A stretch of 64,000 bases of DNA. Origin: Rhodocytophaga rosea (lineage in GTDB: Bacteria > Bacteroidota > Bacteroidia > Cytophagales > 172606-1). This document shows positions 1 to 64,000 of this stretch, piece by piece (within the stretch, counting starts at the first letter, position 1; each line of letters starts with the position of its first letter). Position numbers and translations under genes: made by a program. The notes under the pieces were generated by a model. It did no database searches. It was not told the DNA's origin and saw nothing but the letters and a program-made list of their open reading frames with translations. Location: contig NZ_CP048222.1 of NCBI RefSeq assembly GCF_010119975.1, positions 6,734,501-6,798,500 on the forward strand, read 5' to 3'.

Positions 1-510
1 GCAAAGGCATAGGTTAACGGTTTAAAAGGAATACCGTTTTTCCAAGGTATTATCTTTTTAGAAAGCGAATACAGATAATTACACCAACGGCAGAAAAATA
101 TGGTTCTGATTATAGTTTGCAGGATGGCTGGTTAGGTGAAAACTTTTAGATTTTTTTCGAGTAAAAACTACCTCAATTGTATAAAAATGCATAAAATTTG
201 GAAAGTTATGTATAATATACATGCCTGATATCACCCATAATGGGGTATGCCAGGTAATACCAAAGTAAAGAACAGATATATTATAGTAGCTTATTCTCTT
301 AACGTATAAATTGCTTTTTATTCTACTATCAAACTAACCGCAGTAAGTATAGTAGGTTTTCGGCATCATCAGACCAATACATATGTTACTATTATTATGA
401 TTTAGCATATTTCTTTTTATGATTGCTGAAAATAACACCCTTTTTAATGAATCTACGTATGTACTGAGAGTGTTTTATTGTCACGAATTATTATTATCTA
501 ACCTTTTTGC
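1..510. other. Left-edge gap with possible decayed coding remnant
   Basis: No intact gene is visible. On the + strand, bases 13-96 can be read as a short open stretch containing NGLKGIPFFQGIIF that hits a stop, and bases 16-150 in another frame end with YGSDYSLQDGWLGENF before a TAG. Neither stretch reaches the window edge without a stop. Together they could be the frameshifted tail of a gene to the left, but I do not recognise a family. The remainder (about 150-510) is AT-rich and presumably holds the promoter of the following response regulator. Confidence 0.3.
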
Positions 511-912
511 ATGAAAAAGTTTAACAAAATCTTACTCGTAGAAGACCAGGATATCGATGCTTTTCTAACAGAGAAAGTATTACTCATGGCAGAAGTGTCT
601 GATAGTATCAGTATATGCAAAGATGGGGAAGAAGCACTGACTTATATACAGGATATCTGCCGGAAAAAGAATGCAAATGAATCAATTCCTGAATTGATAT
701 TGCTTGACATTAATATGCCCAGAATGAATGGGATTGAATTTCTGCACGAATTGAGGCGAAAATATGAAAAAGATTTTACAGTGGTGATTCTCTCTTCTTC
801 TGAAAACCCGCAGGATGTTGCCCTCTCGGCAAAATACAATGTAGATTATTATCTGGTGAAACCTATTACAGAAGATAAAGTAAAAAAAATGGTAGAAAGG
901 CTGTTTTACTAG
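511..912 (+). CDS. Single-domain response regulator (CheY/Rcp1-like)
   Basis: A stand-alone receiver domain of 133 residues with no output domain. It shows the acidic pocket after beta1 (VEDQD), the phosphoacceptor Asp at about residue 66 in LILLDINMP, the Ser cluster ILSSS near residue 95 and the conserved Lys at about 117 in YYLVKP. The spacing and the NMPRMNG motif resemble the Rcp1-like receivers that often pair with hybrid or bacteriophytochrome-type histidine kinases. No kinase lies next to it here, so its partner is unknown. It probably signals by protein-protein contact rather than by binding DNA. The start ATG follows a long AT-rich leader. The family call is firm; the pathway is not known. 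Confidence 0.9.
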   Translation: MKKFNKILLVEDQDIDAFLTEKVLLMAEVSDSISICKDGEEALTYIQDICRKKNANESIPELILLDINMPRMNGIEFLHELRRKYEKDFTVVILSSSENPQDVALSAKYNVDYYLVKPITEDKVKKMVERLFY

Positions 913-978
913 TGACAGGACAGAATGAAGTGAATGGGTAATTGAATCAAACGATAATATTTTTAATAATCCAATAAC

Positions 979-2076
979 TCACTTCCGGAAGGGATCGGAA
1001 AATTCCGGGTTAGTAATAAATGTAGAATCCGTGAGCGTATGTAAAAAGGTAATCACCATTTTTTTCTCGGAGGGAGACAATTGAAGTGATTTTCCTTTTA
1101 TTTCATTAGTGGCTTCTATGATCAAAGGATCTAAATTATTGCTCTGGCGGATGTGTTCATTATAATGGTCGAGCACTTCTTCAAGAGATTTAAAACGGCC
1201 ATCATGCATATAAGGACCCGTAACGGCAATATTCCGGAGAGAAGGAGCCCTGAATTTGGCACGGTCTCTTTCCTTTTGTGTAATCATTTCCCGGCCTTTG
1301 TCGCTGGCAATAGAATCGAGCCCATTGTTGTGAAAGCCCTCCATAAATACTTTATATGTTCCATGGCAATCTCCGCAATTGGCACCCCGTAGTTTTTCGA
1401 TAGGTTCCGGATGCGTCATAAACAAGTCCATACCCCGTTTTTCTTCCATGGATAATTTGATTTCCCCCCGGAGAAACTTATCGTACCTGGAATTAGAAGA
1501 AATAAGGGTACGCTCAAACTGAGCTAAAGCTTTGGCAATCAGATCAGCTGTGATTTTTTTTGTACCAAATGCTTGTTCAAAAAGTTTGGGATAAGATTTA
1601 GTCCGCTGAAGTTTTTTTACAGCCCCATCCAAAGATTGGTGCATCTCCAGGGTATCCTGTATAGGAATCAGTGCTTGTTCTTCCAGTGTAGAAGCCCGGC
1701 CATCCCAGAAAAACCGTTTAGCCCATAACAAATTCACCAGCGACATGGCACTTCTGCGTCCTTTTTTTCCGGCAACACCAAAACTAAATGCCTGGCCGTC
1801 TGTAAAGGCAAATCGCTGCTGATGACAATTCGCACAGGAAATGGTATTATCTCCGGAAAGTTTTTTTTCGTAAAAAAGCATACGCCCTAAGGCAATGCCC
1901 TGCATAGTAAGCGGATTATCAGCGGGAATAGTAAAGGTAGACCCAAACTTATGCGGAATCGTAAGCGGATATGGATCAGGCGAAACAATGTTATTCATTT
2001 TGCCAGCCGTACTGAAGATAAACACCCATATAAGAATTGCTATAGATAGGGCTATCTTTTTTGAAAAAAAGCGCAT
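979..2076 (-). CDS. Di-haem cytochrome c peroxidase (CcpA/MauG family)
   Basis: The 365-residue product has an N-terminal membrane or signal segment (about residues 6-24) followed by two c-type haem sites: SCANCH (CxxCH at 81-85) and NCGDCH (234-238). PHKFG, the GRMLFYEKKLSGDNTISC stretch and the late PYMHDGRF motif are typical of bacterial di-haem peroxidases, which reduce hydrogen peroxide in the periplasm with electrons from small cytochromes. MauG-like relatives can instead oxidise other substrates, and sequence alone does not separate the two. A TATATTTA box about 15-25 bases upstream of the start on the minus strand resembles a Bacteroidota -7 element. The gene stands alone, convergent with the response regulator. 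Confidence 0.9.
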   Translation of the reverse strand: MRFFSKKIALSIAILIWVFIFSTAGKMNNIVSPDPYPLTIPHKFGSTFTIPADNPLTMQGIALGRMLFYEKKLSGDNTISCANCHQQRFAFTDGQAFSFGVAGKKGRRSAMSLVNLLWAKRFFWDGRASTLEEQALIPIQDTLEMHQSLDGAVKKLQRTKSYPKLFEQAFGTKKITADLIAKALAQFERTLISSNSRYDKFLRGEIKLSMEEKRGMDLFMTHPEPIEKLRGANCGDCHGTYKVFMEGFHNNGLDSIASDKGREMITQKERDRAKFRAPSLRNIAVTGPYMHDGRFKSLEEVLDHYNEHIRQSNNLDPLIIEATNEIKGKSLQLSPSEKKMVITFLHTLTDSTFITNPEFSDPFRK

Positions 2077-2275
2077 ACTTGAATGAAAGTATGTAAATAT
2101 ACACAGAACCGCTTAGTTATTAAAATTTTTACGTGATACAGCAGGCATGTACTTACCTTCTGAGAAGTATGTTTTACGGAGACCTGAAGCGATTTACATT
2201 ATTTATTCACCAATATTTGTACTTTCGGTTTCAATCTATATATTGGATGCCAAAACAATCCGCCCGATATCTGAT

Positions 2276-2476
2276 ATGAAGAAAATTACCGACCTGAGCA
2301 AACTGAAAGTACATTCCGGAGACGATAGTCAGTTTGTGGCCATGATCAACGAATGTAACCGCCTGATTGACCAGTATCATGCCATTGCTGACCCTGAAAG
2401 TGATGAAGCTAAAAATTTAAAGGTGCAGATTGTAAACTATAAAAATAAAATAGAGAAAATCCGTAAAGGATATTAG
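2276..2476 (+). CDS. Small charged hypothetical protein
   Basis: A 66-residue product beginning MKKITDLSKLKVHSGD and ending in a Lys-rich helix, probably a short coiled coil. The reading frame is open further upstream to an ATG at 2147, but I chose 2276. The upstream part reads like non-coding sequence, it holds a near-consensus -7 box (AATATTTG at 2212-2219), and only the downstream part has normal codon use and composition. No known domain is recognised. A strong hairpin terminator follows at 2498-2541, consistent with a short monocistronic gene. Confidence 0.6.
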   Translation: MKKITDLSKLKVHSGDDSQFVAMINECNRLIDQYHAIADPESDEAKNLKVQIVNYKNKIEKIRKGY

Positions 2477-2497
2477 AAATCTGTAGCAAATGATTTA

Positions 2498-2541
2498 AAA
2501 ACAAGCCAACCGGAGCAGTGCATGCCCGGTTGGCTTGTTTT
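2498..2541 (+). terminator. Rho-independent terminator
   Basis: A 16-bp perfect inverted repeat (arms 2498-2513 and 2526-2541, AAAACAAGCCAACCGG and its complement) with a 12-base loop, ending in TTTT. It lies just after the small gene ending at 2476. Confidence 0.85.
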
Positions 2542-2701
2542 AAGAGGTATATCTGTTCTGGAAAATATTTATGGCTAGGGCATTGAAAATAAGATTAATG
2601 ACAATTAAATTGATAATGATCTATTGCCAGGAGATACCTAGTGAGCGCATACGACAACAGCTATAGTAACACGTTATTCTTAAGAAAATATACCCAACTC
2701 T

Positions 2702-3637
2702 ATGTCAAATCATCACCCATTTTTTGTTCCTGCAAACGGGCAGGGAAGAAGAGAATTTTTTACTACCATAAGCAAAGCAATTGGTTCAGTTATGCTGTTG
2801 CCGATGGTATCTAATAGTGTACAGGCATATTCTTTCCCGCCCAGTCAGTCCTGGACGGTGGGGCAGATTATGGATATGTTCATAAAAGAAGTGCCTGGTG
2901 GAACAATAGATAAAACGGTAGATACCCTAAAATCTGGCAGTCGTGATATAGTAGTGACCGGAATTATTACAACTATGTTTGCTACCCTGGAAGTAATTCA
3001 ACAGGCTATTCAGGCAAAGGCTAATTTTATTATTGCCCACGAACCTACTTTTTACAATCATCTCGATGAAACTGACTGGCTGGCACAGGATGAGGTATAT
3101 ACCTTCAAAGCAGACCTTCTCAAGAAGCATAACATTGCCATCTGGCGTAACCACGATTATGTCCATACGTTTGTTCCGGATGGTGTAAAAACTGGTGTAG
3201 CCAATCAATTAGGCTGGCAGAAACAATACGATATCAAATCCAGTATCATTTCCTTGCTTGCCCCCATGAGTCTGAAAGCTATCATAAGTCAGGTTAAAGA
3301 TAAATTGCATATTAGCCAGGTGCGGTATATTGGAGATTTATCAAAGCCTTGCCGGAAAATACTGCTCAATCCTGGTGCAACCATGGGAAAAGGACCGATA
3401 CAGGCAATGATGCGGGAAAAACCAGATGTGTTACTTTGCGGCGAAATACATGAATGGGAAGTAGCAGAATACGTAAGAGATGCCCGTACAAAAGGAGGGA
3501 ATTTGTCCTTGATCATCATGGGACATTCGGTAAGCGAGGAACCAGGCTCAGAGTTTATGGCAGGCTGGCTCCGTGAAAAACTACCGGGAATGAAAATAAC
3601 ACACATTCCCTCCAACAATCCTTTGTCGTTTATGTAG
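2702..3637 (+). CDS. NIF3-like dinuclear metal protein with Tat-type leader
   Basis: A 311-residue member of the NIF3/DUF34 family. The core carries metal-binding-type motifs: IIAHEPTFYNH (about residues 110-120), a second His/Asp site in IWRNHDYVH, and the C-terminal DVLLCGEIHEWE and IIMGHSVSEE segments where family members place further ligands. Characterised relatives form hexamers with a two-metal site and are cytosolic; their reaction is unsettled. This copy has an N-terminal extension with GRREFF at residues 15-20 followed by a hydrophobic stretch ending near VQA (about 42), which looks like a twin-arginine export signal. If so, it is exported already folded with its metals. It has its own transcription unit, with a terminator just upstream. 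Confidence 0.8.
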   Translation: MSNHHPFFVPANGQGRREFFTTISKAIGSVMLLPMVSNSVQAYSFPPSQSWTVGQIMDMFIKEVPGGTIDKTVDTLKSGSRDIVVTGIITTMFATLEVIQQAIQAKANFIIAHEPTFYNHLDETDWLAQDEVYTFKADLLKKHNIAIWRNHDYVHTFVPDGVKTGVANQLGWQKQYDIKSSIISLLAPMSLKAIISQVKDKLHISQVRYIGDLSKPCRKILLNPGATMGKGPIQAMMREKPDVLLCGEIHEWEVAEYVRDARTKGGNLSLIIMGHSVSEEPGSEFMAGWLREKLPGMKITHIPSNNPLSFM

Positions 3638-3690
3638 TTAGTATTGGCTCCAGCCAAAGAAACAGCCTTAAGTATATTCAGTCAGGCAGT

Positions 3691-4107
3691 TTAGCTGGCC
3701 CGCCAGACTTCCTGCTTATAATCTGGGCCAACCATTAATAGAATCCGGGCCGGATTGGGTACAATCACCAGTCTGGCTTCTTTTTTGGGAAACTTGTCTG
3801 CTTCTACCCATACGCCTTCTTTGTGGCTTACATCATACACCACATCGCTGTCAGTTCCTTTTTTTATGTATTTTTTTGCTACATAAGCAATCGGGAGCAA
3901 TACATCGGAATCTGAGCAATATTCATCGTGTACTTCTTCCAAAGCAGCTTCCAGGTCTTTTCCATACTTTTCTATAAAAGAATCCTCCATCTCATGCAAT
4001 TGCTCTTCAATAACATCGTAATTTGTATCGTTATAAGTCAGGGCACTGAGTTCATTCTTTTTTTCAACAAGTGCGACCAGTGCCTTATTCAGACCTTTTG
4101 CATCCAT
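3691..4107 (-). CDS. Conserved hypothetical acidic protein
   Basis: A 138-residue soluble protein with no signal peptide or membrane segment. The N-terminal half is a charged helical region (residues 1-65, rich in Glu and Lys with ALVEKKNEL and LHEMEDSF). The C-terminal half looks like a small beta domain (VVYDVSHKEGVWVEADKFPKK and LVIVPNPARILLMVGPDY). No family is recognised. The pattern suggests an intracellular adaptor or chaperone-like protein, but that is a guess. Its start lies next to the hppD promoter region, and transcription runs away from hppD. Confidence 0.65.
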   Translation of the reverse strand: MDAKGLNKALVALVEKKNELSALTYNDTNYDVIEEQLHEMEDSFIEKYGKDLEAALEEVHDEYCSDSDVLLPIAYVAKKYIKKGTDSDVVYDVSHKEGVWVEADKFPKKEARLVIVPNPARILLMVGPDYKQEVWRAS

Positions 4108-4247
4108 AAGATTAAATAGTTAGTATAGGTTAGAATCACAAAACTCTATAGACTTCACAACAGTTGCAAGCGAAAATAGTTAAAAATACCAAACGCCTGT
4201 AAACTTTTTCATAAAACCCTTGAAAAATGTAATTTTACCCGTATAAG

Positions 4248-4335
4248 GAATTACTGAATTACTGAATTACTGAATTACTGAATTACTGAATTACTGAATT
4301 ACTGAATTACTGAATTACTGAATTACTGAATTACT
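4248..4335. repeat. Eleven tandem copies of 8-bp GAATTACT
   Basis: An uninterrupted array of eleven identical 8-bp units (GAATTACT) covering 88 bases, ending 50 bases before the hppD start codon. All copies are perfect, which implies recent slippage or active homogenisation. The array sits where the promoter or its upstream element of hppD would be expected, and also upstream of the divergent hypothetical gene at 4107. Copy-number change would move any element on its left by 8 bp per unit relative to hppD. Confidence 0.97.
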
Positions 4336-4385
4336 TTTATTTATTCAGACCTTCTGTCATTCTAAAATTATTTACTCTTACCACT

Positions 4386-5480
4386 ATGTCACAAGATTTT
4401 TTGCCCCTGAATGGAACGGATCATATCGAACTATATGTAGGCAATGCCAAGCAGGCTGCTTATTTTTACCAGGCAGCGTTTGGTTTTGAACTAATTGCTT
4501 ACGCTGGTCCTGAAACCGGTGTAAAACACAAAGTCTCTTATGTATTAAAACAGCATAAAATACGACTGGTACTCACCACTGCTTTGTTTCCGGACTCTGA
4601 TATTGCCGAACATGTAAAAAAACATGGCGATGGTGTAAAAGTACTGGCTTTGTGGGTAGATGATGCCGAAAAATCTTATTTTGAAACCATCAAACGGGGA
4701 GCCCGTCCGGCTTCTGCACCACAAACGGTAAGCGATGAATTCGGGGAAGTTACCCTGGCTTCTATTCATACCTATGGCGATACTATCCATACATTTGTAG
4801 AACGTAAAAATTATTCAGGTGCATTCCTCCCAGGTTACAAACCCAGGCAAAGTGCTTTTTCAACTACGCCTATTGGTTTGTTGCATGTAGATCATTGTGT
4901 AGGCAATGTAGAACTGGGCGAGATGGATCAATGGGTAAAATTCTATGAAGAAGTAATGGGTTTTAAACTGCTGGTTACTTTCGACGATGAGGACATTTCA
5001 ACAGAATATAGTGCGCTCATGTCAAAAGTGGTTTCTAACGGGAATGGATATGTTAAATTCCCTATTAACGAACCAGCTGAGGGTAAAAAGAAATCGCAAA
5101 TTGAAGAATACCTGGATTTTTACCAAGGTGCAGGGGTACAGCATATTGCCATTGCTACCAATGATATCGTACATACTGTAGGCGAACTCCGCCGCCGGGG
5201 AATCGAATTTTTGCAGGTTCCTGCCACCTATTACGATACTTTATACGAAAGAGTAGGAAAAATTGAAGAAGACCTCCAGCCACTCAAAGACCTCAATATA
5301 CTCGTAGACCGGGATGATGAGGGCTATTTATTGCAGATTTTTACCAAGCCAGTCGAAGACCGTCCTACACTATTCTTTGAGATCATTCAGCGCAAAGGCG
5401 CAAAATCGTTCGGAAAAGGTAATTTTAAAGCTTTGTTTGAAGCCATCGAGCGTGAACAGGCACTCAGAGGGAATTTATAA
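4386..5480 (+). CDS. hppD: 4-hydroxyphenylpyruvate dioxygenase
   Basis: Converts 4-hydroxyphenylpyruvate to homogentisate in tyrosine and phenylalanine breakdown. The 364-residue length is usual for the bacterial enzyme. Two vicinal-oxygen-chelate repeats are visible, starting with DHIELYVGNAKQAAYFY (residues 12-28) and VDHCVGNV (168-175). The Fe(II) ligands can be placed at His170, His253 (GVQHIAIATND) and Glu332 (FFEIIQRKG). It is followed by an acyl-CoA thioesterase gene about 90 bases downstream. Homogentisate dioxygenase is not in the window, so the rest of the pathway must be elsewhere. The leader contains the 8-bp repeat array. Confidence 0.97.
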   Translation: MSQDFLPLNGTDHIELYVGNAKQAAYFYQAAFGFELIAYAGPETGVKHKVSYVLKQHKIRLVLTTALFPDSDIAEHVKKHGDGVKVLALWVDDAEKSYFETIKRGARPASAPQTVSDEFGEVTLASIHTYGDTIHTFVERKNYSGAFLPGYKPRQSAFSTTPIGLLHVDHCVGNVELGEMDQWVKFYEEVMGFKLLVTFDDEDISTEYSALMSKVVSNGNGYVKFPINEPAEGKKKSQIEEYLDFYQGAGVQHIAIATNDIVHTVGELRRRGIEFLQVPATYYDTLYERVGKIEEDLQPLKDLNILVDRDDEGYLLQIFTKPVEDRPTLFFEIIQRKGAKSFGKGNFKALFEAIEREQALRGNL

Positions 5481-5572
5481 GTTACTGTCAACAGAGAGTT
5501 GCAGCCAGATAAATAGCATTGGTTTTTATTATATATTGCCGGACCAATGATTGTTGATTGCTGACCTGCTCT

Positions 5573-6139
5573 ATGACAAAACCTGAAAGTAAGCCTGTAA
5601 GTGCTTCCCGTACGACTATTACTGAACTCATGATTCCTGCCTATGCCAATTTTGGCGGTAAAATCCATGGAGGCATTTTATTATCACTTATGGATAAGGC
5701 TGCGTATGCCTGCGCTTCCAAACATGCCGGACATTATTGTGTAACCGTTTCTGTAGATAATGTTGACTTCAGGCTTCCGGTAGAGGTAGGTGATCTGGTT
5801 TCAATGCAGGCTTCTGTCAATTATGTGGGCCGAACCTCACTGGTTATTGGTATCCGGGTAACAGCTGAAAATGTAAAAACTGGTGAAATAAAACATACCA
5901 ATACTTCCTACTTTACCATGGTTGCCAAACAGGAAGATGGCACCCTGGCTGAAGTTCCCTGCCTGCAACTGGAAACAAGGGAGGATGTCCGCCGTTTTCT
6001 GGAATCGATTAAGCGCAAAGAATTAAAAAATCTATACAGGCAGGAACTCAACAATGCCAAAACCAATCTTCAGATAGAAGACGAATTACATAAATTGCAG
6101 GGGGAACGTTGCCTGGTGGGCGAAATCCCAAAAATCTAA
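5573..6139 (+). CDS. Acyl-CoA thioesterase (hotdog fold)
   Basis: A 188-residue hotdog-fold enzyme of the acyl-CoA thioester hydrolase (YciA/BACH-like) group, cleaving fatty acyl-CoA to free acid and CoA. The fold shows as MIPAYANFGGKIHGGILLS, with the GGxxxG..D motif continuing into MDKAAYACASKHAG, and the later TVSVDNVDFRLPVEVGD beta strand. A C-terminal charged helix of about 50 residues follows the domain. I chose the ATG at 5573 (MTKPESK) over the one 15 bases upstream because family members begin close to it and the extra residues look random. It lies downstream of hppD on the same strand and may share its transcript. Confidence 0.88.
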   Translation: MTKPESKPVSASRTTITELMIPAYANFGGKIHGGILLSLMDKAAYACASKHAGHYCVTVSVDNVDFRLPVEVGDLVSMQASVNYVGRTSLVIGIRVTAENVKTGEIKHTNTSYFTMVAKQEDGTLAEVPCLQLETREDVRRFLESIKRKELKNLYRQELNNAKTNLQIEDELHKLQGERCLVGEIPKI

Positions 6140-6164
6140 TATTTAACTTTACTCCAAGATAGCA

Positions 6165-7277
6165 TTACATTTTCCACCAGCTTTGTTGCGGATATTGTTT
6201 GTCGAGAATGATTGGTTCACCAATGAGTGGCGTCGTTACTTTCATTTGTTGCTGGGAAGCACTTTTTATAAGCCGCTCAATAGGTTCATCCCAGGCATGA
6301 TAAGCCAGCGCAAACTTGCTCCAGTGTACCGGAAATAAAACTTTAGCCTGCAAGTCTTTAGCGGCCTGAACCGTTTCTTCCGGCATCATGTGGATATACG
6401 GCCAGGATTCCCCATACTGCCCAGATTCCAGAATGGCCAGATCAAAGGGCCCGAATCTATTGCCAATCTCCTTAAAGTGATTTTCATATCCGGAATCCCC
6501 GCCAATGAGCAGGGTATACCCATGCAGGTTTAGAACATAGGAAGACCACAGGGTTTTTCCGCGTTGAAGTCCTCTTCCCGAAAAGTGCCGGGCTGGCGTA
6601 GCTGTTAGTTGAATAGAATCGCCGATTTTTCCGCCTTCCCACCAGTCATATTCTACAATTTTATCCGGAGCGATTCCCCAGTGTTCTAAATGTGCGCCTA
6701 CACCTAACGGGGTGTAAAACTGAGTTCCGGCAGGCAGGTGCGAAATGGTTTTGTAATCCAGGTGGTCATAATGGTCGTGGCTGATAATGACCATATCGAT
6801 TTTTGGCATATCCGCCAGTCCATAAACATCAGTACCTTTGAATGATTTTCCAAAGAATGTGAAAGGGGAGGCATTGCCGCTGAATACAGGGTCTACCAGA
6901 ATATGTACGCCTTTCGATTGAATCAGATAGGACGAATGCCCGAACCAGGTAATACTAGGTGTAGCAGACTGAAGTTTTTTTAGATCGGTTTTCTGGGAGG
7001 GGATGAGTTGCTGAGGAGTATTATTGGCAGGTTTATTAAAATAATCCCGGATCATTTTCACATAGGAAGCATCTTTCAGCATGACATCTGTTGGAGTCAG
7101 GTTCTGAAAAGAGCCGTTTTTATAATGTGCGGATTTTTCTATCCGTTTTAATCTATCTCCGGAGGGATTCCGGCCAAATGTTTTTTGCTGCATTACAATA
7201 AATGTTACTAAGCTTAACCCTAGGACAACTACAACTATGCCCAGCAGGATTCTTTTAAATATTTTTAATAAAAACAT
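6165..7277 (-). CDS. MBL-fold hydrolase, NAPE-PLD/RomA-like
   Basis: A 370-residue membrane-anchored metallo-beta-lactamase-fold protein. An N-terminal hydrophobic helix (about 8-30) is followed by the metal-binding set SHDHYDH (HxHxDH at 167-172), His231 in ARHFSGRG, Asp261 in GGDSGY and His318 in FPVHWSKF. ITWFGHSSYLI and the position of the ligands match the group containing N-acyl-phosphatidylethanolamine phospholipase D and UlaG/RomA-like proteins, so a phospholipid or lipid-ester substrate at the membrane is plausible but unproven. It is convergent with the thioesterase gene, with only 25 bases between the stops. Confidence 0.85.
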   Translation of the reverse strand: MFLLKIFKRILLGIVVVVLGLSLVTFIVMQQKTFGRNPSGDRLKRIEKSAHYKNGSFQNLTPTDVMLKDASYVKMIRDYFNKPANNTPQQLIPSQKTDLKKLQSATPSITWFGHSSYLIQSKGVHILVDPVFSGNASPFTFFGKSFKGTDVYGLADMPKIDMVIISHDHYDHLDYKTISHLPAGTQFYTPLGVGAHLEHWGIAPDKIVEYDWWEGGKIGDSIQLTATPARHFSGRGLQRGKTLWSSYVLNLHGYTLLIGGDSGYENHFKEIGNRFGPFDLAILESGQYGESWPYIHMMPEETVQAAKDLQAKVLFPVHWSKFALAYHAWDEPIERLIKSASQQQMKVTTPLIGEPIILDKQYPQQSWWKM

Positions 7278-7290
7278 GAAAATGAATTAA

Positions 7291-7325
7291 GTCATTTGTC
7301 AATCGTCATTGGTCATTAGTGAATA
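7291..7325. repeat. Five heptanucleotide units (GTCATTN type)
   Basis: Seven-base period repeat just upstream of the hydrolase start: GTCATTT, GTCAATC, GTCATTG, GTCATTA, GTGAATA. It is the same style of 7-bp periodicity as the larger element at 54.6 kb, with a different unit. Confidence 0.8.
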
Positions 7326-7465
7326 TTTACTTTTATACTCAAAAGTTTAAACCAATAGTTGGCAGGCTACCTATTGCACTAGCAGAAAGCACAACTCCTA
7401 TATGAAAGGCGTTTGAGTGATCTAAATATTGTAAGCGGCTGTAATTATTTCTGTTAGAATTTTGG

Positions 7466-8242
7466 CTAAGCCGTTCTTTTCAGGAAAGCCTGCAGATTCT
7501 CTTTAAAATGACGGGTCCATTTCAATGTCTGTCCGGTTTTAAGCAGTACTTTGTAATCTCCGTTAGAAAGCGATTCTATTTCACGGACATAGGCGAGATT
7601 CACAATATGCGAACGGTGGATGCGTACAAACTCTCCAGGGTCAAGCCGGGTTTCCAGGTAGGTCAGGCTATCGTAGATGATATGCTTCGTATTGCCTGTA
7701 TGTAGCGTAATATAATTTCCATCCGCATCCAAATACAGCACATCTGTTAAGTTCACAAAAAACATGCGGCTCTGGTCTTTTACGAGTATCCGTTGTAAAT
7801 ATCCCTGTTGTGCAGGTGGCTGGGGTGCAGTTACCAGCTGGTTGAGCAATGCTTCTATCTTTACAGAATTGCGGTCATGCAATCTTTCCAGGGTCCGTTC
7901 GATGGCCTGTTTAAAACGGATTTCATCAAAAGGTTTGAGTAGGTAATCAATGGCACTTACGTCAAAAGCCCGTAAGGCATACTGGTCGTAGGCAGTCGTA
8001 AATATAATGGCAGGCTTGTGTTCCGGCCATACTTTCTGAAGCACTGTAAAGCCATCAAATCTGGGCATTTGTATGTCTAAAAAGATCAGTTTTGGCCGGT
8101 GATGCAGAATTTTTGCGACTGCTTCACTGCCATTGGTAGCTTCATCCACAATTGTAAACCGGGACATACCTGTTAAGAACGTGCGGATAATTTCTCTCGC
8201 TGCTGGTTCATCGTCAATGATGATGGTACTAAAATGAGTCAT
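7466..8242 (-). CDS. LytTR-family response regulator
   Basis: A 258-residue AgrA/LytR-type regulator with an N-terminal receiver domain (phosphoacceptor Asp56 in LIFLDIQMP, Lys103 in YLLKP) and a C-terminal LytTR DNA-binding domain (about 154-255, with FFVNLTDVLYLDADGNYI and FVRIHRSHIVNL). It is encoded 24 bases after the histidine kinase gene on the same strand and is surely its partner. LytTR regulators usually bind pairs of short direct repeats; I could not assign a target here. The downstream gap to the lipase-like gene carries nothing obvious. Confidence 0.95.
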   Translation of the reverse strand: MTHFSTIIIDDEPAAREIIRTFLTGMSRFTIVDEATNGSEAVAKILHHRPKLIFLDIQMPRFDGFTVLQKVWPEHKPAIIFTTAYDQYALRAFDVSAIDYLLKPFDEIRFKQAIERTLERLHDRNSVKIEALLNQLVTAPQPPAQQGYLQRILVKDQSRMFFVNLTDVLYLDADGNYITLHTGNTKHIIYDSLTYLETRLDPGEFVRIHRSHIVNLAYVREIESLSNGDYKVLLKTGQTLKWTRHFKENLQAFLKRTA

Positions 8243-8266
8243 GGTTTCAGAAATATTAGCTGGTGG

Positions 8267-9496
8267 TTATAAATAAGGAATGAGCAGGCTAACCGTAGTG
8301 GTACCTCCCGGCGGTTGTTCGAATAATAAACTGGCGTTTTCTCCATATGCTTGTTGCAAACGGAGTAGCGTATTACTTAACCCGAGGCCAGTGCCTGAAG
8401 TAGGCTGCAATTGATTCTGCCCGGTGCCATTGTCAAATACTTCAATTCGTATGTTACTATCTGAGCGTCTGGCGGCAATGCGGATCAGCGCTCCTTCGGT
8501 AAGGTCGGCAATGCCATGAGTAACAGCGTTTTCTACAAGGGGTTGAAGTATAAGTTGAGGTACCAGACACTGTTCTGCTTCGGGTTCAATGGCATATTCA
8601 ATGCGGAGTTTGTCTTCAAAACGGATTTGCTGGATTGCCAGATATTGCCTGGTTAGCTGCAGTTCTTCCCGGAGTTCCAGAAAATTAGCCTGCCTGCGAG
8701 CCAGTACGCCCCTGAGCAGGTCGCTCAGGGAAGTTACCATATGAGCCGCTTTCTTGTTCTGATGCTGAATAATTAAACTAACTACTGTATGCAGGGTATT
8801 GAACAGAAAATGAGGGTTCAGTTGCATTTTCAGGGATTGTAACTGGGCACCGGCCAGCTGGCTTTTGAGTTGTTCATTGGTAAGTTCCATCCGTAAATGC
8901 TGTTGTTGCAGGGCCTGAAACCGGTACATGTGCATAAATATGTTAAAGCAAACAACTAGTAGCATGTATTGTGAGAAAGCTGTACCATAACTGAAAGCAA
9001 ATACCAGGGCTATTCTCCGAATGGTAATGATTTCACCCTTTTCATAGGCCATGGCTCTGCCCAGAATGGAATATTCAATGGCTAGTTCAATCATATACAA
9101 TACCGCCACAATCACCACATGCATACATATCTGCCTGAACAACTGAACTGATTTCTGATTGATAAGAACCGGAAAAAGCTGGGCGCAATAAATAATCAGC
9201 GGGGTAACTGCCCACCAGAATAAGAATTCGATCATCCAGTAGATGAGTTCGGTTACATATAATCTGGCATTGGGTGTAAGCAGCCAGGCTAGCATAGCCT
9301 GAAAAGACCACATAACACTGAAAAAGCTCCAGTACAGAAAGGCATACCACCAGAATTGATTGGTACTGAGTGAAATCCCTGAAGGTTGCAGCAGCCTGTT
9401 AATCAGTCCGGTTGGTCGTAAAAATTGATTGTTTTGCAAGTAATTCAACAACATATGCTGTCGTATAAACATAATGAAATAAGCTTCTACCTCCAA
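8267..9496 (-). CDS. LytS/YehU-type sensor histidine kinase
   Basis: A membrane sensor kinase of up to 409 residues. Four to five hydrophobic segments (about 48-72, 88-110, 124-145, 162-190) are followed by a coiled coil and the His_kinase domain with LNPHFLFNTLH (His229 as phosphoacceptor). The HATPase region carries LILQPLVENAVTHGI and GTGLGLSNTLLRL. No extracellular sensor domain is visible, so the signal is probably sensed in the membrane. It passes phosphate to the LytTR regulator encoded immediately downstream. The start is uncertain: ATGs at residues 1, 9 and 15 are all possible. Confidence 0.93.
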   Translation of the reverse strand: MEVEAYFIMFIRQHMLLNYLQNNQFLRPTGLINRLLQPSGISLSTNQFWWYAFLYWSFFSVMWSFQAMLAWLLTPNARLYVTELIYWMIEFLFWWAVTPLIIYCAQLFPVLINQKSVQLFRQICMHVVIVAVLYMIELAIEYSILGRAMAYEKGEIITIRRIALVFAFSYGTAFSQYMLLVVCFNIFMHMYRFQALQQQHLRMELTNEQLKSQLAGAQLQSLKMQLNPHFLFNTLHTVVSLIIQHQNKKAAHMVTSLSDLLRGVLARRQANFLELREELQLTRQYLAIQQIRFEDKLRIEYAIEPEAEQCLVPQLILQPLVENAVTHGIADLTEGALIRIAARRSDSNIRIEVFDNGTGQNQLQPTSGTGLGLSNTLLRLQQAYGENASLLFEQPPGGTTTVSLLIPYL

Positions 9497-9670
9497 ACCA
9501 GCGGATTTCTTAACTAGCTATTTGTACCAATTGATCTGAAAACATAGAATGTATTTTTAATAATTTTTAAAGCTAAGTGCCTGTTTATCAATAGTATGTT
9601 TGCGTATGTCATATCTTTAAATATATGCCTGTTTTGTAATCACACACCTTCAAGGCTTTTCTATAACCTT

Positions 9671-9763
9671 ATGAATAAAATAACGAGCCTTTTAAATAGA
9701 TTATCTCAAAAAAGTAAGGCAAGTCCCATTTGGGAGGATATACTTTACAATTATTCAGCCTAA
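9671..9763 (+). CDS. Possible 30-residue small protein
   Basis: A short open frame (begins MNKITSLLNRLSQKSK and ends YNYSA) that lies upstream of two hairpins in a divergent gap. Length, charge and the amphipathic N-terminus are compatible with a real small protein, but no homologue or clear ribosome binding site supports it. It could equally be chance. Confidence 0.2.
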   Translation: MNKITSLLNRLSQKSKASPIWEDILYNYSA

Positions 9764-9925
9764 CTTCAGATCAAAATAGTATATGTTCAGTCTAAACAAA
9801 GATCATGGCTTTTCAAAGAAATCTACTTTGGAGAAAGGCAACAGTTGTTATATTTGAAACAGTTTGTAGATGCTTAACAACCAGATTTCATCCGGCTGTT
9901 AAGCTGCCTGTCTTGCAGTTCATCA

Positions 9926-9988
9926 AATAGTATCACATAAACAGATTAGAAAACTAAAATCAAGATTTTCTGTTTGTGTGATATTATT
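9926..9988 (+). terminator. Terminator-like hairpin in divergent gap
   Basis: Arms 9926-9945 and 9969-9988 pair over 20 positions with two mismatches that can form G-U pairs in RNA. The 3' arm is followed directly by TTTTAT. A second, shorter hairpin (GCTTAACA at 9872-9879 with its complement at 9897-9904) precedes it. Neither flanking gene ends here, so the hairpin should end a transcript that starts within the gap. Confidence 0.55.
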
Positions 9989-10369
9989 TTTATGCCATTT
10001 AAAGGTAAACTATGAAAGATACCGAAAGCCATCGGAAGGTAATTCAGCCATTTCTCAGACCAATATGTGAAGTAAAGAAAGGCTAGTGGCATCTTATATG
10101 ATACTTACTAAAAGAGTAGTGAATTATTTTTTTAAGATATATTAAGTCCAATACGTTTCCGGCTATCACCCCGCTCTCACTTTTAATCAACTTTTAATTT
10201 CGGTTTAATTCCGGATTAATCAGTACTGTATTCTTTCGGTATATCGTTCGGAATTTATTTAGTATGTACCTTTAAAATACGACAATTTATATCTGAATCA
10301 GAGTGTATCCCAGTTGATTATAATTCATCTATACATTGACATATAACATTGCTTAGGCAATCTGCATTT

Positions 10370-10975
10370 ATGAAAAGGCCACCATTTCATCCACTCCTGT
10401 TTGCCTGGATTAGTATTCATTTGCTGGTAATGATTTCGTTTATATCTGTAAAGGGACAAACTACCAGTTATACCGTAGCAAACCATGTGGAAATTAAGCT
10501 TAAAAGTAAACAGGGAAATTTTGAGTTTGGTGCTGATGGAATGGAAGGCCGGTTTAATAATAGGTTAAGCCGCTTTGAGTTTATGTTACCCTGGAATAAA
10601 GTATATCCTCAAAAAAACACAAGAGATCTACGGGTTTTCAATGCTGTGTTTGCTACAGATACAGCTGCCACAGAAAATTCTGCAGAGGGATTGCGATTAT
10701 ATGTATATTTTCCGGCCAACATGCGTAATTTTACTAGTTTTAGTAATGGCCGCACTCTTTTTTTGACAGGTGAATGCTTCATCGGTAAAACTATTTACAA
10801 AATGCCAGTTAGGGTTGAGATTTTTTATGCCAGTCCCATGCTGCATTATGGGCTCGATTTTGAAATTATTTCAAATTTTGCACCCATACCTGTAGATGCC
10901 CAGCAGCGTATAATCCTGAAGGAAGTAGAGTTAACAATGCGGCAAGGAAATATGCAGGTATATTTTGAGCAGTAA
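10370..10975 (+). CDS. Secreted YceI-like beta-barrel protein
   Basis: A 201-residue exported protein. After a signal peptide (about 1-28, ending near SVKGQ) the body alternates beta strands in the manner of YceI-family lipocalin-like barrels: VEIKLKSKQGNFEFGADGMEG, LSRFEFMLPWNKV, then strands with FNAVF and KMPVRVEIF. YceI proteins bind isoprenoid or amphiphilic ligands in the periplasm. The match is by pattern rather than by a diagnostic motif, so it may be a distant relative. I chose the ATG at 10370 because it starts directly before a good signal peptide. Confidence 0.55.
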   Translation: MKRPPFHPLLFAWISIHLLVMISFISVKGQTTSYTVANHVEIKLKSKQGNFEFGADGMEGRFNNRLSRFEFMLPWNKVYPQKNTRDLRVFNAVFATDTAATENSAEGLRLYVYFPANMRNFTSFSNGRTLFLTGECFIGKTIYKMPVRVEIFYASPMLHYGLDFEIISNFAPIPVDAQQRIILKEVELTMRQGNMQVYFEQ

Positions 10976-11108
10976 CCAAGTTTACATAACAAACTTATCT
11001 GCTTCACCTACTATTGCCTGCGAATCTGTAGCGTATTGATTAGGAATTTTGAATAGAGCAAAATAAAAGAATCTGTTAGGAATATTTATTCAATTTCACA
11101 ACATGCGA

Positions 11109-12077
11109 TTAATGAATAACAGCCAGATGATCATTATCAAAATATAAGTTTTCATCTTCATACACCCACTGCTCATTTCTTTTGCCTTTGATTAAAATGA
11201 CATGCACCTGTTTGGGCTCTCCCCAGGATAATCTGCACATTTCTTTATCCCAGCCAATTTTAACTACCCCTTCTAAAATTTTATTCCAGTTTTCTGCACC
11301 ATATTTGTTTTTGTAAGCAGCCGCCTTAGATTCTTCAAATACATATTTAGTATTGTTGATATCCTGAATCCGGATAGGAATATGTTTTTTGTTTTCGTTT
11401 TCCAGAAGGTATTCTGTCGTATAATATTTTTCATCCACAATAAAATCAATACACTTCCATGTATCACCTTTGGATAAATCTACTGCCACTCCGGTATCTA
11501 AATCTTTTATGGTTTTACCTGTACTCCACCAATTATTACCTCTAAGGATAAAATTTTTACCTACATTAATTTTCTTCATTTTCTCATAATATCCCATTAC
11601 CAGAAAAGGAAAGGTGCTTTCATACTTTGGATCGTACTCATAATAGAGTATCTCCTTTGTATCTTTAGCTTGAAGTTTAAGAAAAAATTTCCCGGCCAGA
11701 TAATAGTCCTGATCTGCATGTGGATGTTTGTATACATCTAATACCTTAAAATACCTGCCTGCTACTGCTTCATACTTGGTGCTCTTGTTGTAAAGTTTAT
11801 AAAGGTTAGTTTTATCATCCGGAAAAGTTTTTTTATAGTCTACTACAAAATCCCTGTAGCCATATTTTCTGAAATCTTCACTTTGAGGGAGCACATACAA
11901 TTCCTGGCCAATATATTGGTTTACATCTGTACCCAGAAAATTCCTGGTGCTGTCATAAGGCTGACTCACCTTTGAAGTCAACTCATACATACCTGATTTT
12001 GCCGGTGTAATTTGTGCATAGCTCTTCGCATGAAATATGGTGTTTACAAGCACAAAAAGGATAAGATACTTTTTCAT
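11109..12077 (-). CDS. Secreted hypothetical protein
   Basis: A 322-residue product with a clear Sec signal peptide (residues 1-21, ending SYAQ). The mature part is rich in Lys, Tyr and Asp, with repeated short beta-strand segments such as RYFKVLDVYKH and YYLAGKFFLKLQAKD. The pattern WGEPKQVHVILIKGKRNEQWVYEDENLY near the C-terminus resembles the end of lipoproteins of the SmpA/OmlA-like type, where a Trp-Gly-x-Pro motif occurs (inference only). No domain is recognised with confidence. The gene is alone, convergent with the YceI-like gene. Confidence 0.7.
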   Translation of the reverse strand: MKKYLILFVLVNTIFHAKSYAQITPAKSGMYELTSKVSQPYDSTRNFLGTDVNQYIGQELYVLPQSEDFRKYGYRDFVVDYKKTFPDDKTNLYKLYNKSTKYEAVAGRYFKVLDVYKHPHADQDYYLAGKFFLKLQAKDTKEILYYEYDPKYESTFPFLVMGYYEKMKKINVGKNFILRGNNWWSTGKTIKDLDTGVAVDLSKGDTWKCIDFIVDEKYYTTEYLLENENKKHIPIRIQDINNTKYVFEESKAAAYKNKYGAENWNKILEGVVKIGWDKEMCRLSWGEPKQVHVILIKGKRNEQWVYEDENLYFDNDHLAVIH

Positions 12078-12180
12078 AAGAATACATTTACTTACTCTTA
12101 ATCAGGTATTTCTACTCAGATGTAACTATGAAAATATAGCTTAACTTGCTAAATATTTATAGCATTAGAAGTTAAGATCA

Positions 12181-12279
12181 ATGAATGCTTTCATCATGCT
12201 TGCCATTGTTTCCGGCAATATGAATGCAATTTGTATCATGATCGGAGAAAAAGGCGCCTATCTGATTAAAGCCGGATAA
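12181..12279 (+). CDS. Possible 32-residue small protein or gene remnant
   Basis: An open frame (begins MNAFIMLAIVSGNMNA and ends GAYLIKAG) in the divergent gap before the acyl-CoA synthetase gene. It is hydrophobic at the start and has sensible codon use, but no family is recognised and the frame has a stop directly upstream. It may be a leader peptide, a small membrane protein or chance. Confidence 0.2.
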   Translation: MNAFIMLAIVSGNMNAICIMIGEKGAYLIKAG

Positions 12280-12348
12280 TGGCATCATAGCCAAATAATA
12301 TTAAATTCATAGATAAATACAGATCACCTTTCACTAAATAGGATTGCT

Positions 12349-14055
12349 ATGAACAATAACTTTCAGGAAAGCTTTGCCAGATTGAAGGCAATTATCCAAG
12401 AGGGCCGGTACAGTAGTTTATCTGACGTTTCTATGGAAATTCCAGATAATTTTAATTGGGTTCGTGATGTATTTGAGCCGCTCATCGTACCTGTACATGC
12501 TGACCAGCCCATGCTGGAACTGGTTTCTGAAGATATGCCGCAACCTGTAACCTTCACTTACAGGGAAGAAATGGACAGGTGTAACCAGTTGCTTAATTTT
12601 TTGAGGGCAAAAGGTGTGCAGCAAGGAGACCGTGTGTTTATCATGTGTGGTTTACATGAAGAACTTTGGATAAGTTATTTAGCAGCTATTAAAGGTGGAT
12701 TTGTTTTGATTCCTGCAGCCAGCATCCTAAGTGCAGATGATATTATATATCGTTTTGAAAAAGCTTCCCCGAAAGTCATTATTGCAGACAGGGATAATGT
12801 TGCCAAGATGGATCAGGCCTTATTGTCGTATAAATCCTCCTCTGTGGTGAAACTTTTGCTGGATGGTGAACAGAACGGATGGATATCACTAAGTGTAATT
12901 AATGGAGAAAAAAAAGAGGCGAATACGGCAGACACGCAGAAAAACGACGATCTATTCTGGTTTTTTACCTCCGGTACTACAGGCATGCCTAAAGTAGTAG
13001 TGCATACACATGCCACTTATCCGATAGGACATTTAACTACAGCCGCCTGGATAGGGCTTAGGCAGGGTGATAAACATTACAATATCTCACAACCCGGATG
13101 GGCAAAATTTGCCTGGAGTTGTGTGTTTGCCCCGCTCAATTTCGGAACTACTGTTTTTATATATAAACAAAAAGGGCGCTTTGATGCCGCTAAACAGCTT
13201 CGGATTATTCAGGATTATCAGATTACCACACTTTGTGCACCACCAACAGCCCTGCGATTGCTGGTGCAGGAAAATTTAGGAGATTATCAGTTTTCTTTGC
13301 GGGAATGTGTCAGTGCCGGAGAGCCGCTCAATGCTGAAATTATCAAGGTATGGAAGGAAGGGATAGGAATTGAGTTGAGGGATGGCTATGGGCAGACAGA
13401 AAGTACCTGCATGATTTGCAATTTGCCTGGCAGTAAAGTAAAATTTGGCTCTATGGGCAAACCTGCTTTTATGTATGATATTATTATTGCAGATGAGGGT
13501 GGGAGGGAATTACCTGTTTACGAAACAGGACAGATTGCTGTTCGTATGGATACCGGACGGTTTAATGGGGTTTTTAAATCGTATATTGGTGATCCGGAAA
13601 AGGAAAACGAAGTGTTTAGACACGGGCTCTATTATACTGGTGATAAAGCTTATAAGGATAAAGATGGCTATTTCTGGTTTGTCGGCAGAGATGACGATGT
13701 AATTAAATCGTCTGATTACCGCATCGGACCTTTCGAGATTGAAAGTGTATTGCTGGAAGTAGATGAAATTGTGGAATCTGCCGTTGTTGGTAGCTCCCAT
13801 CCGATTAAAGGACAGGAGGTAAAAGCTTTTATTGTATTAGCAGCAGGTAGTATAGTTTCCAGGGGGCTGGCAGATACCATTTTTGCCTATTGTAAAGGCC
13901 GATTGGCACCTTATAAAGTTCCAAGGCTTATTGAATTCGTTCCGGAATTACCCAAAACCATTAGCGGCAAAATAAGGCGTGTTGAACTACGGACAGCAGA
14001 AGAACAACGGAAGGCGGCAAGAGAAACAGGAGTACATGAGTACATTTTGCAATAA
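12349..14055 (+). CDS. Acyl-CoA synthetase, AMP-forming
   Basis: A 568-residue adenylate-forming enzyme that activates a carboxylic acid to acyl-AMP and then acyl-CoA. The ATP loop is FFTSGTTGMPK (about 206-216). DGYGQTEST, the YYTGD motif with GYFWFVGRDDDVIKSSDYRIGP hinge, and the late SGKIRR segment holding the catalytic Lys (about 541) are all present. The overall length and the GDKAY pattern resemble medium-chain or acetoacetate-type ACSM/MbcS enzymes more than acetyl-CoA synthetase (which is longer). The chain-length preference cannot be read from sequence. The next gene follows 21 bases downstream on the same strand. Confidence 0.93.
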   Translation: MNNNFQESFARLKAIIQEGRYSSLSDVSMEIPDNFNWVRDVFEPLIVPVHADQPMLELVSEDMPQPVTFTYREEMDRCNQLLNFLRAKGVQQGDRVFIMCGLHEELWISYLAAIKGGFVLIPAASILSADDIIYRFEKASPKVIIADRDNVAKMDQALLSYKSSSVVKLLLDGEQNGWISLSVINGEKKEANTADTQKNDDLFWFFTSGTTGMPKVVVHTHATYPIGHLTTAAWIGLRQGDKHYNISQPGWAKFAWSCVFAPLNFGTTVFIYKQKGRFDAAKQLRIIQDYQITTLCAPPTALRLLVQENLGDYQFSLRECVSAGEPLNAEIIKVWKEGIGIELRDGYGQTESTCMICNLPGSKVKFGSMGKPAFMYDIIIADEGGRELPVYETGQIAVRMDTGRFNGVFKSYIGDPEKENEVFRHGLYYTGDKAYKDKDGYFWFVGRDDDVIKSSDYRIGPFEIESVLLEVDEIVESAVVGSSHPIKGQEVKAFIVLAAGSIVSRGLADTIFAYCKGRLAPYKVPRLIEFVPELPKTISGKIRRVELRTAEEQRKAARETGVHEYILQ

Positions 14056-14076
14056 AATGAAATTGTAGCATTGTTG

Positions 14077-14952
14077 ATGAGAAAATCGATTAATAAAGAT
14101 CTGATAAATAGAATAAAGCAAGTTCCTATTATAAGCTATCTTAATAGTATTGGCATTCAACCTCAGAAGACAAGCGGTGATCAGTTGATATACTATTCCC
14201 CTTTCCAGCCAGAAAACTCCCCTTCCTTCTATGTGCATCCACAAAAAAATGTATTCAATGATTTTAGCACCGACATCCGGGGAGATGTGATCAGGTTAGT
14301 CAGATTACTACATCAATGTTCCTTTTCTGAAGCCATTGAGATTTTAGACAATGGTAGCTTACATGAAAAATTGCCCTCTGTTTCGTTTAGTAATGATGAC
14401 CTTAAAAAATCTTCTGTTGAGATAGTAAGCGTTAAAAATCTAACAAGTACCACCTTATTAAACTATTTGCAGAGTAGAAAAATCAGTTTAGGCATCGCCT
14501 CAGCCTATCTGAAAGAAATAGATTTTACAATTAACGACAGGCCATTTTTTGCTTTAGGTTTTAAAAACAGCAAAGGCGGATATGAGTTAAGAAATAAGGG
14601 TTTTAAAGGTTCTGCAAGCCCTAAGTATTCTACTTTAATTCCAGTTCCCGGCTCTGCTACGATTAATGTGTTTGAGGGGTTTATGGATTTTTTGTCTGCG
14701 TTGGAATATTACAAAATGGATTCTCCTACGCATACGACACTTATTCTCAATTCGCTCTCTTTTCTGGATGAAGCCCTGATTGAATTGTTATGTTATCAAA
14801 GGGTAAATGCTTTTCTGGATAACGATTTTTCAGGCAATAAAGCTTTCAAAAAACTGATGGATGCTCACCCCAATGTGATTGATCACTCTTATATTTATTT
14901 AGGGTATGATGATTTTAATGAATATTGGAGCAGCATCAGTCAGGTACGATAA
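14077..14952 (+). CDS. Orphan toprim/primase-like protein
   Basis: A 291-residue protein resembling the N-terminal half of the primase-like proteins carried by Bacteroidota mobile elements. The first part (about 30-85) has the layout of a CHC2 zinc-finger region, with YYSPFQPENSPSFYVHPQKN followed by NDFSTDIRGDVIRLV, but no zinc-binding cysteines. The second part (about 185-290) fits a toprim fold: INVFEGFMDFLSAL (the Glu motif) and AFLDNDFSGNKAF (the DxD-like motif). No helicase, relaxase or integrase gene is adjacent, so it is either a mobile element remnant or a domesticated gene. I chose the ATG at 14077 over a TTG two codons upstream. Confidence 0.75.
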   Translation: MRKSINKDLINRIKQVPIISYLNSIGIQPQKTSGDQLIYYSPFQPENSPSFYVHPQKNVFNDFSTDIRGDVIRLVRLLHQCSFSEAIEILDNGSLHEKLPSVSFSNDDLKKSSVEIVSVKNLTSTTLLNYLQSRKISLGIASAYLKEIDFTINDRPFFALGFKNSKGGYELRNKGFKGSASPKYSTLIPVPGSATINVFEGFMDFLSALEYYKMDSPTHTTLILNSLSFLDEALIELLCYQRVNAFLDNDFSGNKAFKKLMDAHPNVIDHSYIYLGYDDFNEYWSSISQVR

Positions 14953-15019
14953 GAATCTATTCTTAAAGTAGATAATACAAATGTCAATTCAATGAATTGC
15001 TTTGCTGGCTGTGTCCAAT

Positions 15020-15595
15020 TCAAACTCTTAGTGAGCCACGGAAACCCCTGGCACTATAATATGATTCCGCACCGTTGTGATATACAAATACATGGCCATA
15101 GCGCCGGTCGCAAAAGAGAGCGCCACCGAGTTTTCGAATATCAGTTGGTGTTTTTATCCAGCTTGATGTTTTTAAGTCGAACTTTCCCAGTTTCTGCAAT
15201 TCCCGGTATTGCTCTTCCGTCAAAAGTTCAATGCCCATGCTGGCTGCCATATCTACAGCATTATCATCTGGTTTATGTGCTTTTCTGGATTCCAGACCTT
15301 CGAGGTCGTAACATACACTTCTGCGGCCTGTTGGACTTTCTGCTGAACAATCATAAAAAATGTATTCCTCTGTGCTTTTATCATACCCAACTACATCTGG
15401 TTCGCCGCCGGTACTTTCCATTTTATGGAGTGACCCTAATTTATCAGGATTGGCTTCCAGCTTTGCTTGTAGGTTAGCCCATTCGATACCTGTATGGCGA
15501 TTGCTGTTTTTCTCAAAACGGGCTTTTAATGTGCTGAGCAGTGCAGAAAATTGTTCTGTTGACAAGTCTTTTTGATGGCTGGTTATATTGTTCAT
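15020..15595 (-). CDS. DUF4256 protein
   Basis: A 191-residue soluble protein matching DUF4256, with FSALLSTLKARFEKNSNRH at the N-terminus, ALHKMESTGGEPDVVGYD-like text (SLHKMESTGGEPDVVG), FYDCSAESPTGRRS and a conserved ending YHNGAESYYSARGFRG. The biochemical role of the family is not established. It is the last gene of an apparent operon after arsR, an SRPBCC protein and a DoxX protein, with 74 bases to the gene before it. DUF4256 genes accompanying SRPBCC/ArsR sets are common in this phylum, which suggests a shared stress function. Confidence 0.9.
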   Translation of the reverse strand: MNNITSHQKDLSTEQFSALLSTLKARFEKNSNRHTGIEWANLQAKLEANPDKLGSLHKMESTGGEPDVVGYDKSTEEYIFYDCSAESPTGRRSVCYDLEGLESRKAHKPDDNAVDMAASMGIELLTEEQYRELQKLGKFDLKTSSWIKTPTDIRKLGGALFCDRRYGHVFVYHNGAESYYSARGFRGSLRV

Positions 15596-15669
15596 AGTTT
15601 TAATTATCTCCTTTAGATGGGTGTGAGGGGCGCAATTGCCAGAATTTACTTCAAAAAACTACCTTCTTT

Positions 15670-16056
15670 TCATTGTTGAATAACCGAACTAAACTTTCTA
15701 TCTACAGGTCTGAAAAACCACGATATCACAGTCAGGATCAGCAGTAATAAAGAAGGAAATATTTCAGTCAGGGAATTTCCCGATGCTATATGCGAAAATA
15801 TGGCTCCCGACATGGCGAAGAAAAAGCCGGCATAGGCCCATTCTTTTAGCAAACGAAAAGTAGGAAGAAGCACTGCCGCCACGCCCAGTATTTTCCAGAT
15901 ACCCAATAAAGTTAGGAAATAGGCAGGATAGCCCAGTTGTGTGATTGTTTTCACTTCTTGTTCGTTTTTTATGATTTGTACGATTCCAGTGGATAGCATG
16001 CCTAAGGCAAGCCAGATCGTAGCAACCCAGTATATTATTTTATTTCGCCTGGTCAT
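15670..16056 (-). CDS. DoxX-family membrane protein
   Basis: A 128-residue inner-membrane protein with four predicted membrane segments (about 8-28, 44-62, 67-88, 95-115). The pattern GYPAYFLTLLGIWKILGVAAVLLP is typical of DoxX-like proteins. Relatives act with quinone or thiol redox reactions and are often found in stress operons. Its start overlaps the end of the SRPBCC gene by 17 bases, showing translational coupling in the arsR operon. Confidence 0.9.
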   Translation of the reverse strand: MTRRNKIIYWVATIWLALGMLSTGIVQIIKNEQEVKTITQLGYPAYFLTLLGIWKILGVAAVLLPTFRLLKEWAYAGFFFAMSGAIFSHIASGNSLTEIFPSLLLLILTVISWFFRPVDRKFSSVIQQ

Positions 16057-16534
16057 AGCTGTGTTTTGTTAACTGGCTAACGATATCTTGCAAACGGTTG
16101 TGTGCCATATTGATGCCTTGGGCAAAGGGCAGTTGCAGCATCTGGTCCCGGTGGGCGACAGATTTATACACAATATGCATGGTAAGTTTGCTGGTGTCGC
16201 TGGTGATTGCTTCAAATTCCAGAAACTCAAGCTGCACACCAAAAGGCGCATTCTCCATTTCAAAGGTCCGGGTGATTTTCTGTTTGGGGCTAAACTCATG
16301 AATGACACCATGCGCCACAAATGCCACGTTTCCCTGTGGATTGCTGGTTTCAAATTCCCAGCTGCCATGCTTTTTATTTTCCAGTTTCAGCACTTTTGTT
16401 CCCATCCATTGCTCTATAATGTGCGGTTCTACATAAGCCTTAAACAGTAACTCCAGCGGCAGGTCAAATTCCCGGGTGATCACCAGATCCTGTTTGCCAT
16501 CTTCGGCATGGACGTTTGTTTTACGTTTCATCAT
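16040..16534 (-). CDS. SRPBCC / AHSA1-like protein
   Basis: A 164-residue START-like (SRPBCC) domain protein of the Aha1 C-terminal type. ITREFDLPLELLFKAYVEPHII and EQWMGTKV are the classic N-terminal signature, and the helix that closes the cavity holds MLQLPFAQGINMAHNRL. Such proteins bind hydrophobic ligands in a deep pocket; the ligand here is unknown. The gene begins 3 bases after arsR and overlaps doxX, so the three are expressed together. ArsR-SRPBCC pairs are widely shared, and the regulator probably controls this set. Confidence 0.93.
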   Translation of the reverse strand: MMKRKTNVHAEDGKQDLVITREFDLPLELLFKAYVEPHIIEQWMGTKVLKLENKKHGSWEFETSNPQGNVAFVAHGVIHEFSPKQKITRTFEMENAPFGVQLEFLEFEAITSDTSKLTMHIVYKSVAHRDQMLQLPFAQGINMAHNRLQDIVSQLTKHSYDQAK

Positions 16535-16537
16535 ATC

Positions 16538-16861
16538 CTATTTGTTTGGTTTTTCCTGTTTCATGATTCTTTCTAAAGTATTAAACCTATCGTCCCACAT
16601 CTGGCGGAAGGGCTCGATAAAGTCGGCTATTTCTTTCATCTTGTTGGGATTTAAGTGATAGTAGATTTCCCTGCCGTTTTGTTCCTGTTCAAGCAGCATA
16701 CACTCGGTGAGGATTTGCAGGTGTTTTGAAACGGTGGGCCGGGCAGTATCAAAGTTGGCAGCAATGGCTCCGGCGGTCATGGCCTGGGAGGCAACCAGTA
16801 GTAGGATAGTCCTTCTGGTGGGGTCGGCGATGGCTTGAAAAACATCTCGTCTTAAATTCAT
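16538..16861 (-). CDS. ArsR-family transcription regulator
   Basis: A 107-residue winged-helix repressor: [16 protein letters not shown] at the start, the recognition helix in [13 protein letters not shown] and the wing in [15 protein letters not shown]. It lacks the ELCVCDL cysteine motif of metal-sensing ArsR proteins, so it probably senses something other than arsenite. It is the first gene of the operon and sits directly behind a promoter with an inverted repeat (16865-16911), consistent with autoregulation. Confidence 0.95.
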
Positions 16862-16864
16862 TAT

Positions 16865-16911
16865 GTAGCTATTTGACTACAAATATAAGTGTAGTTATTT
16901 AGCTACGCAAA
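16865..16911 (-). promoter_or_regulatory. Promoter and likely ArsR operator
   Basis: Read on the minus strand: TTTG (16908-16911), a 20-base spacer, then TATATTTG (16880-16887), a full match to the Bacteroidota -33/-7 promoter, ending about 20 bases before the arsR ATG. A long inverted repeat overlaps it: GTAGCTATTTGACTAC (16865-16880) and GTAGTTATTTAGCTAC (16891-16906) pair at 13 of 16 positions. Bound repressor would cover the -7 box and spacer. Confidence 0.8.
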
Positions 16912-17211
16912 TTTTTTTGCGATTTTATTAACAAATGTTTGTATCGTTAACAGTTAATTTTCTCGCTCAGTTGTTGCTGATAGTGTCTTTTCGCTGAACA
17001 ATATAATAGGTTGGATATGATGTATGCCTGATTTATAGATCATTAGCCTGGCATCTTCATTATAAAAGTAGCAGGGGAGTCGTTCTTAGATGTGATCTTG
17101 ACTATGGATATATGTAAAAAAAGTCAACCTATTCCAGGATAAAGCTATTTTAAATTTCTTGTTTTTGGTGTCTAGTTTTAATGGAAGTAAAGAATTAATG
17201 CTTTTTCTTTT
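16912..17211. other. Gap between arsR operon and TelA operon
   Basis: About 300 bases upstream of the arsR promoter and downstream of the TelA operon end. It is AT-rich and contains no open frame or clear hairpin terminator that I can support. Confidence 0.6.
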
Positions 17212-18063
17212 CTAAGAAGTCGCCCGGTTGATTTTCACCGGAAAGATGCGGTAATCATGTAACGTGAGCGCATATAGATAATTCCGCAGGTATAAAACCG
17301 GTGCCATTTCCTTTTGAATATTGCCTTTATTATCTAATAGATTGATTCTGGCATTGCCTACATAATGTACTTCCTGGATACCTAATCTGGAAGAAATATA
17401 TTGCTGGAATGCTTCTTTTTCCTCCTGTGTAGATACAAAACTTATTTCAAAAGAAGTTTGCTTACCTGGCGCTTCTTCTTTATGATAAAACACTTTTGCT
17501 ATGGTGTTAATCGATACCTCGGGGATAGCTAAGGTAGGAACTGGCGCTGTAGGCTCTTCTGTATATAAAGTAGTAGATTGCCTGCTCCTATTTTTAACTC
17601 TTTCTGCTATTTCAAAAAGTTCGCCTTTTTGTCGGCTTCCATTTGAGCCTGTTTTTTCAGCGGCTACGGCAACTTGCTGGACTGGAACTTCCTTGACTAT
17701 AGGTTCAGCTACAGAATTCTGGTAGGAAATTTCCTGGTGCCGTTCATATACATCCACAATAAGGGTGAAGGTGCTGATAAAGTGATCTGTATTCTGAATG
17801 TGAAACAACTCTAACTCATGTACCCTTTTTTTGGACACCAGAAACCACTGAATCTTTTTTGTCTTCTCATATACCAACTTTATCTTTTCTGCATGGGGCG
17901 TATTTTTGTACCGTTTCTGTAGCTGAACCAGCGCAGCCAGGCGGTTATTAGAATCTTTAATATATTCTACCTCCTGCTGATCATAACTTAAACCCGCACC
18001 TGCCACCTTTCTGTTAGAAGACGATTTATTCAGGCCAAATAAGGAACGCACAAATTGTATCAT
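17212..18063 (-). CDS. Hypothetical protein of TelA operon
   Basis: A 283-residue cytosolic protein of unknown family and the last gene of the TelA operon. Residues 25-115 are helical and charged (YIKDSNNRLAALVQLQKRYKN, KKRVHELELFHIQNTDHF), a low-complexity linker follows (about 120-190), and the C-terminus looks like a small alpha/beta domain with EVHYVGNARINLLDNKGNI. Its ATG overlaps the stop of the preceding small gene (ATGA), so it is translationally coupled. In other bacteria TelA is often paired with XpaC, but I see no convincing similarity to that family. Its function is unknown. Confidence 0.75.
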   Translation of the reverse strand: MIQFVRSLFGLNKSSSNRKVAGAGLSYDQQEVEYIKDSNNRLAALVQLQKRYKNTPHAEKIKLVYEKTKKIQWFLVSKKRVHELELFHIQNTDHFISTFTLIVDVYERHQEISYQNSVAEPIVKEVPVQQVAVAAEKTGSNGSRQKGELFEIAERVKNRSRQSTTLYTEEPTAPVPTLAIPEVSINTIAKVFYHKEEAPGKQTSFEISFVSTQEEKEAFQQYISSRLGIQEVHYVGNARINLLDNKGNIQKEMAPVLYLRNYLYALTLHDYRIFPVKINRATS

Positions 18064-18236
18064 GTAGAAAGTATTCGTTTCAGGTGCAGGGTTTCTATTT
18101 CTACCTGCATTTTTTCAGACTCTTTAATTTCTTCAAATATATTATCCAGGTTGTTCATATACAGATCGAGGATTTCTTCCTGTTCTGCCGTGAGGATGAT
18201 ATCCTGGGGTATTTTTTTGTTTTTATCAGTATTCAT
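18060..18236 (-). CDS. 58-residue coupled small protein in TelA operon
   Basis: A short gene recognised by its overlaps: its ATG shares a base with the stop of telA-like gene (TAATG), and its TGA overlaps the start of the next gene (ATGA). The product begins MNTDKNKKIPQDIILTAEQ, is acidic and helical, and ends HLKRILST. Heptad-like spacing of Leu and Ile in the middle (EEILDLYMNNLDNIFEEI) suggests a coiled coil or an amphipathic helix that could bind a partner from the same operon. No family is recognised. The double overlap makes a real gene much more likely than a chance frame. Confidence 0.8.
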   Translation of the reverse strand: MNTDKNKKIPQDIILTAEQEEILDLYMNNLDNIFEEIKESEKMQVEIETLHLKRILST

Positions 18237-19327
18237 TACTCGTTTTCAATTTTTTTCGATTTGCTGAAACTGCCGATGATCTTACTATTTAATTCTTCCT
18301 GGATCTGAGCTAATTCTTTTACGGCATCTGCTCTTTTCTTACTGCCTTCCTCCGACATTTTCAAAACCGCATCCAGAGTTTCTACCATATCTTTATTAAC
18401 CTTCTTCAGCGTATCCATGTCTACAATACCACGTTCGTTTTCTTTAGCAGCAGCTACAACATTGGTTTTCAGTAACTGGGAATTTTTCAGCAGCATCTCA
18501 TTGGTAGTATCCGTTACTTTCTTCTGAATTTCCAGGGCTTTACGCTGTTTTTCGAGACCCAGAGCAATGGCTACCTGCTGGCGCCATACCGGAATTACAG
18601 TAGCAATCGAGTTCTGAATCTTCTGGGCCAGTACATCATTGGTGGTCTGGATCATCCGGATTTGTGGCATCGACTGGGTGGCAATGGTATGGGAAAGGGT
18701 AAAATCATGCACCTTTTTTTCCAGTTTATCTTTAAAGGCGATCATATCACTCAGGCGCTGTACCGCCAGTTCATCCTGGTTACTGGCTTCTACTTCAGCC
18801 TGCAATTTAGGAATGGTATCTGTTTCAATTTCCTGAATTTTAAGTTTACCGGCAGCAATAATAGCCCTGACTTCATAAATGTACTCCACTGCCTGCTTGA
18901 ACATTACTTCCAGGCTGGTAGAATCTTTCATCACACTCTGCCGGGTTTTTTCAAGCTTAATCACTACATCATCTACATTTTCAGAAATGGAATTATACTG
19001 GCTGGCAATCCTTTTAGACTTGTCTACTACTTTCGAAAGGAAAGGAACCTTGCTGAAAAAGCCTTTTGAAGTCTCCGACTCATCAATTTTGATCATATTG
19101 ATCTGAGCAAGCAATTCATTAATGGCTTCACCAGCATCACCAGAATCTTTTACCTTTACCTTTGTCAGCAACTCATTGGAGTAATTGCCCAGTTTGCGCT
19201 GGGTTTCTACACCAAAGTTGCTTAGACTTTCCGGCTTGCTGGGATCAATCGTTTTGGAGAGCTCCTGCGCTTTTTTTAATACTAATTCCTGATTATCAAT
19301 CGTTGTGAGTTCTTTATTATTTTCCAT
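18236..19327 (-). CDS. TelA-family protein (toxic anion resistance)
   Basis: A 363-residue, almost wholly helical protein of the TelA/KlaA family. Recognisable stretches include IKIDESETSKGFFSKVPFLSKVV, LEVMFKQAVEYIYEVRAII, VQRLSDMIAFKDKLEKKVHDF and the conserved VIPVWRQQVAIALGL block. Family members are linked to tellurite resistance and to colicin or nisin tolerance, but many genomes carry them without tellurite genes, and the molecular role is unsettled; a role in envelope stress is plausible. It lies 5 bases after a membrane-anchored protein gene and overlaps the 58-codon gene at its stop. Confidence 0.92.
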   Translation of the reverse strand: MENNKELTTIDNQELVLKKAQELSKTIDPSKPESLSNFGVETQRKLGNYSNELLTKVKVKDSGDAGEAINELLAQINMIKIDESETSKGFFSKVPFLSKVVDKSKRIASQYNSISENVDDVVIKLEKTRQSVMKDSTSLEVMFKQAVEYIYEVRAIIAAGKLKIQEIETDTIPKLQAEVEASNQDELAVQRLSDMIAFKDKLEKKVHDFTLSHTIATQSMPQIRMIQTTNDVLAQKIQNSIATVIPVWRQQVAIALGLEKQRKALEIQKKVTDTTNEMLLKNSQLLKTNVVAAAKENERGIVDMDTLKKVNKDMVETLDAVLKMSEEGSKKRADAVKELAQIQEELNSKIIGSFSKSKKIENE

Positions 19328-19332
19328 TTTAG

Positions 19333-19773
19333 TTAGATTCCTGAATGTTTATGATATGTAGTGTTGATATAATTAACAAAATTTTTAATATTTGAATGCC
19401 GATCCGGAGTTTCGTACCATTCTATATCTTCAGCTGGTAAATAATCTCCTAACAGACCTTGTACTTCGGTGAGCAAAGCCTCTCCTTTTTTAGTCCGGAA
19501 TTCGGGATTTTTATAAAAGGCGTTTAGGTACTGTACCTTTATAAGTCCGGTTTTGGTAACAGCCAGCTCTTTTACTTCTACGACAAGCTCCGAAGATTTA
19601 TTATTATCGGTAACCACCGTTTTATACATACCTTTGTTGCCTGCATCGAAAATAGCCGCACTTTTTTCATTCACGTCTTTAATAGCTTTTCGCAAACGCT
19701 TGTTTGGTTTTATTTTATGGCCATACATATACCCGGCCACAAACGCTATAAATATTGCTAAGTAAATTGTCAT
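19333..19773 (-). CDS. Membrane-anchored hypothetical, TelA operon
   Basis: A 146-residue protein with one N-terminal membrane helix (about 2-18, IYLAIFIAFVAGYMYG) and a cytosolic or periplasmic soluble part. The body carries ELVVEVKELAVTKTGLIKVQYLN and a C-terminal EDIEWYETPDRHSNIKNF; no family is recognised. It is the first gene of the TelA operon, 5 bases upstream of it, and may anchor the other products to the membrane. A TerB-like protein encoded elsewhere in the window (37.2 kb) belongs to the same broad tellurite-associated set, but I see no direct link. Confidence 0.75.
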   Translation of the reverse strand: MTIYLAIFIAFVAGYMYGHKIKPNKRLRKAIKDVNEKSAAIFDAGNKGMYKTVVTDNNKSSELVVEVKELAVTKTGLIKVQYLNAFYKNPEFRTKKGEALLTEVQGLLGDYLPAEDIEWYETPDRHSNIKNFVNYINTTYHKHSGI

Positions 19774-20131
19774 ATATCTGTTTATTTGAGAATGAGTAGT
19801 TAGTAACCGAATATACGTGAGAACACGTGTAATATACGAGTAAAATATGATAGCCGGTTCGTGAACAAATCCGACTATAGCTTTTTCTGATTTAAGATTT
19901 AATGCGCATAGTTAATAATAATGAATTTAGGAGGTAAACAGAAAATTATAAGTAAATATTCATATTGTGCTATAAAAATTAAGGAGAAAAGTGTTTATAT
20001 CTGAAGAAAAAGGTTGGCCTGAGCTATTTTACATCTGATAAAACCCCAAAATAACCACTAACTTAACAAGCTTTAACGCTAATAAAATTTATTATTCCCG
20101 TTAATCCTGAGTAATAGCCATGAGAATGAAA
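19774..20131. other. Gap upstream of TelA operon
   Basis: About 360 bases between the TelA operon start and the end of the DUF2147 gene. It must hold the operon promoter. A weak palindrome (ACGTG-AGAA-CACGT near 19814-19827) is the only symmetric element I noticed; nothing else is supported. Confidence 0.5.
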
Positions 20132-20587
20132 CTATTCTGCCCTTGTCCAGAAATCAGTTCTGCCAATGATTGAAATTCCAACAAATCCCCGAACATCCAG
20201 GTTGTTTTTATCAGTTAAAGTCATTTTACAGGAATAGGTCTTTCCACTCTTAGGGTCATAAATTTCTCCATCTACCCATACATTATCTTCATCATACGTA
20301 AAGCCTCTCATCAGATTCATGCCAAGAATAAGCCTTGTCCTGAGTTTCTCATCCGGATTGTTTTTATCTATTTTGGGCTTACCATTTTCTGCAAGCGGCT
20401 CTTTCAGCCAGATGATTTTACCGCAATAGCGGCTATCACATTTATATATTTCTATCTTACTTTCTTTAGAGCCATTATACCACACACCCACTACAGCATC
20501 TGCCTCTTTTTGGGCAAATATAAAGGCAGGACAAAGCAGCAAAAAACCGGAAAAAAGCAGCCAGATATATTTTTGTTGAGGTACCAT
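20132..20587 (-). CDS. Secreted DUF2147 protein
   Basis: A 151-residue exported protein with a signal peptide (residues 1-26, ending FIFAQ). The mature part fits DUF2147: VVGVWYNGSKESKIEIYKC, YCGKIIWLKEP, and GEIYDPKSGKTYSCKM, with a beta-rich ending around DVRGFVGISIIGRTDFW. The family forms a small calycin-like barrel; its ligand is not known. It has two Cys residues (in KCDSRYCG) that could form a disulphide in the periplasm. It is a single gene, with a long AT-rich upstream region. Confidence 0.92.
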   Translation of the reverse strand: MVPQQKYIWLLFSGFLLLCPAFIFAQKEADAVVGVWYNGSKESKIEIYKCDSRYCGKIIWLKEPLAENGKPKIDKNNPDEKLRTRLILGMNLMRGFTYDEDNVWVDGEIYDPKSGKTYSCKMTLTDKNNLDVRGFVGISIIGRTDFWTRAE

Positions 20588-21042
20588 GTAATCAAATAAT
20601 TCTGTATTGATGGACGGATAAGCGAAGCAAATATTTTTATCTTTTCATTTAAGCCATGCTTTTGCTCATGCTCAATTATTTGGTATGATAAGACAATATT
20701 GTAGAATGAAAAGAGGTAATTAGATACTATTTTATAGTAATTATACACAGTTTCGTAGTAATTACTTTATTATTTTATCATAAAAGTATATCAAATCAAA
20801 TCAACCATTATTCTGAAATAGTTATTAAAAATAAAATACATGTAAAAAACTATCTAAACATATAAAATACCTGTATACATGATGTTTTTATTTTCTTTGA
20901 TAAGTAAAAAGAGAAGTATTATATATTAATTACTGCATCAATTACAGAATGCTCTATAAATTGATCAGATAATTCTGTTTACAGAAGCTGAAAACTATTT
21001 TATATTCTAGCAAGTTTTTACTAAAAGTATTTAATTCATTAT
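20588..21042. other. AT-rich divergent gap
   Basis: About 455 bases between the DUF2147 gene (leftward) and pdeM (rightward). Very AT-rich, with several runs of A and T, and no hairpin or open frame that stands out. Confidence 0.5.
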
Positions 21043-21720
21043 TTGATATTGATAACATCTGTCTCAGGAGTATTTATATATTCATTTTTAGGTCAAAGTT
21101 TACATTTATTACCCCAAAGAGCTATATACTGGGCTGAAACTAAAACCCTGATTGTAGCAGATGTACACGTGGGAAAAATAAATCATTTCAGAAAGGCGGG
21201 TATTGCCATTCCACAGATAGCAGGTGAAACAGATTATAAAGCACTTGATGCTATTTTGAATACTTTTCCGGTAGACCGGGTACTTATTTTAGGAGATTTA
21301 TTTCACAGCACTTACAATGAAGCAGTTGTTGATTTCTCCACCTGGAGAAAAAAATATTCCCAAACAGAATTTACTTTAATAAAAGGCAATCATGATATAT
21401 TAAAAGATTCTTTTTATAGTGCAGCTTCATTAAAAATATACGAACATACTTTAATTGAACATCCTTTTATATTTTCTCACATTCCGCTGGAAGAAAATAG
21501 TACTTATTATAATTTATCAGGACATATTCATCCGGCAGTCCGCCTGGTAGGAAAAGCAAAACAGAGTATAGTATTGCCATGTTTTTATTTTAGACAAAAA
21601 AATGGCATTCTTCCGGCTTTTAGTACGTTTACCGGGAAAGCACTTCTCATTCCAGCAACAGCAGATACAGTATTTGTTATTGCCAATCAGTTCGTTCGCC
21701 CGCTTACAAGCGCTTTATAA
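21043..21720 (+). CDS. pdeM: Ligase-associated DNA damage response endonuclease PdeM
   Basis: A 225-residue calcineurin-like phosphoesterase with all core motifs: LIVADVHVGK (DxH), LILGDLFH (GD), IKGNHDI (GNHD) and LSGHIHP (GHxH). The N-terminal pattern LLPQRAIYW is typical of PdeM, a nuclease encoded with DNA ligase and an Lhr helicase in a proposed repair system. No ligase or Lhr gene is adjacent, so this copy is separated from its usual partners. The start is unusual: no ATG or GTG is available between the upstream stop (21022) and the domain, so a TTG (21043 or 21049) must be used, or the true start has been altered. Confidence 0.9.
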   Translation: MILITSVSGVFIYSFLGQSLHLLPQRAIYWAETKTLIVADVHVGKINHFRKAGIAIPQIAGETDYKALDAILNTFPVDRVLILGDLFHSTYNEAVVDFSTWRKKYSQTEFTLIKGNHDILKDSFYSAASLKIYEHTLIEHPFIFSHIPLEENSTYYNLSGHIHPAVRLVGKAKQSIVLPCFYFRQKNGILPAFSTFTGKALLIPATADTVFVIANQFVRPLTSAL

Positions 21721-21985
21721 GTATTTATCTGATTAATTTCTTCTTTAAAAGCAAACTGACGGCTAGAAATTAAAGTATAAGAAATAAAAAAATAATATGC
21801 GACCTTACATAATAGATATCTCTGACGGGGTATTTAATTTGGTAAATTGCGTTTTAATCTGTTAACTTGAGATAGTTATCCAGGTACACAACTCGTTTTT
21901 TGTCAAAATTACTAAAGAAGTGTTGCAAAAACTGGTTACTAATTTTTAAGTATTAGTATTAAACTCTAAAGCTCAGCTTTTACGA

Positions 21986-22525
21986 ATGAAGGATAGTGAG
22001 ATACTTGAAAGGATTCAGCAGGGGGATGAGAGTGCGTTAGATTACCTTTACAAGAAGAATTTCAAGATGATGACCAAATTGGTTATCAATAACAGCGGCA
22101 CCGAAGACGAGGCTAAGGATATATATCAGGATGCACTCATTGTTTTCTGGCAGAAAGCCGTGAGTGGAAACCTTATTTTATCTTCTAAGATAAGCACTTT
22201 TTTATACAGCATTTGTCAAAATCTGTGGAGAAAAGAACTCGAACGCAAAAGTAAGTTGAGCAGCGAAGAAAAAGATGGCTCGGAAATTAACGATATTGAC
22301 CGAAGAGAGAGAATCGAGATTATTAACAGGTCCATTCACCAGCTGGGAGATACTTGTAGAAAAATCTTAACTTACTATTATTTTGATAACATGTCGATGA
22401 ACGACATTGCTGAGAAAATGGGCTTTGCCAATGCAGATACAGCTAAAACTAAAAAGTATAAGTGCAAGAAAGAATTAGATGAATTAATTAAATCAAAATA
22501 CAAAGCCTCCGATTTCTTGGATTAA
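21986..22525 (+). CDS. ECF-type RNA polymerase sigma factor
   Basis: A 179-residue group IV sigma factor. Region 2 shows in DEAKDIYQDALIVFWQKAVSG and SKISTFLYSICQNLWRKEL; region 4 shows as CRKILTYYYFDNMSMNDIAEKMGF with the helix-turn-helix ending ADTAKTKKYKCKKEL. It probably directs RNA polymerase to envelope-stress genes, although the regulon cannot be inferred. It is followed after one base by a membrane protein that looks like its anti-sigma factor, so the pair is one operon. Confidence 0.95.
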   Translation: MKDSEILERIQQGDESALDYLYKKNFKMMTKLVINNSGTEDEAKDIYQDALIVFWQKAVSGNLILSSKISTFLYSICQNLWRKELERKSKLSSEEKDGSEINDIDRRERIEIINRSIHQLGDTCRKILTYYYFDNMSMNDIAEKMGFANADTAKTKKYKCKKELDELIKSKYKASDFLD

Positions 22526-22526
22526 T

Positions 22527-23444
22527 ATGAACAACGGCCTTAATTATTCAGAAAGATTAGAAGCTTATCTGAGAAACGAACTTCCGGAAAATGAAAGAGC
22601 TGAGTTTGAAGAAATGATGCGGCAAGATCCTTTGCTTCAGAATGAATTTCAACTTCAGCAAGATATTATTGCTTCTATCGGTGCTTTCCGGAAACAAGAA
22701 TTGAAAGAAAGGCTTAACCGCATTGATGTGAGTGATACAGGCAGAGGAAATACAGGAAGCTTTGCAATTGGCAGTATGGTAGTAGGAGGAATAGCTATTT
22801 TAGGATTAGCTGGTCTTTTTCTTCTGAATCATCCCGCAAAAGATTTAGAGCCTTCCCAAATAGCAGGTGCTGCTGTTCAAACAGAAATAGTATCAGATTC
22901 TGGAGAGCAAACTCAATATACAACCTCTTCCCAGGATACACAACATACAATAACTTCAGATATTACTCAGGACGAAACATCAACAGATGCAAGTGTGGCA
23001 GAACCTATAGCTGCTAAACCTCAACTAAAAAAAGCAACTGCTACTAAAAAGACTGACATTCACCCAGTTGTTCCGTCAGATGAAATAGGAGCTGAATTGT
23101 TACAGGAACAAGAATTAACAAAAGAACATGAGCTGGTGATGCCTGAAACACGTATTGCTTCATCTGCACATGCCGTAGATAATAAATTAATTATTATAGA
23201 TAATACCAATCCAAAATTGAAGCTCCAGTATAAATATGCCGATGGTCAGTTGTGTTTATATGGAATTGAGAAAACATATAATATTATAGATCTGCCTGAT
23301 TTTAGCCAGAGATATTTATATTATGAAGGTAATTATTACAGGTTAAACAAAAACCAGTCTGAGGTAGCGCTCATGCCAAAAGTGACCAATGCACAGGAGA
23401 TACAGCTGGCAGATTCTTATAATAAGGAAATGAAACAGAAATAA
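22527..23444 (+). CDS. Putative anti-sigma factor
   Basis: A 305-residue protein with an N-terminal cytosolic helical part (RLEAYLRNELPENERAEFEEMM, the usual anti-sigma pattern seen in this phylum), one membrane helix (about 84-101, GGIAILGLAGLFLL) and a long extracytoplasmic tail rich in Thr, Ser and Glu (about 105-210), then a small ending domain. It lacks the HxxxCxxC zinc motif of the ZAS class. The gene starts one base after the sigma gene stop, so the two proteins are made together. Holding the sigma factor at the membrane until a signal arrives is inference from this arrangement. Confidence 0.8.
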   Translation: MNNGLNYSERLEAYLRNELPENERAEFEEMMRQDPLLQNEFQLQQDIIASIGAFRKQELKERLNRIDVSDTGRGNTGSFAIGSMVVGGIAILGLAGLFLLNHPAKDLEPSQIAGAAVQTEIVSDSGEQTQYTTSSQDTQHTITSDITQDETSTDASVAEPIAAKPQLKKATATKKTDIHPVVPSDEIGAELLQEQELTKEHELVMPETRIASSAHAVDNKLIIIDNTNPKLKLQYKYADGQLCLYGIEKTYNIIDLPDFSQRYLYYEGNYYRLNKNQSEVALMPKVTNAQEIQLADSYNKEMKQK

Positions 23445-23547
23445 GCAGTTAAGCTTCTAATGCTCGTTTTACTTCTATCTTTTGAGCTTCTTTCTATCTT
23501 CATAATTTCTTTAAAAAGTTAAGGTAGTATCATAATATTTTCATAGT

Positions 23548-23586
23548 ATAAAACCTTTCCAGATGCATAAGCCGGAAAGGTTTTAT
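23548..23586 (+). terminator. Rho-independent terminator
   Basis: Arms 23548-23560 and 23574-23586 (ATAAAACCTTTCC and its complement) form a perfect 13-bp stem with a 13-base loop. It closes the sigma/anti-sigma operon and insulates ftsX. Confidence 0.85.
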
Positions 23587-23657
23587 AGTTTACAAGAGCA
23601 GATGTGCCATTGTTTCAGAATTAATTTTTTAACTTGCAGCATAGTATTCGATAAAAA

Positions 23658-24554
23658 GTGCAACAGGAAATAAAATACAAGCGAAAAAAAAGATTAGGCT
23701 CTTATCCTTATTTTACGGTAGTGTTCAGCCTGACGCTTGCCTTATTTGTTATCGGTTTGGGCGGCCTCTTAATTTTACAAGCCAGCAAGCTTTCTAATAT
23801 TGTAAAGGAAAATATCGAAATTCAGATCTACCTTGATAAATACCTGACTCCAACAGAAATAAGCCAGGTAGAAAAAGCACTCTCTAAACGTGCTTATCTG
23901 GACTATAAAGAAAATCAGCCTCAAATCCGTTTTATTTCTAAAGACACGGCCGCTCAGAAATTTATCAAAGAAACCGGAGAGAACTTCCAAACTTTGTTGG
24001 GAGAAAATCCTTTACGGGATGCCTATCTGATTAAGATAAAGCCTGATTATTACCAGTCCCAGAAAATGAAAATAATCAAGACAGATATTGAAAAGATACC
24101 TGGTGTTTTTGAGGCAACCTATGTTGAAAACCTGGTAGATGAGATAAATAAGAATATCTTACGGATTACTTTTGTGTTACTGGTATTTGCAGGAATTCTG
24201 ATGTTTACCATCACCATCATGATCAATAATACAATTAAGCTGGCTTTATTTTCCCAGCGTTTCCTCATCAGAAGTATGCAACTGGTAGGAGCTACTGCGG
24301 GATTTATACAGAAGCCATTTTTACTGCGGTCGGCTTTACAAGGGTTTATAAGCGGGTTGATGGCATCGGTATTATTACTAGTATTAATGAATTATGCCAA
24401 TACACAGATTGAGGAGCTGGTATTATTACAGGATAAAGAAAAGATAGCTGTTTTCTTACTCATGCTCTGTATATTAGGGCCGCTGATCAGCCTGGTAAGT
24501 TCTTACCGTTCTGTAAAAAAGTACCTGCAACTTTCTCTGGATGAGTTGTACTAA
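23658..24554 (+). CDS. ftsX: Cell division protein FtsX
   Basis: A 298-residue membrane protein of the FtsEX complex, which links cytokinesis to peptidoglycan hydrolase activation in the periplasm. It has one N-terminal membrane helix (about 21-42), a periplasmic loop (about 43-165) and three more helices near the C-terminus (about 168-188, 220-245, 262-282). Phrases such as KENIEIQIYLDKYLTPTEI and VEATYVENLVDEINKNIL-like text (FEATYVENLVDEI) match the family. Translation begins with GTG. It heads the block ftsX - DUF3098 - uppP - truB - ribF, an order conserved across Bacteroidota; ftsE is elsewhere. Confidence 0.95.
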   Translation: MQQEIKYKRKKRLGSYPYFTVVFSLTLALFVIGLGGLLILQASKLSNIVKENIEIQIYLDKYLTPTEISQVEKALSKRAYLDYKENQPQIRFISKDTAAQKFIKETGENFQTLLGENPLRDAYLIKIKPDYYQSQKMKIIKTDIEKIPGVFEATYVENLVDEINKNILRITFVLLVFAGILMFTITIMINNTIKLALFSQRFLIRSMQLVGATAGFIQKPFLLRSALQGFISGLMASVLLLVLMNYANTQIEELVLLQDKEKIAVFLLMLCILGPLISLVSSYRSVKKYLQLSLDELY

Positions 24555-24623
24555 TTTAATTTTGATACCAGATTATTTCTGGAACATACTTATAACAACC
24601 ACAAACAAGCAGTAGCTATTCAT

Positions 24624-24833
24624 ATGGAAAATAAAAACAAACTGGCATTTGGCAGACAGAATTATATACTCATGCTGGCCGGAATTGCTGTATTGATTAT
24701 TGGCTTTGTCATAATGTCAATGGATAAGGAGACTTTTGGCTTTGGCGATTTAGGCTTAACTGTTGGCCCGGTCATCGTGATGATTGGTTTTATTATTGAA
24801 TTTTTTGCCATTTTACGTAAACCTAACAAATGA
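24624..24833 (+). CDS. DUF3098 membrane protein
   Basis: A 69-residue protein with two membrane helices (about 14-31 and 46-64) joined by a short loop ([18 protein letters not shown]). It matches DUF3098, a small family restricted largely to Bacteroidota and found between ftsX and uppP. Its function is unknown; the context suggests cell-wall precursor recycling or division. Its stop overlaps the uppP start by 4 bases (ATGA). Confidence 0.92.
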
Positions 24834-25612
24834 ATTTTATTGAGGCCATTATTCTGGCAATTGTAGAAGGACTTACAGAATTTTTGCCGGTTTCCTCTAC
24901 CGGACATATGATTATCGCTTCAGCTATTATGGGAATTAATGAGCTGGAGTTTACAAAAATATTTACCGTAAATATTCAGTTTGGGGCTATACTTTCAGTA
25001 GTCGTTTTGTATTGGCGGCGGTTTTTCCAATCCATAGATTTTTATATCAAGCTCTTTGTTGCTTTTATTCCGGCAGCTATTTTTGGTTTATTGCTGGGAG
25101 ATTTTATAGACAGCTTGCTGGAAAATGTAGTAGTAGTCGCTATTTCATTGCTGGCAGGTGGCATATTGCTTTTATTTATCGATAAAATGTTCAATCGTTC
25201 TACCGATGATATCGAAGCAGTTGATTATAAGAAAGGTTTTGTAATCGGTTTATTCCAATGTATAGCTATGATTCCGGGCGTATCACGTTCAGCCGCTACT
25301 ATTATTGGAGGCATGTCCCAAAATCTGAGCAGAAAAGCCGCTGCAGAGTTTTCTTTTTTCCTGGCAGTACCAACCATGTTTGCTGCTTCTGCCTATAAGC
25401 TTCTCAAAGATTACAAATTTATTGGTGCTGAAAACTTGCAGACCTTGTTTATTGGTAATCTGGTTGCTTTTGTGGTGGCTATGCTTGCTATCAAATTTTT
25501 TATTAATTTCTTAACTAAGTATGGCTTTAAAATATTTGGCTATTACCGCATTATTTTGGGTCTAGTGCTATTGATCCTGCTCTGGATGGGCGTAGATTTG
25601 AAGGTGCAATAA
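24830..25612 (+). CDS. uppP: Undecaprenyl-diphosphate phosphatase
   Basis: A 260-residue polytopic enzyme (about eight membrane segments) that removes a phosphate from undecaprenyl pyrophosphate so that the lipid carrier can be reused in peptidoglycan and glycan export. Both signature motifs are present: [17 protein letters not shown] (residues 13-29) and [13 protein letters not shown] (about 149-161). It is coupled to DUF3098 by an ATGA overlap. The gene is followed by a 170-base gap and a separate promoter for truB. Confidence 0.97.
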
Positions 25613-25768
25613 TTAGGATTTAGATAGTAATTAATCAAACTATGCTTATCAATCTTAACAAAATCGATTTTACTATTTGCTGGCTTATTAAGTAACAGAA
25701 AGTATTTACTTTGAGTTAACAGCATATAATTATCTGCTTACCCTGCCAGTTAATATTCAGACCTTCCG

Positions 25769-25776
25769 TAATTTTG
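25769..25776 (+). promoter_or_regulatory. Promoter -7 box for truB-ribF
   Basis: TAATTTTG (25769-25776), matching TAnnTTTG, five bases before the ATG. Transcripts starting at the expected position would have almost no leader, a common arrangement in Bacteroidota. Confidence 0.55.
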
Positions 25777-25781
25777 CATCT

Positions 25782-26456
25782 ATGTCTACTCAATTTGAAG
25801 AAGGTACTGTTTTATTGATTGACAAGCCTTACCGGTGGACTTCTTTTGATGTCGTCCGGAAAATCAGAAATGCCCTGCATATTAAAAAAATTGGCCATGC
25901 CGGCACATTAGACCCCTTGGCAACAGGTTTACTTATCCTTTGTACCGGCAAAATGACCAAGCAGATTGATTCCTATCAGGCACAGGAAAAGGAGTATATG
26001 GGAAAATTGGTTTTAGGCAAAACAACCCCTTCTGTAGATCTTGAAACGGATTTTGACCAGATTTATGAAACTTGTCACATATCTCAGGAAATGCTACAAT
26101 GGGCTGCTTTACAATTAACTGGTAGTTTAAAACAGATTCCGCCTATCTATTCAGCTATTCAGGTAGACGGACAACGGGTATACAAGAAGGCACGCAAAGG
26201 AGAAACGGTTAAGTTACAACCCAGACTTGTAGAAGTATCTTTGTTTGAAATCAGTTTTACAGATTTTCCGGTCATAGATTTTAGGATCATTTGTTCTAAA
26301 GGAACATATATTCGCAGCCTCGTTAGAGATTTTGGCGAACTTTTAAATTCCGGTGCTTATTTAGCGGAACTTCGTCGAACAAGAATTGGTACTTTTACAA
26401 TAGAAAATGCACAAACTGTTGAAGAGTTTATTCAAAAGCTACGTCTGCTTCTATGA
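25782..26456 (+). CDS. truB: tRNA pseudouridine(55) synthase TruB
   Basis: A 224-residue enzyme that isomerises uridine 55 in the T-loop of tRNAs. The catalytic Asp44 sits in GHAGTLDPLATGLL, and LLIDKPYRWTS and KGTYIRSLVRDFGE are the other hallmark motifs. Its stop overlaps the ribF start by 4 bases, so the two are coupled. Confidence 0.98.
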   Translation: MSTQFEEGTVLLIDKPYRWTSFDVVRKIRNALHIKKIGHAGTLDPLATGLLILCTGKMTKQIDSYQAQEKEYMGKLVLGKTTPSVDLETDFDQIYETCHISQEMLQWAALQLTGSLKQIPPIYSAIQVDGQRVYKKARKGETVKLQPRLVEVSLFEISFTDFPVIDFRIICSKGTYIRSLVRDFGELLNSGAYLAELRRTRIGTFTIENAQTVEEFIQKLRLLL

Positions 26457-27391
26457 AAGTACACCAGGGATTAGATACATTTGTCAAACTACCATTCGCT
26501 GTCGTTACCAGTGGTACTTTCGATGGAGTTCATATTGGGCATCAGAAAATTCTTAACCGGCTTAAGGAAACCGCTCAGCAATATAATGGCGAAACCGTTG
26601 TAATTACCTACTGGCCTCATCCCAGGCTTATTGTTTCTACAGATAGTGCTGACCTAAAACTCCTTTCCACTATTGAAGAAAAAATAGATTTGCTGGCTAA
26701 ATATGGTATAGATCACCTGGTCATTATTCCCTTCACCAAAGAGTTTTCTCAACTTACTTCTGAACAATTTATTACCAACATTCTGGTTGAAAAAATTGGT
26801 ACAAAAAAACTCGTTATTGGGTATGATCATCGGTTTGGTAAGAATAGAGAAGGAAGTTTTGAGCATTTGCAGCAAAATGCCTCCCAATATGGATTTGAGG
26901 TAGAGGAGATACCCAGGCAGGATATTGAAGATGTGGGCGTAAGTTCTTCCAGAATACGTACGGCCCTGAGTACTGGTCATGTACATATAGCCAATGAATA
27001 CCTGGGAAATATGTACAGTCTTACTGGTAAAGTAGTGCATGGAGATAAACTTGGACGAACAATCGGCTTTCCTACAGCGAATCTGCAAATAGCAGAATCA
27101 TATAAATTGATTCCCATGGATGGAATTTATGCAGCCAGGATTGTCTGCCGAAGAAATATGTATGATGGCATGTTGTACATTGGGACCAGACCTACTTTAG
27201 AAAGTAAGATCCGCACCATTGAAGTTAATATTTTCAACTTTGATGAAAATATATATGGTGAAATTATTACTGTTTTTTTTGCTGAACTTATCCGGGAAGA
27301 TGAAAAGTTTTCTGATATAGCTGCCTTACAGGAAAAACTGTACAGCGACCGTAGAAAAGCCATAGACATACTCAGTAGCATAAGTAAATAA
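26453..27391 (+). CDS. ribF: Bifunctional riboflavin kinase / FAD synthetase
   Basis: A 312-residue enzyme that makes FMN and then FAD from riboflavin. The nucleotidyltransferase half has GTFDGVHIGHQKIL and GYDHRFGKNREGSF; the C-terminal kinase half starts near residue 190 with GRTIGFPTANL and has the Glu-containing ending TIEVNIFNF. Length and domain order are standard. A hairpin terminator follows at 27412-27446. Confidence 0.97.
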   Translation: MKVHQGLDTFVKLPFAVVTSGTFDGVHIGHQKILNRLKETAQQYNGETVVITYWPHPRLIVSTDSADLKLLSTIEEKIDLLAKYGIDHLVIIPFTKEFSQLTSEQFITNILVEKIGTKKLVIGYDHRFGKNREGSFEHLQQNASQYGFEVEEIPRQDIEDVGVSSSRIRTALSTGHVHIANEYLGNMYSLTGKVVHGDKLGRTIGFPTANLQIAESYKLIPMDGIYAARIVCRRNMYDGMLYIGTRPTLESKIRTIEVNIFNFDENIYGEIITVFFAELIREDEKFSDIAALQEKLYSDRRKAIDILSSISK

Positions 27392-27411
27392 TAACTTTCA
27401 GCCTTACATTA

Positions 27412-27446
27412 AAAAACCTGCCCCATTATAAAAGAGGCAGGTTTTT
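27412..27446. terminator. Bidirectional terminator between ribF and porV
   Basis: Arms 27412-27422 (AAAAACCTGCC) and 27436-27446 form an 11-bp stem with a 13-base loop and A/T tracts on both sides. It serves the converging ribF and porV transcripts. Confidence 0.85.
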
Positions 27447-27490
27447 ACTTTAAAATGCTTATAAGTTACTAAGTTATTAACGCTATAATT

Positions 27491-28666
27491 CTATTCACTT
27501 ACCGGCGCTTCTTCTTGATTGCTCTGTCCAAAGTTCAGGTGTAGTGTAAAACGCAGTGTATCGGCCAGTGGGCTATTAGCTCCTTTTTGCTGGGGAATCA
27601 GATAAGCAAAATCAAACCCTAATTTCTGGTAACGGATACCTACGCCTAAGGTAAAATACTTACGGTTGCCTTTATCACGGCTTTCGCTAAAATAACCAGC
27701 CCGTGCCGAAAACAAATCATTGTACCAGTATTCTAACCCGGTAGCAATGCTAACCTCCTCCAACTCCTCACTTATACCATCTGGCGCATCACCAAAAGAA
27801 CCTAAGGCTCCGCTGATAAATGTTTTATTGCTTCTGGTGCCATTAGCATTTGGCGTTGGCACCAGTAACTTATTAAAATCCAGTGCCCAGGTAATTTTGT
27901 TGTACGGATCAGCATTGAGAGTAATACCAGTACCTACTTTCAGATTGGTAGGAATGAATTCACGCTGGTCTCTGGTGGTATAAGATATTTTAGCCCCTAA
28001 ATTGGAAAGATTAGCCCCAAAAGCAAAATTTACATCATTACCAGAGATATTCAGATCTTTGTTGTAATAGAGGGCAACATCGCCTGAAGCAGTATTACCT
28101 GCTTTCACCTGCCCAACCGTATTGACAAAATTGAAATTTCCGGCCAGATTAGAATGGATAAAACGCAGGGCTACAGCCAGTCCGAGGTTATTAGATAATT
28201 TACGAGAGTATGTTCCGCCAATGGCAAATTCCCTGGAATTAAAATCCCTAATAGGATTACCATTTTCGTCCGTAAATTGAATATCGCCAAGGTTAAAATA
28301 GGTAAGGTTAACACCTATTGCCTGATTATTATCTACTTTGTAATAGCCATTCAAGGTTGAAATGGACATATCATTTACCAGATTACGCAGCCAGGGCGTA
28401 TAATTCACAGATAAACCAAATTTTTTATCGAGAAAAGCTAATTTGGCAGGATTCCAATAGATAGCATTGGCATCCGGTGAAATAGCAACGCCGGCATCAC
28501 CTAATGCACCCGAACGGGCATCGGGAGAGATGGTAAGAAAAGAAACAGGTGTGATAATAGCCCGTCTTGTTGTGTCCTGGCCTGAAAGAGATTGTGATGA
28601 CTGACCAAATACATTCGCTCCTATACAAACTGCTATCAGCAATAAAAAGGAATACTTATTTATCAT
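27491..28666 (-). CDS. porV: T9SS outer membrane protein PorV
   Basis: A 391-residue outer-membrane beta-barrel protein of the type IX secretion system. PorV (LptO) carries cargo proteins from the translocon to the attachment machinery and is part of the PorU-PorV sortase complex. The signal peptide is followed by the characteristic SFLTISPDARSGALGDAGVA and YWNPAKLAF motifs, and the barrel ends with SPLADTLRFTLHLNF. I chose the ATG at 28666 (MINKYSF) because it starts a proper signal peptide; an upstream in-frame ATG adds only 11 residues. porU is immediately upstream, the usual order. Confidence 0.97.
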   Translation of the reverse strand: MINKYSFLLLIAVCIGANVFGQSSQSLSGQDTTRRAIITPVSFLTISPDARSGALGDAGVAISPDANAIYWNPAKLAFLDKKFGLSVNYTPWLRNLVNDMSISTLNGYYKVDNNQAIGVNLTYFNLGDIQFTDENGNPIRDFNSREFAIGGTYSRKLSNNLGLAVALRFIHSNLAGNFNFVNTVGQVKAGNTASGDVALYYNKDLNISGNDVNFAFGANLSNLGAKISYTTRDQREFIPTNLKVGTGITLNADPYNKITWALDFNKLLVPTPNANGTRSNKTFISGALGSFGDAPDGISEELEEVSIATGLEYWYNDLFSARAGYFSESRDKGNRKYFTLGVGIRYQKLGFDFAYLIPQQKGANSPLADTLRFTLHLNFGQSNQEEAPVSE

Positions 28667-28818
28667 GTGAATTGTAAAATTGATGTGTAAATATAGCAAA
28701 GAAATCTAAAAAGGAATTTTCATGAATACAATTGTTTGAAAGGCAGTTTTTTGATATAAAAATTATGCAACCTTTAATTGAATAATTACTACAAAAGTAA
28801 TCGCCTAAAAACAAAAAT

Positions 28819-31800
28819 CTATTGAAAAATAACTAACCGGTTAAAAAGGTGGGTTTGAGAGCCATCTGCCATAGAACGAACAGACAGCTTATAAATGTAT
28901 ACGCCATTGTGTATTTTGTTATCATAATCTCCTTTTCCATCCCATCTTAAATCTTTGAATTGTTCCGGGCTTGCATAAGCTATGGTATGTAGCGTTTTAA
29001 TGATTTGTCCGGAAAGTGAGTAAATGTCAACAGTAATTTCTAAGTCTTCTCCAGCCCGGTTATGGTCGAACTGAAATTGAGTAAAATCACGGAATGGATT
29101 AGGTACATTGAGAACATTCCTCAGGGCTATGGCTTCACTATTTGCTACAATAAAACGAATATCCGCCTGGGAAGAATTATTGTAGGTATCCCAGGCTTTA
29201 AGCGTGAGGGTATAGGAGCCGGGAGCAAGGTTTTTAAAAGGATAATAGATCTGACCCTTTCGATAATCATCTATGGAAGCAGTATAATATTCATTCAATA
29301 CAATTTCCTCAGACGTTGAGTGTAAAGTAGCTGTAATCCCGTGCCCGATCCCAGTTTGCGTAACATTAATTCCATTTTCATCAGATAACAAAGCCATCAG
29401 AGCAGTGTTAGAACCGGTAATACTTCCATCCACAAAGGTAGTGTCGTTCATAAACAAGCGAATCAATGGAGGTGTCTGGTCGGGGTTGATAAGTGGAATA
29501 CTGCCACCGATCATTACTTGCTGTGAACCGTTTGCATCCTGTCCAGTTTCATTCTGGGCATACATACTGATTTTTCCGGCATCGAAACGGTAATCAATAT
29601 CTTTAGGTACAACGAAGTTCAACTCAAATACACCGTTCTTTACACTAACTTTTCCTTCAAATAAAATATTCTGTTGCACCTTAAAATTCATTCTGGCGCT
29701 CCGCTCGGTTCCAAGAGTGGTAAGGGTACTCTTTTTATCGAAAACAGTGGCATAGAGCAGGCCATTAAACTCACTTTGTAATTGCCCTGAAAAACGGTCT
29801 TGTAGATATCCTTCAATGGAAACTTTACTTAATGCTTTTAAGGTATCTGCTCCGGCACTTATATCCTTCTTATTAATCTTACTGATGCTGATGTTTTGTT
29901 CAGGATAAGCCAATCGCATGGATGGATCGCCAAGCAATGCAAAATTCCGGTTGATGCTGCCGCTGAGACTATTGTTTTTTGTATGTTTCATCACATCTCC
30001 CAGCCTTGGCATTTGTCCATTCTGAGGTTCAAAAACGGCTGAATAGAAAGCTGTATTGAGGGCATAGTTTGTGTTAGAAAACACTGGCCTGGTTGTGGTA
30101 ATCAATCCGATTGCACCACCTTTGGCATGTAATAATGCATATTCAGCCCCTGATGTACGTACAGGATCATCATAACGGCCAAATTCGCACGTTGCAGTTA
30201 CCATCAAAGGTAAGTATATATTATTCCATTCATTTATTTGCGGAATACTCAGAATCTGTTCCTGCGACCAGCCAATTTCTCCGCCATGCCCGGTATAATT
30301 CAATATGAAGCTGCCTTTGTCTATGGCTTTATCAATAGCTTTTTGTACTTCCGGAGCTGTTTGTCCATTGGCGTTGGACACCTGTGGATAGGCATCCATA
30401 AAAATTTTATTGATATTAAATGCAGGATATTTAGCTGCAATTTGCTCAGCCAGCCGGTCAGCATCCAGTTGATGGGTATTATTATCTCCATCGTCGGCCA
30501 CAAAACTTAGCTGGTTGCGCCATTTACCCAATGTTTTAGTATCAGTAGCATATCGAATGAGTTTAGACATTACATTACTTGCCTCTTCAACAGATTTTAC
30601 AGGCAACCTGCCTACAGCAATATCCATGATATGGTCTCCTTGCGTATTTTCTGTCCATTCACCCTCATTGTCATCCATAAATCCGTAATAATCATCCGAA
30701 GAGTAGCTAAAAATAGGGTGAAGCGATTCCCGTGATTCATAAATAGGAACAAAATTCGTATGGGGTGAAATCCGGTTTTTATAATCGTATGAGGCATCAC
30801 CTACTAACAATACATATTGCAAAGATTGATTCCTTGTATATAAATACCTGATAAAATCCCTGATGGCACTTACATCCTGCCTGCCAGATGAAAACTCATT
30901 ATAAATCTCATCAAGGGTTGCTACTTCCGTTTGCAAGCCATCATGACTTTTCCGGAAATCTGCCAGCTTGATTGCCTGTTCTTTAAAAATGCCAGGTGTG
31001 ATAATTAAGAATTGTGGAGTAGAAAGGGCATGTAAATTCTGGTTAGCTATCCGTTGTACAGAAACCGGATTGTCGAACGAAGTACCAGAAAATAGTATAT
31101 ATTCTTTCAACGAACCGGCATTAGTTCCGGCTTTTGCTCCAAATACTGCCGTAGAACCTGTTAAAGCATAGATTTGGTTTGCCGGAATCTGCGGATTGGT
31201 AATATCCCATATATTCAACTGACTAGTGGCATCTTTAATAATATAATTCACCTCTTCATATTCCATACTCTCCAAAGCCATGAAAGTTGTTTGGTCAGCA
31301 TATGCTTTTAATTCCCGTTTTACTTGTAATCCGGCAAAATTCAAATAACCAGCAGCATCTGTTAAGCCTTTTTTATCATACGTATAAGTCAGTTTCAGAT
31401 TATCGGTGGCGGGTGCTAACACAGTAAATGTATTGGTTCGGTTAACACCTTTTACATCGTATGTACCTGAAGACACGCCTGGCAAAGAATGCGAACCTGC
31501 TTCCTGTCCATTGAGGGCAAGCGAAAATTGAGTGCTACCCGAAGCCTGTGCCATTACAGCAGAAGTAATTTTGATTTCTGAGCCTGCTACTAAACCGGTT
31601 ACCGGAAAATCAATATGCTGCGTAACGGTAAAATCAAATTTTTCACCATACCACTCTCTTCCCGACTGAATCTGGTTGGTTAATTCTTTTTCATGGAATA
31701 GGTAGTCATCAAATGAGGTAATGGTGTGCACAGCATTGCTTTCACTTTCTTGTTCCTCGATTCGTAAACCTGGGGTATCGCTAACGGTTAAGAAGTAAAA

Positions 31801-32211
31801 AGTAGTATCGCTGTATAGATTGGTTTGATGCCTGAATATTTTTTGGGTGGTATCGTAATACACAGCATGAGGACTTTGCGCATAAAAAAGTATATAATCC
31901 GCATTGTCAAACCTGCCATCTGCTTCTCCTTCTACAAATATTGCATTTTCCGGAAGGTCGGCAGGCCGGGACATATGATTGGCTTGTGGAAGCATTCCGC
32001 CTCCATACCCATATAAGTGGATATTTTGTGGATTTAAAGCGGCGGTATTTATCCCGGCTTTTTGCAGGAAAGAAAGATCTATTTTATAAATACCAGCTTT
32101 GCTTACAGCTATTTTATACCATTCTCCACTGGCCAGTACAGAATTTTGCGCAAGCAGGGAAACTGGCAGCAAACTAAGAATCAGACCAATCAGCAAACGG
32201 AAAGAGGGCAT
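28819..32211 (-). CDS. porU: T9SS sortase PorU
   Basis: A 1130-residue cysteine-protease-like (gingipain, C25) sortase that removes the C-terminal signal of T9SS cargo and attaches the cargo to lipopolysaccharide at the cell surface. A signal peptide (1-21) is followed by beta domains, the protease domain with His642 (NYTGHGGEIGW) and Cys675 (VTATCEFGRY), and a C-terminal T9SS-like domain with VLNVPNPFRDFTQF. The length is normal for the family. The gene lies upstream of porV in the same direction with 119 bases between them. A -7 box is seen at 32248-32255. Confidence 0.97.
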   Translation of the reverse strand: MPSFRLLIGLILSLLPVSLLAQNSVLASGEWYKIAVSKAGIYKIDLSFLQKAGINTAALNPQNIHLYGYGGGMLPQANHMSRPADLPENAIFVEGEADGRFDNADYILFYAQSPHAVYYDTTQKIFRHQTNLYSDTTFYFLTVSDTPGLRIEEQESESNAVHTITSFDDYLFHEKELTNQIQSGREWYGEKFDFTVTQHIDFPVTGLVAGSEIKITSAVMAQASGSTQFSLALNGQEAGSHSLPGVSSGTYDVKGVNRTNTFTVLAPATDNLKLTYTYDKKGLTDAAGYLNFAGLQVKRELKAYADQTTFMALESMEYEEVNYIIKDATSQLNIWDITNPQIPANQIYALTGSTAVFGAKAGTNAGSLKEYILFSGTSFDNPVSVQRIANQNLHALSTPQFLIITPGIFKEQAIKLADFRKSHDGLQTEVATLDEIYNEFSSGRQDVSAIRDFIRYLYTRNQSLQYVLLVGDASYDYKNRISPHTNFVPIYESRESLHPIFSYSSDDYYGFMDDNEGEWTENTQGDHIMDIAVGRLPVKSVEEASNVMSKLIRYATDTKTLGKWRNQLSFVADDGDNNTHQLDADRLAEQIAAKYPAFNINKIFMDAYPQVSNANGQTAPEVQKAIDKAIDKGSFILNYTGHGGEIGWSQEQILSIPQINEWNNIYLPLMVTATCEFGRYDDPVRTSGAEYALLHAKGGAIGLITTTRPVFSNTNYALNTAFYSAVFEPQNGQMPRLGDVMKHTKNNSLSGSINRNFALLGDPSMRLAYPEQNISISKINKKDISAGADTLKALSKVSIEGYLQDRFSGQLQSEFNGLLYATVFDKKSTLTTLGTERSARMNFKVQQNILFEGKVSVKNGVFELNFVVPKDIDYRFDAGKISMYAQNETGQDANGSQQVMIGGSIPLINPDQTPPLIRLFMNDTTFVDGSITGSNTALMALLSDENGINVTQTGIGHGITATLHSTSEEIVLNEYYTASIDDYRKGQIYYPFKNLAPGSYTLTLKAWDTYNNSSQADIRFIVANSEAIALRNVLNVPNPFRDFTQFQFDHNRAGEDLEITVDIYSLSGQIIKTLHTIAYASPEQFKDLRWDGKGDYDNKIHNGVYIYKLSVRSMADGSQTHLFNRLVIFQ

Positions 32212-32247
32212 TGGGCAAGAAGAGTAAACAAGAATAGATACAATTTA

Positions 32248-32255
32248 CAAAATTA
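32248..32255 (-). promoter_or_regulatory. Likely porU promoter -7 box
   Basis: On the minus strand TAATTTTG (32248-32255) matches TAnnTTTG, about 37 bases upstream of the porU start. The -33 TTTG is not clear, so this is a moderate call. Confidence 0.5.
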
Positions 32256-32454
32256 AGTACTTTGTACACTAGCTCTACTATTTATAACGCCTAAAGGCTT
32301 GTAACAAATATAGGCTTTTTGTCTGTTGTCTTATTCCTATCGCCTGTTATGGCTAACGTGTATTCTCTTTCTCGTTACAGAATTTCATCCGCCCTGCCAT
32401 TATCGTCCTGAAGGAAAATAGTTGCCCCGATATTAATTTTCCGGAAATAAAAAT

Positions 32455-32912
32455 ATGTTTACCAAGACTTAGAAAAGCTTTTATCGCTTTTAGAAGTACA
32501 TTTCCGCTACATAGAAACTGTTTTATCACAAATAGAAAAACTTATATCGAACATAGAAATCGTTTTCCCGCACATAGAAAACTATTTCACATCCTTAGAA
32601 ATACTTTTAGCGGACTTAGAAATCGTTTTGCTGCAAATAGAAGCTAGTTTGTCGCACTTCGAAATACTTTTGTCGTATATAGAAATTGTTTTGCCGAACT
32701 TAGAAACAGATTTGTCGGACATAGAAATTATTTTATCAGACTCAGAAGTAGTTATATCGTCCTTAGAAATATTTTTGTCAGCCATAGAAGCCATTCTCAC
32801 GGACTTAGTGATGATTATATCAGTCTTGGAAATATTCATTATACCTTTAGCTCTGAAATCTACCTATTCAAAATGGATTAAGGCCGATATAGAAAGAATT
32901 AGGACAGAGTAA
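32455..32912 (+). pseudogene. Frameshifted gene for a Leu/Ile heptad-repeat protein
   Basis: An open stretch of about 150 codons (32453-32912, no stop) encodes repeated seven-residue units of the form L-S-x-I/L-E-x-I/V. Glu occurs at the fifth place of 16 of 17 units and hydrophobic residues at places 1, 4 and 7, as in a long amphipathic helix. There is no ATG in this frame. An ATG at 32455 reads M-F-T-K and reaches a stop at codon 6; inserting one base near 32466 would join it to the open frame at DLEKLLSLLE. I read this as a recently broken gene. The stop is followed 23 bases later by a hairpin terminator, which supports the plus strand being genic. No family is recognised. Confidence 0.5.
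32481..32837. repeat. Seventeen degenerate 21-bp tandem repeats
   Basis: Seventeen units of exactly 21 bp with consensus close to TTTTRTCGNACWTAGAAATNG. The core TAGAA (GAA codon) is nearly invariant while other positions drift, mainly at wobble sites. On the minus strand the array can also be read as Ser-Ile-Ser-Lys type heptads, but that frame stops mid-array near 32582. Confidence 0.95.
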
Positions 32913-32934
32913 GTGAATTATGAATGGCTTATAA

Positions 32935-32970
32935 AACAAAAAGCCACTGACAAATCAGTGGCTTTTTGTT
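32935..32970. terminator. Bidirectional terminator
   Basis: A perfect 16-bp stem (32935-32950 with 32955-32970, AACAAAAAGCCACTGA and its complement) with a 4-base loop. It ends the htrA transcript on the minus strand and lies just after the repeat gene on the plus strand. Confidence 0.9.
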
Positions 32971-32986
32971 AATATATTATGAAGGA

Positions 32987-34474
32987 TTACATACCAAAGG
33001 CATAGTAATATTTCTCAGAATCGCCAGGATAGACACCTTCCAGCATTACACCTCCGTCTGTATCTTCAAGCGCTTTTACCAATTCTTCTACCGTACGTAC
33101 CGGAGTCCGGTTTACTTTGGTAATAATAAAACCTTCTTTAATATCAGTTTGAGAACGCAACTTACCAGAGTATAACTCATTGATTTGCACACCACCTGAG
33201 ATGTTCAGTTTTTTAGCTTCTTCTGAAGAAACACTGTTCATGTCCGCACCCAGTTCTCTGAGGGTTTCACTATTATTGGCTTTCACCAATTCTGTTTTAC
33301 CGGCTGAATTTTTTAGTAATACATTAATGTTTTTTTCTTTGCCATCTCTGTTTACCAATACCTGTACTTTGCTTCCAGGTTTAAAAGAACTAATAGTTTC
33401 CTGCAACTGAGCTACAGAGTTAACAGATCGTTCATTTACTTTCAGAATTACGTCTCCTTTTTCCAGACCGGCAGATTTAGCAGAACCACCTTCAACGAGG
33501 CTTTCAATATACACTCCATGTGTAACATCTGCTCCTGTTTCTTTAGCCAGTTTGCTGTCCATATCACGGATATATACACCTAAAGAAGCTCTTTGTACTT
33601 TACCAAATTCAATTAAATCTTCTACTACACGGCTTACAATGCTGGTAGGAACAGCAAATGAATATCCGGCAAACGTACCTGTTTCAGAAAAAATCGCTGT
33701 ATTGATACCAACAAGTTCACCATTGAGGTTTACCAGCGCACCACCACTGTTACCAGGGTTTACTGCCGCATCCGTTTGAATAAACGACTCTACAGAACCT
33801 TCTTTCTGGATGATACGGTTTCTACCTTTGGCACTCACAATACCAGCTGTAACGGTAGATGACAAGTTAAACGGATTACCTACCGCCAATACCCACTGGC
33901 CCACTTTAATATCGTCGGAATTAGCTAAAGGAAGCTTAGGCAAACCCTTTGCATCGATCTGAATCAGTGCAATATCAGTAGATGGATCAGCACCAATCAC
34001 TTTGGCTTTATAAGAACGTTTATCGTATAAAGTTACTTCCAGTTCGCTGGAGCCTTCAATTACGTGGTTATTGGTTACAATGTATCCGTTGTCGCTGATT
34101 ATTACACCAGAACCACTCGCTTGTCCATATCTGGGAGCCTCTTCTAAACCGCCAAACTGGTCTCCGAAAAATTCTCTGAGTTGTGGCGGAATAGATTGTG
34201 CCCTTCCTGAACTATTGCTTTTCATTGTAGATTTAATGTGTACTACTGCCGGCGTTACTTTCTCTGCGGCATATGAAAAGTCTACTTGTAATGTTCCATC
34301 CGGGTTTTTGGCTAAATTTGAGGCCATCCGGCTATATGTTACCGGTGCCTTCTCGATAACTACCTTGTTCTCGTTATCATCTTTAAACGCCTGGCTTGCT
34401 CCAAAAGTAATAGCGCCACCCAGAACAGCTGCTAAAACGGTTTTTCCAAAATCTCTCATGCTTTTATGAATCAA
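32987..34474 (-). CDS. Do-family serine protease (DegP/HtrA-like)
   Basis: A 495-residue periplasmic protease and chaperone with an N-terminal signal or anchor (about 10-30), a trypsin-like domain and two PDZ domains. The catalytic triad is His137 (VTNNHVIEG), Asp167 (PSTDIALIQ) and Ser243 (NPGNSGGAL). PDZ1 spans about 275-375 and PDZ2 about 395-490. Such proteins degrade misfolded envelope proteins. An alternative start five codons later (34459, MRDFG) is equally plausible. The neighbouring T9SS genes fit a role in envelope quality control, which is inference from context. Confidence 0.96.
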   Translation of the reverse strand: MIHKSMRDFGKTVLAAVLGGAITFGASQAFKDDNENKVVIEKAPVTYSRMASNLAKNPDGTLQVDFSYAAEKVTPAVVHIKSTMKSNSSGRAQSIPPQLREFFGDQFGGLEEAPRYGQASGSGVIISDNGYIVTNNHVIEGSSELEVTLYDKRSYKAKVIGADPSTDIALIQIDAKGLPKLPLANSDDIKVGQWVLAVGNPFNLSSTVTAGIVSAKGRNRIIQKEGSVESFIQTDAAVNPGNSGGALVNLNGELVGINTAIFSETGTFAGYSFAVPTSIVSRVVEDLIEFGKVQRASLGVYIRDMDSKLAKETGADVTHGVYIESLVEGGSAKSAGLEKGDVILKVNERSVNSVAQLQETISSFKPGSKVQVLVNRDGKEKNINVLLKNSAGKTELVKANNSETLRELGADMNSVSSEEAKKLNISGGVQINELYSGKLRSQTDIKEGFIITKVNRTPVRTVEELVKALEDTDGGVMLEGVYPGDSEKYYYAFGM

Positions 34475-34840
34475 AATGAATGTTTAAAATTTAATTATTT
34501 TGAGTATTCTGTGTTTTTCATAACGTGATGTTTAATTCTATAGTATCACTTACTTCTGCCACTCTATAATTAGCATACGTAATGGATAAAATATGTTACA
34601 GAATGCTGATAATAAAGAAAATATTATGCCAGAAAGCAAGTAAATACTGCTTATTTAACACTTTTTAACACAGTTATGTTCTATAGAATTACACAATTAA
34701 TGCCGTCGTTACCACTCATCCTGCGTATTGGCATTTTGTGTTATTTTTATTCCTTTGGTATAAAAATTATGTTTCCTGGGTATATTTGTTACCGAAGTAA
34801 AGGCTATGATAGTTAGATACATTCAATTATATTTATATGT
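34475..34840. other. Divergent gap between htrA and tlpA-like gene
   Basis: About 365 bases with divergent promoters. A TATATTTG -7 box (34781-34788) with TTTG at 34754-34757 (spacing 23, longer than ideal) points to the thioredoxin-like gene. Nothing else stands out. Confidence 0.6.
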
Positions 34841-35461
34841 ATGAAAACAATTGTAAAGAAAGAATTTGCCAGCTGGTTTGTCATCTTATCTGTCATCTTT
34901 ACCATTTACCTGACAGGATTGCAAACAGAAGTACTTGGCCGCGTACAACAAATGGTGCTGGCTACCGGCCTCATTAAGCCTGAACTAAAAAATGATGTAG
35001 CTAGTGATAGTAATGCAGCGTATGTTATAAGTCAAGCGGAGGCTGGACATGATTTTCCTTTGCTTACCTTAGATGGAAAATCTGCTAACTTAAAAGAGTT
35101 TAAAGGCAAGGTTATATTTATAAATTTATGGGCTACCTGGTGTCCGCCTTGCATCGCGGAGATGCCTAATATTCATAAATTGTATGAAAGAACATCAACT
35201 GAAGATGTTGCTTTTGTAATGCTTTCTTTAGATGAAGATTTTGAGAAAGCCAGAAAGTTTGTGAAGAGAAAAGAATACACTTTTCCTGTATATGGCGTAA
35301 AAGAAAGCTTACCTATAGAATTTGAAACAACTATAATTCCGACTACTTATGTGATTGACCGGAATGGAAAAATAGTGCTCCGCAAGGAAGGAATGGCTAA
35401 ATATGATACCGATGAATTCCGAACTTTTCTGGATAAGCTCATTAAGTCAAAAGCTCAGTGA
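34841..35461 (+). CDS. TlpA-family thiol-disulfide oxidoreductase
   Basis: A 206-residue exported thioredoxin-fold protein with a membrane anchor (about 10-26). The active site is WATWCPPC (Cys101, Cys104) in a VIFINLWATWCPP setting. It is likely to keep periplasmic proteins reduced, as in cytochrome c assembly or general repair. The domain spans about 65-200, and the length is normal. It is a single gene with its own promoter. Confidence 0.94.
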   Translation: MKTIVKKEFASWFVILSVIFTIYLTGLQTEVLGRVQQMVLATGLIKPELKNDVASDSNAAYVISQAEAGHDFPLLTLDGKSANLKEFKGKVIFINLWATWCPPCIAEMPNIHKLYERTSTEDVAFVMLSLDEDFEKARKFVKRKEYTFPVYGVKESLPIEFETTIIPTTYVIDRNGKIVLRKEGMAKYDTDEFRTFLDKLIKSKAQ

Positions 35462-35812
35462 TGATATTAGACCATCCTTTATTTTGTTTCCTACCATGGT
35501 CTGATCAGCTTCGAATTAAGATTATCTTCTGTCGTTTTTACTTACCGACGGCCTGCTATAGTAGGAAGATATGTGTGATATCTTTTTCGCAAGTAAGATC
35601 AATGAAATAAAATTTAAAAATTAATAGATGGAGTATCATTTTTTTCGTTGAATAAAGTGAAGAAATAATCCGGATTTTTTTATTGATACTCTAATATTAT
35701 TTTCCTAATTTGGAAGTGCTTAATAACAAAAAGTTGAAATTTTAAGTATAAAATATATTCTCTTTCAGTTGAATTTGCGTAGTATGATGTACATTTCAAT
35801 CACCTTAATGCC
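35462..35812. other. Gap after tlpA-like gene
   Basis: About 350 bases, AT-rich, with no open frame or strong hairpin that I can support. The stretch just before 35813 presumably carries the promoter of the next small gene. Confidence 0.5.
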
Positions 35813-36058
35813 ATGACTGTCAAATACCTGTTTCTTTGGATATTGAGCTTTGCTACCGTAACCTGGATATTAATAAAGGCCCTCCGCAAAAGTTATTTTC
35901 CGCCTAATAATGATGATGATGGCGGCACTCCGGTAGATATAAACCTGCCTGTTTATGATCCTCCCAGTGGCAATGGACTAGACGATTTATTGGTAGACAG
36001 ACCACCTAAAAATCTGGGCGATTCGCCAACCCGGCCTATTCCCCAACGTATGCGGTGA
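35813..36058 (+). CDS. Small single-helix membrane protein
   Basis: An 81-residue product with one membrane helix (about 5-22) followed by an acidic, Pro- and Gly-rich tail (NDDDGGTPVDINLPVYDP). No family is recognised. The composition suggests a tail exposed to one side of the membrane, perhaps as an adaptor. A strong terminator follows directly. Confidence 0.6.
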   Translation: MTVKYLFLWILSFATVTWILIKALRKSYFPPNNDDDGGTPVDINLPVYDPPSGNGLDDLLVDRPPKNLGDSPTRPIPQRMR

Positions 36059-36070
36059 ATGTATAACTTT

Positions 36071-36108
36071 AAAAAATCCGCCCGGTTTATATACCGGGCG
36101 GATTTTTT
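36071..36108. terminator. Bidirectional terminator
   Basis: A 16-bp perfect stem (36071-36086 with 36093-36108, AAAAAATCCGCCCGGT and its complement) and a 6-base loop. It separates the small membrane gene from the converging SDR gene. Confidence 0.9.
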
Positions 36109-36148
36109 ATTGACTATTTGCAAACAAGAAAGTTTCCAGAAAAATACT

Positions 36149-37033
36149 TTATTTTTTGCCTCTGGTTGCTTTTGCGATCTCTGACCACATCTGCTGCGGA
36201 ATCATATCCAGCATAGAGAACTCTCCGGCTCCATACAGCCACTCACCGCCATCAATAGTTACTACTTCTCCGTTTACGAACGATGAAAAATCAGAAATCA
36301 GGTAAGCGGCAAGGTTGGCTAGTTCCTGATGTTCACCCACCCTTTTCAGCGGTATTCTTTCTGCCGGGTCAAGTTTCCGGGCTACTTCAGGTGATAAAGC
36401 ATCTGCAGGAAATAAACGTTTCCAGGCACCTTCTGTTGGAAAAGGACCGGGGGCAATGGCATTAGAGCGGATACCATATTTACCCCATTCAGCGGCCAGC
36501 GAACGGGTTAAAGCCAGAACTCCCGCTTTAGCACACGCAGAAGGCACCACGTATCCGGAGCCAGTCCAGGCATAGGTGGTAACAATGTTAAGAAAAGCCC
36601 CTTTTTGTTTTTTTGCAATCCAGTCTTTTCCGAATGCCAATGTAAAATTGTAAGAACCCCGTAATACGATATCTATCACTGTATCAAATGCTTTGGCTGA
36701 TAAATTTTCTGTTGGGCTGATAAAATTTCCTGCAGCATTATTAACCAGTACATCTGCTTTGCCAAATTGTTCAATGGTAGTAGCCAGTACTTGCTCTACC
36801 TCCGCATAATTCCGCACATCGCAGGCTAAGGGTAATACTTTGCCACCAGTTTCGGCCTCTAATTCCTGGGCTGTTTGTGTAAGTACATCCAGTTTCCGGC
36901 TGGCAATTACTACACTTGCTCCTAATTGCAAGAAGTATTTACTCATTGATCTTCCCAGACCAGTTCCTCCACCGGTCACTACAATGACTTTGCCCTGCAG
37001 GGAATTCTCACGTAACATAGGTTCGTTGTACAT
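36149..37033 (-). CDS. 2,4-dienoyl-CoA reductase-type SDR
   Basis: A short-chain dehydrogenase of about 294 residues with the NAD(P) motif TGGGTGLGRS (near residue 20) and the pattern TGSGYVVPSACAKAGV. The replacement of the usual YxxxK by Ser-x-x-x-Lys, together with WGKYGIRSNAIAPGPF and GAWKRL, is diagnostic of the mitochondrial/peroxisomal-type 2,4-dienoyl-CoA reductases that help beta-oxidation of unsaturated fatty acids. I chose the ATG at 37033 because the first in-frame ATG (37060) falls inside a perfect -7 promoter box at 37058-37065. Confidence 0.88.
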   Translation of the reverse strand: MYNEPMLRENSLQGKVIVVTGGGTGLGRSMSKYFLQLGASVVIASRKLDVLTQTAQELEAETGGKVLPLACDVRNYAEVEQVLATTIEQFGKADVLVNNAAGNFISPTENLSAKAFDTVIDIVLRGSYNFTLAFGKDWIAKKQKGAFLNIVTTYAWTGSGYVVPSACAKAGVLALTRSLAAEWGKYGIRSNAIAPGPFPTEGAWKRLFPADALSPEVARKLDPAERIPLKRVGEHQELANLAAYLISDFSSFVNGEVVTIDGGEWLYGAGEFSMLDMIPQQMWSEIAKATRGKK

Positions 37034-37057
37034 AGATTCTTTTTTCTGATTAATGTA

Positions 37058-37065
37058 CAAAACTA
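37058..37065 (-). promoter_or_regulatory. Promoter -7 box of dienoyl-CoA reductase gene
   Basis: TAGTTTTG on the minus strand matches TAnnTTTG. It overlaps an upstream in-frame ATG and so decides the start codon of the gene. Confidence 0.6.
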
Positions 37066-37133
37066 TCTCTTTAAAAGTAAAAAGTTTATCTCCACTTTTT
37101 AAGTTTTACTTCGAATTATAATAGATAAATGAA

Positions 37134-37141
37134 TATCTTTG
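37134..37141 (+). promoter_or_regulatory. Promoter -7 box of TerB-like gene
   Basis: TATCTTTG matches TAnnTTTG. The predicted transcript start is near 37146, giving a leader of about 95 bases to the ATG at 37241. Confidence 0.5.
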
Positions 37142-37240
37142 AAAGCCTTTTTATTAAACTAAAGATGGCTTTACTGGAAGGATAGGGTGTTTATAAGCCA
37201 TTCCTGCACAGATTTATTGTTAAATTTATTAATTGCTGGT

Positions 37241-37600
37241 ATGACGAGTTTACAGATTGACAGCCAACAGGAGGCTTACCTGGCCATTTTGTACGCACTT
37301 GTCTCGGTGGATGAACAAGTAACAGTAGAAGAGACTGACAAGCTGATACATGTATTACTAAAAGATCCATTATTTAAGGACACGGATCTGATGGCAGTTT
37401 ATAAGAAAGTACAGTTAATTAATCAGTCGATCCGGTATGACGGATACAAACTTATTGAGATGGCCGCGCCTAAAATCAGTAAAGAACTTCGTTCGTCACT
37501 TTTCAAACAAGCTGTTGAAATGTTGCAAGCCGACGGTATAGTATTTAGAGTGGAAAAAGAGCTATTGCAGCATTTGCGTAATCATTTATTTAAAGATTAG
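37241..37600 (+). CDS. TerB-like helical protein
   Basis: A 119-residue helical protein resembling the TerB/DjlA N-terminal fold: QEAYLAILYALVSVDEQVTVEE, then KDTDLMAVYKKVQLIN and a final DGIVFRVEKELLQHL with the acidic loop after the second long helix. TerB-like proteins occur in tellurite or membrane-stress systems, but the exact role is unknown. I chose the ATG at 37241 because the upstream extension has poor composition. A separate promoter lies at 37134-37141. Confidence 0.65.
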   Translation: MTSLQIDSQQEAYLAILYALVSVDEQVTVEETDKLIHVLLKDPLFKDTDLMAVYKKVQLINQSIRYDGYKLIEMAAPKISKELRSSLFKQAVEMLQADGIVFRVEKELLQHLRNHLFKD

Positions 37601-37765
37601 AGCAACTTTGTTTATTGTTCCGCTATATTTCTGATTTGCAATTACACACGGCCGGAATGCTTAATTGAAAATGTATTTGCTGTAAGTTATATTAAGAGAA
37701 CTCTATTATAATTATTACGAATACAAACTGGTATTTGTGCCTGTTTACACTTATTTTTTGGCCCT

Positions 37766-39433
37766 ATGCAAACCGAACTCTTAAAACAACAAGTACTTAA
37801 AGTCCATCCTGATGATAATGTTATAGTAGCGCTTACCGATCTTTCTGCTGGCGAGACTATTACTTACGGAGGAGAAACATATGTGCTTACTGATAATATT
37901 CCACAAAAACACAAATTTACCACAACTGATCTTCAACCAGGAGAACCGGTTATTATGTATGGCGTACTGGTTGGAAAAGCTTTAAAGCCCATCCCGCAAG
38001 GCGGATTGATTTCTACACAAAATCTGAAACATGCAGCTTCGTCATATTCAGGAAAAAATAAGGAATATACCTGGACTGCTCCGGATATTAATAAGTGGAA
38101 AACACGTACATTCAATGGATTTCATCGCTCCGATGGCAGGGTTGGTACGGCCAATTACTGGCTTTTTATACCCACAGTTTTTTGTGAGAACCGCAATCTG
38201 GAATTTATAAAAGATGCACTCAATAAGGAACTTGGGTATGGAAAAACAGAAAAATATAAAAACTATACCAGGCAACTCGTACAGTTGTACCAACAAGGTA
38301 TAACACCCGATGCAATGCTGGACACAGACCTAGAAATAAATGAAGAACATTTCAATACCAGACGTCTTTTCCCGAATGTAGATGGTATTAAATTCTTAAC
38401 CCATCAGGGAGGTTGTGGAGGTACCCGTCAAGATTCAGCCGTACTGAGTGCCTTGCTTACCGCCTATATAGACCATCCGAATGTGGCAGGAGCAACCGTA
38501 TTGAGTTTAGGTTGCCAGCATTTACAATTAGATGATTTCCGGCAGGAAATTTTAAAGCGTAATCCAGGTTTTGATAAGCCTTTGTTTATGTTTGAACAGC
38601 AAAAAAGCCAGTCGGAAGAAACTATGATTGCAGATGCTATTAAACAGACTTTTATTGGCTTAATAGGAGCTAATAAACAGCAGCGTAAACCAGCCTCCTT
38701 GGATAAACTGGTGATTGGAGTAAAATGTGGCGGATCTGACGGATTTTCAGGAATTTCAGCTAACCCGGCTGTAGGCTATGCGGCTGATTTACTGGTGGGT
38801 TTGAATGGTTCAGTATTATTGGCTGAATTCCCAGAATTATGCGGCGTAGAACAGGAACTCGCTGACCGCTGTATTAATGCAGAAGTAGCCGCCAAATTTG
38901 TCCACCTGATGAAATCCTACTCTGCCCAGGCAGAAGCGGTTGGTTCTGGCTTTGATGCCAACCCATCTCCTGGCAATATCCGCGACGGACTTATAACTGA
39001 TGCTATTAAATCGGCTGGCGCTGCAAAAAAAGGAGGGACAGCGCCCATAGTGGATGTGCTCGACTATACAGAACCCGTAAGAAAGCCAGGCTTGAGTTTA
39101 GTGTGTACCCCAGGAAATGATGTGGAAGCAACTACGGGAAAAGCTGGTTCCGGTGCTACACTCATATTATTTACCACCGGGTTAGGCACTCCAACCGGTA
39201 ATCCTGTTTGTCCAGTCATAAAATTGTCTACCAATACAAGTCTTGCAAAACGAATGGCTGATATTATAGATATTGATACAGGAGATATTATTACCGGCCA
39301 GGCCACAATTGAAAGGAAGGGCGAAGAAATTCTGGAATATTGTATCCGGGCAGCCAGCGGAGAAGTTATACCCAAATCAGTACAATTAGGTCAGGATGAT
39401 TTTATTCCCTGGAAAAGAGGCGTTTCTTTGTAA
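37766..39433 (+). CDS. UxaA-family hydrolase / altronate dehydratase-like
   Basis: A 555-residue enzyme of the UxaA/GarD dehydratase family, which removes water from sugar acids such as altronate or galactarate. The N-terminal SAF domain (about 1-95, HPDDNVIVALTDL) is followed by the catalytic domain with GGCGGTRQDS, GVKCGGSDGFSG, FPELCGVEQ and the late CTPGNDVEATTGKAGSGAT block. Which sugar acid is used cannot be told. A sulfotransferase and then an SDR follow on the same strand; SDR plus UxaA pairs are common in sugar-acid catabolism. Confidence 0.9.
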   Translation: MQTELLKQQVLKVHPDDNVIVALTDLSAGETITYGGETYVLTDNIPQKHKFTTTDLQPGEPVIMYGVLVGKALKPIPQGGLISTQNLKHAASSYSGKNKEYTWTAPDINKWKTRTFNGFHRSDGRVGTANYWLFIPTVFCENRNLEFIKDALNKELGYGKTEKYKNYTRQLVQLYQQGITPDAMLDTDLEINEEHFNTRRLFPNVDGIKFLTHQGGCGGTRQDSAVLSALLTAYIDHPNVAGATVLSLGCQHLQLDDFRQEILKRNPGFDKPLFMFEQQKSQSEETMIADAIKQTFIGLIGANKQQRKPASLDKLVIGVKCGGSDGFSGISANPAVGYAADLLVGLNGSVLLAEFPELCGVEQELADRCINAEVAAKFVHLMKSYSAQAEAVGSGFDANPSPGNIRDGLITDAIKSAGAAKKGGTAPIVDVLDYTEPVRKPGLSLVCTPGNDVEATTGKAGSGATLILFTTGLGTPTGNPVCPVIKLSTNTSLAKRMADIIDIDTGDIITGQATIERKGEEILEYCIRAASGEVIPKSVQLGQDDFIPWKRGVSL

Positions 39434-39480
39434 AAAAATCCTTACTAAATAGAAAAAATCTCAATTATTATCTTATTTAC

Positions 39481-40290
39481 ATGTATAATATAATTTTTTT
39501 GCATATACCTAAAACAGCCGGTACTACTTTTAAACAAATTATTCAAAGAAATTATGCCCGAAATGTGAGATTTGGGTTGGATGGTGAAGAAAAATATATG
39601 ACAGGTCAAAAATTTCGCAATTTGTCATATGAAGAAAGAAATAATATTAAATTATTAGGAGGACATATAAATTTTGGAATGCATAATTCTTTCAATGATA
39701 AGAATAATGTTAAATATATAACTTTTTTGAGGGATCCTATTCAAAGAGAAATATCTTACTATAATTATGTACTAAGAATAAAACAGCATGTACACCACAG
39801 AGAAGTGATTGAAAAAAAAATGACTTTAGAAGATTACATCACTAGCGATATGCATAAAATGCTATTGAATTCACAGACTAAACAAATTGTTGGTATGCAA
39901 GGTGGACTTCAATCCGAGTCTGTAATTTTTAGTGGCAATATTTTGGAGTTAGCAAAAAATAATATTAATGAGCATTTTATATTTTCAGGAATTACTGAAC
40001 AATTTGACAAAGGTATAATACTCTTATATAAAATTTTGAACTGGAAATTTCCATTGTATTATAGATCTCTAAACATTGCCCCTAACAATTTAAAGTATTC
40101 AAAAATATCAGATAAGACTATGCAGTTGATTGCTGACCAAAATCAGTTAGATATTCAATTATATGAATATGTGAAAAATGCTTTTATTAAAGAGATTGAA
40201 CATAATAAAGATTATATAAACAGACATATGCACTTATTGAAAATGTTTAATTATTTGTATAATTTTTATAATAAAATTCATAAAAATTAA
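39481..40290 (+). CDS. Sulfotransferase family 2 protein
   Basis: A 269-residue protein with the PAPS-binding motif HIPKTAGTTFKQII at the very start and the 3'-phosphate motif FLRDPIQREISYY (about 80-95). It matches the heparan-sulfate 2-O-sulfotransferase-like family (Sulfotransfer_2), which sulfates glycans. Family members in bacteria modify surface polysaccharides. Codon use is very AT-rich compared with the neighbours, and the gene interrupts the UxaA-SDR pair, so it was probably acquired. The acceptor is unknown; glycan-modifying genes at 44-51 kb may be partners. Confidence 0.88.
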   Translation: MYNIIFLHIPKTAGTTFKQIIQRNYARNVRFGLDGEEKYMTGQKFRNLSYEERNNIKLLGGHINFGMHNSFNDKNNVKYITFLRDPIQREISYYNYVLRIKQHVHHREVIEKKMTLEDYITSDMHKMLLNSQTKQIVGMQGGLQSESVIFSGNILELAKNNINEHFIFSGITEQFDKGIILLYKILNWKFPLYYRSLNIAPNNLKYSKISDKTMQLIADQNQLDIQLYEYVKNAFIKEIEHNKDYINRHMHLLKMFNYLYNFYNKIHKN

Positions 40291-40306
40291 TTATTGAGTA
40301 AATCAA

Positions 40307-41098
40307 ATGCAAGATTTTGTGAGCATATTTAACCTGTCAGGAAAAACAGCTGTAGTTACCGGAGGTGGTAGTGGTATAGGTAAAGCCATTGCAATTTTAT
40401 TTGCCAAACAAGGAGCTGACGTTGCCATTATAGAATTAAATCAAGCCAATGCAGAAGCAACCGTGAGCCAGATTACATCAATGGGCGGAAAGGCTACCAG
40501 TTATGCCTGCGATGTTTCCAGGCAAACTGATGTTCAATCCGTATTTGAGGCGATATTTACCAAAACTGGTAACCTCCATATTTTAGTAAATAGTGCCGGA
40601 ATTTCCCATATAGGAAACCTTGAAAAAACGACTGAATCTGATTTTGACAGAATTTTTACAGTAAATGTAAAAGGCGTGTATAACTGTTTGCTGGCTGGCG
40701 TAGAAAATATGAAAAAGAGTGGAGGAGGGGTAATACTCAATCTAGCTTCCGTAGCCGGTACATTAGGGATTCCTGACCGTTTTGCCTATTCTATGAGCAA
40801 AGGAGCCGTACTTTCGATGACACTATCAGTAGCCAGAGATTATATAAACCAGAATATTCGCTGTAATTGCATCTCACCTGGACGAGTACACACTCCTTTT
40901 GTCGATGATTTTTTGAAAAAGAATTATCCAGGACAAGAACAGGAAATGTTTGATAAACTCTCTAAAACTCAGCCTATTGGTAGAATGGGTACACCAGATG
41001 AAATGGCTGCCTTAGCCTTATATTTGTGTTCAGATGAAGCAGGATTTGTGACTGGCAGCGATTATAATATTGACGGTGGATTTGTCAGGTTAAAGTAG
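40307..41098 (+). CDS. SDR-family dehydrogenase
   Basis: A 263-residue classical short-chain dehydrogenase: TGGGSGIGKAIA (cofactor motif), NSAGISH, the catalytic Ser/Tyr/Lys in NLASVAGT and FAYSMSKGAV, and CISPGRVHTPF. It is likely to oxidise or reduce a sugar acid or keto-acid with the UxaA-like enzyme encoded upstream. The gene starts 16 bases after the sulfotransferase. The best reading is an NAD(H)-dependent sugar-acid dehydrogenase; a 3-oxoacyl-ACP reductase role is less likely because no fatty-acid genes are present here. Confidence 0.9.
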   Translation: MQDFVSIFNLSGKTAVVTGGGSGIGKAIAILFAKQGADVAIIELNQANAEATVSQITSMGGKATSYACDVSRQTDVQSVFEAIFTKTGNLHILVNSAGISHIGNLEKTTESDFDRIFTVNVKGVYNCLLAGVENMKKSGGGVILNLASVAGTLGIPDRFAYSMSKGAVLSMTLSVARDYINQNIRCNCISPGRVHTPFVDDFLKKNYPGQEQEMFDKLSKTQPIGRMGTPDEMAALALYLCSDEAGFVTGSDYNIDGGFVRLK

Positions 41099-41155
41099 TA
41101 TTGTTCCAATCTATTATTAAAAGTTTACAACATTTAAAGTATACACTCTTAATTT

Positions 41156-41743
41156 ATGTCAGTTAAAAACCTAAAAACCATATCTATTAAAGGCAAACAA
41201 TATGTAGAAGTGAAAGAGCGCATTTTGTTTTTGTCGAGCCAGGATGAATTTGACTACTCTATTACGACAGATTATCAGTATTATGCAGAACGGAAGATGT
41301 GGGTAGTGCGTGCCAAATTAATTTTGTATAAGGATGGTAAAAAATTCGTGTATACAGGACTGGCCCAGGAAGTTGAATCTGAAGACTACAGGCAGGTAAA
41401 TCATACTTCAGCGCTTGAAAATGCAGAAACTTCTGCAGTAGGTCGTGCTTGTGCGATGGCAGGCATTGGCGTAATTGATAGTATGGCAAGTGCCGATGAA
41501 ATGCAAAAAGCCTCTAACCGTACAGCTTCAGCAACCAATACACAAACTGCGGCGGCTCCGGTCCCTGTTGCAGCACCTGCACCTGAAGATGAGCGCCCCT
41601 GGCTTTCTGACAGACAATGCGAACAAGCAGTAGAAAAGATTAAGTCTGGAAATAAAGATATTTATCAGAAAACATTAGAAGTTTTTAAAGTAAATAAAAA
41701 ACATAGAGAAGCTCTTGAGGTTGCGTTAAAAAGCGTAGCCTAA
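41156..41743 (+). CDS. ERF-like (ssDNA annealing family) protein
   Basis: A 195-residue protein with the motif NHTSALENAETSAVGRACAMAGIGV followed by SADEMQKASNR, the signature of phage-type single-strand annealing (ERF/Sak-like) proteins and their relatives. In phages such proteins mediate recombination. The C-terminus (about 125-195) has an Ala/Pro linker and a charged tail. No other phage gene is nearby, so it is probably a domesticated copy. It is downstream of the SDR gene but with a separate gap of 57 bases. Confidence 0.6.
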   Translation: MSVKNLKTISIKGKQYVEVKERILFLSSQDEFDYSITTDYQYYAERKMWVVRAKLILYKDGKKFVYTGLAQEVESEDYRQVNHTSALENAETSAVGRACAMAGIGVIDSMASADEMQKASNRTASATNTQTAAAPVPVAAPAPEDERPWLSDRQCEQAVEKIKSGNKDIYQKTLEVFKVNKKHREALEVALKSVA

Positions 41744-41798
41744 AAGGTCTAGCCATCAGCCTATTTAATATAAATATAGCTTTATTGTTAGTATGAAG

Positions 41799-42185
41799 CT
41801 AAGAGGCAGCTTTTTTATATTCAATTTTCACTCTGGCTACCCCTTGCTTGATCATTCCCAATTTTTTTGCTGCTCCCCTGGATAGGTCAATAATGCGTCC
41901 TTTTGCAAAAGGACCCCGGTCGTTGATTCGTACTGTTACACTTAGGTTATTAGTAAGATTGGTAACTTTTACCTGCGTACCAAAAGGCAATGTCTTATGA
42001 GCGGCTGTTAATCTGGATTTTCTATAAATCTCTCCACTGGCCGTTTTGTTGCCATTGAATTTATTACTGTAAAATGAAGCTATTCCTGTTTGAGAGCTAA
42101 GTTTACTCGTGCTGACAGATTTACAAGAGAAGGATATTATAATTAAACATACGCAAATGAATGAAATATTTTGGGAAAGTTTCAT
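41799..42185 (-). CDS. RlpA-like lipoprotein (DPBB domain)
   Basis: A 128-residue lipoprotein (lipobox ending Cys21 in IISFSCKS) with a double-psi beta-barrel domain: [38 protein letters not shown] and the catalytic-type [22 protein letters not shown]. RlpA proteins cut naked glycan strands of peptidoglycan at division sites. This one lacks a SPOR domain. It is encoded opposite to its neighbours. Confidence 0.9.
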
Positions 42186-42403
42186 ATGGCAATAAACGGA
42201 AACTGTTTATCAAAACTTACGGAAGCCAGCTCTATAAGATATAATTTGATTAATGTGAATATTATAAATGCAATTCCTAATATTTCAAAATTTTTATTGG
42301 TATTATTTGCTTATGCAATATAATTTTCGCTATAATTGAATCCTGTGGCTTTATATTTATTTGAATTTGCAAGCATTCAAGTTTTGGAATTCAATATAAT
42401 AGA

Positions 42404-42434
42404 AAACCCGCAATTCCTTAGGAATTGCGGGTTT
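42404..42434. terminator. Terminator hairpin in divergent gap
   Basis: Perfect 15-bp stem (42404-42418 with 42420-42434, AAACCCGCAATTCCT and its complement) with A/T on both sides. Confidence 0.8.
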
Positions 42435-42468
42435 ATTTAAGCCCTTCTCTTCATACTTTACTAAAAAG

Positions 42469-42491
42469 GCATCTGCAGAGATGCTTTTTTT
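42469..42491 (+). terminator. Second terminator hairpin in divergent gap
   Basis: GCATCT/AGATGC stem with loop GCAG followed by a run of seven T. It follows the first hairpin by 35 bases. Confidence 0.65.
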
Positions 42492-42723
42492 ATAACTAAA
42501 TACTATCAAAAATTGTTTATATACTTTTACCAAAGTTCCATAGTTTATATAGATTATTTAAAATAAGATAATAGATATAAATTGGCATATGCAATATTAG
42601 GCATTTACGTAATAAAGGTTCAGGTGTATAAAAGTGTGTCTGTCTCTATGAAGCATATTTATTTTTATCCAAATTTGCCAAACTCTTGTCTATCATAATT
42701 TTAATCTTATAACCAATAGTAGA

Positions 42724-44388
42724 ATGAAGCTTAAGTTTATTATAATTCTGGGTGTAAGTATTATCCCGTATAATTTTTTGTTTGCAAATATTTATAGTGA
42801 AAGCAAACATACAAATATTCATTACCAATCAGATACGCCTAGTGATACAACCAAAAAAGCTCCGGCTAACTGGTTTAATCTGGACCGTTCTGAAGATAAA
42901 ATTCAGGGTGTAAGTACTGAAAAGGCTTATGAAGAGATTTTAAAAAATAAACCTTCCAAAACAGTAATAGTAGGAGTGATCGATAGTGGCGTGGATGTAG
43001 AACATGAAGACTTGCAAGGCCATGTATGGATGAATCCTGATGAAAAGGCTGGTAATGGGGTAGATGATGATCGCAACGGGTATGTAGATGATATACATGG
43101 ATGGAATTTTATTGGTGGAAAAGATGGCAGGAATGTAGAGTATGATACCTATGAACTCACCAGGGAATATGCCAGATTGAAACCTAAATATTCAGATGCT
43201 TCTAAAAAAATCCGTAAAAAAGATAAAGCTAATTATGAATATTATTTAAAGATTCAATCTATCTATGAAAGTAAAGTGACAGAGTTAAAAGAGCAGTATG
43301 ATGAATTTAAAAAGATTAAAGAAGCATATACTGCTGTCTCTTCAATTCTAAAAAATCACTTGAAAAAAGATACAATAACTGTGGATGACCTGCAGACTAT
43401 TTCTGCACAGGATAAAATGCTGCAGGATGCCAGAAATTTTATGCAATATGCGCTCGAAAATGACATCGAATCATATTTGAAAGAAGGAGGTGATTATTTT
43501 ACTGAAGCCTTGGAATATGGATACAATTTAGAATTTGACCCCAGAAATATCGTTGGAGATAATTACAATGATATCAACGAGAAATATTATGGAAATAATG
43601 ATGTAACTGGGCCCGATGCGAGACATGGTACACACGTAGCAGGTATTATTGCCGCCAACCGCAATAATACATTAGGAATTAAAGGGGTTGCTGATAATGT
43701 GCAAATAATGGCAATCAGGGCTGTACCTAATGGTGACGAACGTGATAAAGATATTGCAAATGCAATTTATTATGCTGTGGATAATGGTGCGCAGGTTATT
43801 AATATGAGTTTTGGTAAGTCCTATTCTCCTCATAAAGAGGCTGTGGATGCTGCCATTCAATATGCATTATCTAAAGGAGTATTATTGATACATGCTGCCG
43901 GAAATGATGCCAAGAACACTGATATTGAGAGTAATTTTCCTAACAAAAAATTCTCTAATAAAAATGTAGAAGCCAGTAACTGGATTGAGGTAGGCGCTTC
44001 TTCCTGGGGTGGACCAACGAATTTTGTAGGTACATTTACTAATTATGGAAAAAAATCAGTGGATGTGTTTGCTCCTGGTGTTGATGTCTATTCAACAACT
44101 CCAAAGCAAGGCTATGAAAATTTAAGCGGTACAAGTATGGCTGCTCCGGTTACTGCTGGTGTAGCCGCTCTGCTTATGTCATATTATCCAAATCTATCTG
44201 CAGATCAGATTAGAAATATAATAATTAAATCTACTGTAAAGTTTGAAGATCTGAGTGTTAACAAACCAGGCTCATCCAAACAAGGTAAACCCGAGAATGT
44301 GAAATTTAATGACTTATCAGTCACTGGTGGAATTGTAAATGCATATGAAGCTATAAAAATGGCAGAAGCCATTACCAATGAAAAGTAA
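42724..44388 (+). CDS. Subtilisin-family (S8) protease with long insertion
   Basis: A 554-residue secreted subtilase. A signal peptide (1-22) is followed by a short pro-region and the catalytic set Asp87 (VGVIDSGVD), His301 (RHGTHVAG), Asn393 (HAAGNDA) and Ser471 (SGTSMAAPV). About 214 residues separate Asp and His, against some 30-50 in ordinary subtilisins; the extra part (about 140-290) is a charged helical or coiled-coil insertion. It lacks a T9SS sorting domain, so it may stay periplasmic or be secreted otherwise. A very strong terminator follows. Confidence 0.93.
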   Translation: MKLKFIIILGVSIIPYNFLFANIYSESKHTNIHYQSDTPSDTTKKAPANWFNLDRSEDKIQGVSTEKAYEEILKNKPSKTVIVGVIDSGVDVEHEDLQGHVWMNPDEKAGNGVDDDRNGYVDDIHGWNFIGGKDGRNVEYDTYELTREYARLKPKYSDASKKIRKKDKANYEYYLKIQSIYESKVTELKEQYDEFKKIKEAYTAVSSILKNHLKKDTITVDDLQTISAQDKMLQDARNFMQYALENDIESYLKEGGDYFTEALEYGYNLEFDPRNIVGDNYNDINEKYYGNNDVTGPDARHGTHVAGIIAANRNNTLGIKGVADNVQIMAIRAVPNGDERDKDIANAIYYAVDNGAQVINMSFGKSYSPHKEAVDAAIQYALSKGVLLIHAAGNDAKNTDIESNFPNKKFSNKNVEASNWIEVGASSWGGPTNFVGTFTNYGKKSVDVFAPGVDVYSTTPKQGYENLSGTSMAAPVTAGVAALLMSYYPNLSADQIRNIIIKSTVKFEDLSVNKPGSSKQGKPENVKFNDLSVTGGIVNAYEAIKMAEAITNEK

Positions 44389-44396
44389 AACTTGAC

Positions 44397-44456
44397 TATA
44401 TTCCGATAAATAAAAAGGGCGCCAAGAATAGCGCCCTTTTTATTTATCGGAATATA
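44397..44456. terminator. 26-bp perfect-stem bidirectional terminator
   Basis: Arms 44397-44422 and 44431-44456 match perfectly over 26 bp with an 8-base loop, and the stem has a GC-rich top (GGGCGC) with A/T flanks. It separates the protease gene from the converging oxygenase gene. Confidence 0.95.
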
Positions 44457-44477
44457 TATCATGAATACAAACTTATT

Positions 44478-45395
44478 TCAAGCAAATAAATTAACAGGTT
44501 TGGATTTATTTATAACCGGAGTTCCTTTTTCGTAGCGGTGTATTAGTTTATCAGGGATAAAAGCTAGATCAGATGCTCTCATAAAATCTCCGAGTAAAGT
44601 ACCGGTACAATAATTATCAATATTCGGTGCTCCATTCTGTGTAACTACATCATCAATATGAACCGTTCTGAAGTCAATACTCCATCTGGTTTTGCCGGAA
44701 GTATTAGGAACAGTAGAGTGCATCTGAGCGCCTGAAAATAAAATAATACCTCCTACTTTACAAATGACACGTATTTGTTGGCTGGTGTCTATAGATTCTA
44801 GGGGCTCTGGCCGTTTACGGGTATCCTTTAATTTTAATGATGCTATTCTCCGACCCTCTGCATACCACTCATGGCAACTGTATCCAACAGAGCTATTCTT
44901 TATTGGATTATCCCAATAATTAGGATGAAATGCCAGGCAATTTTCAGGCTCAATATCAAAAATAGGTATCCACCAGTTAAGTTGACTAAGAGGCGCCGAA
45001 AACCAGGTATCTCTATGAGCCTGAAAAGAATAGGCCAATCCTGTTGTTAAATATTGATCACTTGTTGAAGTGCGCATGCGTGGCAAGTCAAAATATGTTT
45101 TATTTAAATCGCAACCCAATTCTTTCAATATATTTTGTACTAAGTGCCTTGAATGCGGATGGTTAATAAATTTAGGCTTTAGCTCTGATAGAATCTCTGT
45201 GTATTTTTCGGTTGGAATATGATATTGTGCAACGGTTGGATTTACATTTCCAAAATGGTCATAGATCAATTCTCGTGCAAATTCGCATAAAGCCAATGCA
45301 CTTTTACTGGGAGAATATATAAATAATTGCCCATTATATAATAATTGCCGTCTGGCATTATCCTCCATCGCGGAATCGAAGTAGAGTGTATTCAT
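44478..45395 (-). CDS. PhyH-like Fe(II)/2-oxoglutarate dioxygenase
   Basis: A 305-residue protein with the metal triad of the phytanoyl-CoA dioxygenase type: HRD (His127-x-Asp129 in QAHRDTWFS), His226 in GAQMHST, and Arg237 in KTRWSIDFR for 2-oxoglutarate. The two-step motif LNWWIPIFDIEPENCLAFHP lies between. Enzymes of this kind hydroxylate small metabolites or peptides. I chose the ATG at 45395 (MNTLYF), because the upstream extension looks non-coding. It is encoded opposite to the glycan genes that follow, and may act on the same product. Confidence 0.8.
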   Translation of the reverse strand: MNTLYFDSAMEDNARRQLLYNGQLFIYSPSKSALALCEFARELIYDHFGNVNPTVAQYHIPTEKYTEILSELKPKFINHPHSRHLVQNILKELGCDLNKTYFDLPRMRTSTSDQYLTTGLAYSFQAHRDTWFSAPLSQLNWWIPIFDIEPENCLAFHPNYWDNPIKNSSVGYSCHEWYAEGRRIASLKLKDTRKRPEPLESIDTSQQIRVICKVGGIILFSGAQMHSTVPNTSGKTRWSIDFRTVHIDDVVTQNGAPNIDNYCTGTLLGDFMRASDLAFIPDKLIHRYEKGTPVINKSKPVNLFA

Positions 45396-45970
45396 AGCAC
45401 GATATTTACTTGAAAATATCAAAAGCGATTTAGGTTATCTAAAAGGTCGATTTACATTAAGTCAACCTTAAATACTATACTGTATTATAATAAAATTGTT
45501 ATATATAAATACTGAATTTGGTTAATATAAAAATTGTATAAATTATATAAACCAATTACTAAATAAAGACAAAAGGATGATTCAAAAGATTAAAAATCAA
45601 TTAAATATTTAATTGATTATAAAAAAAAGAAGATATTAGTGTCGTAAATAATATTCAAATCATTACTTAAATTATTAACAGTATTCAAGTTTATAAACTA
45701 AAAAATATTAATTAATAAAATTATTTTTTAAGATGATGGCTTTCAAAATAAGCCTGCAAGTTTATAATTGGCACAATGGCTGTGACATATTTTTTAGAAC
45801 ATACTAAGACATTACATATGTTTTTATTATGCACTTCTGGAAAATACGTACAATTGTATAATTTGTTGTGAATTTTATAGCTTATTAAATTTATCTAAAT
45901 ATCAGAATATATTAATAGTGAATAATTACATCTTTTATAAGTTTATCGGCTGCAAAGAGATCTCCAGTAT
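45396..45970. other. AT-rich divergent gap
   Basis: About 575 bases of very AT-rich sequence between two divergent genes. It must contain promoters for both, but I cannot identify a clear one. No hairpin or open frame. Confidence 0.5.
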
Positions 45971-47209
45971 ATGAAACAGTTTCTTACAAAAGTTAGAGGA
46001 AAAACGTTGAACGTTTTAAGAAAAGTAATTTATTACAATCATAAATATAAGCCTAAGGGTTCATTCGTTTCAACAAAAGAATATGTACAGGCACATAAAG
46101 ATTCTGGTGTAAAATATTATGAAATATTTCCCGATCAGGTAACTACGCTTGAGATCCCAACTGATTTGCTCCCTATATTATCTCCTTGGAGTGTTTATGA
46201 TACTTTTGATCCTACACGTGAGAGAACTCTTTATGTAATAACTAATTATGTGGTTTCGGTAGTGCCTAAAGGTAGGCTTTATTCGAATAACATTGATATG
46301 GTAGCTGTGATTACTCAGGATAACTTTTTACTGGCTGATGTTTCCTTTCAATATCATATGCATAGGAAGGCAAGGCCACAGGAAAATAAAGTATTTAAGC
46401 AGAATTATTTCATTGCTCCTAAAAAATATAAAGGTGTAGTATTTAATATGCTCGCTGGAGGGGGCCCAATTATCAATTATGGGCACTGGTTAATAGATGT
46501 TGTACCAAGAATTCATTTATTAAAAAAATCAGGATGGTTTGATAAAGTAGACTGGTTTGTTGTACCAAATTATAGGATTGACTTTCAAAAAGATACTTTA
46601 AGGCTTTTGGGAGTAAGTGCTGATAAAATAATTATAGGTACCGATCAATTACATATTGAGGCAGATACTCTGATTTCTTCTACAGCTCCAAGAGGAGATC
46701 GTAGCTATTTGATGCCAGATTGGGTAGTTGACTTTCATAGAAAAGCTTATATCAACCCCAATATTGATGAAAAGAAATATCCATCTATGATTTATATTAC
46801 GAGGAGAGATGGTAAAGCCCGTAAAGTCCTGAATGAACCTGAATTAATTACTACATTGGAAAGCTATGGATGCAAATGTTTAGAACTGAGGTCTTATTCA
46901 TTCGTGGAAAAAGTAAACTTATTTAATGCTGCTAAAGTGATCATTTCGGTAACGGGGGCAGGCTTGGCTAATGTAATGTATTGTAATAAAAGTGCAAAAG
47001 TGATAGAGATTTTTCCAGATGTTCTTATTCATACTTTTAATTATAATCTAGCAGAGGTTGTTGGCTTAGATTTTTACTTCATGGTTTGCAAAGCTGAAAC
47101 CGGAGCAAAAAATCTTACGGAGGCAAATGATGCGAATATCACAGTGGATATAGTAGCATTAAAAAAACTAATGGATGAAGAAATATTTAAAAAGGTAGAC
47201 TTGTATTAG
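45971..47209 (+). CDS. GT61-family glycosyltransferase
   Basis: A 412-residue protein of glycosyltransferase family 61 (DUF563), with NYGHWLIDVVPRIHLLK, DWFVVPNYR, IYITRRDGKARKVLNE and the late SVTGAGLANVMYCNKSAKVIEIFP block. The family transfers xylose or N-acetylglucosamine in eukaryotes and various sugars in bacterial surface glycans; the donor here is unknown. No membrane helix is visible, so it acts in the cytosol before export. It is separated by large AT-rich gaps on both sides. Confidence 0.88.
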   Translation: MKQFLTKVRGKTLNVLRKVIYYNHKYKPKGSFVSTKEYVQAHKDSGVKYYEIFPDQVTTLEIPTDLLPILSPWSVYDTFDPTRERTLYVITNYVVSVVPKGRLYSNNIDMVAVITQDNFLLADVSFQYHMHRKARPQENKVFKQNYFIAPKKYKGVVFNMLAGGGPIINYGHWLIDVVPRIHLLKKSGWFDKVDWFVVPNYRIDFQKDTLRLLGVSADKIIIGTDQLHIEADTLISSTAPRGDRSYLMPDWVVDFHRKAYINPNIDEKKYPSMIYITRRDGKARKVLNEPELITTLESYGCKCLELRSYSFVEKVNLFNAAKVIISVTGAGLANVMYCNKSAKVIEIFPDVLIHTFNYNLAEVVGLDFYFMVCKAETGAKNLTEANDANITVDIVALKKLMDEEIFKKVDLY

Positions 47210-47879
47210 AGATAAAGAGGGTCATTTTAATATACTTCCTAATGATGTATAGAATTTAATTGCTAGTGGCATATTTAATACGATAGATCAACCACAAAGT
47301 ATTGCATATAAATTATAATTTTATTAAGGAAATAAATGTATTTTTTTGGGTAATTATTAAAACATTCTAAGAGTTTAAAATTGATATTATATAATTTGTA
47401 ACTCACTCTTATGTTATTTTTGTTAGATAAACTAAATAGCTTTATATATTATAACACAATCTCTTATCTTTATTCCTGGTATTTGATAAATAGTTTTTCT
47501 AAATACTACTAATTGTGTGGTTGTTCATTAATATTAATTTTTGTTAAAATTATAATAATTCCGGGTTACATATACCTATCACAAAGTATGTATGAATAAT
47601 ACACATGTAAGTTTTAATGAGTATAATAAAGTTTAAAAAATTAATAAGTTTAAACGAAATATAGTAGAGAACTAATTATAAACTTGCAATTTCAGTTAGA
47701 TATAAGGTGAGTTTTCATCTAAGTAATTTTATACTTAGAATTTTACCTTGAGCGATTAAATAATAACCTATCGGTTTTTTATAACATTGAAAGTGGTCTT
47801 TACCCAGTAAATTGTTTTTAATTGTACTATTCATAATATTTACTTAATTATTTTATAACTAATATTTTACTAATCAAGT
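47210..47879. other. AT-rich gap without gene
   Basis: About 670 bases, strongly AT-rich, no supported open frame on either strand and no hairpin. Its length and composition are like those of recently acquired DNA or a decayed gene, but I see no family remnant. Confidence 0.5.
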
Positions 47880-49109
47880 ATGAAATGTCGCTTTTGTGAA
47901 CATCAATTAGAGCATACCTTCGTAGATCTGGTAAGTAGCCCTCCAGCTAATTCTTTCTTGACTCAACAGAACCTATTAGAGCCGGAAATGTATTTCCCTT
48001 TAAGATTATTTACCTGTGATAATTGCTTTCTTGTCCAAATTGATGAATACAAAAAAGCACAAGAAATTTTTAGCAGTGATTATGTTTACTTTTCTTCCTA
48101 TTCTAAAAGCTGGCTGGCTCATGCGAAAAAATATACTGAGCATATGATCAGTCGTTTTGGGTTCAATGAGCAATCTTTTATTATGGAAATAGCCTCTAAT
48201 GATGGTTATTTACTACAATATTTTAAGGAGAAACATATTCCGGTTTTAGGTATTGAGCCTACCTTAAATACAGCAGAGGTTGCCCGGTTAAAAGGAATTC
48301 TTACTATTTCTGATTATTTTGGAGAAAGTCTTGCAAATAAATTATTGATTGAAAATATGACAGCTGACCTATTAATTGGAAATAATGTGTTAGCGCATGT
48401 ACCTGATATCAATGATTTTGTAGCGGGATTGAAAATTGTATTGAAAGAGCAAGGAATTATCACTATGGAATTTCCGCATCTGCTAAAGTTGATTGAGCAT
48501 GTTGAATTCGATACTATTTATCATGAGCATTTTTCATATTTATCCTTCAATACTGTAAGTAAAATCTTTGCATCTCATGGCCTAGAAATGTTTGATGTAC
48601 AGGAGATTACTACACATGGAGGCTCTTTACGCATCTTTGCCAAACATTTTGAAGATAAGAGTAAGAGTATTAGTCCTTCGGTTGAATTGTTGTTAAATAA
48701 GGAGAAAGAGGCTGGTATCACAACTTCTGCCTATTACGATGACTTCCAGCAAAAAGTAGATATGATTAAATATAATTTTTTAGATTTTGTTCTTCTCCAA
48801 AGAAAAAACAATAAAAAGGTAATTGCTTATGGAGCTGCAGCAAAAGGCAATACTTTTTTAAACTATTGCGGTATAAAAGGTGATGATCTGATTCAATTTG
48901 TAGTAGATGCTTCTCCTTATAAACAAAATAAATTTTTACCTGGCAGCCATTTACCTGTGTATTCTGAAGAAAGAATTAAAGAATATAAGCCTGACTACAT
49001 AATTATACTCGCCTGGAATTTGAAAGATGAAATTATGGAGCAATTAAGCTATATTAGGGAATGGAATGGAAAATTTGTGATGTGTATACCTCAAATGAAA
49101 ATACTATAA
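47880..49109 (+). CDS. Sugar C-methyltransferase (TylC3/NovU-like)
   Basis: A 409-residue SAM-dependent methyltransferase with the N-terminal zinc motif MKCRFC and FTCDNC (Cys3, Cys6, Cys46, Cys49), the SAM-binding pattern MEIASNDGYLLQYF (about 100), HYEHFSYL-like text (YHEHFSYLS) and a C-terminal domain starting AYGAAAKGNTFLNYCGI. This arrangement is diagnostic of enzymes that add a methyl group to C3 of nucleotide-linked keto-sugars. It is followed by a DegT aminotransferase gene after 32 bases. The pair suggests a branched amino or methylated sugar. Confidence 0.9.
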   Translation: MKCRFCEHQLEHTFVDLVSSPPANSFLTQQNLLEPEMYFPLRLFTCDNCFLVQIDEYKKAQEIFSSDYVYFSSYSKSWLAHAKKYTEHMISRFGFNEQSFIMEIASNDGYLLQYFKEKHIPVLGIEPTLNTAEVARLKGILTISDYFGESLANKLLIENMTADLLIGNNVLAHVPDINDFVAGLKIVLKEQGIITMEFPHLLKLIEHVEFDTIYHEHFSYLSFNTVSKIFASHGLEMFDVQEITTHGGSLRIFAKHFEDKSKSISPSVELLLNKEKEAGITTSAYYDDFQQKVDMIKYNFLDFVLLQRKNNKKVIAYGAAAKGNTFLNYCGIKGDDLIQFVVDASPYKQNKFLPGSHLPVYSEERIKEYKPDYIIILAWNLKDEIMEQLSYIREWNGKFVMCIPQMKIL

Positions 49110-49141
49110 TTTTATTTACCTAATTTCTGAGTCTATATCCT

Positions 49142-50266
49142 ATGAAAAAAATTCCTATCTATCAACCCTCTGTTACCGAACTGGAAATATCATATGCAGT
49201 AGATGCTGTAAAAAATGGATGGGGGGAAAATTGTTATGCTTATATCAAACGTTTTGAAAAAGATTTTGCTGCCTATACCGGCTCGTCCTACTCTTTAGCA
49301 ACTTCCTCTTGTACAGGCGCAATTCATTTGGCTTTAGCTGCAATGGGTGTTAAGGCTGGCGATGAAGTAATCATGGGTGATATAAATTGGATAGCTTCTG
49401 CAGCGCCAATTACGTATTTGGGAGCTAAACCAGTATTTGTCGATGTATTAGAAGATAGCTGGTGTATCGATCCATCAAAAATAGAAGCAGCCATTACTGA
49501 GAAAACTAAAGTAATTCTTGCAGTAGATTTATATGGCAACTTAGCTGAAATGGATCAAATTGTAGCCATTGCAAAAAAACATAATTTGTATGTGCTTGAA
49601 GATGCTGCTGAAGCATTAGGTTCAGTATTCAGAGGCAAAAAGGCAGGTAGTTGGGGTGATATAGGTGTGTTTTCTTTTCATGGAGCTAAAATTATGACTA
49701 CAGGTGAAGGTGGTATGCTTGTTACGGATAATGCAGCTTTAATGGAAAGAGTAAGAATATTATCTGACCATGGTAGAGATCCTAAAGTAAATAGAACTTT
49801 CTGGATGGCAGAATTAGGTTATAAATATAAGATGTCCAACCTGCAAGCGGCCATGGGCTGTGCACAGCTTGAAAGAGTAGATGAATTAGTTAATAAGCGG
49901 CGGGATATTTTTAATTGGTATACTGAATACTTAGCTGATCTGCCCGGAATTGTTCTGAATCCTGAGCCATCCTACACTATCAATTGCTACTGGATGCCTA
50001 CTATTGTTTTTGACAAAGCCCTTAATATAGAGGCACATGAGGTAATTAATTATTTGAAAGAACAGAATATAGATAGCAGACCATTCTTTTATCCCCTTTC
50101 TTCTTTACCAATGTTTGAAAAAGCAGAAGAAAATAAGGTGTCCTATAATCTTTATAAGAGGGCTCTTAATTTACCAAGCAACTTCAGTTTAACCCGTGAA
50201 GATATTAAGCAGGTGTGTCAGGCAATAAGGACGTATGTTAATAAAGTATTAGTTCCAGTAAATTAA
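49142..50266 (+). CDS. DegT/DnrJ/EryC1-family aminotransferase
   Basis: A 374-residue PLP-dependent aminotransferase acting on keto-sugars. VLEDAAEALGSVFRGKKAGSWGD has the Asp that binds PLP, and Lys183 in FSFHGAKIMTTGEGG is the Schiff-base residue. The enzyme probably makes an amino sugar from a keto intermediate; alternatively it catalyses a dehydration, as in the colitose-type group. It shares a transcript with the C-methyltransferase upstream and with the 2OG oxygenase downstream (37-base gap). Confidence 0.92.
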   Translation: MKKIPIYQPSVTELEISYAVDAVKNGWGENCYAYIKRFEKDFAAYTGSSYSLATSSCTGAIHLALAAMGVKAGDEVIMGDINWIASAAPITYLGAKPVFVDVLEDSWCIDPSKIEAAITEKTKVILAVDLYGNLAEMDQIVAIAKKHNLYVLEDAAEALGSVFRGKKAGSWGDIGVFSFHGAKIMTTGEGGMLVTDNAALMERVRILSDHGRDPKVNRTFWMAELGYKYKMSNLQAAMGCAQLERVDELVNKRRDIFNWYTEYLADLPGIVLNPEPSYTINCYWMPTIVFDKALNIEAHEVINYLKEQNIDSRPFFYPLSSLPMFEKAEENKVSYNLYKRALNLPSNFSLTREDIKQVCQAIRTYVNKVLVPVN

Positions 50267-50303
50267 CTTTAAACGACTAACAACAAATTTTATACTCAAT
50301 ATA

Positions 50304-51092
50304 ATGGAAACAACTGTAATAACTAAACAACTAAACCCTACTGGTATCTTTGATGATTCAAAGTATGCAAAGCTTGCCTTAGATAATAGAGAAAAATATC
50401 AAACAGCTAATCCTTTTCCCCATATTGCTTTAGATAATTTTATTGATGAGCCATTAGCCAAAGCGTTGGCTGCTGAAATTCCAAAGCCTGGTGATATCAG
50501 CTGGGTTGCTACTGATAATGCTGGAAATAGAAGAAGATATCAGCATGATGAGCGGAAATTTACTCCTCTTGTCAGAATGATGCTCCGTGAGATGAATTCT
50601 CGCCAGTTTTTACTCTTTTTAGAAACCCTTACAGGTATAGAAAATCTTATACCGGATCCTTATTTTATTGGTGGAGGGGTACATTCTTCTGGAACAGGCG
50701 ATTTCCTAAATGTACATGCAGATTTTAACTGGCATCATAAACTTCATGCCCATAGGAGAATTAATGCACTTCTATATTTAAATGAGAACTGGCAGGAGTC
50801 TTGGCATGGGGGGCTTGAATTCTGGAATACAGAAATGACACAGGCTGTTAAAACATATTCGCCTATTATTAATAGATTAATTGTATTTAACACCACACAG
50901 AACTCTAATCATGGTGTTCCTACGCCATTAGCATGCCCTGAAGATGTTCGTCGTATTACTTTAAATTTATATTATTATACTACAAAGCGGGAGGATGAAT
51001 TAGCTGACCCCCATTTTACAAAGTATAAAACTATCAATTCTCCTTTTGCAATGGGGCTTGGGGAAGACTATCGTAAATCAGGTGAAGAATAA
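50304..51092 (+). CDS. 2OG-Fe(II) oxygenase (prolyl hydroxylase-like)
   Basis: A 262-residue oxygenase with the iron triad His138-x-Asp140 (FLNVHADFNWH), His203 (SNHGVP) and Arg at 216-217 (VRRITLNLYY) in a jelly-roll fold (RRINALLYLNENW). It resembles 2OG-Fe(II) oxygenases that hydroxylate amino acids or sugars. It is the third gene of the methyltransferase-aminotransferase unit, so a role in finishing a modified sugar or amino-sugar conjugate is the simplest guess. Two hairpins follow. Confidence 0.85.
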   Translation: METTVITKQLNPTGIFDDSKYAKLALDNREKYQTANPFPHIALDNFIDEPLAKALAAEIPKPGDISWVATDNAGNRRRYQHDERKFTPLVRMMLREMNSRQFLLFLETLTGIENLIPDPYFIGGGVHSSGTGDFLNVHADFNWHHKLHAHRRINALLYLNENWQESWHGGLEFWNTEMTQAVKTYSPIINRLIVFNTTQNSNHGVPTPLACPEDVRRITLNLYYYTTKREDELADPHFTKYKTINSPFAMGLGEDYRKSGEE

Positions 51093-51109
51093 AAATGTAA
51101 TTCTTTCTG

Positions 51110-51140
51110 CTTATCAGGTAATGTAAAACTCCCTGATAAG
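51110..51140 (+). terminator. Hairpin after oxygenase gene
   Basis: CTTATCAGG (51110-51118) pairs with CCTGATAAG (51132-51140). A second weak hairpin (AGAGAG/CTCTCT) follows. There is no long T-run, so termination may be weak. Confidence 0.45.
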
Positions 51141-51266
51141 TAGAGAGAATTAATATTGATCTCTCTTGTTTTTAGGGATATATTTGAGACAAATGAGGTA
51201 AGAATTCTATTCAGACTTATTATTGGTCCATGCTTTTTCATATAAAGCAGATTCCTATATTCTATT

Positions 51267-51315
51267 GCCAAATGCCGCTGATATACTGAATTTCAGTATA
51301 TCAGCGGCATTTGGC
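51267..51315. terminator. Perfect 24-bp palindrome, likely terminator
   Basis: Bases 51267-51290 are the exact complement of 51292-51315 around one central base. It lies between converging transcripts (the oxygenase and a lipoprotein gene), which fits a bidirectional terminator, though it has no long T-run and could instead be a protein-binding site. Confidence 0.6.
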
Positions 51316-51332
51316 TTTACATTGAGTTCAGA

Positions 51333-51941
51333 TTATATGACATCTAGGGCTGCCAGAATAATGATTACCAGACCTACTGTAACGCCGATTGCACCCAGAG
51401 TATATAATAATCCGCCGTCGGTAATCAGAGATCCGATAATAATCAGAGCAAGGCCTAATACACCAATCAGAATACCAGTACGGATATCCGGGTCCAGAGC
51501 ATTTGCTTTTTTATCCTTTCTGATATCAAATTTTTTGTGAGCTTTCTCCACTTTCTTAACTGCTGCCTTTAATGCCATTTTTACAAACGTAGACTTCGCT
51601 TTTTTTACAGCTTTTGTAGCTTGTACTGCGTTGGCCGTTTTAGATTGTTCCAGTTGAAGCTGTTTTGCCGTTTCATAGACTGAGGGTGGTGTAGAAGTAA
51701 GTCTGGATTGAGTAGAAGCAGCGGCTGGCTCATCAGTGATTTCAGTTGATGTAGCTGTTAACTCGTCATCATCCGAAAGTGTAGCCGATGAAAGCGTTGC
51801 TTCGGTAACTGGCATCTGTTGCGGGAGATCAGAAGTAGAAACCTGGGCAATTTTTGGCGAACTACAAGCCAGTTGAAAAAATAACACGGCTACTGCTCCG
51901 TATACAGAGAGTTGTTTAGATGAAGTAGGAAAATATTTCAT
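51333..51941 (-). CDS. Lipoprotein with paired C-terminal helices
   Basis: A 202-residue lipoprotein (lipobox FFQLAC, Cys26) with a Ser/Thr/Pro-rich middle, a Lys-rich helix (FVKMALKAAVKKVEKAHKKF) and two hydrophobic C-terminal helices (about 152-200). It is a paralogue of the gene at 52046, with the same order of parts and similar Lys-rich helix. No domain family is recognised. The two may act together in the envelope. Confidence 0.7.
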   Translation of the reverse strand: MKYFPTSSKQLSVYGAVAVLFFQLACSSPKIAQVSTSDLPQQMPVTEATLSSATLSDDDELTATSTEITDEPAAASTQSRLTSTPPSVYETAKQLQLEQSKTANAVQATKAVKKAKSTFVKMALKAAVKKVEKAHKKFDIRKDKKANALDPDIRTGILIGVLGLALIIIGSLITDGGLLYTLGAIGVTVGLVIIILAALDVI

Positions 51942-52045
51942 ACAATTAATAAGTGGGTTAGGTTAAATGGAAGTTTGCCTGAAAAATGTAGTAGGGCAAA
52001 GCCAGGCTTCATTGTCCTGCCTATCGTATGATATTATGAAGCTCC

Positions 52046-52675
52046 TTATAATATGGCAAGCAGCAGGAATATCAGACCAGCCAGTGAAGCAACCGAACCC
52101 AATACATAGAGTAAGGTGGTATTGCCAACCAAAACCAGAACCAAACCAGCCAGCAGTAGTATAATGCCTGCCACAAGATAGCGATTGTTGTTAATTTCCT
52201 GTTCTTGAGTAGTGCCGGTAATGTCTTTTTTCTGAAGTTTTTCTGCTTTCTTCACGATGCTTTTCATCATCATCCGGGCTGGCAAGGAAAGTTTTTTCTG
52301 TATCTGCCTTGCAGAAGAAGTTTTTTCCTGGGCTACTGGCATGGTTGTTTTTGCGACAGGTGCACGTACCAATTCCGCCGGATGAGCCAGTGTAGTCAAA
52401 TCTATAGTAGATAGATCTGCCTGTGTGGAGGCACCCGCTGGCATATCTTCTGAATCGTTAGTTTCTACAGATATCTGCATCAATGATGGTTCCTGAGGTA
52501 TAGGTTCCTCAGTCGTTGCTGTCATCTGCGCTTGTGCCAACTTAGTTTCTGTTTGTATTGCCAATCCGGCATCTGCAGCTGTTTGCAATCGGGAGGTTTG
52601 GCAGGATGGAAGCAGAAATATACTAAACAGGCTTACGATCAGGACGTAAGAGAGTATTGTGTAATTTTTCTTCAT
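52046..52675 (-). CDS. Paralogous lipoprotein with C-terminal helices
   Basis: A 209-residue lipoprotein (lipobox LLPSC, Cys25) with a long Ser/Thr/Glu-rich region, a Lys-rich helix (ARMMMKSIVKKAEKLQKK) and two hydrophobic C-terminal helices (about 155-205). It repeats the architecture of its downstream neighbour at 51333, pointing to a tandem duplication with strong drift. No known domain. It is transcribed before its paralogue. Confidence 0.7.
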   Translation of the reverse strand: MKKNYTILSYVLIVSLFSIFLLPSCQTSRLQTAADAGLAIQTETKLAQAQMTATTEEPIPQEPSLMQISVETNDSEDMPAGASTQADLSTIDLTTLAHPAELVRAPVAKTTMPVAQEKTSSARQIQKKLSLPARMMMKSIVKKAEKLQKKDITGTTQEQEINNNRYLVAGIILLLAGLVLVLVGNTTLLYVLGSVASLAGLIFLLLAIL

Positions 52676-53219
52676 AGTTTAGGTATCGATTTGTGATCAA
52701 TACTTATTTTACGGGCAAATGGTTGCACAGTTTAACTTACACTACTATTTATTTTACAGACTAGTGAGTGGCTATATATTTGAAAATGAGCGCTTAAGTA
52801 CTATCCTGTATTTTCATATGTTCAGATATTCCCTATAGTTTGCAACCTACCATACACACAATTATTAATAGGTAGTATTTACTCCGGCTAACCAATAGAA
52901 ATAGTATACCTGCTAATTTTCAATGGTTTATAATTGGAAGAGCTGGTTTGCATAAAAATTATTTCCGGGTTTAACAACTGTAATTGTATTTTTATATATT
53001 TACCCTCCCAAAGCTACAGACCCATGAAGCTCCGTTAAGTTTTTCCTCTCTTCTCTGCGGATCACCTGCATTCCGCTGACTGGCATAAGCTCCGGCTTGT
53101 TATGTGCTGCATCTAATTTCTATTACTCATACTCATTTGCTGTATTTATTACCTCTGGTGACAATTAACACCTGTACAACAGCAATTTTTCTATCAGTCA
53201 TTTTTACAATCTTTTATTT
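52676..53219. other. Divergent gap upstream of MATE gene
   Basis: About 540 bases. The right half (52990-53130) has a more balanced base composition than its surroundings and might hold a structured leader for the MATE gene, but I recognise no riboswitch motif. No open frame. Confidence 0.45.
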
Positions 53220-54632
53220 ATGGCACAATCGGTAAACCACTTAAATCTGAAAAAACTTTTTGGGTATTTTAAAACCGCCATTAAGGGAGAAGAAAAAGAA
53301 TACACTTCTGGTAATATCAATAAAGCCATTTTTATGCTGGCCGTGCCCATGATCCTGGAAATGGTGATGGAATCGCTGTTTGCCGTGGTCGACGTATTTT
53401 TTGTAAGTCGTCTGGGGGTGAATGCAATCGCTACAGTGGGGCTCACAGAGTCGGTGCTTACCATAATTTATGCGGTGGCGATCGGTTTAAGTATGGCCGC
53501 TACAGCGATGGTAGCCAGGCGGACAGGTGAGAAAAATCCGGAAGCAGCCTCGGAGGCTGCTATTCAGGCATTGATCATTGCAGTAATAATCGGTTCTGTT
53601 ATCGGGCTCACAGGTGTTATTTTCGCTGAAGATATTTTACGCCTGATGGGAGGCGCCCCTGAACTGATCAGTGAAGGTAAAGGCTATACCCGGATCATGC
53701 TGGGCAGTAATGTGATCATTATGTTGCTCTTTCTGAACAATGCTATTTTCAGGGGAGCCGGTGATGCTTCTATTGCCATGCGTTCATTATGGCTGGCCAA
53801 TGCGCTTAACATTGTCTTATGTCCGGTGTTAATATTTGGATTAGGGCCTATTCCTGGTTTGGGTATTGAAGGGGCAGCATTGGCCACTACTATCGGCCGG
53901 GGAAGCGGCGTATTATACCAGTTCTATATGTTATTCAGCAAACGATCAGTAATCCAACTGAACCGATCAAACTTTAAATTTAATCCAGACCTGATTGGGA
54001 AAATGCTCAATGTTTCGGCAGGAGGAATGGGCCAGTTTCTGATCGAATCGGCCAGCTGGGTTTTTCTGGTACGTATCATTTCTGTGTTTGGCAGCGATGC
54101 CCTGGCAGGATATACCATCGCCATCCGGATCATTATTTTTACGATATTGCCTTCCTGGGGATTATCTAATGCAGCCGCTACCCTGGTGGGACAAAATCTG
54201 GGTGCCGGGCAACCAGAACGAGCAGAAACATCTGTCTGGCGGGCGGCATTTTATAATATGCTCTTTCTGGCTTTTATCTCGGTTGGTTTGTTTGTGTTTG
54301 CCGGGATCATTATTGAGATATTTACTACAGAAACCAATGTACAACAATACGGAATTCAGGGGTTGCGGTACATTTGTGCCGGATATATCTTTGCAGCCTA
54401 TGGAATGGTCACCAGTCAGTCGTTTAATGGAGCTGGAGATACCAGAACACCTACGGTAATTAATCTGCTCTGTTACTGGGTACTCCAGATTCCACTGGCG
54501 TATCTGCTGGCTGTTACACTGGATTTGGGTCCGGCAGGGGTGTTTATTGCCATAGCTATAAGTTTTTCTATGCATGCCCTGGTGAGTATTGTCTGGTTCC
54601 GCCGGGGGAAATGGAAGCTGGTGGAAATTTAG
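53220..54632 (+). CDS. MATE-family efflux transporter
   Basis: A 470-residue polytopic protein (12 membrane segments) of the multidrug and toxin extrusion family, exporting compounds in exchange for Na+ or H+. AVPMILEMVMESLFAVVDVFFV starts the first helix pair, and SFNGAGDTRTPT and NNAIFRGAGDASIA are the internal repeat motifs. The substrate is unknown. A heptanucleotide inverted repeat starts directly after the stop codon. Confidence 0.93.
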   Translation: MAQSVNHLNLKKLFGYFKTAIKGEEKEYTSGNINKAIFMLAVPMILEMVMESLFAVVDVFFVSRLGVNAIATVGLTESVLTIIYAVAIGLSMAATAMVARRTGEKNPEAASEAAIQALIIAVIIGSVIGLTGVIFAEDILRLMGGAPELISEGKGYTRIMLGSNVIIMLLFLNNAIFRGAGDASIAMRSLWLANALNIVLCPVLIFGLGPIPGLGIEGAALATTIGRGSGVLYQFYMLFSKRSVIQLNRSNFKFNPDLIGKMLNVSAGGMGQFLIESASWVFLVRIISVFGSDALAGYTIAIRIIIFTILPSWGLSNAAATLVGQNLGAGQPERAETSVWRAAFYNMLFLAFISVGLFVFAGIIIEIFTTETNVQQYGIQGLRYICAGYIFAAYGMVTSQSFNGAGDTRTPTVINLLCYWVLQIPLAYLLAVTLDLGPAGVFIAIAISFSMHALVSIVWFRRGKWKLVEI

Positions 54633-54875
54633 TGGAAAATAGAGGTTGGAAGATAGAAATTGGAAGATGGAAGCCGGAAGCTGGAGGCCGGAAGTTAGAG
54701 TTTGGAAGGTGCATTCGGTAAATATCGAACACCGAACAAGGAATGTTGAATGATGACTTTTATTATTCAGCATTCCTTGTTATGCATTCAACATTCAAAT
54801 AACAGGCCGGTGTAATCACCTGTTTACATTCAAATCTCTAACTTCCGGCCTCCAGCTTCCGGCTTCCAATTTTCA
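54633..54875. repeat. Nested inverted repeat built of 7-bp units
   Basis: Starting one base after the MATE stop, eleven 7-bp units (TGGAAGN/CGGAAGN type) run to 54709. The same units occur inverted at 54836-54875; 32 bp are perfectly complementary (54669-54700 with 54836-54867). Inside lies a second inverted repeat (54735-54751 with 54765-54781, 16 of 17 matches) made of TGAATGN-type heptamers. The whole element can form a large cruciform or hairpin. Confidence 0.9.
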
Positions 54876-54920
54876 ATTAAATATTGCTGCGTGAGCTTAG
54901 TAGATTCCTGTATTTATGTT

Positions 54921-54928
54921 TACATTTG
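54921..54928 (+). promoter_or_regulatory. Likely dnaN promoter -7 box
   Basis: TACATTTG matches TAnnTTTG; TTAG at 54897-54900 stands where the -33 TTTG is expected (spacing 20). The leader to the ATG is about 35 bases. Confidence 0.55.
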
Positions 54929-54967
54929 TTATTACGATTCTAAAAAAGCCTTAATAAAACCGGATAT

Positions 54968-56092
54968 ATGAAATTTGTTGTCTCCTCTTCTGCTTTGCTC
55001 AAGCAACTATCGGCCATCAGTGGTGTAATTACTACCAATCCCATTGTTCCTATCCTGGAAAACTTTTTGTTTCAGATAAACGATGGTAAACTCACCATTA
55101 CTGCCTCTGACCTGCAAACCTCTATTATTGCCGAAATGCCCATCGATACCAGGGACAACGGAAGTATTGCAGTGCCTGCAAAAATTCTGCTGGATACCTT
55201 AAAGGGACTGCCTGAACAACCGGTTACGTTCTCCATCGATGAAAATACCTATGGCATTGAGCTGATCTCTGATAACGGGCGCTATAAATTATCCGGTGAA
55301 AATGCAACAGATTTCCCAAGAATTCCAGCCGTAAACCGGGCCTATTCTCTGGAATTTCCTTCCGATGTATTAGGCAAAGCCATCAGCAATACCATTTTTG
55401 CTACCAGTGCCGATGAATTACGTCCGGCTATGACTGGCGTATATGTACATTTACAGGATGAGAATGCGACCTTTGTGGCTACAGATGGGCACCGCCTGAT
55501 CCGTTACCGCCGGGATGACGCCGGTACCAATACTGATCTTTCGGTAATTATTCCCCGGAAAGCATTGAATTTACTCAAAACCTCGCTTCCTTCTGAACCA
55601 ACAGCAGTAAAGACAGAATTCAGTTCGTCGAATGCTTTCTTTAGTTTTAATAATATCCGTATGATCTGTAGGCTGATCGACGAGCGTTTTCCGGATTATG
55701 AAAATGCTATTCCAAATAATAATCCCAATAAACTGACCATCAGCCGCCTCGAATTACTAAGTTCTCTGCGCCGGATTTCGATTTATGCCAACAGGGCTAC
55801 TAATCAGGTAAGGCTTCGTATCGGGAAAAACGACCTGCACATCTCTGCCGAAGATTTAGATTTTTCAAATGAAGCCAATGAGCATCTGGCCTGTGAATAT
55901 AAAGGAGAAGATATGGAAATTGGATTTAATGCCAGGTTCCTGATCGAAATGCTCAACAACTTAAGCTCTAAAACTGTAACTATTGAACTTTCTGCGCCGA
56001 ACCGTGCCGGATTAATCACCCCACATGACCGTGAAGACAATGAAGATATATTGATGCTAGTAATGCCAGTGATGTTGAATAATTATGCGTAA
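54968..56092 (+). CDS. dnaN: DNA polymerase III sliding clamp (beta subunit)
   Basis: A 374-residue protein with the three-domain clamp layout, giving a closed ring around DNA as a dimer. The start MKFVVSSSALLKQLSAISGV, the central KTSLPSEPTAVKTEF region and the ending LMLVMPVMLNN match the family, at the normal length. It stands alone; dnaA and recF are not next to it. A terminator follows. Confidence 0.97.
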   Translation: MKFVVSSSALLKQLSAISGVITTNPIVPILENFLFQINDGKLTITASDLQTSIIAEMPIDTRDNGSIAVPAKILLDTLKGLPEQPVTFSIDENTYGIELISDNGRYKLSGENATDFPRIPAVNRAYSLEFPSDVLGKAISNTIFATSADELRPAMTGVYVHLQDENATFVATDGHRLIRYRRDDAGTNTDLSVIIPRKALNLLKTSLPSEPTAVKTEFSSSNAFFSFNNIRMICRLIDERFPDYENAIPNNNPNKLTISRLELLSSLRRISIYANRATNQVRLRIGKNDLHISAEDLDFSNEANEHLACEYKGEDMEIGFNARFLIEMLNNLSSKTVTIELSAPNRAGLITPHDREDNEDILMLVMPVMLNNYA

Positions 56093-56118
56093 CACATTGT
56101 ATTTGAAATAATTATTAT

Positions 56119-56157
56119 AAATCCCTGGTTAGGAAAGCTGGCCAGGGATTTGTTTTT
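56119..56157 (+). terminator. Rho-independent terminator after dnaN
   Basis: Stem AAATCCCTGG (56119-56128) with CCAGGGATTT (56142-56151), then a run of T. Confidence 0.85.
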
Positions 56158-56251
56158 TCATGTGATGCCTTTAATTTAACCGAAATCTTTTTTAAGCTAA
56201 AACTTATTGATATGCTCTATAGTATATAATTCTATGTATGGGATACAAACT

Positions 56252-57328
56252 ATGAAATACCTCGTTGTTACATTACTTTTTGTGTGCGTTACTGCAGCGG
56301 TAACTGCACAAACTGTGGGCGATGTAGTAACGAAAAGTGATACTTCCCGCAATGCATATATTAAAGATTTTCCACAACATTATATGTTCCGGATGTTTTT
56401 TGCCAACCGTAACTTTTCTTTTAATCTCAGAAGTAGGGTAGGCGAACGGCGCACCATTCATTACGCACCTAATGGGCAGAATTTTATTGGGTTCGGATTT
56501 TTTTATAAAAAAGCTGGATTAGAACTGGGAATTAAGCTGCCCGTTTCAAATAAACTCAACGAAAGGTATGGGAATACCAAATACATCGACCTTCAAACCA
56601 ATTACTATGGAGATAAAATAGGGGCAGATCTGGCTTTTCAGCGCTACCGGGGATTTTATGTAAAAAACCCATTTGAAGCAGATTCAGCCTGGATACCCGG
56701 AAATAATTATCCGCAGCGGAGGGATATTACGACGCTGAATCTGGGAGCTAATGTGTATTATATTTTTAATAATAAAAAATTCTCTTACCGGGCTGCCTTT
56801 GCTCAAACTGAGCAGCAAACTAAAAGTGCCGGTTCTTTTGTGCTGATGGGTGCTGCTTCTCACCTGAGATTCAGAGGTGCAAATTCATTTATTCCCTCTT
56901 CTCAGTTAGTAGCTTTCGGCGAAAATACTAATTTCAGGCAGGGGAATTTCTATAGCCTGGCGATTTTACCGGGATATGCCCATACCTTTATTGTGGAAGA
57001 ATTTTATTTGTCTTTATCGTTTCATATGGGCGTGGGCATACAGCATAAACATTACCTGATCAATGAACGGGTGTACGATGATCTGAATATCTCCCGCAAA
57101 AACAACATGCGTATTGCTGGTGGCTATTATGGAAAAAAATTCCTGGGTGGACTTTCTGTTATTATTGATAATACCCCTATTCAGATGCAGAATGTAGTGC
57201 TTTCGGCCTCCACATATAATGTGAAAATATTTGTAGGGTACCGTTTTCATTCCAAAAAGCTGGATACCCAGATGGAAAGGGTAAATAAGAAGGTAAAAGG
57301 GTACAAAAAAAGGTATTTGAAAAGATAA
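56252..57328 (+). CDS. DUF4421 outer-membrane-type protein
   Basis: A 358-residue exported protein with a signal peptide (about 1-20, ending VTAQ) and a beta-rich body matching DUF4421, seen in SFNLRSRVGERRTIHYAPN and GFGFFYKKAGLELGIKLP. It probably forms an outer-membrane beta-barrel; the ligand is unknown. I chose the ATG at 56252 because it starts a clean signal peptide, unlike the ATG 45 bases upstream. Confidence 0.85.
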   Translation: MKYLVVTLLFVCVTAAVTAQTVGDVVTKSDTSRNAYIKDFPQHYMFRMFFANRNFSFNLRSRVGERRTIHYAPNGQNFIGFGFFYKKAGLELGIKLPVSNKLNERYGNTKYIDLQTNYYGDKIGADLAFQRYRGFYVKNPFEADSAWIPGNNYPQRRDITTLNLGANVYYIFNNKKFSYRAAFAQTEQQTKSAGSFVLMGAASHLRFRGANSFIPSSQLVAFGENTNFRQGNFYSLAILPGYAHTFIVEEFYLSLSFHMGVGIQHKHYLINERVYDDLNISRKNNMRIAGGYYGKKFLGGLSVIIDNTPIQMQNVVLSASTYNVKIFVGYRFHSKKLDTQMERVNKKVKGYKKRYLKR

Positions 57329-57417
57329 GTATTCACGCATATAAGCGTTTTAAAAGGTGCTAAGCACAATGCAATAAATCTTTAATATACTTATTCCTTA
57401 TGCTGGTCTGAATCGTT

Positions 57418-57657
57418 TTAGCTCATGCCTTCCAGTAATTCTTCCCGGCTGGGGCGGTTTATTGATAAATTGTAAGCAATTCCTTCTACATCCAGAAAAT
57501 CCATCACCTGCTGATAGCGGGATGATTCTACCTCAAAAATGTAATAGTTTTCGTAGGGTTCATTAAATAGTTCCACTTCCGTCAGTTCGGATAACTGTTG
57601 TAAACGCTGATAAGGCTTGTTGCCGATACCGGATTGTTTGATTGTAAAATACCACAT
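57418..57657 (-). CDS. Small conserved hypothetical protein
   Basis: A 79-residue protein, MWYFTIKQSGIGNKPYQRLQ at the start, with an alternating beta-helix pattern (TEVELFNEPYENYYIFEVES) and an ending NLSINRPSREELLEGMS. The fold could be a small ferredoxin-like or ACT-like unit; this is only a guess. No family is recognised. Confidence 0.65.
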   Translation of the reverse strand: MWYFTIKQSGIGNKPYQRLQQLSELTEVELFNEPYENYYIFEVESSRYQQVMDFLDVEGIAYNLSINRPSREELLEGMS

Positions 57658-57900
57658 GGCTTTTAATTTGATTTGCAGAATTATTTTCTGTAAATTTTAT
57701 TTTTTAAAGTTTATAAATTTGGTAAACCTGGTAAATTCGCTAAATTTATTTAATTAAGCAAGAAAAACATGCGAAAATTTACTCTTTTTTAACATTCTTA
57801 AGTTTTATTCAATTTTTTGAAAATTTATTCGGCTTTTATTCTTTTTTTACTCTGAATTACTTCATAAATTTTAACTTCGTTTAACCTTAAATTATCAATT

Positions 57901-58695
57901 ATGAAGATTATTAGATTACTTTCTACACTTTCCCTCGCAACGATGGTAAGTTTGTTTTCCTGTCAGAAAGAAGAGGAACAAGTAGCCACCAGTGATTCTG
58001 TTTCAGAGGAAACCCTAAGCAAAATTCACAAGATAGGTTTCAGCACCCAGAACGTACAACGCATTGATGAAGGTTACCTGATTGAAGGTGATATTGTCTT
58101 AACAGAAGCCGACCTGAACACCACACCTGATATTACCTTACTACGTGCCGGTACAGAAGAGCAATACCGTACCACTAATCTGGTAAAAAGCCTTCCCCGT
58201 AATATTACAGTAAGTATAAGCAGTAAGTTACCTTCTTCCTATGTAAAAGCTTTAGATGAAGCATTGGCAAGATATAATGCACAAAACTTAACTATAACAT
58301 TTACGCAAGTTTCCAGTGGAGCAAATATCAGTATCGTAAGTGCTGGTGGTAATTTCCTGGCATCAGCTGGTTTTCCTACCTCTGGTGGAGCACCTTATGG
58401 GCAAATTAAAGTAAACTCCAGAGCAATCGGCAACCAGCCACAATCTACTGTAGCAACAATCCTGGCACATGAACTTGGACATTGTATTGGTTTCCGTCAT
58501 ACTGATTATATGAACAGAAGCTATAGCTGTGGTGGACAAGCAGTAAATGAAGGTGCTAGTTCGGTAGGAGCAATCCAGATTCCTGGTACACCTTCCGGCC
58601 CGGATGCAGGTTCCTGGATGCTATCTTGTATTGGTTCTGGTCAGAACAGGCCTTTTAATAATAATGATAGAACAGCCTTAAATTATTTGTATTAG
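57901..58695 (+). CDS. M57-family metalloprotease lipoprotein
   Basis: A 264-residue lipoprotein (lipobox ending Cys21 in SLFSCQK). The protease domain (about 100-264) carries the full zinc motif HELGHCIGFRH (His190, Glu191, His194, His200), the HExxHxxGxxH signature of metzincin-like M57 enzymes. It is likely to be anchored in the outer membrane and to cut peptides outside the cell. A terminator follows, and the converging gene beyond it encodes a serine protease. Confidence 0.93.
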   Translation: MKIIRLLSTLSLATMVSLFSCQKEEEQVATSDSVSEETLSKIHKIGFSTQNVQRIDEGYLIEGDIVLTEADLNTTPDITLLRAGTEEQYRTTNLVKSLPRNITVSISSKLPSSYVKALDEALARYNAQNLTITFTQVSSGANISIVSAGGNFLASAGFPTSGGAPYGQIKVNSRAIGNQPQSTVATILAHELGHCIGFRHTDYMNRSYSCGGQAVNEGASSVGAIQIPGTPSGPDAGSWMLSCIGSGQNRPFNNNDRTALNYLY

Positions 58696-58719
58696 TTCTC
58701 TAGTGATATTATTGTTGCT

Positions 58720-58758
58720 GATAAACCCGTATGCGTTTTAAACTCTTGCGGGTTTATC
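58720..58758. terminator. Terminator between M57 and S8 genes
   Basis: Stem GATAAACCCG (58720-58729) with CGGGTTTATC (58749-58758), 19-base loop, T-rich flank. Confidence 0.75.
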
Positions 58759-58761
58759 GTT

Positions 58762-61401
58762 TTAAAGAACTACAACTCTGGTTTTCAGTACCTCTCCGCT
58801 TGGGGTAAGAATATGTACAATATAAGTACCTCTGGGCAACTGATTAGTAGAAATCTCTTTAATTTCGCCAATTTCAGATATTGTTAACATCCGCTTGCCG
58901 GATAAATCAAAAAAGGTAACCTGGATCGCATCATTCTCGCTGACAGCAATGTTCAAAGGCTGGCCGTGCGTAACCGGATTTGGAAAGATCAGTACTTCTC
59001 TGGAACGGATATAATATACAGCGACCTCCTGGCTGTAATAGGTTTGATTGTTTACATTTTCCACCCGGATTCTGTACACATTTCTTCCCAAACCTGGAGC
59101 TGGGTCAGCCAGTTCATAGTTCAGATTTGTAACTGGTGAAATAGTCTGAATGGTTTTAAAAGCCCCATTCTCCCAACGTTCTACAAATAAGGTTTGCAGC
59201 CTGTACACTGAACTTAAAGCTAGATCAAGCAATACATTTTCTGTAACCAATTCTTTGGCAAGTAACGAACGGATGTAACAGCCTGGCCCCTGTATTCGGA
59301 TATCCACTATATAACTCCGGCCGATAGGAAACGTATCTTTCCATGGAACAATGACAAAATATGGATTTTCTGTTTGTGCTTTCGTTAATAATACCAGCGT
59401 ATCGTTCACTAGCATAAAAGGTTCCAGGTACTTTTCTCCCAATTGATATAACTGGTAATGAGTAGCTCCTTTCACCGCCGGCCACTGCAATAATACCTCG
59501 TTCTCACAATTATAACCCACTGCCAGATCCGGGATCTGTTCTACTGTAAATGTATCAGATAGTATTTCCTGGGTATCGAAGGTCAGCCGGAATTGTCCTT
59601 GGATTAAGCTGTCTGGAGGCATCCATTCGTAAAACGACTGGGAAAGATCAACCTGGCTGATAGTTTGCCACTCATTGCTGGATGTACTCCGGAAAGAAAG
59701 GGTAGCTTCAACAGGTAAGTCTTTCCATTGCCAGCGGATAAACATAGTTTTACCAGCTTGTATTTTTTCATGGGTTACAGGATATAACCATTCAAAATCT
59801 GGGTTCCATTCGTAAGCTAGGCTAAATTCCTGCAAACCGGAGGTAATATTGTATCCCTCTACTTGCACTGTATACTCTCCAGCCTCAGGATCTACGATAG
59901 AAATCTGTTCTATAGTATTGAGATGATCAGCACCTCTTTTAGCAGGCTGAAGCAGAGAATCCGGATGTGGAAAATGGTTCAATACCCAGGGTAGCCAGCT
60001 TTTGCCGGAAGGCTGATGAAAAACTTGAACCTCCAGATCGTTTACCAGGGCTTTGGCTGCATTAGGTTGTGCCTCTATATCATGCCAGGTGAGCGTAATT
60101 TTAAGCTCATGTATTCCGGCAGGCACTTGTATGGTAAATTGTTGTTTATCTCCATTAGTTATGGCACCCTGTTTAAATCGTTCTTCTTTTACGGTGCGAA
60201 TGGCACCCAGTGCATCTGCCTGTCCAAAACCAGTTTCAAAATCGATTCCTGGCCTGCCTGCCTCATTGGCACTGTTGAGCAGGATCGCTTTTACCAGCGC
60301 AGCAGGAGGGAGGGTGCCATTTTTTTCCAGGTAGCTTTGCTGAACAAGTGCACTGATGCCCGAAACCATTGCCGCTGCTTCTGAAGTTCCTCCATCGCCA
60401 TAGGCCACCAGTTCCGGTTTGATACGCCCATCATAGGCTGGTCCTCTGGAACTTAATTCTTCTAATTGCCCAGATGGATCAGTGCCACCTACACTCAAGG
60501 TATTTTTCGACATTTTAAACTGACCAGTCAGGTTGGCCACACCTGGAATCGTAGCATAATTGCCGATAGTGCTTGTACCAGTGCCTTCATTTCCGGATGA
60601 AAATACATGCAGAATCTGGGGAAACTGACGGGTTTGCTGGTCGTACGCATAGGCTTCCAGTCCATAATAATTTTCTATGGTTACGCCGTATGAGTGATTC
60701 TGAACACTTATTCCTCTTTGTTGCAACTGCTTCCCATCATCTGGAAGTAGGTTGCTGAAATCTGAGCTGGTAATACTGGCTTGCCAGGCTGTTCCTTTTC
60801 CATAGAATGAAGAATTTCCGCCACCCGCAATCAGTGTAGTCATGGTAGTAGCATGGGTGCTAATGGTTGAATTCTGCAACAAAGCAGGAATAATTCTGCC
60901 TCTAAAATCAATATCTGTCGTATCAAAAAGCCTTTCTTTCACTGATACTGTAATCCCTTTTCCATGGATCTGCGGAAATAAGCTATGAACACTGGTAATC
61001 GTATTTAAACTGAAGTCAGCCTTTTCTACCGAAAGTTCTTCTCTGGCTTTACGGTCAGATACGTCTATAAACATTACCCAGGGACAGGTAGCCAGCAACG
61101 CTATCTGGCTGGGTAACAATTGGGAAAATTCCAGTATATTTCTATGATGTACAAGTTGGGTGTATGATACGCCAGACAAAGATTCCGAAAGCCAGCTCTT
61201 AAATTGATCTTTATCTTTCACCAGTATGCGGAATTGCTGTTTTTCTGAACGATAAGCACGATCTATAAGCCCCGGCGCTATTTTATGATGAAAGGTTGAA
61301 GCATTTTCCTTTGTATGCTGCGCTTGTAGCCTAACAGGAATACAACTACAGCACAAGGCTAGTAGTATGTAATTAATTATCGATACAAGGACTTTATTCA
61401 T
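58762..61401 (-). CDS. S8-family protein with T9SS sorting domain
   Basis: An 879-residue exported protein with a subtilase domain (about 140-370). The oxyanion Asn271 (SSGNEG), His183 (STHATTM) and Ser340 (GGTSEAAAM) are in place, but where subtilases have the catalytic Asp (VAVIDTG) this one reads VSVKERL, giving Glu156 at the Asp position. Later residues form Ig-like and beta domains, and the end (FPNPVTHGQPLNI through ELPRGTYIVHIL-like text, QLPRGTYIVHIL) is a T9SS sorting domain. So it should be exported and surface-attached by the PorU/PorV system encoded at 27.5-32.2 kb. I chose the ATG at 61401 because it starts the signal peptide. Confidence 0.93.
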   Translation of the reverse strand: MNKVLVSIINYILLALCCSCIPVRLQAQHTKENASTFHHKIAPGLIDRAYRSEKQQFRILVKDKDQFKSWLSESLSGVSYTQLVHHRNILEFSQLLPSQIALLATCPWVMFIDVSDRKAREELSVEKADFSLNTITSVHSLFPQIHGKGITVSVKERLFDTTDIDFRGRIIPALLQNSTISTHATTMTTLIAGGGNSSFYGKGTAWQASITSSDFSNLLPDDGKQLQQRGISVQNHSYGVTIENYYGLEAYAYDQQTRQFPQILHVFSSGNEGTGTSTIGNYATIPGVANLTGQFKMSKNTLSVGGTDPSGQLEELSSRGPAYDGRIKPELVAYGDGGTSEAAAMVSGISALVQQSYLEKNGTLPPAALVKAILLNSANEAGRPGIDFETGFGQADALGAIRTVKEERFKQGAITNGDKQQFTIQVPAGIHELKITLTWHDIEAQPNAAKALVNDLEVQVFHQPSGKSWLPWVLNHFPHPDSLLQPAKRGADHLNTIEQISIVDPEAGEYTVQVEGYNITSGLQEFSLAYEWNPDFEWLYPVTHEKIQAGKTMFIRWQWKDLPVEATLSFRSTSSNEWQTISQVDLSQSFYEWMPPDSLIQGQFRLTFDTQEILSDTFTVEQIPDLAVGYNCENEVLLQWPAVKGATHYQLYQLGEKYLEPFMLVNDTLVLLTKAQTENPYFVIVPWKDTFPIGRSYIVDIRIQGPGCYIRSLLAKELVTENVLLDLALSSVYRLQTLFVERWENGAFKTIQTISPVTNLNYELADPAPGLGRNVYRIRVENVNNQTYYSQEVAVYYIRSREVLIFPNPVTHGQPLNIAVSENDAIQVTFFDLSGKRMLTISEIGEIKEISTNQLPRGTYIVHILTPSGEVLKTRVVVL

Positions 61402-61665
61402 GTACGTGCCTATCTGATTTCTACATAACGTTGCCAGCACTGCAGAGCTTATAAAAGCTCAATATAAGGCCGGAAGTTTTATTTTTTACCATCGGTAGCG
61501 AAGACTAAATTTTTTAAAAGAAAATCAGAAAGAATTGGTTACATTTACTTACTGTATACATTAAACAGATGCAGCTTTTCAACTAGTAATTTCTCCAAAC
61601 TACAGCTTAGTTTTACTTTCTGTTTTTCAGAAAAAAATGTAAATTATCCAGATCAAGTCAAATCC

Positions 61666-63507
61666 ATGTTTGTGAAAAACCTTTTACGCCTACTTATCTT
61701 AAGTTTGTGCTTTTCTACCGCATATGCACAGCAAAACAAAATCGACAGTCTGGAAAATATTTTGTCTAAAGCCGGCCCGGATACCACTCAGGTAATTGTA
61801 CGTAATGATCTGGTAGCTCAGTACTGGAGCAGTAATCCTGAAAAAGTAAAGGAATATGCAGGAAAGGCATTAGCTCTGGCGCAGCAACTCAACTTCACCA
61901 ATGGAATTGCACAAAGCCATATAAGTTTTGGTATTTATTACTGGTCGCAGGGCAAAAGCCAGGATGCTTTGACCCACTATGAGCAGGCACTTGCTTTGTT
62001 TCAACAAACTGGCAATAAAAAAGGCATTGCGAAAGCCTATTCGAATATTGGCCTGGTGAATAAAGACATGGCCAATTATCCGGTAGCGATAGAAAATTAT
62101 ACCAGATCGCTGAAAATGCTGGAGGAAGCAGGTGATAAAAAGGCATTGGCCAATACACTAAACAGTATGGGTGTATTATATAAAGATCAGCAACTCTATG
62201 ACCAGGCACTTATGTATTATATGCAGGCGATAGATATGCTTCAAGGCCTCGATCCGAAAAGTTATGCCGGTGGCCTGAGTAATATTGGGAGTATTTACAA
62301 ATTGAAAGGCGATTATACCAAAGCCATCGAGTATATAAATAAATCCCTGCAGTTATTCCTTGAAATGAATGACCCTAAGGGCAAGGCAATTTGTTCTAAC
62401 AACCTGGGTGAGGTTTATGTAGGTTTAAAAGATTTTCAGCAGGCACAAACCTATTTTGAGCAGGCGTATGCGATCTCCAAGGAATTTGGCTTCAAAACCT
62501 CTGCTCTCTCTGCTCTCACTGGTTTAGGAACCATTAATATGGAAACAGGTAAATCGGCTAGAGCGGTTGAGCAATTTACCGAAGCGGCATCCATCGCTAC
62601 AGCTCTCCGTTTGCGCCGGGATATGTTACTGGCTTACCAGGGACTAGCAAAAGCCTATGGAAGACTGGAGGACTATAAAAATGCATTTGCATACCAGAGT
62701 GAGTTTTTAGTGCTGAAAGATTCGTTGTTTAATGAGGAAAGCACCAAAAAAATTGCCCAGATTCAAGCAAGCTTTGAGACAGAAAAAAAACAAGCCCAGA
62801 TTCAGCTTCTCGAAAAAGACAAGAAGTTTGAGCAACTGGTCCGGAATTCTATCGCTGCCGGATTGTTGGCAACCTTACTTATTGCTGGCTTGGTTGTAAG
62901 CCGACAGAGGCTGAAAATTAAGAACAACCATATGTTGATGGAGAAGAACAAGCAGGAATTTGAAGCCAGACAAGCCGAAACTACTGCTGAACTGGAAACT
63001 AGCCAGGAAAAGGAAAAAGAATTAAGGCAGGAACTGGATTTCAGAAACAAAGCCCTTACAACCCATACACTCAATATCATCCAGAAAAATGAGATTATGG
63101 AAGAACTCCGGGAATTAATTCAAGAAATTGTGCAGAATAACACCAATACCGGGAATATTAAATACAGCCGCTTAATCAAACTGATCGATTATAGTTTCAG
63201 CCTGGATAAAGACTGGGATGAGTTCCGCATGTATTTTGAACAGGTACATACCGAATTTTTCAAAAAACTTAAAGAAAAACACCCGGATTTAAGTCCAAGT
63301 GAGCTTCGTTTGTGTGCCCTGGTGAAATTAAATCTATCCATGAAAGAATCGGCTACCTTGCTTGGTATTTCGGTAGATTCCGTAAAAACAGCCCGTCACC
63401 GCTTGCGGAAAAAATTACAGCTCAACACCGAGCAAAGCCTGGAGGATTTTATTATGACTTTCGATCAGTCTAGCAAATCAATTGCCGCTAGTTTACAAGA
63501 GGCTTAA
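61666..63507 (+). CDS. TPR sensor protein with C-terminal HTH
   Basis: A 613-residue protein with a signal peptide (1-21), about seven tetratricopeptide repeats (about 60-330), a coiled coil, a membrane helix (about 396-413), a second coiled coil and a C-terminal LuxR-type helix-turn-helix (542-585, LSPSELRLCALVKLNLSMKESATLL-like, split here, with SVKTARHRLRKKL). The layout places TPRs outside the cytosol and the HTH inside. Proteins of this layout in Bacteroidota are thought to sense envelope signals and bind DNA directly. It is the last intact gene of the window. Confidence 0.92.
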   Translation: MFVKNLLRLLILSLCFSTAYAQQNKIDSLENILSKAGPDTTQVIVRNDLVAQYWSSNPEKVKEYAGKALALAQQLNFTNGIAQSHISFGIYYWSQGKSQDALTHYEQALALFQQTGNKKGIAKAYSNIGLVNKDMANYPVAIENYTRSLKMLEEAGDKKALANTLNSMGVLYKDQQLYDQALMYYMQAIDMLQGLDPKSYAGGLSNIGSIYKLKGDYTKAIEYINKSLQLFLEMNDPKGKAICSNNLGEVYVGLKDFQQAQTYFEQAYAISKEFGFKTSALSALTGLGTINMETGKSARAVEQFTEAASIATALRLRRDMLLAYQGLAKAYGRLEDYKNAFAYQSEFLVLKDSLFNEESTKKIAQIQASFETEKKQAQIQLLEKDKKFEQLVRNSIAAGLLATLLIAGLVVSRQRLKIKNNHMLMEKNKQEFEARQAETTAELETSQEKEKELRQELDFRNKALTTHTLNIIQKNEIMEELRELIQEIVQNNTNTGNIKYSRLIKLIDYSFSLDKDWDEFRMYFEQVHTEFFKKLKEKHPDLSPSELRLCALVKLNLSMKESATLLGISVDSVKTARHRLRKKLQLNTEQSLEDFIMTFDQSSKSIAASLQEA

Positions 63508-63636
63508 TATTCAATCTATGAAGATTGATAGTTATTAGTAACATACTGCCAGTCAATAATACTTAGTATTAATAAGTCGTTAAGAAAAAGAAACTCGGTA
63601 TGTACAACCAATGTTTTGTAATATTTCAAGCAACTG

Positions 63637-64000
63637 TCAGGTGAGTGTTTGAGCATATTCATAAGCATTAAAACCACTCATGCTTGATCATGCGCCATAA
63701 GTACTCAATCAGATTCAACTTTGAACAGCAATCAGGTAGTAATTGAAAATAAAAGTTTTGCTTTTATCAGTCTTGTATCTTTTGCTTGACGTTGGCACCT
63801 CTATGAACGGAGGCTCTATCCATGAACCTGTTATTTTTCTTTAAACTCTTTTAACAAAATCTTCTACATAGATCTAGATATATGCTGACTTGGCAATAGT
63901 AGCCTTCAAATTTGTTATCGGTTTGCATGAAGCCAGCCGCAGTTAAGCTGTTGTTGCAAATAAGCTCACTTGGCTACCTTTGGCTTGCCATCCTAAAGGC
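63637..64000 (-). pseudogene. Decayed IS630-type transposase
   Basis: On the minus strand, separate frames keep recognisable parts of an IS630-family DDE transposase: GWQAKGSQVSLF near the edge, MDRASVHR with VHRGANVKQKIQD (the DDE domain Asp region), and LNLIEYLWRMIKHEW with a later NAYEYAQTLT. Stops and frameshifts lie between them, so the gene is dead. It continues past the right edge. No terminal inverted repeats could be assigned. Confidence 0.75.

Follow-up and report, generated by a model that had tools for sequence, protein, structure and literature searches.

Within the 64,000-nucleotide stretch of the Rhodocytophaga rosea genome analysed here (the window), five genes form a block (Table 1) that constitutes a new arrangement of known families and that, on a roughly even estimate, makes and attaches an NDP-4-amino-3-C-methyl sugar as a surface-glycan tailoring module. 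In the proposed mechanism, a nucleotide-activated 4-keto sugar would be supplied from elsewhere in the genome and methylated at C3 by the sugar C-methyltransferase (C-MT), a step that the 4-keto group would enable. The DegT-type aminotransferase would then convert this 4-keto group into an amine, generating an NDP-4-amino-3-C-methyl hexose, probably in the 6-deoxy form, and the GT61 glycosyltransferase would move the resulting or a neighbouring sugar onto the growing glycan. Both Fe(II)/2-oxoglutarate (2OG) oxygenases may hydroxylate the sugar, its N-substituent, the acceptor, or the carrier. The C3 and C4 positions, this order of steps, the action of GT61 and the oxygenases on the same sugar, and the surface location of the product are predictions. 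C-MT and DegT represent a recurring core pair, to which the two iron oxygenases are a rarer and unexplained addition.

All five genes lie where the original prediction had placed them, in open reading frames that each match the named Pfam family. However, they do not constitute one operon: C-MT, DegT, and the second 2OG oxygenase are tightly packed with spacings of 32 and 37 bp, GT61 stands alone 670 bp upstream of this operon, and the PhyH-like gene is located on the opposite strand. The PhyH-like gene probably starts at the ATG at 45395, and not at the TTG at 45422 given earlier, since the resulting 305 residues align with seven relatives. Perfect inverted repeats bound the block on both sides, the one at 44397–44456 being a probable bidirectional terminator. 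A scan for sigma-70-like promoters returned 37 sites versus 37.9 in shuffled sequences, i.e., no excess, while a Bacteroidota-type promoter pattern matched once, at 51156, 3' of the operon, and no Rfam family was found within positions 36000–58000.

Table 1. Genes, gaps, and repeats of the block, in window coordinates.
Feature	Position	Strand	Evidence or description
Inverted repeat	44397..44456		Perfect arms of 26 nt; lies between the convergent genes for the S8 peptidase and the PhyH-like protein (repeat search)
PhyH-like Fe(II)/2OG oxygenase, 305 aa	44478..45395	-	Pfam PF05721 25.7 bits (cut-off 22); HxD...H...R kept
AT-rich divergent gap, PhyH-like/GT61	45423..45970		548 bp, 20.8% GC
GT61 glycosyltransferase, 412 aa	45971..47209	+	Pfam PF04577 (Glyco_transf_61) 95.1 bits
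AT-rich gap, 5' of the three-gene operon	47210..47879		670 bp, 21.3% GC
Sugar 3-C-methyltransferase (C-MT), TylC3/TcaB9 type, 409 aa	47880..49109	+	Methyltransf_13/_14 73.8/205.2 bits; YHEH kept
DegT-type sugar aminotransferase, 374 aa	49142..50266	+	Pfam DegT 399.6 bits; nearest perosamine synthase, LegC/PseC models
Second Fe(II)/2OG oxygenase, prolyl-hydroxylase-like, 262 aa	50304..51092	+	2OG-FeII_Oxy_3 61.8 bits
Inverted repeat	51267..51315		Perfect arms of 24 nt; separates the end of the operon from the convergent gene 51333-51941 (repeat search, terminator scan)

The long AT-rich gaps described earlier were confirmed as the two stretches with the lowest GC among the 25 intergenic stretches of at least 150 bp in the window, defined by its 54 non-overlapping ORFs of at least 100 aa (next lowest 22.6%, median 30.6%). 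Gap length as such is unremarkable, as three other gaps in the window are longer. Moreover, the five genes occupy ranks 3–9 from the lowest of the 54 in third-codon-position GC. The original prediction had taken this AT-richness as a sign of acquisition, which is plausible: the low GC is real, but the window contains no tRNA, recombinase and transposase families were absent from the 52 of 54 ORFs of at least 100 aa that were scanned, and no clean empty site was found. In the congeneric genome G004, a nucleoside transporter gene follows the RlpA-like and S8 genes with no block there, but these flanks are rearranged and unfit as an empty site, because dnaN has a different neighbourhood. A phage origin of the block was rejected, since C-MT matched an unknown PHROGs family (31.1 bits), DegT an aminotransferase family, the second 2OG oxygenase scored 29.8 bits, and PhyH and GT61 had no match; relatives of the second 2OG oxygenase at 31–41% in 6 of 50,697 phage records count against this rejection. 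No viral contig was confirmed as encoding a PhyH relative. A defence role was likewise rejected, PADLOC returning only DegT at about 24 bits (SspA and DndA models) and the second 2OG oxygenase at 41.8 bits (a CRISPR-associated 2OG model), with nothing for the other three genes.

The C3-methyl and amino sugar chemistry originally suggested is supported by the closest relatives of the two core enzymes. C-MT combines Methyltransf_13, a SAM domain, and Methyltransf_14, as expected for an NDP-sugar 3-C-methyltransferase. Among solved proteins it scores highest against TylC3 (256.7 bits), followed by two sugar 3-C-methyltransferases (221.3 and 210.4 bits) and TcaB9 (200.3 bits). It resembles TylC3 and TcaB9 over the full length, including the zinc-binding and C-terminal domains, and its IYHEH stretch aligns with TylC3, YHEH being a stretch with a catalytic role. 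C-MT is predicted to methylate C3 of an NDP-4-keto sugar. TylC3 and TcaB9 are NDP-hexose 3-C-methyltransferases acting on the dTDP sugars of antibiotics, whereas the enzyme of the block would act on a presumed glycan donor. The best solved relative of DegT is perosamine synthase (288.5 bits), and its PLP-lysine region aligns with 3bn1. It lies nearest to GDP-perosamine synthase among solved relatives and to LegC and PseC among the NCBIfam models, all of C4 type, but it differs from them in being paired with a C-methyltransferase and in scoring below all NCBIfam cut-offs (LegC 319.2 versus 420, PseC 273.7 versus 423.5), so no named equivalog can be assigned. DegT is putatively of the C4 type, with scores that separate C3 and C4 enzymes poorly (C4 types other than perosamine synthase 123.6–179 bits, the lowest value being that of PseC-type 2fn6; C3-type QdtB 173.3 bits).

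The sugar donor would be made at a distance. A glycan locus 0.54 Mb from the block contains rfbF, an SDR gene, rmlC (at 6.23 Mb), and a flippase gene, and the first three are the likely supply genes. The glucose-1-phosphate cytidylyltransferase of the genome, 0.54 Mb away, reached 450.1 bits (cut-off 300.25). No CDP-glucose 4,6-dehydratase passed its cut-off in the source genome (best 110.6 versus 278.45 bits, an RmlB-like gene) and, therefore, the nucleotide and the 6-deoxy state of the predicted product are left putative. Pfam detected no donor-synthesis families in the window and none of the glycan export families (Wzx, Wza/Wzc, ABC), export genes being what the original prediction had proposed to look for nearby, in both cases among 52 of the 54 ORFs of at least 100 aa; the nearest export-like gene in the window encodes a MatE transporter at 53220.

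The order RmlC/C-MT/DegT recurs in G077, another member of the Cytophagales, where the contig ends (C-MT 66%, DegT 68%), and on one plasmid each of the alphaproteobacterial Peteryoungia (C-MT 48%, DegT 54%) and of Brachyspira hyodysenteriae (C-MT 58%, DegT 51%). On the B. hyodysenteriae plasmid an acetyltransferase comes next, and its counterpart on another plasmid of this species matched the PglD_N and hexapeptide models. The C-MT neighbourhoods of 24 of the 47 matching genomes were read, and RmlC lies within about 0.4 kb 5' of C-MT in 15 of them, while GT61 occurs in four and PhyH in three. A glycan locus of G023 has a DegT relative (73%) located after SDR and rmlC. Parts of the block recur in glycan loci, but the full five-gene set appeared in none of the 24 neighbourhoods nor in any other stretch read, which counts against the surface-glycan reading. 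So does the C-MT tree, where the window gene clusters with DUF4910- or GT61-linked copies, without starred support, and apart from the DegT-linked copy of G077. For separate carriage in relatives, named originally as evidence against a joint function, the outcome is mixed: PhyH also occurs without a nearby C-MT, and C-MT and DegT are found together across phyla.

Systems related to the core pair have been described. Sinorhizobium meliloti carries a 3-C-methyltransferase gene with ddhA–ddhB (PMC4053727), and virenose is a surface sugar of Coxiella (PMC3539893); like the block, both combine a 3-C-methyltransferase with NDP-4-keto-6-deoxyhexose genes. The Coxiella pathway model reduces the 4-keto group (PMC3539893), whereas in the block this group would be aminated by DegT. 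DUF4910 (CA_C2195) neighbourhoods of modified-carbohydrate type comprise an epimerase, nucleotidyltransferase, sugar methylase, and glycosyltransferase, the accessible portion of the source listing no 2OG oxygenase (PMC4000134). DUF4910 adjoins C-MT relatives in 8 of the 24 genomes read, but was absent from the scanned ORFs of the window.

In both oxygenases the HxD...H...R residues are invariant, namely H127, D129, H226, and R237 in the PhyH-like protein (alignment A1) and H138, D140, H203, and R217 in the second enzyme (alignment A2). Among solved chains, CytC3 comes closest to the PhyH profile (E 0.0069), and single-sequence fold prediction gave no usable fold (mean pLDDT 31.4). Assignment of the PhyH-like protein to TIGR04324, the 2OG oxygenases of sporadic carbohydrate clusters, was rejected (23.7 bits over 40 residues only, versus a cut-off of 150). 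Searches of openly licensed PMC literature found nothing joining phytanoyl-CoA dioxygenase with an exopolysaccharide biosynthesis cluster, no paper on 'sporadic carbohydrate cluster', nothing on KdoO with 2-oxoglutarate and, judging by the abstract, nothing relevant on C-methyltransferase, phytanoyl-CoA dioxygenase, and lipopolysaccharide together.

Whether all five genes belong together depends largely on PhyH and GT61. It is possible, if somewhat doubtful, that the functional unit comprises only C-MT, DegT, and the second 2OG oxygenase. GT61 and PhyH would then be neighbours without a functional link, placed in an accessory spot rich in AT, and PhyH would act on a small molecule or another substrate. 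The strand of PhyH and the distance of GT61 agree with this, as do four of the seven other PhyH genomes (G032, G207, G257, G296), in which no C-MT is nearby, and the PhyH relatives on Phyllobacterium, Aminobacter, and Pseudomonas plasmids, whose settings are apparently non-glycan. PhyH relatives are scarce, being present in 8 of the order's 390 genomes when the source genome is counted. However, in the other three (G018, G263, G332) PhyH lies 2.7–3.0 kb from C-MT. These represent three of the four other genomes in which both genes exceed the threshold, a proximity with P about 6e-8 under random placement, calculated post hoc, ignoring relatedness, and with two of the three genomes congeneric. 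GT61 also lies near C-MT elsewhere, at 0.5 kb in G302, 2.9 kb in G004 (a 51% relative), and 11–12 kb in G263 and G332, and on a Sinorhizobium plasmid a PhyH relative is found 3.8 kb from a flippase gene. It is unlikely that the block is the remnant of a larger polysaccharide locus, severed from rfbF/SDR/rmlC and decaying or idle: the AT-rich gaps, the remoteness of the likely supply genes, and larger cassettes in G263, G332, G018, and G245 would fit, but the open frames, the preserved active-site residues, and the repeats at both ends argue against it.

An improbable reading is a module for protein hydroxylation and glycosylation, in which the second 2OG oxygenase would modify a protein and sugars would be attached to the same protein. 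Its profile has OGFOD1 and EGLN among the nearest solved chains and also matched prolyl 4-hydroxylases, and its paralogue in the source genome (39%) adjoins a PMT-type glycosyltransferase gene matching the protein-mannosyltransferase models PMT and PMT_2, near a family 2 glycosyltransferase. Nevertheless, a 75% relative in G023 directly follows two glycosyltransferases, on another contig than its DegT, a 46% relative is located in a cyanobacterial polysaccharide locus, and no protein acceptor gene was identified at the block. The glycosyltransferase neighbours of the 75% relative and of the paralogue also speak for the surface-glycan reading. There is also a slim chance of an extended route, in which a CDP-hexose would pass through an epimerase-type SDR and RmlC, be C3-methylated and C4-aminated, and be oxidized as a sugar by PhyH and the prolyl-hydroxylase-like enzyme, possibly with ring or orthoester closure. 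This SDR carries SSCSMYG where dehydratases have TTDK or STDE. The orthosomycin and hygromycin oxygenases and KdoO are Fe/2OG enzymes acting on carbohydrates, some with the PhyH fold, and orthosomycin enzymes close rings or orthoesters; none of them was returned as a sequence match for the oxygenases of the block.

Antibiotics are the best-known source of C-methylated amino sugars. The presence of the RmlC/C-MT/DegT module in three phyla suggests that such amino sugars also serve as building blocks of surface sugars. Moreover, two Fe/2OG oxygenases beside this module would broaden the known chemistry of bacterial surface sugars and offer defined enzymes to assay.

All five open reading frames of the original prediction were confirmed on the single contig of this 8.98 Mb genome. 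They encode a PhyH-like Fe(II)/2OG oxygenase (PhyH), a GT61 glycosyltransferase, a sugar C-methyltransferase (C-MT), a DegT-type sugar aminotransferase (DegT) and a second Fe(II)/2OG oxygenase (2OG), with gaps, in order from the S8 peptidase–PhyH interval, of 89, 548, 670, 32 and 37 bp. Given the last two gaps, C-MT, DegT and 2OG can be read as a single operon; GT61 apparently stands on its own, and PhyH seems to be transcribed divergently. At the two convergent ends lie perfect inverted repeats (26 and 24 nt), and thus the stretch from PhyH to 2OG is bounded.

The main reading is that the block makes an NDP-4-amino-3-C-methyl sugar for a surface glycan, with GT61 attaching this or a neighbouring sugar and the oxygenases hydroxylating the sugar or its carrier. 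Within it, C-MT and DegT form one well-supported pair of steps. The nearest solved chains to C-MT, in which a YHEH stretch is kept, are TylC3 (256.7 bits), two sugar 3-C-methyltransferases (221.3 and 210.4) and TcaB9 (200.3). A C3 methyltransferase of this type requires a 4-keto group beside the methylated carbon, and since a C4 aminotransferase would consume that group, C-MT and DegT can plausibly act in succession; the 4-methylamino-3-C-methyl sugar sibirosamine is a precedent. DegT matches perosamine synthase (288.5 bits) and the 'Sugar aminotransferase' 7b0m (273.4), and its best NCBIfam models, LegC and PseC, both score below cut-off. A clean C4 call is weakened because solved C4 enzymes spread widely, with 2fn6 at 123.6 and ArnB at 167.1, and QdtB, of C3 type, scores 173.3. 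This spread speaks slightly against the main reading.

As for donor supply, no CDP-glucose 4,6-dehydratase exceeds the cut-off in the genome, the best place (110.6 bits) being a gene resembling RmlB close to one resembling RmlA. One of the two RmlC genes lies at ~6.23 Mb, 0.54 Mb from the block, together with rfbF (450.1 bits), an SDR, a DRL-type oxidoreductase, two glycosyltransferases, a hexapeptide transferase and a flippase; within 20 kb of this locus there is no match to the five window proteins, DUF4910 or the class III aminotransferase. Its SDR is 61–64% identical to those of four other genomes (G263, G332, G018 and G023), and may not be a dehydratase, since SSCSMYG stands where rfbG and RmlB have TTDK or STDE.

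Gene arrangements in the window genome and elsewhere (percentages, identity to the block's proteins)
Feature	Location	Coordinates
Block, PhyH to 2OG	window	44478-51092
PhyH start (probable)	window	45395
Sulfotransferase gene	window	39481-40290
rfbF/SDR/rmlC/DRL genes, no C-MT within 20 kb	window genome's glycan locus (L150)	8613-12443
rfbF, rfbG, rmlC, C-MT 66%, DegT 68%, contig end	G077	
rfbF, rfbG, rmlC-like, C-MT 48%, DegT 54%	Peteryoungia desertarenae plasmid	
rmlC-like, C-MT 58%, DegT 51%, acetyltransferase	Brachyspira hyodysenteriae plasmid	
rfbF, rfbG, rfbC, DegT 49%; C-MT absent from the run	Pacificitalea	
SDR, rmlC, DegT 73%, downstream of sugar transferase and WecG-type gene	G023	
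Large cassette	L040	3568-19901
Large cassette	L041	2807-15832
Large cassette	L111	3781-12456

In other genomes the C-MT/DegT pair does recur, in G077 and on plasmids; DegT adjoins C-MT in one of the 24 genomes read (a 30% DegT 6 kb off in G122 was not counted). The stretches read, of 4 to 21 kb, come from 24 of the 47 genomes, among 390 of the order, with C-MT at E 1e-130, the window genome being represented by its second C-MT. In 15 of these genomes a C-MT is immediately preceded by an RmlC match (in G332 this C-MT is the second copy), rfbG shares the run in 10, DUF4910 accompanies C-MT in eight, GT61 occurs in four (0.5 kb away in G302, 2.9 kb in G004, 11–12 kb in G263 and G332) and PhyH in three. 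G332, G263 and G245 share a large cassette (loci L040, L041 and L111) of rfbF, SDR, rmlC, C-MT, DUF4910, a second C-MT-like gene, a class III aminotransferase and a DRL-type oxidoreductase; PhyH is present in G332 and G263, and the SDR was not seen in G245. At E 1e-100, DegT was found in two of 50 genomes searched, own included, the cut copy of G077 falling below that threshold. The counterpart of the Brachyspira acetyltransferase on another B. hyodysenteriae plasmid matches PglD_N and hexapeptide models, which would fit a 4-amino sugar if the enzyme acts like PglD.

Both oxygenases are rarer. PhyH (E 1e-10) occurs in 8/390 genomes of the order and 1/8 of the family, own included in both. Three of the seven other genomes (G018, G263 and G332) carry it 2.7–3.0 kb from C-MT; their cassettes include SDR, rmlC and DUF4910, to which G263 and G332 add rfbF, the class III aminotransferase, the second C-MT-like gene and the DRL-type oxidoreductase. 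In G032 a C-MT is 745 kb away, and in G207, G257 and G296, without C-MT over threshold, PhyH lies 6.5–8.6 kb from a GT4-like gene adjoining an rmlC-like gene. Four of 13 matching plasmid records were read: PhyH of Sinorhizobium americanum (42%) has a flippase at 3.8 kb and a family 2 glycosyltransferase at 5.3 kb, and at the stretch edge a class III aminotransferase that shares 59% identity with its G004 cassette counterpart; the stretches from Phyllobacterium (43%), Aminobacter (27%) and Pseudomonas (29%) lack such genes, judging by annotation or first residues. Given these mixed contexts, the link between PhyH and glycan genes is real yet not exclusive. The best solved chain for the PhyH profile is CytC3 (E 0.0069), and, as HRD is intact, the centre is expected to be of the hydroxylase and not the halogenase type.

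2OG (E 1e-45) occurs in 16/390 genomes of the order, the nearest at 75% and the others at most 48% identical, and in 1/395 of a class sample at E 1e-58, its own genome. The 75% relative, in G023, lies on a different contig from DegT, directly 3' of two glycosyltransferases, and the own-genome paralogue (39%) has a PMT-type and a family 2 glycosyltransferase gene alongside. Paralogues (39–42%) in three genomes (L043–L045) are flanked by ORFs of ~555 and ~250 aa, of which those of the window genome were scanned, matching PMT-type and family 2 glycosyltransferase models.

The proposed acquisition of the block is plausible: low GC3 and its two gaps, the most AT-rich among 25 in the window, fit, but the neighbouring S8 gene is low in GC3 too (sixth lowest of 54), and a scan of 52 of the 54 window ORFs revealed no mobile-element family. 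In the sister species G004, PhyH is without a match, DegT is absent at E 1e-100 and 2OG has a relative of 30% at best; the C-MT (66%) and GT61 (51%) of G004 lie together at a different place, and a nucleoside transporter gene comes after its RlpA-like and S8 genes (62% each, separated by a 131-aa ORF). In a quick tree, which gives the family of Xanthocytophaga flavus as Rhodocytophagaceae, the window C-MT groups with G004, G201, G302 and X. flavus copies (forks 92 and 81, not starred) that have DUF4910 or GT61 neighbours, apart from the DegT-linked G077 copy, weakly suggesting that modules were reshuffled. Elsewhere in the window, the sulfotransferase gene (25.3% GC, lowest of 54 ORFs) separates altronate-dehydratase-type and SDR genes that are adjacent in G004 and G006; it was probably gained here or lost there.

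The Sinorhizobium and 2OG-paralogue contexts speak slightly for the main reading; weighed against the DegT score spread, they do not shift its odds. No paper describing this gene combination was found among the openly licensed PMC papers searched. The block is an uncommon arrangement of known families that includes two oxygenases.
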